The notes beneath the pieces are model-generated. The model made no database searches and was not told where the DNA came from. It worked only from the letters and a program-made list of their open reading frames with translations. A DNA stretch of 21,607 bases from a virus. The position numbers were made by a program, and so were the translations under genes. Shown here in pieces: positions 1 to 21,607 of this stretch; the stretch's first letter is position 1, and the number at the start of each line of letters is the position of its first letter. Location of the stretch: positions 1 through 21,607 of the IMG/VR virus record IMGVR_UViG_3300047557_003626. The stretch is one strand, 5' to 3'.

Positions 1-359
1 TTGCTAACGATGGTTCTGTACAACATCTAGATTGGATGGATGAACACACAAAAGAAGTATTCAAAACTTCTATGGAAATTGACCAACGATGGGTGATTGA
101 ACATGCTGCTGATCGTCAACAGTATATTGATCAAGCACAATCGTTGAATGTCTTCTTTAGACCAGATTCAAATATCAAATATATACATGCTATTCACTTC
201 ATGGCATGGAAGAAAGGTTTGAAAACATTATATTACTGCCGTTCAGAAAAACTAGCTAAAGCAGATAAAGTTTCTAAGAAAATTGAACGCAAAGTAATTG
301 AAGAAATAGATATGTCACAAATTGCACAAGGTAATGATTGTATTGCTTGCGAGGGATAA
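1..359 (+). CDS. nrdA: Ribonucleoside-diphosphate reductase large subunit, C-terminal fragment
   Basis: The reading frame is open from position 3 with no start in the window, so only the last 118 residues are visible. They read ANDGSVQHLDW, then a helical stretch, QSLNVFF and LKTLYYCRSEK, which match the C-terminal part of class I NrdA. The protein ends in CIACEG, the paired-cysteine tail that class I alpha subunits use to re-reduce the active-site disulfide through thioredoxin or glutaredoxin. The enzyme converts ribonucleoside diphosphates to deoxyribonucleotides in the cytoplasm with NrdB, encoded about 2 kb downstream. The TAA stop (357-359) directly abuts the ATG of the IscU gene, and GAGG at 351-354, inside the last nrdA codons, is that gene's ribosome-binding site. 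Confidence 0.93.
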   Translation, partial: ANDGSVQHLDWMDEHTKEVFKTSMEIDQRWVIEHAADRQQYIDQAQSLNVFFRPDSNIKYIHAIHFMAWKKGLKTLYYCRSEKLAKADKVSKKIERKVIEEIDMSQIAQGNDCIACEG

Positions 360-755
360 ATGGCTTACTCTAAAAAAGTTATAGAACACTATGAAAATCC
401 AAAAAATGTTGGTTCTTTTAGTAAAGAAGAATCAAATGTTGGAACCGGAATGGTGGGAGCACCTGCGTGTGGTGATGTTATGAAATTACAAATTAAAGTT
501 GAAGGTGACATCATCACGGACGCTAGATTTAAAACTTACGGATGCGGAAGTGCAATCGCCTCAAGTAGTCTCGTCACAGAATGGGTCAAAGGCAAAACCC
601 TTGATGAAGCGGGAAAAATTACTAATTCAACAATTGCTGAAGAACTTGCCTTACCACCGGTCAAAATACACTGTAGCATACTTGCAGAAGATGCTATTAA
701 AGCCGCAATAAATGACTATAGAGGAAAATATGATAACAATAACTGCAAGTGCTAA
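360..755 (+). CDS. iscU: IscU-type Fe-S cluster assembly scaffold
   Basis: This 131-aa protein is full length for IscU. IscU receives sulfur from the desulfurase IscS plus iron, assembles a [2Fe-2S] cluster and passes it on. The three conserved ligand cysteines are present: C37 in GAPACGD (with D39), C62 in [11 protein letters not shown] and C105 in [12 protein letters not shown]. The LPPVK motif, which the chaperone HscA recognises in bacterial IscU, is intact at residues 98-102, so the protein should be able to use the host HscA/HscB machinery. The C-terminus adds NNNCKC, two cysteines I do not associate with IscU. It lies between nrdA and nrdB, starts on the base after the nrdA stop and overlaps the IscA gene by 26 nt. 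No iscS or hscA is visible. Likely taken from a proteobacterial host. Confidence 0.95.
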
Positions 756-1041
756 AGAACAAATAAAAGAAATATTATTAGACGAACCTTCTTCAAAATA
801 CGTTCGTGCATTTGTTCAAGGTGGTGGTTGTTCAGGTTTTAATTATGGGTTTACATTAGAGGAAAATAAAGAAGAAGATGATTTTGAAATAGGACAACTT
901 ATTGTTGATTCCATGAGTATGCAATATTTTGATGGTGCAACAATAGATTTCACCAAAGATAAATTAAAGGGATCGCAATTTGTAATTTCTAATCCAAATG
1001 CAAAAACTACCTGCGGATGTGGAAGTAGTTTTTCAGTATGA
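730..1041 (+). CDS. iscA: IscA/ErpA-type Fe-S carrier protein
   Basis: A 103-aa A-type carrier that accepts Fe-S clusters (or iron) and delivers them to target enzymes. The three ligand cysteines are intact: C34 in [11 protein letters not shown], and C95 and C97 in [11 protein letters not shown]. The GGGCSGFxYGF wording resembles ErpA as much as IscA, so subtype is open. The ATG at 730 is preferred over upstream in-frame codons because GAGG lies 5-8 bases before it and the protein then begins [16 protein letters not shown], as usual for the family. It overlaps iscU by 26 nt, which suggests translational coupling. A-type carriers are known in some phages; having the scaffold as well is less usual. 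Confidence 0.94.
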
Positions 1042-1070
1042 TAGAACTAATTATGAGGTAAAGCCGCTTA

Positions 1071-1709
1071 ATGTCACATATTGTTGCAAATTTACCAACA
1101 GTGAAATGCTTTGTTCGCAAAGAATTTCTGTATGACTTTCAAAAAGGTTTTGGTGAATTGGAGCCTTGTTGGTGGATCAGTATTAAATCTCTGAGGGGGC
1201 AAGCATTTCGTATTGAATCATATCTGAATCAGTATGGTGCTTTGTATGATAAGTTACCAATCAGTGCTTATTGTTGGAAACCAATTGAAGGTGAACCTTT
1301 ACCACTTGACTACTTGCAATTGTGGGACTGTTTGAGTTATGATATCACTGTTTTAAAGAAGGCACAACTTCAATCAATGAAGTGTAAATTTAAATTAAAA
1401 GATGGTGGTTGGATGTATGGTGAATATTTGTTTACCGTAGATTCCGCACATCCAGACTTTAATATTATAGATACAGGTCTTTCTGAAGATGTTGAAGACC
1501 ATAAATCATATAATTTTATTAAATGCGATAACGGACAATTTGCGTGTCAACCAAATAATAGAATGATTGTGTTTGAACCATCAAGTAACCCTCGTAATTT
1601 AAAAATGCCAGATTTTAAAGTATCAACCAAAAGGTGGTCAGTTGAAACTGAAGCTAAATGGGCTTTAGGTGACACTGATACCGTTATGTATGAAAGAGAA
1701 GAAGAATGA
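1071..1709 (+). CDS. Conserved phage protein of unknown function (212 aa)
   Basis: The protein begins with a segment reading FVRKEFLYDF, then CWWISIKSLRGQAF, YGALYDKLPISAYCWKP and PLDYLQLWDC. I recognise this wording from a protein common in T4-like and other large phages, but no function is known to me. It is rich in aromatic residues and has no signal peptide or membrane segment, so it is probably a soluble cytoplasmic protein. GAGGTAAAG lies upstream of the ATG. Its last codons overlap the start of the thermonuclease gene by 4 nt (ATGA), so it is part of the same operon. Confidence 0.88.
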   Translation: MSHIVANLPTVKCFVRKEFLYDFQKGFGELEPCWWISIKSLRGQAFRIESYLNQYGALYDKLPISAYCWKPIEGEPLPLDYLQLWDCLSYDITVLKKAQLQSMKCKFKLKDGGWMYGEYLFTVDSAHPDFNIIDTGLSEDVEDHKSYNFIKCDNGQFACQPNNRMIVFEPSSNPRNLKMPDFKVSTKRWSVETEAKWALGDTDTVMYEREEE

Positions 1710-2137
1710 AAAAATTATTACTAACACTATTGTTTGTTCCACTAACCGCATTATCACAACAACAAAAGGCCGGTGTCACATACGATGTACTTCTCACAAG
1801 AGTCATCGATGGCGACACCGTAGCCTTTCAAGCTAACTGGTTGCCAGACCCTCTTAAAAAAGAGTTGTCAATCAGAGTCTTTGGAGTGGATACTCCAGAA
1901 AAAGGACATAGAGCTAAATGCCCCCAAGAAGATGCAAGAGGTCAAGCAGCAACCGCATTCACTAAAGATGCGATTAATAAAGCCCAAAAGAGACAAGTCA
2001 TTCTCATGGACTGGGACAAATATGGTGGTCGTGTATTGGGAGATGTACTACTAGACGGAAAAAGTTTGAGAATGATGTTAATCAACAACGGTTTTGCCAG
2101 AGAATATTATGGTGAAGCCAAAACTTCATGGTGTTAA
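1706..2137 (+). CDS. Exported staphylococcal-nuclease-like (thermonuclease) protein
   Basis: A 143-aa protein of the SNase fold (Ca2+-dependent phosphodiesterase cutting DNA and RNA). Residues 1-18 (MKKLLLTLLFVPLTALS) form a Sec-type signal peptide, so the enzyme is probably periplasmic. Catalytic motifs are present: VIDGDT (D35, D37), IRVFGVDTPE (R57, D62, T63, E65) and DKYGGRVLG (R109), corresponding to Asp21, Arg35, Asp40, Glu43 and Arg87 of the S. aureus enzyme. Two cysteines (C72, C143) might form a disulfide after export. It sits inside a nucleotide-synthesis operon, overlapping the preceding gene by 4 nt. Salvage of extracellular or periplasmic DNA, or attack on competing DNA, are possible roles but are inferences. 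Confidence 0.9.
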   Translation: MKKLLLTLLFVPLTALSQQQKAGVTYDVLLTRVIDGDTVAFQANWLPDPLKKELSIRVFGVDTPEKGHRAKCPQEDARGQAATAFTKDAINKAQKRQVILMDWDKYGGRVLGDVLLDGKSLRMMLINNGFAREYYGEAKTSWC

Positions 2138-2138
2138 T

Positions 2139-2384
2139 ATGAAAAAAGTTTTAAGATTTACCGCATCATGGTGTCAACCATGTAAAACTATGAACAGTAT
2201 GTTGGAAGAAATTAAACCAACATTACCTTTTGAAGTTATAGACATAGATGTTCATCCAGAAATTGCAGCAGATTTTGGTATACGCTCCGTACCAACACTT
2301 ATTATGATGGATGAAACAATAGAAATGAAACGCATTACAGGAATTAAAACAAAACAACAATTGACGGAGTGGCTAGATGCTTAA
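2139..2384 (+). CDS. Thioredoxin-like protein
   Basis: An 81-aa compact thioredoxin fold. The redox motif WCQPC has C12 and C15, and the conserved cis-proline loop SVPTL is at residues 50-54. Its likely job is to reduce the C-terminal cysteine pair of the phage NrdA; phage thioredoxin/glutaredoxin proteins commonly sit beside nrd genes. The ATG at 2139 follows the thermonuclease stop by one base. An upstream in-frame ATG at 2094 would only add residues encoded inside that gene, and the protein from 2139 already starts at the first beta-strand (KKVLRFTAS). The 3' end overlaps nrdB by 8 nt. It is shorter than the usual ~105 aa of bacterial TrxA. Confidence 0.92.
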   Translation: MKKVLRFTASWCQPCKTMNSMLEEIKPTLPFEVIDIDVHPEIAADFGIRSVPTLIMMDETIEMKRITGIKTKQQLTEWLDA

Positions 2385-3363
2385 AAAAACACAGTTCAAA
2401 TTAACAGATGAACGTCACAATTTCAAACCATTCAGTTATCCTTGGGCATATGAAGCCTGGTTGAAACACGAACAGAGCCATTGGTTGCATACAGAAGTAC
2501 CAATGCTTGAAGACACAAAAGATTGGAAGAAAAGACTAACGAAAGAAGAAAAACAATTTCTTACACATATCTTTAGATTCTTTACACAAGGAGATATTGA
2601 TGTTGCGGGTGGTTATGTTCGAAATTATCTACCATACTTTCCACAACCAGAAGTTCGCATGATGTTGTTGGGTTTTGCCGCAAGAGAAGCATTACATGTC
2701 GCTGCTTACAGCCATTTGATTGAAACTCTTGGATTACCCGAAACAACATATAATCAATTTTTAGAATATCAAGAGATGCGTGATAAACACGATTACATCC
2801 TAGACATTTCCAGTAAGAATGGTGACAAACAATCAACAGCTACACACATCGCTACATTCTCAGCATTCACCGAAGGTATGCAATTGTTTAGTTCTTTCAT
2901 CATGTTATTAAACTTCCCACGGCACGGCAAAATGAAGGGCATGGGTCAAATTGTTACTTGGTCTATTGTTGATGAAACAATGCACACCGAGAACATGATC
3001 AAACTATTTAAAGAATATATCAAAGAAAATCCTGAAATTTGGAACGATGAACTAAAAGGAAAATTGTACAGCATTGCTGAAAGAATGGTTCAATTAGAAG
3101 ATAAATTTATTGATCTTGCATTTTCGATGGGAGAAATGGAAGGTCTAAGTTCAGCTGAGGTCAAACAATACATTCGTTACATTGCAGATCGTAGACTCAT
3201 TAGTCTTGGTCTCAAAGGCATCAATAAAGTGAAACGCAATCCTTTGCCTTGGGTAGAAGAAATGATCAATGCACCAACACACACGAACTTTTTTGAAAAT
3301 AGAGCAACTGATTATGCTAAAGGAGCACTATCAGGAAATTGGGGTGATGTTTGGGCAAATTAA
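2377..3363 (+). CDS. nrdB: Ribonucleoside-diphosphate reductase small subunit (diiron-tyrosyl)
   Basis: A 328-aa class Ia beta subunit that houses the diiron-tyrosyl radical cofactor used by NrdA. The predicted ligands match E. coli NrdB in spacing: D73, E104, H107 (REALHVAAY), E166 (FTEGM), E200 and H203 (DETMH). The radical tyrosine is Y111, seven residues after E104 as in E. coli (E115/Y122). The C-terminal tail NWGDVWAN is the type of peptide that docks to NrdA. It overlaps the thioredoxin gene by 8 nt, so reductase, reductant and the Fe-S proteins are probably co-transcribed. Assembly of its iron centre is one conceivable reason for the neighbouring iscU and iscA. Confidence 0.96.
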   Translation: MLKKTQFKLTDERHNFKPFSYPWAYEAWLKHEQSHWLHTEVPMLEDTKDWKKRLTKEEKQFLTHIFRFFTQGDIDVAGGYVRNYLPYFPQPEVRMMLLGFAAREALHVAAYSHLIETLGLPETTYNQFLEYQEMRDKHDYILDISSKNGDKQSTATHIATFSAFTEGMQLFSSFIMLLNFPRHGKMKGMGQIVTWSIVDETMHTENMIKLFKEYIKENPEIWNDELKGKLYSIAERMVQLEDKFIDLAFSMGEMEGLSSAEVKQYIRYIADRRLISLGLKGINKVKRNPLPWVEEMINAPTHTNFFENRATDYAKGALSGNWGDVWAN

Positions 3364-3372
3364 GGAGAAAAA

Positions 3373-3567
3373 ATGACACCAAAAATAATAAAAGCAGAAT
3401 GTCAAAATTGTGAATCGTCTTATGAGGTTGCTTATTCAGAAGAATTAGTATCAGAAGAATATCCAGAGATTTGCCCCTTTTGTGGCGAAAACATCGAAGA
3501 ATTATCCGAAGAAGAATATATAGATGATGAAGATTCGGATAATTGGGACGATGAATGGAAATCTTAA
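3373..3567 (+). CDS. Small acidic zinc-ribbon protein
   Basis: A 64-aa protein with two CxxC pairs, CQNC at residues 10-13 and CPFC at 34-37, the pattern of a zinc ribbon. The last 25 residues are almost entirely acidic (EELSEEEYIDDEDSDNWDDE). Small zinc-ribbon proteins of this design occur next to nrd genes in several T4-like phages, but the function is unknown to me. A strong ribosome-binding site (AAGGAG at 3363-3368) precedes the ATG. It overlaps the next gene by 13 nt. Confidence 0.85.
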   Translation: MTPKIIKAECQNCESSYEVAYSEELVSEEYPEICPFCGENIEELSEEEYIDDEDSDNWDDEWKS

Positions 3568-3971
3568 ATTGGTTATATAAAGACAAAGAATTTACAGAAG
3601 AAATGATTGGTGATAATTACGGATTTGTATATCTTATCACCAATACAATCAATAATAAAAAATACATTGGAAAAAAATTTTTCTATTCCTCAAAAACTAA
3701 ACAAGTAAAAGGAAAGAAGAAAAAAATAAAAGTATCTAGTGATTGGCAATCTTATTTTGGTTCCAATGAGGAATTAAAAAAAGATGTTATAATACATGGC
3801 CAAGAAAAATTTATACGAACAATTTTATATCTTTGTAAATCGAAAGGTGAGTGTGGTTATCTTGAAGCAAAAGAACAGTTTGTGAATGGCGTTTTAGAAA
3901 ATGATAATTTCTATAACACATGGATTATGGTTAGAGTTAGAAAATCACATATAAAAGGATTACAATGTTAG
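3555..3971 (+). CDS. GIY-YIG family nuclease
   Basis: The 138-aa protein carries the GIY-YIG core in variant form: GFVYLITN at residues 23-30 (first strand) and KKYIGKK at 35-41 (second strand). A lysine-rich insert at 50-60 and a conserved WQSYFGS at 64-70 follow. A glutamate in LEAKEQF (104-109) is the likely metal-binding catalytic residue. Free-standing GIY-YIG enzymes in T4-like phages (Seg type) are often homing endonucleases, but this one lacks a visible DNA-binding tail of Seg type and could instead be a resident nuclease. No intron or split gene is seen beside it. The start overlaps the zinc-ribbon gene. Confidence 0.82.
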   Translation: MEILNWLYKDKEFTEEMIGDNYGFVYLITNTINNKKYIGKKFFYSSKTKQVKGKKKKIKVSSDWQSYFGSNEELKKDVIIHGQEKFIRTILYLCKSKGECGYLEAKEQFVNGVLENDNFYNTWIMVRVRKSHIKGLQC

Positions 3972-4294
3972 CGGCACTTGAAGATTTGAAAGATTATGAT
4001 GTTTTATTTTTTATGCCACACAATGCTGACGATACACAAGTTACAATTTCAGCGAAAGATTATGTGGACCCTGGCCAAAAAATAGGCGGCTCTGAAATGG
4101 GACCGGAGTGGCACATACTTTTGTTTAGAAGTCATGAACCAGAAAAAGTGGATGTTTTTGATGCCATACTAAGCGATCCTAGGGAATATGTTTCTACTCT
4201 GATTAAACAAGACTGGTACGGAATTGTTGCGAAAAAAACAACAACATCCAAAAATTTCATAAACGATATGTTTGACAAAATAAAGAATGCGTGA
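3965..4294 (+). CDS. Unknown phage protein (109 aa)
   Basis: A 109-aa soluble protein that I do not recognise. The middle is glycine-rich (DPGQKIGGSEMGPEWHILLF), and the C-terminal third is lysine- and threonine-rich. It overlaps the GIY-YIG gene by 7 nt, so it is the last gene of the nrd operon. Its final codons contain the -35 box of the RNase H promoter. Confidence 0.75.
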   Translation: MLAALEDLKDYDVLFFMPHNADDTQVTISAKDYVDPGQKIGGSEMGPEWHILLFRSHEPEKVDVFDAILSDPREYVSTLIKQDWYGIVAKKTTTSKNFINDMFDKIKNA

Positions 4295-4300
4295 TAGAAT
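4272..4300 (+). promoter_or_regulatory. Sigma70-like promoter before RNase H gene
   Basis: TTGACA at 4272-4277 and TAGAAT at 4295-4300 are separated by exactly 17 bp, matching the bacterial housekeeping consensus in 11 of 12 positions. A start near 4307 would give a leader of about 25 nt before the ATG at 4332, with AAAGG as ribosome-binding site. Confidence 0.8.
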
Positions 4301-4331
4301 AGGAATTTCCTAAAGTACGCAAAGGTTTTTT

Positions 4332-5204
4332 ATGATTCTCGTTGACTTGAACCAGGTTCTTCTTTCTGGCCTTATGGCTCAAATTGCTAATGCAAAGCCA
4401 AAACTTCAACTTGAAGAAGGCTTGATTCGACACATGATTCTTAATATTATTAGAACTCATGTAAACAATTTCAAAAAAGATTATGGTGAAATTGTTTTGT
4501 GTTGTGACAATAGAAAATATTGGCGCAAAGAATTTTTTCCGTTCTACAAAGCTGGTAGGAAAAAAACTAGGGAAAAATCCGATCTGAATTGGCATCTGAT
4601 TTTCGATATGCTTTCTAAATTCAAGAACGAATTGAAAGAAAATTTCCCATACAAAGTTATTGATGTTGAAGGCGCAGAAGCTGATGATATTATTGGCACT
4701 CTTGTACCACGACACATCATGCATGAAAACATCCTAATCATTTCCAGTGACGGAGATTTCTTGCAATTACAGCGTTGGAATAATTATTTGAAATGTGGCC
4801 ATACAGTCAAACAGTATAATCCTGCACAAAAGAAATTTATTGTTTCGGAAGATCCGATAGCTGATTTGAAAGAAAAAATCATCTCTGGTGACAAAGGAGA
4901 TGGCATTCCGAATATTCTTTCTTCATCAGATTGCTTTGTTACTGGCACAAGGCAAACACCAATCAATCAAACCAAAATGAAGACATTTATGGTTGAAAAC
5001 CATGTTGAATGGAAAGATGAAAAAGCTAGAATTGGTTTTTCTCGTAACCAGACACTGATTGATCTAAGTCTTATTCCAGAAGATATCAAAGAGAAAATCA
5101 TAAATACATATGATAATACTAAACCTGCAGCAAAAGGTAAAATTTTAAATTATTTTATTGAGAATAAATTAAAAAATCTGATGAATGTAATTGAGGAGTT
5201 TTGA
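4332..5204 (+). CDS. rnh: T4-type RNase H / 5'-3' exonuclease (FEN family)
   Basis: A 290-aa protein of the flap-nuclease family to which T4 RNase H belongs. It removes RNA primers and adjacent DNA from lagging strands during phage replication. Metal-binding acidic residues appear in the expected order: D5 (MILVDLNQVL), D59 (LCCDNRKYWRKEFF), E116/D118/D119 (EGAEADDIIG), D140/D142 (ISSDGDFLQLQ) and D187/D190 (ISGDKGDGIPNIL, the helix-hairpin-helix metal site). The arch-region sequence FYKAGRKKTREKSD is typical of phage members. It has its own promoter, and its stop overlaps the next ATG (TGATG). Confidence 0.93.
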   Translation: MILVDLNQVLLSGLMAQIANAKPKLQLEEGLIRHMILNIIRTHVNNFKKDYGEIVLCCDNRKYWRKEFFPFYKAGRKKTREKSDLNWHLIFDMLSKFKNELKENFPYKVIDVEGAEADDIIGTLVPRHIMHENILIISSDGDFLQLQRWNNYLKCGHTVKQYNPAQKKFIVSEDPIADLKEKIISGDKGDGIPNILSSSDCFVTGTRQTPINQTKMKTFMVENHVEWKDEKARIGFSRNQTLIDLSLIPEDIKEKIINTYDNTKPAAKGKILNYFIENKLKNLMNVIEEF

Positions 5205-5629
5205 TGAAAGCAATCTATGAAATTTTTGATGAATTTGAAAAGTGTGGTAACAAAAAAGAAAGAATGAATGTAATTGGCGGCAATTTGTCGAACACACTTG
5301 TTGATATCTTCAAATTAACATTTCATCCAGATTTTAAATGGAAAGTAAAAGAGCTACCAGAAAAATATAGAGTACCCAACGATGTATTACCTGGTATCAC
5401 TTATGATAGTTTAAATGCACAATTGAAAAGACTATATCTTTTTCGAGAAGGTGATGCAACGGCAGAAAAACTAACAGAAAAAAGGCGAGAGGAACTTTTA
5501 ATTCAAATGTTAGAGTCTATTGAACCAAGAGATGCGGAAATCATACTTGGTATTTTTCAAAAAGATTTAGGTGTAAAAGGTTTAGACTATAAATTTGTCA
5601 AAGAGGCTTTTCCTAATCTTTTACCATGA
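5204..5629 (+). CDS. DUF6433-like T4-group protein
   Basis: A 141-aa protein resembling a family found in T4-like phages (I match it to DUF6433 from memory: an N-terminal helix like KAIYEIFDEFEK, then FKLTFHPDFKWKV and YLFREGDATAEKLTEKRREELL, and a C-terminal DYKFVKEAFPNLLP). The role is unknown. The ATG at 5204 shares a base with the rnh stop; a TTG three bases earlier is not needed. GAGGAG lies just upstream. The 3' end overlaps the next gene by 4 nt. Confidence 0.83.
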   Translation: MKAIYEIFDEFEKCGNKKERMNVIGGNLSNTLVDIFKLTFHPDFKWKVKELPEKYRVPNDVLPGITYDSLNAQLKRLYLFREGDATAEKLTEKRREELLIQMLESIEPRDAEIILGIFQKDLGVKGLDYKFVKEAFPNLLP

Positions 5630-5997
5630 CATTAAAAGAAAGAATAATCATCGTTTGCGGAGAATTCGATCCTATCACTCCAGATGATTTTAAATTTTTA
5701 AAAAAATGTAAAGAAAAGGGCGATTGGCTTGTTGTTGGATTACATTCAGATATTTGGATGGCAACCAACAGAGGTGGGTTTTCTTATAACTACGAATCGC
5801 GCCGAGAACTGTTGTCACAATTAAATATCATTGATGAAATTTTTAGGTTCAATGATACAGATGGCACAGTTTGCAATCTACTCAAAATAGTCAAAATATG
5901 TTACCCAAGAGCTTATATAACTTATGTGTCCGAACAGGACATGCACAACATGCCTGAAACAAAAATAAAGGGCATTAATTTTGAAACTTTTAAATAA
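5626..5997 (+). CDS. Cytidylyltransferase-like nucleotidyltransferase, divergent
   Basis: A 123-aa protein with the outline of a small cytidylyltransferase-type (HIGH-superfamily) nucleotidyltransferase. The N-terminus IIIVCGEFDPITPDDFKFL parallels the GTFDxxHxGH strand-loop-helix, WLVVGLHSD parallels the second strand, and RRELLSQLNIIDEIFRF parallels the following helix and strand. The catalytic HxGH is replaced by ITPDDF, so normal transfer chemistry is doubtful. A similar protein with the same ending (YVSEQDMHNMPETKIKG) occurs, as I recall, in other large phages. It starts by ATGA overlap with the preceding gene. Confidence 0.72.
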   Translation: MTLKERIIIVCGEFDPITPDDFKFLKKCKEKGDWLVVGLHSDIWMATNRGGFSYNYESRRELLSQLNIIDEIFRFNDTDGTVCNLLKIVKICYPRAYITYVSEQDMHNMPETKIKGINFETFK

Positions 5998-6009
5998 GGA
6001 GATAGATAA

Positions 6010-6201
6010 GTGTCAAAATATGTAGCTAAATTTCGTAAGAATAAAGACTACGATGATGATTATGGTTACGGTGAACCTAAGAAAAGAAAAAAAACTTATT
6101 CCGACCACCGAAGAATGAAAAATTATCGTTTTGAGGATTTTGAATACGGTCAAGACGGTTATTTAAATACAAAAAAGAGAAAAGACAGAGAAATGTACTG
6201 A
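6010..6201 (+). CDS. Small charged phage protein (63 aa), GTG start
   Basis: A 63-aa protein of mixed charge: KYVAKFRKNKDYDDDYGYGEPKKRKK at the start in overall character, then tyrosine-, lysine- and aspartate-rich sequence to the end. Proteins with this wording recur in T4-like phages, with unknown function. Only a GTG (6010) is available as start; AAGGAG at 5996-6001 is well placed for it. A nucleic-acid-binding role is plausible from composition only. Confidence 0.75.
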   Translation: MSKYVAKFRKNKDYDDDYGYGEPKKRKKTYSDHRRMKNYRFEDFEYGQDGYLNTKKRKDREMY

Positions 6202-6219
6202 TGTTGTAAATTTACAACA
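6202..6219. promoter_or_regulatory. 18-bp perfect palindrome, putative operator (class A, copy 1)
   Basis: TGTTGTAAATTTACAACA is a perfect 18-bp palindrome ending 6 bp before the -35 box at 6226. The half-sites TGTTGT and ACAACA recur with the same 6-bp spacer at 15500 and 19521, each time just upstream of a promoter. No T-run follows, so it is not a terminator. The position suits an activator or repressor dimer. Confidence 0.7.
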
Positions 6220-6225
6220 AACTGG

Positions 6226-6254
6226 TTGACTAGTGTAAAATTGCAGAGTATAAT
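6226..6254 (+). promoter_or_regulatory. Sigma70-like promoter
   Basis: TTGACT at 6226-6231 and TATAAT at 6249-6254 with 17 bp between. It should drive the 6279 gene and the small basic genes that follow; TGGAG at 6268-6272 is the first ribosome-binding site. The class A palindrome lies immediately upstream. Confidence 0.82.
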
Positions 6255-6278
6255 ACAAAAATATTCTGGAGATTTTTT

Positions 6279-6611
6279 ATGATTATCTACACTAGGACAC
6301 AAAGGTCAAAACCGAAGCGTAAACCAAAAGCTGTGCGTGAGCAATACGAACAATGGCTTGCTTCGCATCAACCTGTTAAAAAAATTAAAACTGTACAAAA
6401 TCAAAAATTGGTTTATGAATTGAAATCGCCGCCTGGTCGTGAGACACCTTATATTCCTTCACTAAATTCGAACACAGGAAGCACAGCAAAAGCAGAACCG
6501 AAAGTGTACACAGGCGAAAAAATGCTAGGAATTGCAACAATGCACAAATCCAATGCTGTTCCTGTGTTTAATACTGAAGAAGCTGTTCAAATTTCGAGCA
6601 TGAGGCGCTAA
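6279..6611 (+). CDS. Conserved basic phage protein (110 aa)
   Basis: A basic 110-aa protein with N-terminal SKPKRKPKAVREQYEQWLASH and C-terminal motifs YTGEKMLGIATMHKSNAVPVF and AVQISSMRR. I recognise this arrangement as a protein widely conserved in large T4-like phages and of unknown function. The middle (RETPYIPSLNS) is low in predicted structure. It is the first gene after the promoter at 6226. Confidence 0.85.
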   Translation: MIIYTRTQRSKPKRKPKAVREQYEQWLASHQPVKKIKTVQNQKLVYELKSPPGRETPYIPSLNSNTGSTAKAEPKVYTGEKMLGIATMHKSNAVPVFNTEEAVQISSMRR

Positions 6612-6612
6612 A

Positions 6613-6765
6613 ATGAGCAAAAAAATCAATTTTGTTGTGAAATTACAACGCCCCGTGTGTAGAACACCGATAAAACCCGTTCAAAAACACAAAAATGTCG
6701 CAAAATTTGCTCGCAAAAGCAAACATCCGGCAAAAATGTCGTGTTTTTTGCTTCAGGAGCAGTAA
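6613..6765 (+). CDS. Short basic phage protein (50 aa)
   Basis: An open frame of 50 codons, ATG at 6613 and TAA at 6763-6765. The product (FVVKLQRPVCRTPIKPVQ, then KHKNVAKFARKSKHP) is strongly basic and resembles short proteins in T4-like phages that follow the same upstream gene. It begins one base after the preceding stop and ends one base before the next ATG, filling the gap exactly. It contains CAGGAG near its end, which is the ribosome-binding site of the next gene. A fourth class A-like dyad lies inside it (6633-6650). Confidence 0.72.
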   Translation: MSKKINFVVKLQRPVCRTPIKPVQKHKNVAKFARKSKHPAKMSCFLLQEQ

Positions 6766-6766
6766 A

Positions 6767-6928
6767 ATGTCGCAAGATTTAACACAAGAAAAAGAAAAAT
6801 ACGATTTTGATGAGATTGATCAAGCTGTCCGAAGATGGATAGTCATGAATCAATGGGAAAAAGACTTGGAAAACTACGAAAATTTAAAAAATGACCACGA
6901 ACAAAATATACAGCTCGGTTATAACTGA
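6767..6928 (+). CDS. Small acidic phage protein (53 aa)
   Basis: A 53-aa helical, charged protein (SQDLTQEKEKYDFDEID, then VRRWIVMNQWEKDLENYENL). ATG at 6767 is chosen because CAGGAG lies 8 bases upstream; a longer in-frame version would start inside the preceding gene. No function can be assigned. It overlaps the AbrB-like gene by 38 nt. Confidence 0.68.
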   Translation: MSQDLTQEKEKYDFDEIDQAVRRWIVMNQWEKDLENYENLKNDHEQNIQLGYN

Positions 6929-7079
6929 AGCCGAAGATGGTTCCGGAGACGGAATTCTAACTTTTCCGGATGAACTGATTGCCGAAAAAGGTTGGAAACC
7001 AGGACAGAAGCTAAAACTTTCGGTTGAAGATGGTTGTTTGATTATTACCGAAGTGACAGAAAAACAACAAAAAGATTGA
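6891..7079 (+). CDS. AbrB/MazE-like swapped-hairpin DNA-binding protein
   Basis: A 62-aa protein whose centre, GILTFPDELIAEKGWKPGQKL followed by LIITEV, matches the swapped-hairpin fold of AbrB, SpoVT and MazE-type proteins, which bind DNA as dimers. In phages, short free-standing AbrB-like proteins are common. It may be a transcription regulator, possibly of the dyads described here, but there is no direct evidence. No toxin gene follows, which argues against a simple MazEF pair. No good ribosome-binding site precedes the ATG, so translation is probably coupled to the upstream gene it overlaps. Confidence 0.7.
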   Translation: MTTNKIYSSVITEAEDGSGDGILTFPDELIAEKGWKPGQKLKLSVEDGCLIITEVTEKQQKD

Positions 7080-7104
7080 TTTTGTTTTTTTACTATGATA
7101 GAAT
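7076..7104 (+). promoter_or_regulatory. Sigma70-like promoter before the HEXXH/VWA gene
   Basis: TTGATT at 7076-7081 and TAGAAT at 7099-7104 are 17 bp apart, with a TG at the extended -10 region. The 7129 gene follows with CAGGAGA at 7118-7124 as ribosome-binding site. The -35 box overlaps the stop of the AbrB-like gene. Confidence 0.68.
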
Positions 7105-7128
7105 TGAATTCTTCTACAGGAGATTCTA

Positions 7129-9246
7129 ATGGAACTAATTGACACAAAATCGATATTGGCCAAACTGATGGCCACAGAAAACCTGACAATTGAACAACGA
7201 AATGTACAAACAGCAAGTTTCGATATTGTAAATCGAATTTTGACTGTTCCTACACTCGATAACAAAATTTCTCCATATCTTTACGATCTTTTCATGGGTC
7301 ACGAAGTTGGTCACGCTTTGTATACTCCTATGGAAGAAATGAAAGAAGCAAAAGAAGAAGGACTGAACATGTCCATTCTTAATGTTGTTGAAGATTCTCG
7401 CATTGAAAGAAAGATCAGATACAAATATCCTGGTCTAAAAAACTCCTTTATTCGTGGATACAAGGAACTTTTTGATAAAGACTTTTTTGGAACAAAAGGA
7501 ATCAATATCAATGAAATGAATCTAATTGATAGAATCAACATTCATTGCAAAGGCGGCGTACAGATGGTCGTCAATTTCGATGCTGAAGAAAAGGCTTTAC
7601 TTAATGAAGTTGAGACTACGGAAACATACGGAGATGTTATTAATGTTTCGCGTAAAATCATTGAGTTGATGAAACTGCAAAGAGAAAGAAAAGAAAAAGA
7701 ACAGGAAAAAACAAAAGGTTCTTTTGGTTTTCTAGATGGCGAAAAAAATGAAGATGATGATTTCGATTTTGATCAATTTGATTATGAAAATGAAAATTCT
7801 TCATCCGAAGAAGGTGAACAAAAATATTCGGAAGAATTTTCCGATGAATTTGGTAACGATACTGAGATTGCAATTCAGAAGCGTGAAGAAATTAAATCCT
7901 TCACCGATGAAGCTTTCACCGACAATCAAAGCAAATTGTTTGCTGATAAAAACGACACATACTGTTATGTGAATGTTCCAAAATTTGATACTTCAAAGAT
8001 TGTTGATTACAAACTAATCTACAATAGGCTCAAGCGTGAGGAATTTCGTGTATCACGGAAAGATTTCATTAATTACAAAAACAGTGCAAACAAAATTGTT
8101 TCGTATTTGGTCAAAGAATTCGAAATGCGTAAAAATGCGGACCAATTGAAGCGAGCCAGTGTTTCAAAATCTGGTGAGCTCAATATGAATCGTATTTTCT
8201 CTTATCAGTTTAGTGAGGATATCTTTAAAAAGATTACTGTTGTTCCTGGTGGCAAATCACACGGGCTTGTTTTGTTCCTTGACTGGTCAGGATCAATGTC
8301 CAAACACCTGAACAATACATTCAAGCAATTGTTGAACCTCATCATGTTTTGCAAGAAAACAATGATACCTTATGAGGTTTATACTTTTATTTCAACTGAT
8401 ACTTTTGATCATTCGGAAGATAGAAAACAACATTCGATTTTTCATCCGCAAAAACCGGTGAAAGAATACAATAAAGATGATTTGATCATCCAAAATTTTG
8501 GAATCTATAATATCTTTTCGAGCAGAATGTCTGCGGCTGAATTTAGCTATGCAGCAAGTGCAATGTTGCGTATTTCATCCTTTGGTAGGTATGCTCCAGA
8601 CTGGATGCAATTGTCTGGAACTCCGTTGAATGAGGCTGTGATTGCATCTATGGAAATTATTCCTGAATTCAGGAAAAAATACAAGTTGCAGGTTGTCAAT
8701 ACAGTCTTTATGACTGATGGTGAGGGTCATGGTCTATCAGCTAAAGCATCTGATGATAAAAAACCCGTTTGTTCATATAATTATTATGATACTGGCCGAA
8801 AAGCCAGATACATGGTCATTAGAGATCCGATGACAAAGAATGAGGAGACCATTTCAACTGATTCTTTCTTGGGTATGAAACAAACTTCTGGATTGTTGGC
8901 TTTGTTGAGAAAACGTACAAATGCAAATGTTGTTGGTTTTTATATCTGTAATCCAAAAGATATTCGCCAATATTTGGACAAAGTATTTGTGAACAAGAGA
9001 GCTGTATCTGGTGCTTTTGATAAAGAGATACTAAAATTCAGAAAAGATAAGTATCTGGTAATTGAAGGATGTGGATACAATGAATATTATGCATTGAAGT
9101 CTGACAATGATATGGATGATGAATCGGAGTTTATTGTGGATGCAAACGCAACAAAGCGTGGTCTTGTATCTGCATTTAGCAAGTATACAAAAAACAAGAT
9201 CAACAATCGTGTGGTATTGAATCGATTCATTGGTCTGATTTCTTAA
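7129..9246 (+). CDS. HEXXH metallopeptidase-like protein with C-terminal VWA domain
   Basis: At 705 aa this is the largest protein in the window. Residues 57-62 read GHEVGH, an exact HEXXH zinc-peptidase motif; the downstream segment NVVEDSRIERKI (85-96) offers glutamates as a third ligand. A very acidic, glutamate/serine-rich linker lies around residues 205-245. The C-terminal half is a von Willebrand A domain with a complete MIDAS: DWSGS at 385-389, T498 (SGTPLNE) and D530 (MTDGEG). The layout resembles CobT-like/VWA proteins that work with a MoxR/CobS-type AAA+ ATPase. No such ATPase is adjacent, and the AAA+ gene at 20684 is of another type. Homologues occur in T4-like phages, function unproven. 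Confidence 0.88.
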   Translation: MELIDTKSILAKLMATENLTIEQRNVQTASFDIVNRILTVPTLDNKISPYLYDLFMGHEVGHALYTPMEEMKEAKEEGLNMSILNVVEDSRIERKIRYKYPGLKNSFIRGYKELFDKDFFGTKGININEMNLIDRINIHCKGGVQMVVNFDAEEKALLNEVETTETYGDVINVSRKIIELMKLQRERKEKEQEKTKGSFGFLDGEKNEDDDFDFDQFDYENENSSSEEGEQKYSEEFSDEFGNDTEIAIQKREEIKSFTDEAFTDNQSKLFADKNDTYCYVNVPKFDTSKIVDYKLIYNRLKREEFRVSRKDFINYKNSANKIVSYLVKEFEMRKNADQLKRASVSKSGELNMNRIFSYQFSEDIFKKITVVPGGKSHGLVLFLDWSGSMSKHLNNTFKQLLNLIMFCKKTMIPYEVYTFISTDTFDHSEDRKQHSIFHPQKPVKEYNKDDLIIQNFGIYNIFSSRMSAAEFSYAASAMLRISSFGRYAPDWMQLSGTPLNEAVIASMEIIPEFRKKYKLQVVNTVFMTDGEGHGLSAKASDDKKPVCSYNYYDTGRKARYMVIRDPMTKNEETISTDSFLGMKQTSGLLALLRKRTNANVVGFYICNPKDIRQYLDKVFVNKRAVSGAFDKEILKFRKDKYLVIEGCGYNEYYALKSDNDMDDESEFIVDANATKRGLVSAFSKYTKNKINNRVVLNRFIGLIS

Positions 9247-9269
9247 TCTTATTACAAGGAGATTCTAAC

Positions 9270-9500
9270 ATGGATCACTTTATAATCCTAGAAAGATGGC
9301 ATGAAGCAAAGCATGTAACTGTCAAACGCATATGTAGAGTTTTGGATCCATCTTTTGATTCTTATTGTGTAGAAATGTATCTTGATGGTGTGCCGCAGAA
9401 ATTGATAGATCGAAAGTATGTTGGTACTGAAAGAGAGGCTGTTGAACTTGCCGAAAAGTTTATAAATTCAGATTCGCACAAGAGTTTGTTATTGGAGTAA
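9270..9500 (+). CDS. Unknown small protein (76 aa)
   Basis: A 76-aa soluble protein (FIILERWHEAKHVTVKRICR at the start, EAVELAEKF near the end) that I do not recognise. AAGGAG at 9256-9261 precedes the ATG. It follows the VWA gene by 23 nt and precedes the MazG-like gene by 2 nt, so it is in the same operon. Confidence 0.75.
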   Translation: MDHFIILERWHEAKHVTVKRICRVLDPSFDSYCVEMYLDGVPQKLIDRKYVGTEREAVELAEKFINSDSHKSLLLE

Positions 9501-9502
9501 GT

Positions 9503-9778
9503 ATGAATAATGAAGTGAAAGAAATTTTTTGTATTGCACAGGAAGAATGTGCAGAGGTGACCCAGGCAATCTCAAAGATATTTCGTTTTGGTTTTGATTC
9601 CACGCATCCATACACTAAGAAGACAAACAAGCAGTCTTTAGAGGAAGAAGTGGGTGATCTTCTTGCAATGGTTGACATTATGGTAGAGAAGTGTATTATT
9701 TCCGACAATTCAATTAATATTGCAAGAAAAAACAAAAGAGAGAAACTTAAATCATGGTCTTCGATCCAGGGTCTTTGA
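9503..9778 (+). CDS. MazG-like nucleotide pyrophosphohydrolase
   Basis: A 91-aa member of the all-alpha NTP pyrophosphohydrolase superfamily. The metal-binding signature is present: EECAE at residues 14-18 (EExxE), then EEEVGDLLAMVD at 47-58 (ExxxD). Phage MazG-like enzymes cut dNTPs or alarmone-type nucleotides, and may shape nucleotide pools or damp the starvation response during infection; the substrate here is unknown. The protein is a single domain, unlike the two-domain bacterial MazG. Confidence 0.83.
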   Translation: MNNEVKEIFCIAQEECAEVTQAISKIFRFGFDSTHPYTKKTNKQSLEEEVGDLLAMVDIMVEKCIISDNSINIARKNKREKLKSWSSIQGL

Positions 9779-9915
9779 AGTTTGATGATTTATACAAAGA
9801 GATGAAAAGAATCTGGGGAGATGACCTACCCAATGCGGAACAGGAACCCGTTCGTTTCGAATATTACATGAAGCTTTATATACATGCTTACATCAGAAAC
9901 AAAACCGAATCTTAA
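9754..9915 (+). CDS. Small protein overlapping both neighbours (53 aa)
   Basis: An ATG-to-TAA frame of 53 codons (FDPGSLKFDDLYKEMKRIWG, then NAEQEPVRFEYYMKLYIHAY). It bridges the 105-nt gap between the MazG-like gene and the 9884 gene, overlapping them by 25 and 32 nt. Composition looks protein-like, and a protein of this wording seems familiar from T4-like phages. The ribosome-binding site is weak, so I am only moderately sure. Confidence 0.55.
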   Translation: MVFDPGSLKFDDLYKEMKRIWGDDLPNAEQEPVRFEYYMKLYIHAYIRNKTES

Positions 9916-10162
9916 AACCAAGAAGTATTACAAGGCTCTTGTTATTTGGAAACATGGTTTTAAATATGATCAGTATTTACATGATCATCAGATGAAATCA
10001 TTCCGTTCTTCTTTGGAGAAACTGGATTGGTTTGATTCGGTAGATATCAAAGAGATTACAGAGGAAGAATATTTTAAGAAACTTGGAATGTCTTACGAAT
10101 CCGATCCAAGCGCTTCCGAGGCTCCCAAGAAAAGAAAGAAGAAAGTGGTAAAAGATGTTTGA
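9884..10162 (+). CDS. Unknown protein with basic C-terminus (92 aa)
   Basis: A 92-aa protein, with a central segment YYKALVIWKHGFKYDQYLHD and a C-terminus of lysines and arginines (KKRKKKVVKDV). I do not recognise it. The basic tail would suit nucleic-acid binding. It overlaps the next gene by 8 nt. Confidence 0.72.
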   Translation: MLTSETKPNLKTKKYYKALVIWKHGFKYDQYLHDHQMKSFRSSLEKLDWFDSVDIKEITEEEYFKKLGMSYESDPSASEAPKKRKKKVVKDV

Positions 10163-10451
10163 TGATATTGAATTTGACATAAAGCATTACACAATAGGTG
10201 GCAAACTAGTTACTGGCACCTATGCCGTTTCTCAGCACACTATTCTAGAACAGAATGTAACCACACAATTAGTCAAAGAGAATTTGTTAAAACAGCTTAT
10301 CGATTATGTGCTCACCAATAACCTTGCAGAATTCACTAGAATTGAGAATCCGATAGACCAAATAGTTGTATATCGTGTGCGTTGTTACCTTGCACCAAAC
10401 GACCAGGTTAAAATTCTTAGAACACTACCAATGAATCATCTTCAAGTATGA
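10155..10451 (+). CDS. Unknown protein (98 aa)
   Basis: A 98-aa soluble protein beginning FDDIEFDIKHYTIGGKLVTG. No domain is recognised. It overlaps both neighbours (8 nt upstream, 4 nt downstream), indicating translational coupling. Confidence 0.75.
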   Translation: MFDDIEFDIKHYTIGGKLVTGTYAVSQHTILEQNVTTQLVKENLLKQLIDYVLTNNLAEFTRIENPIDQIVVYRVRCYLAPNDQVKILRTLPMNHLQV

Positions 10452-10756
10452 ATAAGAAAATATTTGTCATCTGTGGTACCCGTACAGAATATATGGAGTT
10501 TGTCACTAAAAAATCAAAAGAGTTAACCGAAATGGATCCAAATGTTTTTTTTAACTTCCATGATTTTGTCTATGTAAGTGGACCAGAAATAATCAAAGGG
10601 TATAGAAATCCACAAGGATATTTCTGTGGTACCTGGAGAGAAAGAAAAGATATACTAGATATTATTCAAATAATTCTAACTTCAAGTGATGAAGATACAC
10701 TTATAAGAAACAATAAGACAATTAGAGAATTCTTTATACAGAAAGCAATCCAGTAA
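10448..10756 (+). CDS. Unknown protein (102 aa)
   Basis: A 102-aa protein beginning KKIFVICGTRTEYMEFV, which has the look of a short first beta-strand with a nucleotide-binding-like turn, followed by FVYVSGPEIIKGYRNP and CGTWRERKDILDI. I do not recognise the family. The ATG overlaps the stop of the preceding gene (ATGA). Confidence 0.75.
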   Translation: MNKKIFVICGTRTEYMEFVTKKSKELTEMDPNVFFNFHDFVYVSGPEIIKGYRNPQGYFCGTWRERKDILDIIQIILTSSDEDTLIRNNKTIREFFIQKAIQ

Positions 10757-10804
10757 AAATTCGAAATCCTCTGTGGGGGGCTCCGAAAAAAATTCTAAGA
10801 ACCA

Positions 10805-10951
10805 ATGAATAGAAAAACAGAAATACTCCTAGAGAATATTGCAAAGGTGATAAAAGGAATTATCATGGCTATCTTGGCAATACCTCTGTTATTCCTTTTG
10901 TTAATGGTAATTCTGATAGTATATGGAGTAATCGGTTCCTTTTTTAAATAA
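10805..10951 (+). CDS. Single-pass membrane mini-protein (48 aa)
   Basis: An ATG-to-TAA frame of 48 codons. Residues 20-45 (IIMAILAIPLLFLLLMVILI onward) form one strong transmembrane helix after a short charged N-terminus. It is the last plus-strand gene before the inverted cassette. The ribosome-binding site is weak (TAAGAA). A membrane role in lysis or superinfection control is possible but unsupported. Confidence 0.55.
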   Translation: MNRKTEILLENIAKVIKGIIMAILAIPLLFLLLMVILIVYGVIGSFFK

Positions 10952-11096
10952 GGAAAAATTCAAAAGGTGCGCGGGAGCCCCAGAAAATAAAAAATAGGAA
11001 AAAAGAGTTTGACCTGGTGGAGCTTTTTTAGCTAAGCGCTCACCCCATGGCTTCCCAATCCATCCTCTACAGCTGCCCCAGCCAGCCCCATAGGCC

Positions 11097-11119
11097 AAAA
11101 AAAGGCAGCCGAAGCTGCC
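11097..11119 (-). terminator. Rho-independent terminator, minus strand, UUCG tetraloop
   Basis: Read on the minus strand: GGCAGC, loop TTCG, GCTGCC, then seven Ts. The C(UUCG)G tetraloop makes a very stable hairpin. It lies 20 bases after the last minus-strand gene and is well placed to end the whole inverted block. On the plus strand there is no T-run on the exit side, so it is not a good terminator for the 10805 gene. Confidence 0.85.
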
Positions 11120-11138
11120 TCAAAGCTCACCCACCGCT

Positions 11139-11234
11139 TTAACCTATTCGCCAGACCACCAAGTCCAGCATCAGCACCACCACAGCCGCAGCCATAACCA
11201 CAGCCATTCCGATTTGTTCTGCTTTCGTATACAT
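11139..11234 (-). CDS. Membrane mini-protein (31 aa)
   Basis: A 31-codon frame on the minus strand encoding one transmembrane helix (IGMAVVMAAAVVVLMLDLVV). Its ATG shares a base with the stop of the preceding gene (TAATG), and AAGGAG lies about 9 bases upstream. The strong ribosome-binding site and exact overlap support a real gene despite its size. Function unknown. Confidence 0.6.
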   Translation of the reverse strand: MYTKAEQIGMAVVMAAAVVVLMLDLVVWRIG

Positions 11235-11467
11235 TATTTGGTCTCCTTCACATATTGCAGGGAATCCTTGACATAAGCCAGACCCTTGGGGCTGGTAGCA
11301 ATCACTGAGCTAAGCACTGAGGACAGGTAGCCTAGGCTGTATGCTACGGCATCTCGGTGGTCATCGCCGCGGTTCTCTTGGCGGTCACGGATGGCGGTGA
11401 CCAATTGGCGGACAATTTCATCAGCAGCAGCACGCTTCTGGAGAGTTTTTTCGTAGGTGGTTCGCAT
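11234..11467 (-). CDS. Unknown alpha-helical protein (77 aa)
   Basis: A 77-aa charged helical protein (RTTYEKTLQKRAAADEIVRQ, ending in YVKDSLQYVKETK). The start at 11467 is preferred: it follows AAAGGAAAC, and the longer upstream frame would run through the promoter at 11499-11526. I do not recognise it. It is the first gene of its own unit, followed by the 31-aa membrane protein. Confidence 0.75.
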   Translation of the reverse strand: MRTTYEKTLQKRAAADEIVRQLVTAIRDRQENRGDDHRDAVAYSLGYLSSVLSSVIATSPKGLAYVKDSLQYVKETK

Positions 11468-11498
11468 TTCGTTTCCTTTCTGATTTACAATGGAATGG

Positions 11499-11526
11499 AT
11501 TCTACCAGAACCACGGTGGGTGGCAA
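11499..11526 (-). promoter_or_regulatory. Minus-strand promoter of the shared family
   Basis: On the minus strand: TTGCCA (11526-11521), 16 bp, TAGAAT (11504-11499), preceded by TTCTGG as extended -10, then 7 nt and ATTG at the expected start of transcription. The ATTGTAAATC start region is identical to that of the 12852 promoter. Confidence 0.78.
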
Positions 11527-11557
11527 GCATCAGGTAAAAGTTGACCAGCCTGGTGGG

Positions 11558-11695
11558 TTATGCCATGACGGCAGCGGAAGCAGCTTTAAAAAATGCAACA
11601 AAAGCGCTTACAAAAGCTGAACCAATTGCTAGCGTCTCCTTGGGAAAGCTAGCCCCCAAGCACGCCAGACACAACCACCAAGCTAGTCTTATCAT
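11558..11695 (-). CDS. Hydrophobic small protein (45 aa)
   Basis: A 45-codon minus-strand frame beginning MIRLAWWLCLACLGASF, a signal-peptide or membrane-anchor-like segment, followed by a second hydrophobic alanine-rich stretch. It begins by ATGA overlap with the preceding gene. A cysteine follows LCLA, but this does not fit the lipobox well. Function unknown. Confidence 0.55.
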   Translation of the reverse strand: MIRLAWWLCLACLGASFPKETLAIGSAFVSAFVAFFKAASAAVMA

Positions 11696-12156
11696 TTCAA
11701 CAATTGTCCTGTTTTCTGATATTTTTTCTGGAAGAAGCTCTGTACCTTCTCCACGGTGTCACGGAAAGCCTCAGCCTTGCCACCATACCAACCTTCGAAA
11801 CCATTCCGGTCTGGTCGGTGGACAATGGTAAAGTCCGGATACTTGACCTTTTTAACCTTTACAACCTTTGGCTTCGGTTGGCTGGGTGCCAGAGCAACCG
11901 TAGCGGCTTGCCTTTTCTTCGGCTTCGGTGTAGAATTAGCAGCTTTTTCAATTGCAACCTCTGGCCGATGCGTTACCGGTCCAGCCCATGGAAAGAAGCC
12001 AACCGAGGATTTGCTATCAACCGCTTCGGCTATCTCATAAGCACACCGACCCCATTGGTCGGTTTCGGCATTGTAGAATCGGAAGGGTTTGCCTTGCATT
12101 CCACGGTCCACAATGTAGATTCCGCTTTTCTCTGGTTTGCCTGTACTGAAATTCAT
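11692..12156 (-). CDS. Unknown protein, two parts joined by a basic proline-rich linker (154 aa)
   Basis: The N-terminal 60 residues (SGIYIVDRGMQGKPFRFYNA, then GFFPWAGPVTHRPE) resemble the short domains in phage proteins that mirror a request-form layout such as DUF551, though I would not assign it. A linker of roughly 45 residues is rich in K, P and A. The C-terminal part reads DFTIVHRPDRNGFEGWYGGK. ATG at 12156 is chosen over a TTG 15 bases upstream because GAAAGG is correctly spaced. It follows the GP88-like gene by 19 nt. Confidence 0.75.
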   Translation of the reverse strand: MNFSTGKPEKSGIYIVDRGMQGKPFRFYNAETDQWGRCAYEIAEAVDSKSSVGFFPWAGPVTHRPEVAIEKAANSTPKPKKRQAATVALAPSQPKPKVVKVKKVKYPDFTIVHRPDRNGFEGWYGGKAEAFRDTVEKVQSFFQKKYQKTGQLLK

Positions 12157-12175
12157 AATGTTACCTTTCAAAAAA

Positions 12176-12820
12176 TTAATTTACAACCGACAACCGAATA
12201 ACCTTGGCCATTTTCTTGCCGTGAGCCACATAACCGATAACCGGCACGGACTTATCATAGCAAGCACGGCAGTCCAAGCACTTGCCATCCTGCTCAGCAG
12301 CACGGCACACCGTAACACCAGCAGGCACCTCAGCACCAGCAGGAATGATGGTAGAACCATGCACGCCAGGGGTGAAAGTGCCATCCACAGCATCACTAGA
12401 GGGACGGACCATCACATTCGGAAGGGCTTGCATGGCAGCAATGATGGACTGGAATTTGGAAAACTTATGCATACGGGTCGGCAGCCAGTGCTTGGTGGTC
12501 GGAGTGGCCATCATGATAGCCAGCATTTTCTCTGCAAGCTCAAGGCTGTACATGTCGCCAGAATCGAACCAACGGAAATGCTTATCTTTTTTCAGAGCAG
12601 CAACCATGTCACCAACCCAACCATCACGCTTCCAGTCCGCTTTGTTTTCCGCACGGACTTGCTTGACGGCACCAAAGTGGTACATGCCGGTGGTGGCATA
12701 GCAACCAGAGCATGCCGGTACCAGCTTACCATCCGCACCAACCGAACCGGGGCAGGTTTCGATTGCTTGCAAGGACCAGGACTTGGTACCAAGCTTAGAG
12801 GTTTTGGAGAGCTTCAGCAT
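12176..12820 (-). CDS. GP88-like cysteine-containing phage protein
   Basis: A 214-aa protein matching, from memory, the GP88 family first named in mycobacteriophages. The family wording is visible: GTKSWSLQAIETCPGS with C23, PACSGCYATTGMYHF with C37 and C40, RWFDSGDMYSLELAEKML, and HWLPTRMHKFSKFQ. A C-terminal cluster CRAAEQDGKCLDCRACYD adds four cysteines. The two clusters would suit metal or Fe-S binding, but no activity is known to me. It is led by its own promoter (12852-12879) with AAAGGACG before the ATG. Confidence 0.85.
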   Translation of the reverse strand: MLKLSKTSKLGTKSWSLQAIETCPGSVGADGKLVPACSGCYATTGMYHFGAVKQVRAENKADWKRDGWVGDMVAALKKDKHFRWFDSGDMYSLELAEKMLAIMMATPTTKHWLPTRMHKFSKFQSIIAAMQALPNVMVRPSSDAVDGTFTPGVHGSTIIPAGAEVPAGVTVCRAAEQDGKCLDCRACYDKSVPVIGYVAHGKKMAKVIRLSVVN

Positions 12821-12851
12821 GTTGCGTCCTTTGCGATTTACAATGGAATGG

Positions 12852-12879
12852 ATTGTACCAGAATTCCGAGGATTGGCAA
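12852..12879 (-). promoter_or_regulatory. Minus-strand promoter of the GP88-like gene
   Basis: On the minus strand: TTGCCA (12879-12874), 16 bp, TACAAT (12857-12852), with TTCTGG before the -10 box and ATTG 7 nt after it. A class B dyad lies 4 bp upstream of the -35 box. Confidence 0.76.
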
Positions 12880-12883
12880 GTGT

Positions 12884-12895
12884 ATACTTTAGTAT
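12884..12895. promoter_or_regulatory. Class B dyad (putative operator)
   Basis: ATACTTTAGTAT is a dyad with 5-bp arms around TT. It ends 4 bp upstream of the minus-strand -35 box at 12879, the same placement as the AGTACTTTNTACT sites at 14842 and 20605. It also lies just beyond the stop of the 12902 gene. Confidence 0.5.
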
Positions 12896-12901
12896 TCCAG
12901 T

Positions 12902-13111
12902 TTACCGGTAGAATACATTGCGGAAGTACCTGGTCCGGGCCTCGGCCTTGGCCAGCAATTCCGACCAGTCGCCGGTTTCCTCCACGTATCGGATATCCTT
13001 ATTGACCCACTTGGTGAACCCCATGGATGTGGTGCTGGTCATAGCCATGCCAGCATTAGCCACTTTCATCCTATCGGCAAAGTCCTTGGAAACCGGCTTC
13101 CTGTATCCCAT
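12902..13111 (-). CDS. Unknown protein (69 aa)
   Basis: A 69-aa protein (GYRKPVSKDFADRMKVANAG; C-terminal AEARTRYFRNVFYR) that I do not recognise. The minus-strand ribosome-binding site GAGGAGG is encoded within the acidic tail of the preceding gene, whose stop lies 2 bases upstream. Last gene of the 13512-12902 unit. Confidence 0.7.
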   Translation of the reverse strand: MGYRKPVSKDFADRMKVANAGMAMTSTTSMGFTKWVNKDIRYVEETGDWSELLAKAEARTRYFRNVFYR

Positions 13112-13113
13112 GG

Positions 13114-13332
13114 TTATTCCTCCTCAGCCTCTTCCTCATCCTCAAAATGCTCCAGCAATTGGTCCCAGTCCACTTCGGAAAGGTGGACCATGTCCTTTAG
13201 TGGACCATCCGGAATGGCATCATACTGCTCCTCCAGGGTGTACCGTGCAGCCTCTACATCCTCACGGGATTCCGGATTGAACCAGACATTAACCAGCCAG
13301 GTTTCACGGTTAGTCCATCCATTGTAGCTCAT
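13114..13332 (-). CDS. NGWTNRETW-family protein (DUF7249-like)
   Basis: A 72-aa protein beginning MSYNGWTNRETWLVNVWF, a signature I associate with a widespread family in phages and mobile elements (DUF7249 from memory). Family members are short and of unknown function. The C-terminus is acidic (FEDEEEAEEE). AAGGAGAG precedes the ATG at good spacing. Confidence 0.8.
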   Translation of the reverse strand: MSYNGWTNRETWLVNVWFNPESREDVEAARYTLEEQYDAIPDGPLKDMVHLSEVDWDQLLEHFEDEEEAEEE

Positions 13333-13341
13333 ATGCTCTCC

Positions 13342-13512
13342 TTATCGAATTGTCAAATTGGTTATAACGGCAACACCAAGATTCCGCGAAGCGTAGCGGG
13401 CTTCTTTCATTACCACAGCTTTGGCAAGAGCCAAGGTTTTGTAGTATCGGCCACGCTCAGCCCATAGGACCGCCTTTGGGGTTTGGATTAATGTGACCGT
13501 TTGCTTCAACAT
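13342..13512 (-). CDS. Unknown basic protein (56 aa), probably from a leaderless mRNA
   Basis: A 56-codon minus-strand frame (KQTVTLIQTPKAVLWAERGR, then YKTLALAKAVVMKEARY). No Shine-Dalgarno sequence precedes the ATG. The ATG falls 7 nt after the -10 box of the promoter at 13520-13547, at the place where other members of this promoter family have ATTG as the expected first transcribed bases. Translation from a 5'-terminal AUG is therefore likely. It is followed after 9 nt by the NGWTNRETW gene. Reality of the gene is supported by operon position and composition, not by homology. Confidence 0.55.
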   Translation of the reverse strand: MLKQTVTLIQTPKAVLWAERGRYYKTLALAKAVVMKEARYASRNLGVAVITNLTIR

Positions 13513-13519
13513 GGAATGA

Positions 13520-13547
13520 ATTATGACAGAACCGGAGGGAATGGCAA
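13520..13547 (-). promoter_or_regulatory. Minus-strand promoter, first of the inverted cassette
   Basis: On the minus strand: TTGCCA (13547-13542), 16 bp, CATAAT (13525-13520), then 7 nt and ATG in place of the usual ATTG. It should transcribe the genes from 13512 to 12902. Confidence 0.72.
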
Positions 13548-13594
13548 GCGTCCATGGAATAGTCGACCAATCCGCTGGGTCATTCCAAGGGGGC

Positions 13595-13622
13595 TTGACG
13601 GACGCTCTGGTTTCGGTATAAT
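13595..13622 (+). promoter_or_regulatory. Plus-strand promoter without an obvious gene
   Basis: TTGACG (13595-13600), 16 bp, TATAAT (13617-13622), then TGAATC and ATTC, in register with the family. The transcript would begin near 13629 and cross 220 nt before the first confident gene at 13853, so it may make a small RNA or a long leader. Confidence 0.6.
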
Positions 13623-13719
13623 TGAATCATTCGAAAGCAAGACTGGGGTGGACGCTGGGGCTGCACGCCATTCCTTGCTGTAATACTTTAGTACTACTCC
13701 GGCGGAATGCGTTTGGACC

Positions 13720-13749
13720 ATTATATCATGCGGGAGACCGCCATGGCAA
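13720..13749 (-). promoter_or_regulatory. Possible minus-strand promoter, 18-bp spacer
   Basis: On the minus strand: TTGCCA (13749-13744) and TATAAT (13725-13720), 18 bp apart. Both boxes are good, but the spacing is 2 bp longer than in the other family members and the ATTG start element is absent, so this is tentative. Confidence 0.35.
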
Positions 13750-13796
13750 CCAGCCCCAGAATAGTCGACCAATTGGCTGTAATACTTTTTGAATAC

Positions 13797-13824
13797 TTGC
13801 CAAACCCGCCCATTGTGTCATAAT
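13797..13824 (+). promoter_or_regulatory. Promoter of the first rightward accessory genes
   Basis: TTGCCA (13797-13802), 16 bp, CATAAT (13819-13824), then AACATC and ATTG at the expected start. AATACTTTTTGAA at 13781-13793 is a weaker class B element in the same position relative to the -35 box. The 13853 gene follows with GAAAGG as ribosome-binding site. Confidence 0.72.
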
Positions 13825-13852
13825 AACATCATTGAAAAACGAAAGGCGCTGC

Positions 13853-14014
13853 ATGAAAACACTGTATGAAATTACAGTAAAACTAACAGTCTACGCTGAT
13901 TCTGAAATAGAAGCTCATTCTATTATCGAGGACGGTGTGGATGACATTGTGAAAAATTCTGATACAATGCAGAATTATGCTATTGTGGAAATTGATACAA
14001 TTGCGGAGGATTGA
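13853..14014 (+). CDS. Unknown acidic protein (53 aa)
   Basis: A 53-aa protein (KTLYEITVKLTVYADSEIEA) that looks like alternating beta-strand then helix. ATG at 13853 is chosen because GAAAGG precedes it; an upstream in-frame TTG at 13832 lies on the promoter start element. First gene after the promoter at 13797. Function unknown. Confidence 0.7.
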   Translation: MKTLYEITVKLTVYADSEIEAHSIIEDGVDDIVKNSDTMQNYAIVEIDTIAED

Positions 14015-14016
14015 TT

Positions 14017-14196
14017 ATGAGTTTTAAAATTGAATTTGATATTGAGAATCAATTGTATAATGTCACGGAATCTGGCGTTATCGTGGAGTCCTTTGAAACC
14101 CTCTGGGATGCTATGGATTATCGCGCCTCTATGATATGGGAGCGTGATATGGCATTTCAGGATTATGGTACGGAGTGGGATATTGAGGTGCTTTGA
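14017..14196 (+). CDS. Unknown small protein (59 aa)
   Basis: A 59-aa acidic protein (SFKIEFDIENQLYNVTESGV). CGGAGGA at 14004-14010 fixes the ATG at 14017 rather than the TTG at 14011. It follows the preceding stop by 2 nt. Its end carries TTGAGGTG twice, 10 nt apart. Confidence 0.7.
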   Translation: MSFKIEFDIENQLYNVTESGVIVESFETLWDAMDYRASMIWERDMAFQDYGTEWDIEVL

Positions 14197-14278
14197 GGTG
14201 ATTTTGGATCGCGGTGAGAGACTAAGTGCCAATCTTTCCTAAAACTTAACATAATTCCGCGAAACTCCACGCGCACCA

Positions 14279-14356
14279 CACTTTTTCACACTTTCTGACA
14301 CTTTTTTGCACTTTCAGGTAGCATTTCAGGTAAACTTTTTTCTTAACTTTGAGGTA
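14279..14356 (+). repeat. Phased short repeats in a leader: CACTTT every 10 bp, then AGGTA every 12 nt
   Basis: The 167-nt gap between two small genes (14197-14363) holds CACTTT at 14279, 14289, 14299 and 14309 (exact 10-bp period). AGGTA then occurs at 14316, 14328 and 14352 (12 and 24 nt apart). The last AGGTA is the ribosome-binding site of the 14364 gene. A weak promoter-like pair (GTGCCA 14226, CATAAT 14250) lies upstream. The T-tracts are in phase with the DNA helix, which could bend the DNA. Confidence 0.75.
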
Positions 14357-14363
14357 AAAAACC

Positions 14364-14588
14364 ATGGCAAATCGTAAACTTCCCTTTGATTGTACTATTC
14401 TGGATACTGATAAGGTACTAGTTACCAATCCTTTCTCTGGTGAGTCATGTTATCTGGAACCTGATGCGGTTGCGGTATATGATACAATTCGTGGTGCGGA
14501 AATGTTTGGTCAATATGATACGGTTCGGAAAGGACTGGATTGGTTCTCTAAGCATTTCCCTGAGGAATATATGGTTCTCTTAGACTGA
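14364..14588 (+). CDS. Conserved phage protein of unknown function (74 aa)
   Basis: A 74-aa protein with FDCTILDTDKVLVTNPFSGE and CYLEPDAVAVYDTI, wording I recall from many small phage proteins with no known function. GAGGTAA at 14351-14357 is the ribosome-binding site. The 3' end contains the start of the second AGGTA array. Confidence 0.75.
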   Translation: MANRKLPFDCTILDTDKVLVTNPFSGESCYLEPDAVAVYDTIRGAEMFGQYDTVRKGLDWFSKHFPEEYMVLLD

Positions 14589-14625
14589 GGTAAGAGTAAG
14601 GTAGCGTTAAGGTAAGACTGAGGTA
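14588..14625 (+). repeat. AGGTA x4 at exact 11-nt period, ending in a ribosome-binding site
   Basis: AGGTA occurs at 14588, 14599, 14610 and 14621. The first copy overlaps the stop of the preceding gene, and the last lies 9 nt before the ATG at 14630. The flanking bases differ between units, apart from GACTGAGGTAA, which is repeated exactly at 14583 and 14616. So only the Shine-Dalgarno-like core is kept in all units. Confidence 0.85.
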
Positions 14626-14629
14626 AAAG

Positions 14630-14842
14630 ATGGACTGGAATCTAGAAGGTAAGCGTATCAACGGACTTTATATGGGTCTTTTCCCATACTCTGGTCTGGT
14701 AACAGAATCCCGTGTCAAATACGGTGGTTCTGTTCAACATACTGTAAAGGTCGATGAGCCTTTTAAGGTGTACGGTGCGGTTAGAGATACAGTTTTGGTA
14801 GGTGTAGGTGAGGTAAATCGTATACTATATGATGGTGAGTGA
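14630..14842 (+). CDS. Conserved phage protein (70 aa)
   Basis: A 70-aa beta-rich protein with LYMGLFPYSGLVTESRVKYG and VYGAVRDTVLVGV. I recall similar short proteins in several phages, function unknown. Its TGA stop is part of the class B dyad that precedes the next promoter. Confidence 0.76.
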   Translation: MDWNLEGKRINGLYMGLFPYSGLVTESRVKYGGSVQHTVKVDEPFKVYGAVRDTVLVGVGEVNRILYDGE

Positions 14843-14854
14843 GTACTTTCTACT
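14842..14854. promoter_or_regulatory. Class B dyad AGTACTTTCTACT (putative operator)
   Basis: AGTA and TACT arms are separated by 5 bp. It ends 3 bp before the -35 box at 14858. A 24-bp stretch here (14839-14862) is repeated at 20602-20625 with one difference, including the -35 box. Confidence 0.62.
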
Positions 14855-14857
14855 GAC

Positions 14858-14885
14858 TTGACAAACCTTCTGGTTCTGGTATAAT
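14858..14885 (+). promoter_or_regulatory. Strong sigma70-like promoter
   Basis: TTGACA (14858-14863), 16 bp, TATAAT (14880-14885): both boxes perfect, with TTCTGG before the -10 box and TCCATC-ATTG after it. It drives the 14921 and 15232 genes. Confidence 0.85.
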
Positions 14886-14920
14886 TCCATCATTGTTCAA
14901 CGGTTCTAACGGAGATTTTT

Positions 14921-15220
14921 ATGGCTAAATTGCTGATTTCCACCCAAGTTTATGAAAACTATGGCGATACCATCAAACCCCATTTCAAACCCAAAGGTGG
15001 TTCGGATTATGTGGTTAAAAACTTTAACCATAAAAGTTTCCTTGATACCACGGAAATTGTAATGTCTCTCCGTCCCCAAATTGAATGTGACAATGAATAT
15101 TTCCATGAGTATATCGTGGATTGGATTATCGAGGAAGATGATTACCTAACCCCCTTTGAACGGGACCAGTTGGAATTTGAGGGTAAGATTCGGTTCTCAC
15201 CCAAGGAACTTTTCATCTAA
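14921..15220 (+). CDS. Conserved phage protein (99 aa)
   Basis: A 99-aa protein beginning AKLLISTQVYENYGDTIKPH with KGGSDYVVKNF. I recall this start from proteins in diverse phages; no function is known. CGGAG at 14909-14913 is the ribosome-binding site. The end is acidic (DWIIEEDDYLTPFERDQLEF). Confidence 0.78.
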   Translation: MAKLLISTQVYENYGDTIKPHFKPKGGSDYVVKNFNHKSFLDTTEIVMSLRPQIECDNEYFHEYIVDWIIEEDDYLTPFERDQLEFEGKIRFSPKELFI

Positions 15221-15231
15221 TGGAGGTTATT

Positions 15232-15498
15232 ATGTACGCAACAATGTCTGATGCTGAAAAGCGTGAAGTCCGTATGTATGGTTGCACCGTGGCTGAAATG
15301 AGAGAAGCCGTGGAAGAATCGCTGACATACCGCATGGCTGGTCCCGTAATGTACGCAATGAGCCTTATGTCGGACTGCCAGGAAATGATGAGTTCAGATA
15401 ATGGTGGATCTTATGAGTTTATGGTTGTCGAAGATGTTCGGCAAACCTTAAACCGTGCAAAGTGGATTCTGTCCACCTATGCAATGGAAAAGAAATAA
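15232..15498 (+). CDS. Unknown helical protein (88 aa)
   Basis: An 88-aa helical protein (SDAEKREVRMYGCTVAEMRE; repeated methionines in the middle). ATG at 15232 is preferred to the in-frame ATG at 15220, because TGGAGG at 15222-15227 is correctly spaced for it. Function unknown. A class A dyad starts 2 nt after its stop. Confidence 0.74.
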   Translation: MYATMSDAEKREVRMYGCTVAEMREAVEESLTYRMAGPVMYAMSLMSDCQEMMSSDNGGSYEFMVVEDVRQTLNRAKWILSTYAMEKK

Positions 15499-15499
15499 C

Positions 15500-15517
15500 T
15501 GTTGTTTCTATACAACA
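15500..15517. promoter_or_regulatory. Class A dyad TGTTGT-N6-ACAACA (copy 2)
   Basis: TGTTGT, spacer TTCTAT, ACAACA. It ends 4 bp before the -35 box at 15522. The half-sites are identical to those at 6202, while the spacer differs. Confidence 0.68.
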
Positions 15518-15521
15518 ACAC

Positions 15522-15549
15522 TTGCCATTTCCACCAATTCTGGTATAAT
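15522..15549 (+). promoter_or_regulatory. Promoter of the 15.5-19.5 kb operon
   Basis: TTGCCA (15522-15527), 16 bp, TATAAT (15544-15549), with TTCTGG before the -10 box. Seven nt after the -10 box is ATG rather than ATTG. It is the only clear promoter before 19.5 kb, so the whole run of overlapping genes may depend on it. Confidence 0.8.
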
Positions 15550-15580
15550 CTCTTTCATGTTGATTGAAAAGGAATTTCAT

Positions 15581-15787
15581 ATGGACTACGCAATGTTCAC
15601 CGATGAAGGCAATGCAATGATCCACGGTATCGTGGCTGGTGCAAAGTATAAAAACCTGACCTGGCCTGAGGTTTACGATATGCTGGAAACTGTATCCAAA
15701 ATCGATGGTTACGGTGAAGCCACCGATACTGCGGTACGGGAATGTGTGTACGATGCACTTGGTTTTAAAATGGGTTTCTATTTTTAA
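15581..15787 (+). CDS. Unknown protein (68 aa)
   Basis: A 68-aa protein (DYAMFTDEGNAMIHGIVAGA, then GYGEATDTAVRECVYDALGF). ATG at 15581 has AAAAGGA upstream. An in-frame ATG at 15557, at the predicted first base of the transcript, would add eight residues (MLIEKEFH), so the gene may have two starts. Function unknown. Confidence 0.72.
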   Translation: MDYAMFTDEGNAMIHGIVAGAKYKNLTWPEVYDMLETVSKIDGYGEATDTAVRECVYDALGFKMGFYF

Positions 15788-15830
15788 AGAGTTCTTTAAT
15801 TTAGTTTCTACCATTAAAAGGAGTTTTAAT

Positions 15831-16103
15831 ATGTCTGCCCTCACCGAATACACCTTGGAAATCTATAAATCCGATAAACGCACCAAAGAAGGTCGCCGGC
15901 TGTATGCTGTCCAAGATTTTGCACCAGTTACCAAAGATTATATTGAGGTTGTGGCTGAACAGAAACGCAAGCTTGGTTTGATTGTGGAAGTGTTTGAAAC
16001 CTATGTAACACGGAAAAACTTGATGACGGGTATTGAGTTTCAGGAACGGTACGATACACCATATCATGCAAGCCCCAGGTCTGAATCATATTGGAGTAAT
16101 TAA
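15831..16103 (+). CDS. Conserved phage protein (90 aa)
   Basis: A 90-aa protein with YTLEIYKSDKRTKEGRRLY and a C-terminus RKNLMTGIEFQERYDTP-HASPRSESYWSN in overall form. I recognise this ending from a small protein common in phages of enterobacteria and others, function unknown. AAAAGGAG precedes the ATG; longer in-frame versions overlap the preceding gene and lack a ribosome-binding site. Confidence 0.8.
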   Translation: MSALTEYTLEIYKSDKRTKEGRRLYAVQDFAPVTKDYIEVVAEQKRKLGLIVEVFETYVTRKNLMTGIEFQERYDTPYHASPRSESYWSN

Positions 16104-16104
16104 A

Positions 16105-16278
16105 ATGGATTATCTGATTATAGCAGAAAAATATGCGGAAGCCCATGATGATGAAATGTGGTTCAAAAACCTATACACTGGCTTCCGTGAATATAACGGC
16201 GTAAACGATTCGGTCTGGAAAACCCTGTCTTATCTTTATGGTAACCGAGTTGCCAATATGTTGATGGAATTTAAATAA
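16105..16278 (+). CDS. Unknown small protein (57 aa)
   Basis: A 57-aa protein (DYLIIAEKYAEAHDDEMWFK), with a helical C-terminus ending NMLMEFK. TTGGAG lies about 10 bases before the ATG, within the last codons of the preceding gene. Function unknown. Confidence 0.68.
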   Translation: MDYLIIAEKYAEAHDDEMWFKNLYTGFREYNGVNDSVWKTLSYLYGNRVANMLMEFK

Positions 16279-16293
16279 TCATAGGAGTAAACG

Positions 16294-16452
16294 ATGGCTG
16301 AAATTATGATCTTATTCAATATATTTTTTGTATTGTTTTTCGGTTATCGTCTTATTACTGTGGATTATAGCCAAGAAGGAAAAGCCGGTTATCTCATGGA
16401 CGGCATTGTTTTTTCAATTAACATTGCTGTGGTTGCCAATTTACTCTTTTGA
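16294..16452 (+). CDS. Two-helix membrane mini-protein (52 aa)
   Basis: An ATG-to-TGA frame of 52 codons. Residues 4-18 (IMILFNIFFVLFFGY) and 37-52 (GIVFSINIAVVANLLF) are hydrophobic helices joined by a short polar loop (SQEGKAGYLMD). AGGAG precedes the ATG. Function unknown. Confidence 0.62.
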   Translation: MAEIMILFNIFFVLFFGYRLITVDYSQEGKAGYLMDGIVFSINIAVVANLLF

Positions 16453-16461
16453 TGATACAAT

Positions 16462-16650
16462 ATGCTAATTAAATGTAACCTGGTCTATACCGCAGAAACC
16501 TACAATTTCAATATTGATGGTTTCATTGAGTATTGCCGTGCAAACTTTCCTAATTTGGTCTGGGAACGTGGTGGTATTGTGTATTGTATCAAAGGTGATG
16601 AGTCTATGTTGGTCAAGGAATATGCCGATTGGCTAAGGGTGAAGCAATAA
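16462..16650 (+). CDS. Unknown small protein (62 aa)
   Basis: A 62-aa protein (LIKCNLVYTAETYNFNIDGF; IVYCIKGDESMLVKEY). The fold looks like mixed strand and helix. Ribosome-binding site is weak. The stop overlaps the next ATG by one base. Confidence 0.65.
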   Translation: MLIKCNLVYTAETYNFNIDGFIEYCRANFPNLVWERGGIVYCIKGDESMLVKEYADWLRVKQ

Positions 16651-16814
16651 TGGAACGACAGTTTATTGTGATTTGTAAAGAATGTTCAGAGGAACATATT
16701 ACCAATGAGATTGAATTCTTGAATATTGAGGAAGATATTCAAGGCCGAGATATCATGCATTTTGTTTGTCCAATTACTAAACAAGATACAAAATCACCTG
16801 TATACGCAAAATAA
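16650..16814 (+). CDS. Small cysteine-containing protein (54 aa)
   Basis: A 54-aa protein with CKEC near the N-terminus (residues 9-12) and a later single cysteine in HFVCPITK. A zinc-ribbon-like fold is possible, but the second pair is incomplete. ATG at 16650 overlaps the previous stop (TAATG) and is preferred over an in-frame ATG at 16629 inside the previous gene. Confidence 0.64.
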   Translation: MERQFIVICKECSEEHITNEIEFLNIEEDIQGRDIMHFVCPITKQDTKSPVYAK

Positions 16815-16815
16815 T

Positions 16816-16968
16816 ATGCCATATCTAATATCGTTTCTGTTATTGATTGGTTGGCTGGTTGGTCTGGTGCTTGCACAAGGTTTCTGGTCAACCTTTTTCG
16901 CATTTATATTCCCGTTGTGGGGTTATTACCTTGTGGTTGAGCATATTGTAATCAAGTATTGGATGTAA
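16816..16968 (+). CDS. Two-helix membrane mini-protein (50 aa)
   Basis: A 50-aa hydrophobic protein: residues 3-20 (YLISFLLLIGWLVGLVLA) and 23-42 (aromatic-rich, FWSTFFAFIFPLWGYYL) are two transmembrane helices. ATG at 16816 begins one base after the previous stop. It is the second two-helix peptide within 500 bp. Function unknown. Confidence 0.62.
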   Translation: MPYLISFLLLIGWLVGLVLAQGFWSTFFAFIFPLWGYYLVVEHIVIKYWM

Positions 16969-16969
16969 A

Positions 16970-17209
16970 ATGAATAAAAGAGTAATTGAATTATACCGGT
17001 CATGCAAGACCAAAGAGGCATTGGCTTCACAAGATGAATACAAAACCGCTGATGTACTCATTGGTTCTGAGGTTGCAAAATTCTCCGAACTAATGGTGGC
17101 TGAGGCTATTAATGTCCTGCAAAAACGATACATGGGTGATTTGAATCGTGAAGACCAAGAGGTCATGCGTTGTATTGAGGATGTGAAGAAACACTTTGGA
17201 GTGGAATGA
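16970..17209 (+). CDS. HFGVE-family protein, paralog 1 (79 aa)
   Basis: A 79-aa helical protein. It contains FSELMVAEAINV and ends KKHFGVE, a pattern shared with the 17487, 18019 and 19260 genes (F/L-x-x-LIVxECA, then a helix and HFGVE). It is the most divergent of the first three. Function unknown; members of this family are repeated in many T4-like phages, as I recall. Confidence 0.74.
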   Translation: MNKRVIELYRSCKTKEALASQDEYKTADVLIGSEVAKFSELMVAEAINVLQKRYMGDLNREDQEVMRCIEDVKKHFGVE

Positions 17210-17490
17210 TGCACTACACCAACACCGATAATCCCATTGATTTCCCACAAACTGTGGACCCAATGCGCCATGCATTTGAGACCATTACATATTCGTCATT
17301 GAGTATTGCAGGCAGCCTTACGGCACATGGGCTGCGCCGTAAACCCAATGGTGAATATGTTAGTGACCTATTGGAAGACCATTGGAATACTTTTCAAGAA
17401 GGTTGGGAGGCTGCTATTGACCATCTAAAGAATAAAAAGAATGATAGTTATTCGGATATTGCCAGTGATGGCGGAATGGATCCACGATGA
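17209..17490 (+). CDS. Unknown protein (93 aa)
   Basis: A 93-aa protein (YTNTDNPIDFPQTVDPMRHA; NTFQEGWEAAIDHLKNKK). Two ATGs are adjacent (17206 and 17209); the second is preferred because GGAG at 17198-17201 is 7 nt away and TGATG overlap matches the operon. Function unknown. Confidence 0.7.
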   Translation: MHYTNTDNPIDFPQTVDPMRHAFETITYSSLSIAGSLTAHGLRRKPNGEYVSDLLEDHWNTFQEGWEAAIDHLKNKKNDSYSDIASDGGMDPR

Positions 17491-17696
17491 ATGAACGAAT
17501 TAGAGAATGCTGGCTCAAGGCTGCTAGAGAAGATTCTGGTGAGAAGTGGGATACGCAAGAAGAATTTATTGAACGATTCGCAAGATTGATTGTCGGGGAA
17601 TGTGCCGGTATTTGTTTCAGTGAGGCAAAAGGACATAATATGGCTTTCGGTGAACACTGTGGCATCATAATCAAGGAACATTTTGGAGTTGAATAA
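17487..17696 (+). CDS. HFGVE-family protein, paralog 2 (69 aa)
   Basis: A 69-aa protein beginning MNERIRECWLKAAREDSG with FARLIVGECAGICFSEAKG in the centre and ending IIIKEHFGVE. Its start and end nearly match the 18019 gene, while the middles differ, so the two are paralogs. It begins by ATGA overlap. Function unknown. Confidence 0.78.
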   Translation: MNERIRECWLKAAREDSGEKWDTQEEFIERFARLIVGECAGICFSEAKGHNMAFGEHCGIIIKEHFGVE

Positions 17697-18019
17697 TGAA
17701 ATTTAGTGAATTACACCGTATTGTGAATCTCTACCATCGTGATGACCATTATGAAGATCCAGAAGTGGTGATTATGATTAAACTGCCATATGCTACAGTT
17801 GGTCCACACCCTACGGTGCCTATAAAAAGTATAAGCATGGGTTTTGATTGGGACCATGGTAAGTTTATGATTTATCCAGCCGAAGAACTTACTCCTTCTG
17901 ACCGTGACTTTGCTAAACAAATGAAAGAAATGCAAGACCGTGCAGGTTGGGCTGATTTAGAGAATCGTAATCTCAAAGCAGAGATTAAGCGACTGAAAAA
18001 ACAACTTGGGGCACCATAA
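17696..18019 (+). CDS. Unknown protein with C-terminal coiled coil (107 aa)
   Basis: A 107-aa protein. The N-terminal part (KFSELHRIVNLYHRDDHYED, VVIMIKLPYATVG) looks like a small alpha-beta domain; the last 30 residues (ADLENRNLKAEIKRLKKQLG) are a good leucine-heptad coiled coil. The ATG overlaps the previous stop (TAATG). Function unknown. Confidence 0.76.
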   Translation: MKFSELHRIVNLYHRDDHYEDPEVVIMIKLPYATVGPHPTVPIKSISMGFDWDHGKFMIYPAEELTPSDRDFAKQMKEMQDRAGWADLENRNLKAEIKRLKKQLGAP

Positions 18020-18276
18020 TGAACGAACGAATTAAGGAATTGGCTGAGCAGGCTGGATTTATCTTGTGGGCTGATGAAGATTGGAAACCTGAGGGTGAAA
18101 CGATTGATTGGTCAACAAGTTATGATGATGAGTTGGTGAAATTGGTTGAATTGGTTGTGCGTGAATGTATTGCACAAGCACATGCCGTGGCTAACTTGCG
18201 TGGCATTACTGATGACATGATTTATGGTGCTGACACTGCGGCAGTAGTGATTTCAAAACATTTCGGAGTCAAATAG
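18019..18276 (+). CDS. HFGVE-family protein, paralog 3 (85 aa)
   Basis: An 85-aa protein beginning MNERIKELAEQAGFILW, with LVELVVRECIAQAHAVANL in the centre and VISKHFGVK at the end. The N-terminal AEQAG and the C-terminal motif are the family anchors; the centre is longer than in paralog 2. It overlaps the previous stop by one base. Confidence 0.78.
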   Translation: MNERIKELAEQAGFILWADEDWKPEGETIDWSTSYDDELVKLVELVVRECIAQAHAVANLRGITDDMIYGADTAAVVISKHFGVK

Positions 18277-18626
18277 TGCGTGATTCTGATGTAAAGCGTG
18301 AAATTGATCGTATGACAGAAAACAGAGGTCAAAAAAATAAAATGATTAAAGTTGTAATTAACAAAGATTTTGGTGGCTTTGGTCTATCTGATGAGGCCGA
18401 AGCATTATATAAAGAACGCAAAGGTATCACCGATCCAAATTGGTGGTACAATGATATTCTCCGTGATGATCCTATTCTTGTTCAAATTGTAGAAGAAATG
18501 GGAGACAAAGCTGATGGGAAATTTGCTGCATTAAAAGTTGTGGAAGTTCCTGATGATGCTGATTGGTATATTGAAGAATATGATGGATCAGAATGGGTGG
18601 CAGAAAGACATAGGACTTGGAGTTAA
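18276..18626 (+). CDS. Conserved phage protein of the MIKVVINKxFGGFGLS type (116 aa)
   Basis: The core KVVINKDFGGFGLSDEAEALY is a sequence start I recognise from a protein common in diverse phages, function unknown. Two starts are possible. GTG at 18276 overlaps the previous TAG and has GGAG upstream, fitting the packing of the operon, but adds 22 residues not usual for the family. ATG at 18342 gives the usual N-terminus, with AGAGG 11 nt upstream. The C-terminus is acidic and tryptophan-rich (DADWYIEEYDGSEWVAERH). Confidence 0.78.
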   Translation: MRDSDVKREIDRMTENRGQKNKMIKVVINKDFGGFGLSDEAEALYKERKGITDPNWWYNDILRDDPILVQIVEEMGDKADGKFAALKVVEVPDDADWYIEEYDGSEWVAERHRTWS

Positions 18627-18628
18627 AA

Positions 18629-19042
18629 ATGCTTGAATGTATGATTATTGGAGATTCTATCGCTGTTGGTGTTTCAATGGCGCGTAAAGAATGTGTTTCT
18701 TATTCTAAAGGTGGTTGGAATAGTTGGCAGTGGAATAAGGACTATTTGCACAAAGCTATTGAAAAACCATATCAAACTATTATTATTAGCCTTGGTGCAA
18801 ATGACCACGCTGGTGTCAAAACTGAAAATGAATTGCGTAGAATGCGGATTAATATTGATGGTAAGCGTGTATTCTGGATTGATCCGGGCAAAGACCGCAA
18901 ACCAGTCCAACATGACGCAATTATGCGTATTGCAAAAGAACATGGTGATGTTGTCTTACCAAGACCTAAGGATCATATGAGTAAAGATGGCATTCATCCA
19001 ACCGGTACAGGCTATAAACTGTTGGCAGAACAAACAAAATGA
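18629..19042 (+). CDS. SGNH/GDSL-type hydrolase (esterase-like), minimal
   Basis: A 137-aa protein with the block motifs of SGNH hydrolases. The nucleophile is S10 in MIIGDSIAVG, the asparagine N58 in SLGANDHAG, and the Asp/His pair D120/H123 in DGIHPTGTGYKLLAE. KGGWN at residues 27-31 may provide the block II glycine. It is shorter than the usual 180-220 aa, with the segment between N58 and D120 reduced, and it has no signal peptide, so it should act in the cytoplasm or be released at lysis. Substrate unknown; phage relatives often de-esterify polysaccharide. TTGGAG sets the ATG at 18629. Confidence 0.84.
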   Translation: MLECMIIGDSIAVGVSMARKECVSYSKGGWNSWQWNKDYLHKAIEKPYQTIIISLGANDHAGVKTENELRRMRINIDGKRVFWIDPGKDRKPVQHDAIMRIAKEHGDVVLPRPKDHMSKDGIHPTGTGYKLLAEQTK

Positions 19043-19260
19043 CACAAGAAATTAAAACAATTCACCTAAACCGTGCAGAGATTAATAAACTGCAAAAGTT
19101 GATGGACACATTATATAAAGATAAAGAATGGGGCAGTGTAACTCTTGGTGTACAAGGTGACAACGGCATTGGCTCAGTATTGACAGCCACTTTTATTATT
19201 CATCATGAAGGTATTGATGGCGAGTTTACAGTTACAGTTTCCGATGAAAGAGATTGGTGA
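19039..19260 (+). CDS. Unknown small protein (73 aa)
   Basis: A 73-aa protein with a helical start (IHLNRAEINKLQKLMDTLYK) and a beta-rich second half (LTATFIIHHEGIDGEFTVTV). The ATG overlaps the SGNH gene by 4 nt. Function unknown. Confidence 0.73.
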   Translation: MTQEIKTIHLNRAEINKLQKLMDTLYKDKEWGSVTLGVQGDNGIGSVLTATFIIHHEGIDGEFTVTVSDERDW

Positions 19261-19511
19261 TGACCACACAATTTGATGATCTAATGTATGCGGCAGGCCT
19301 TACTGCACAAGGCGGATGGGATGAAATGGATTCTTATCAACAAGAAGCAGTATTAAAACTCTGTGAATTGGTTGTTAAAGAGTGTGCAAGTACCATTGAA
19401 AATTGGAAAAAAGAACCATTCCCATTTAGTGAAGACCTTGCTGTAGATTTAATTCTCGAAAGGTTTGGTTTGGAGAAACCACCTAAAAATATAAGAGTGA
19501 TTAAAATCTAA
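19260..19511 (+). CDS. HFGVE-family protein, paralog 4 (83 aa)
   Basis: An 83-aa protein with LCELVVKECASTIENWKK and DLILERFGLE, corresponding to the LIVxECA and HFGVE anchors of the three earlier paralogs. It carries a C-terminal extension (KPPKNIRVIKI). ATG at 19260 overlaps the previous stop (TGATG); upstream in-frame TTG/GTG codons are unnecessary. It is the last gene of the long operon. Confidence 0.75.
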   Translation: MTTQFDDLMYAAGLTAQGGWDEMDSYQQEAVLKLCELVVKECASTIENWKKEPFPFSEDLAVDLILERFGLEKPPKNIRVIKI

Positions 19512-19520
19512 TCATTGACA

Positions 19521-19538
19521 TGTTGCTTTAAAACAACA
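19521..19538. promoter_or_regulatory. Class A dyad TGTTGC-N6-ACAACA (copy 3)
   Basis: TGTTGC, spacer TTTAAA, ACAACA; one half-site position differs from the other copies. It ends 7 bp before the -35 box at 19546. Confidence 0.62.
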
Positions 19539-19545
19539 CACACTA

Positions 19546-19574
19546 TTGCCTTTTCGCAAGGCCTCGACTAGAAT
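19546..19574 (+). promoter_or_regulatory. Promoter of the 19607 gene
   Basis: TTGCCT (19546-19551), 17 bp, TAGAAT (19569-19574), then TCTCTC and ATTG. GAAAGG lies before the ATG at 19607. Confidence 0.72.
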
Positions 19575-19606
19575 TCTCTCATTGTTACTTAGAAAGGTGA
19601 TTGCAA

Positions 19607-20002
19607 ATGGGAACACGGTGTTTGACTTTTGTTTATGATGATTATAACGATACAGCTTTTATAAACATGTATCGCCAATTCGATGGTTATCCTGAAGGCC
19701 ATGGTGTTGAATTGGCAGAGTTTCTGAATAGTTTCGATGCTATCGTCAACGGAATTCCTGTTGGTGACAAACGAAAATTGGCCAATGGCATGGGTTGCCT
19801 TGCAGCTCAGATGGTTGCACACTTTAAAACAGAAGCTGGCAATTTCTATTTGTATCCCGTGACCATGATAGATTGTGGTCAACATTATGAGTACCATGTC
19901 CACAAAAACCGAGTGGTTGTTAAAGATGGTGGTGAAACCATTTTTAATGATTCTTGGAAAAAGTTTGAAATTTGGTGTAAAACTCCCGTTGACATTGATT
20001 AA
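19607..20002 (+). CDS. Conserved phage protein of the MGTRxLT...FDGYPEGHG type (131 aa)
   Basis: A 131-aa protein beginning MGTRCLTFVYDD, with MYRQFDGYPEGHGVELAEFL. I recognise this pattern from small proteins in many phages and bacteria, function unknown. The middle (GIPVGDKRKLANGMGCLAAQ) and C-terminal beta-strands suggest a compact alpha-beta domain. GAAAGG sets the start at 19607. It is first in a unit led by its own promoter and class A dyad. Confidence 0.83.
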   Translation: MGTRCLTFVYDDYNDTAFINMYRQFDGYPEGHGVELAEFLNSFDAIVNGIPVGDKRKLANGMGCLAAQMVAHFKTEAGNFYLYPVTMIDCGQHYEYHVHKNRVVVKDGGETIFNDSWKKFEIWCKTPVDID

Positions 20003-20003
20003 A

Positions 20004-20201
20004 ATGACAATCATTAAATTAACATTGAACAAGTATTTGTATGCAATGCTTGGTCGAAGTGAATTAATTGACCAATGGTGGGATTCACCAAACAAAGCAT
20101 TTGACAATAAAACACCAAACGAAATTTATTTGTCTGGTGAAGAAGGTCGAAAAAAAGTTGCAGATTATATAATGTTTCATGCCAGTGGGCAATACAGTTA
20201 A
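20004..20201 (+). CDS. Small protein with an MbcA/ParS-like (DUF2384-type) domain
   Basis: A 65-aa protein whose second half, IDQWWDSPNKAFDNKTPNEI followed by LSGEEGRKKVADYI, matches the toxin-binding domain of MbcA/ParS/Xre-type antitoxins (pattern: W, then PNxAL-G-TP-E, then G..V). The N-terminal helix-turn-helix of full antitoxins is absent, and no RES-domain toxin lies nearby. It could inhibit a host toxin or be an unrelated reuse of the fold. It starts one base after the previous stop. Confidence 0.68.
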   Translation: MTIIKLTLNKYLYAMLGRSELIDQWWDSPNKAFDNKTPNEIYLSGEEGRKKVADYIMFHASGQYS

Positions 20202-20214
20202 AAGGAAATTTATT

Positions 20215-20406
20215 ATGAAAGATCGTTTGGCTTGGGAATACATGATTACTATTTTGAGTGGTCACAAGTATGAACCTATTGATGCGGATAAATTTGCACG
20301 AATTGCTGTAGATGGCGTTGGTACAATCACTGATTCGCACCAATATATGAAATTGACTAACAGGTTATATACACCTACAGCAGCGGAGCTGTTTGATGCA
20401 AAGTAA
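20215..20406 (+). CDS. Unknown small protein (63 aa)
   Basis: A 63-aa protein (KDRLAWEYMITILSGHKYEP; YTPTAAELFDAK). AAAAGGAA precedes the ATG at 20215. An in-frame ATG at 20179 lies inside the previous gene and has no ribosome-binding site. Function unknown. Confidence 0.7.
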   Translation: MKDRLAWEYMITILSGHKYEPIDADKFARIAVDGVGTITDSHQYMKLTNRLYTPTAAELFDAK

Positions 20407-20605
20407 TATAAATGAGAATGATTTCGAAGTTTGTCCTATTGGAACAAACCAAGAATTAAAATTATATCGTGATTTGTTTTATAACATTCAAAGAGATATA
20501 AATCAATGGGGTCCTGGTATTGTTACAATTGATATTAAGAATTCTTATAACAAATTGTGCAAACATTATGAAAAGTATAATGTAATACTTGACCGGACTG
20601 TGTGA
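20396..20605 (+). CDS. Unknown small protein (69 aa)
   Basis: A 69-aa protein (QSNINENDFEVCPIGTNQEL, then LYRDLFYNIQRDINQWGPG). ATG at 20396 follows GCGGAG by 8 nt and overlaps the previous gene by 11 nt. Its TGA stop overlaps the next class B dyad, as at 14842. Function unknown. Confidence 0.68.
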   Translation: MQSNINENDFEVCPIGTNQELKLYRDLFYNIQRDINQWGPGIVTIDIKNSYNKLCKHYEKYNVILDRTV

Positions 20606-20617
20606 GTACTTTTTACT
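20605..20617. promoter_or_regulatory. Class B dyad AGTACTTTTTACT (putative operator)
   Basis: The same dyad as at 14842 with one base changed in the spacer, ending 3 bp before the -35 box at 20621. Both copies also begin in the stop codon of the upstream gene. Confidence 0.62.
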
Positions 20618-20620
20618 GAC

Positions 20621-20648
20621 TTGACTTTTCTTCCACTTGTGTTAGAAT
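20621..20648 (+). promoter_or_regulatory. Promoter of the AAA+ gene
   Basis: TTGACT (20621-20626), 16 bp, TAGAAT (20643-20648), then TCTCTT and ATTG. CAGGAG precedes the ATG at 20684. Confidence 0.78.
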
Positions 20649-20683
20649 TCTCTTATTGATTGATTAACACAACAGGAGTTCTT

Positions 20684-21511
20684 ATGCCCCGTGGCGTACC
20701 TAAGGCTGGTTTTCGTAACACCAAGAAGCGTATGGCGCAAGCCACCGAGGCCGTGATGGCCAAGGCCACCGAGTCTCGCTTCACTATCAACCAGCGATTC
20801 GAATTCGTTGGTGATATGGTCCTTATGTTGGCCAATGGCATCCAGGCGTCCGTTATCGTTTGTGGTCCTGGCGGTCTTGGCAAGTCCCACACCGTCACTG
20901 CTGCATTGCAGGATGCTGGCCTCAATGATGTTACAGTCCTTGATGAGTTTGAGGTCGGCGCCGTGCTTGACAGCGCCAGGTCTTACCGTGTTATCAAAGG
21001 TTACTCTACACCCAAAGGCCTGTATCGTACTCTTTATGAGAACCAAGACGGCGTGGTCGTGTTTGATGATTGCGATTCCGTGCTCAAGGATCCCGTGTCC
21101 TTGAATCTACTCAAGGCCGCCCTTGATTCCTATGACCGCCGTATCATTTCATGGCGTGCGGATATGCGTGATGAGGAATTGCCGCAATCGTTTGAGTTTC
21201 GTGGCCGCATCATCTTTATTTCCAATATGCCGTCTGAAGCTCTAGACCAGGCTATTATTTCTCGCTCTATGTCTGTCGACCTGTCGATGACTACGCAGCA
21301 GAAAATCGAGCGTATGCAATTCTTGCTTGACCAACCTGGCTTCATGCCTGAGTATGAAATGGTCTTCAAGCAAGATGCATTGCGCCTTATCGATTCCATT
21401 CGTGATTCGGTCAAAGAATTGTCGTTGCGTACTCTTATTCAGGTAGTTAAGATTCGCAAAGGCGCAGGTGCCAAGTGGAAAGATTTGGCAGAATACACCA
21501 TCGCTGGTTAA
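20684..21511 (+). CDS. AAA+ ATPase with basic N-terminus
   Basis: A 275-aa protein with a short basic N-terminus (MPRGVPKAGFRNTKKR, AT-hook-like), Walker A GPGGLGKS at residues 61-68, Walker B VVVFDD at 124-129, sensor 1 strand IIFISNMP and a following SRS that may include the arginine finger. Proteins of this type occur in tailed phages; some AAA+ proteins remodel replication or packaging complexes, but the target here is unknown. Codon use is visibly different from its neighbours: C and G are far more common at third positions (CTT/CGT/GGC/GTC), similar to the inverted cassette. ATG at 20684 is set by CAGGAG. Confidence 0.85.
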   Translation: MPRGVPKAGFRNTKKRMAQATEAVMAKATESRFTINQRFEFVGDMVLMLANGIQASVIVCGPGGLGKSHTVTAALQDAGLNDVTVLDEFEVGAVLDSARSYRVIKGYSTPKGLYRTLYENQDGVVVFDDCDSVLKDPVSLNLLKAALDSYDRRIISWRADMRDEELPQSFEFRGRIIFISNMPSEALDQAIISRSMSVDLSMTTQQKIERMQFLLDQPGFMPEYEMVFKQDALRLIDSIRDSVKELSLRTLIQVVKIRKGAGAKWKDLAEYTIAG

Positions 21512-21513
21512 TC

Positions 21514-21529
21514 AGGTAAAAGAGAGGTA
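21514..21529 (+). repeat. AGGTA x2 at 11-nt period before the last gene
   Basis: AGGTA occurs at 21514 and 21525, and the ATG follows 9 nt after the start of the second copy, the same distance as at 14621/14630. It is the third leader with this arrangement. Confidence 0.7.
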
Positions 21530-21533
21530 AAAA

Positions 21534-21607
21534 ATGGATGAAAAAGAAGTTATCACTGTTAATTTAGAACAGGTATTGAAAGCCAAGGACTTTCTTTCAG
21601 TTACAAG
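21534..21607 (+). CDS. 5' fragment of an unknown gene
   Basis: The frame starts MDEKEVITVNLEQVLKAKDF and runs off the window after 24 codons. GAGGTAA upstream is the ribosome-binding site. It follows the AAA+ gene by 22 nt and is probably in its operon; a functional partner of the ATPase could be encoded here. Too little is visible to assign. Confidence 0.65.
   Translation, partial: MDEKEVITVNLEQVLKAKDFLSVT

Follow-up and report, generated by a model that had tools for sequence, protein, structure and literature searches.

Tandem AGGTA repeats of an uncultured T4-like phage as probable lineage-specific leader and boundary elements of an island of small-gene exchange

Short tandem AGGTA repeats in the DNA of an uncultured T4-like phage are, with a probability of about 0.85, lineage-specific direct-repeat leader or boundary elements of an island in which small genes are exchanged. 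This reading of the sequences draws on conservation bound to genome position, swapping of the downstream genes, conservation of the repeat cores over their spacers in relatives, orientation on the sense strand only, and the cassette context of the repeats. The upstream repeats of an array are probably binding sites for a regulator or else relics of tandem duplication.

The window (the whole 21,607-base IMG/VR virus record analysed here) carries T4-like marks, a class I ribonucleotide reductase small subunit and a phage exonuclease family (phrog_107), and its peptidase is ~33–35% identical to cyanophage myovirus counterparts. A blastn search of the array region against 50,697 phage records gave no match, and no cultured phage is similar to that region at the DNA level. 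Relatives were gathered by protein similarity or by pattern; the window and most of these relatives are fragments.

AGGTA arrays in the window

The AGGTA arrays are real and not a product of chance. As the original prediction had it, to the exact coordinate, four copies (14588, 14599, 14610 and 14621) precede the ATG at 14630, three copies (14316, 14328 and 14352, at spacings of 12 and 24) precede the ATG at 14364, and two copies (21514 and 21525) precede the ATG at 21534; the final copy of each array lies where a Shine-Dalgarno (SD) sequence is expected (Table 1). The stop codon of ORF 14364–14588 ends on the first A of the copy at 14588, so that the two share this base. The + strand of the window has four occurrences of AGGTA-N6-AGGTA, and none of 100 dinucleotide shuffles has any. 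A look-elsewhere test that admitted any 5-mer in four copies, with a spacing of 9–20 and a spacer identity <0.6, found two arrays in the window, both within 14279–14625: CACTT/ACTTT with period 10 (14279) and AGGTA with period 11 (14588). The same test gave 0/60 in shuffles; in 476 kb of related phage DNA it picked out one further array locus, and the array of G001 falls narrowly outside its spacer-identity cut-off. The sole similar case in the 476 kb of background phage DNA is a CTGTG array with 11-nt spacing and dissimilar spacers (L095:286). The pair at 21514 consists of two copies only, and its likeness to the others does not stand out clearly from chance (P 0.07–0.26).

Table 1. Features of the exchange island, its flanks and the distal AGGTA pair (window coordinates)
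Feature	Coordinates	Strand	Remark
Left anchor gene, 59 aa	14017..14196	+	In 7 viral contigs; AGGTA array in the next leader in 6
Exchanged interval, gene-swap island	14189..14903	+	No blastn match to L314 between 14188 and 14904
CACACTTTTT direct-repeat array, period 10	14277..14315	+	Leads into AGGTA copies
AGGTA x3 (14316, 14328, 14352)	14316..14356	+	Last copy in SD position
Exchanged ORF, 74 aa	14364..14588	+	Homologue at L132:4769 without AGGTA leader
AGGTA x4, exact 11-nt spacing	14588..14625	+	Last copy in SD position, 9 nt before ATG
Exchanged ORF, 70 aa	14630..14842	+	22 viral-contig homologues, 0 with AGGTA array upstream
Sigma-70 promoter-like site, TTGACA-16-TATAAT	14858..14885	+	Perfect 12/12; closes island
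Right anchor gene Z, 99 aa	14921..15220	+	27 viral-contig homologues
AGGTA x2, 11-nt spacing, after ATPase-like ORF	21514..21529	+	Second copy in SD position
ORF start after the 21514 pair	21534..21607	+	Continues past contig end

The repeat unit is ~11–12 nt long and reads roughly T-N-AGGTA-(A)GCATT, with a core, AGGT(A), that is able to pair with the anti-SD. AGGTA is in excess in this island alone (16–18 per 3 kb, against a mean of ~3.2 in G007 and G006), on the + (sense) strand only. Enrichment across the genome was rejected, the overall count being near the Markov expectation; among the 178 large ORFs of G007, 5 have AGGTA as their SD. The leader of 14364 is composite, because the 10-nt CACACTTTTT array (14277–14315), which has phased T-tracts, runs into the AGGTA copies at 14316, 14328 and 14352. 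A near-perfect 15-nt repeat is found at 14582 and again at 14615.

On the + strand, the stretch 14325–14857 contained no promoter-like site, and the 14588 array sits in an intercistronic gap. Comparison of the small island ORFs with Pfam and PHROG yielded no informative match, and no regulator gene was recognised in the island. Just left of the island lies the strand switch of a block of GC ~0.50 with minus-strand genes (window 10800–13800), in a phage of GC ~0.35–0.41; this switch is common to L132 and G007. A promoter-bearing stretch (window 13511–13568) matches three places in L314, as a dispersed promoter cassette.

Conservation by position among relatives

Comparison of the relatives indicates that the arrays are tied to a position in the genome and not to a gene. 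Arrays follow the homologue of the left anchor gene in L132, L134 and L133/L136; that of L134, for example, reads AGGTATCATTG AGGTAACGCTG AGGTAGCATTG AGGTAAACT. Between the anchors stand genes X and Y in L132, L134 and L136, ORFs 14364 and 14630 in the window, and another ORF in L314. L314 is the closest relative: its flanks match the window at 79% and 88% blastn identity and 14189–14903 is without a match, and on these alignments the interval is swapped wholesale between relatives. The homologue of gene 14364 is located elsewhere in L132/L136, with no AGGTA in front of it. We read the upstream regions of homologues of two proteins, 14630 (22 homologues) and gene Z (27), and none of those outside the small clade carries an AGGTA array; an array bound to the gene was rejected on this ground.

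The original prediction called for a search of relatives for arrays upstream of start codons. An array is present at the same genome place in ~5 phages, in 3 to 4 copies, but it lies 120–150 nt away from the start codons and does not adjoin them; the closest relative has no AGGTA here.

The closest relative has another motif at the same boundaries. G028 (the contig of L131/L314) has TCGGTGGYGTTTT at exactly three sites in 71 kb (62567, 62772 and 62994), all of them boundaries within the same island: one follows the left gene, one marks where the inserted ORF begins, and one comes after the stop of that ORF. Because G028 carries TCGGTGGYGTTTT solely at island boundaries, without AGGTA, a repeated lineage-specific boundary motif seems, from these two lineages, to be a property of the island, with AGGTA as the version of the present lineage. 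The last two copies of TCGGTGGYGTTTT flank one inserted ORF as direct repeats.

Within the clade, the cores are conserved over the spacers. Among L132, L134 and L136 the AGGTA cores vary in 1/20 columns and the spacers in 11/26 (Fisher P=0.006), a count that covers three sequence types only and concerns the motif that drew attention; the pairwise differences are 2/60 in cores and 23/77 in spacers. These relatives thus bear out the earlier remark that the cores are kept while the spacers vary, in a manner suggestive of function. The third core in L136 is mutated to CGGTA. Beyond the cores, the window arrays resemble the array of the relatives only modestly (best pairs P ~0.03): AGGTAGCATT..AGGTAAACT of the 14316 array matches the L132/L134 array (P ~0.03).

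The hairpin-promoter cassette of relatives

In the relatives the AGGTA array is followed by a 19-bp hairpin and then by a sigma-70 promoter, TTGACA-16-TATGAT, and any start codon lies 120–150 nt downstream of the array. Pairing of the hairpin stem is kept in 6/6 aligned sequences, with conserved G-U pairs, and three positions have changed on both sides, all in one lineage (L185). Array, hairpin and promoter together precede gene X in L132/L134/L136; in L183 the gene directly after them is Z. When hairpin and promoter were scanned for in combination, the cassette was recovered in this clade only, and the 19-bp hairpin was not found in the window. A known structured RNA was rejected, with no match to Rfam 15 at the gathering score in the window, L132, L183 or L136. 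A perfect 11-bp inverted repeat, TATGCATTATA/TATAATGCATA, lies directly before the array at L132:3279–3316, with no difference between L132, L134 and L136. The −10 box is covered by a second small palindrome, both arms of which are changed in L134.

Mobile regulatory PeSL cassettes of T4-type phages were reportedly described by Arbiol et al. in 2010 and by Comeau et al. in 2014. The leader or boundary element formed by the arrays resembles these T4 cassettes. PeSL (promoter early stem-loop) cassettes are reported to shuffle genes between T4-like phages (cited in PMC4503421) and, compared by layout, share with the present element a short repeated intergenic form, an early sigma-70 promoter, accompanied in the relatives by a stem-loop, and a place in a region of small-gene shuffling. 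The early sigma-70-type promoter is present both in the relatives, after the hairpin, and in the window (14858). A stem-loop beside the promoter is present in the relatives (19 bp, 3 compensatory pairs), and this hairpin was not found in the window. One element stands before different genes in the shuffling region (X and Z, with the island replaced). Unlike PeSL, the present element adds tandem 11–12-nt AGGTA repeats, and the window contains only repeats and a separate promoter, with no hairpin cassette.

Possible roles of the upstream repeats

By its placement, the last repeat of each window array appears to serve as the SD sequence. We propose tentatively, at somewhat less than even odds, that the arrays are boundary elements whose upstream copies are kept for a sequence-specific regulator acting at the RNA level. 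In the window, the last unit of each array stands in the SD position for the gene just inserted, and in relatives the same array stands ahead of the hairpin-plus-early-promoter cassette. The upstream copies would be retained because the regulator reads them: a phage or host protein would bind the tandem AGGUA motifs and, with the last AGGUA overlapping the SD, binding would set the translation of the island genes, in a CsrA-like logic without CsrA. The repeats may also supply short homology at gene boundaries, helping cassettes to recombine.

We lean towards the RNA level because no promoter is near the gap that contains the 14588 array, because all arrays are sense-oriented, and because each of the three window arrays closes in the SD position of an ATG. 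Against this, the array of the relatives precedes a promoter and is distant from the start codon, and the spacings of 11–12 and 23–24, one and two helical turns, would suit DNA binding equally. The mutated third core of L136 and the lack of AGGTA in the closest relative also count against the proposal. The predicted RNA exposure of the cores is mixed (0.26–0.37 for the 14316 array, lower than the mean of 0.57 for its leader). No binding protein was identified for AGGUA; RegA is encoded by G007 and G009, and no link from RegA to AGGUA was found.

The layout is like that of CsrA/RsmA leaders, in which several short motifs are present and one overlaps the SD (PMC4066749). Unlike those leaders, the arrays have an AGGUA core without the GGA that CsrA needs. 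A CsrA/RsmA leader was rejected, the A(N)GGA motif being absent with no GGA in the units, and CsrA was found in none of six phage records. It is distinctly unlikely, although conceivable, that a new phage or host translational regulator reads tandem AGGUA at 11–12-nt spacing and spreads to the SD, with other lineages using another boundary motif; because of such spreading, any gene landing in the exchange island would be controlled at once.

If the upstream copies do work, swapped-in genes would come under a control element already in place, ribosome site included, and gene shuffling would be linked directly to expression. Comparison with a close relative that has another boundary motif (flanks at 79–88% DNA identity) can test such a function. 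If the upstream copies are idle, the arrays would be a clear case of tandem duplication next to a ribosome-binding site in a recombination hot spot.

The idle alternative is possible, at odds well below even. It holds that the arrays are a by-product of slippage duplication of a boundary containing the ribosome-binding site, TGAGGTAA, in which only the last copy works and the upstream copies are decaying. Consistent with this, gene Z of L132 carries a fresh 5-nt slippage of the AGGTA core, AAGGTAAGGTAAGGTT (AAGGTAAGGTAAGG), the 15-nt repeat noted above is near-perfect at both of its places, some arrays have 3 copies and others 4, and the closest relative is missing the arrays. Perfect 11-nt AGGTA tandem repeats are also common in unrelated viral and bacterial DNA, and a neighbouring second array has a different motif (CACTT). 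Neutral decay, however, should strike cores and spacers equally, which the 1/20 and 11/26 variable columns do not fit. The window array taken alone points the same way, since a neutral-decay simulation matched to its similarity produced a fixed run of five columns in 1.3% of cases (P ~0.013).

A DNA operator is unlikely. Under that explanation, head-to-tail repeats one helical turn (11–12 bp) apart, and sometimes two, would be bound by a transcription factor and so control the island promoters in the OmpR/PhoB-type format. The observed spacings (11, 11, 11; 12, 24; 12, 11, 11; and 12, 23) agree with such a format, in which direct repeats are spaced by 11 bp (or 22 bp). They parallel ArcA sites, whose direct repeats at 11-bp spacing are accompanied by between one and three further copies, 11 or 22 bp away (PMC3798270), and ArcA/PhoB operators likewise have half-sites of five to seven bases set head to tail. 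The relatives carry the array upstream of a strong sigma-70 promoter, with TACCT/AGGTA arms flanking its −10, but those arms are lost in L134. The half-site differs from that of ArcA/PhoB operators, no regulator was found in the phage, and one window array, that at 14588, lies between two cistrons with no promoter close by. A search of five phage records for the Trans_reg_C domain (PF00486) found none, which means that the factor would have to come from the host.

Plasmid and phage iterons likewise consist of tandem direct repeats of ~11 bp. Unlike iterons, the arrays have a very short core, none of the neighbouring ORFs was recognised as an initiator gene, the site shows no clear GC-skew switch, and DnaA-box-like repeats are confined to one relative subgroup. 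A DnaA-box replication origin was rejected, as TTATCCACA pairs occur only in G007 and that subgroup, without a clear skew switch, and are absent from the window and from the G001 and G006 islands. A 49-bp insertion beside the array (L136:3274–3322, also in L133, L135 and L137) contains three DnaA-box-like TGTGGATAA copies at 11-nt spacing, of which two are perfect TTATCCACA on the minus strand (G007:10968 and 10979); it is absent from L132, L134 and the window.

The original prediction also offered tandem ribosome landing. In this reading, of landing or standby sites, each AGGUA would bind 30S subunits and feed the last SD. We regard this as quite improbable, and as a general function it is unlikely because in the relatives a stable hairpin and a promoter come between the array and the start codon, 120–150 nt away, and because homologues of the downstream genes in other phages have no array in front. 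The AGGU core, which some copies extend to GAGGU or UAAGG, is able to pair with the anti-SD, and in the window the copies do lead to a start codon, with the last one in the SD position in 3/3 arrays. Several upstream copies pair weakly, however (TCAGGTA −3.8 and TAAGGTA −3.9 kcal/mol), and anti-SD pairing leaves the constant fifth base, A, unexplained; TGAGGTA reaches −6.9 kcal/mol, against −8.4 to −9.3 for the usual AAGGAG of the phage. The window layout recurs in the unrelated contigs L156 and L167, where three AGGTA copies at 11-nt spacing end 9–10 nt before the ATG of an ORF (L156:2345, minus strand, with 9 nt to the ATG; L167:8296).

A search of the accessible literature on AGGTA direct repeats in phages found nothing. 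The four-copy AGGTA pattern occurs in 74 stretches of viral contigs, mostly perfect 11-nt satellites in unrelated DNA, and matches to the three-copy pattern in viral contigs and bacterial genomes are mostly perfect repeats, uninformative on the host. Several Bacteroidales genomes have TRAGGTA-N4 arrays on several contigs, and in Streptococcus (L203, L212 and L260) a conserved uneven TAAGGTAAATGTGAGGTAAAGCTAAGGTA array lies upstream of a promoter-like site.
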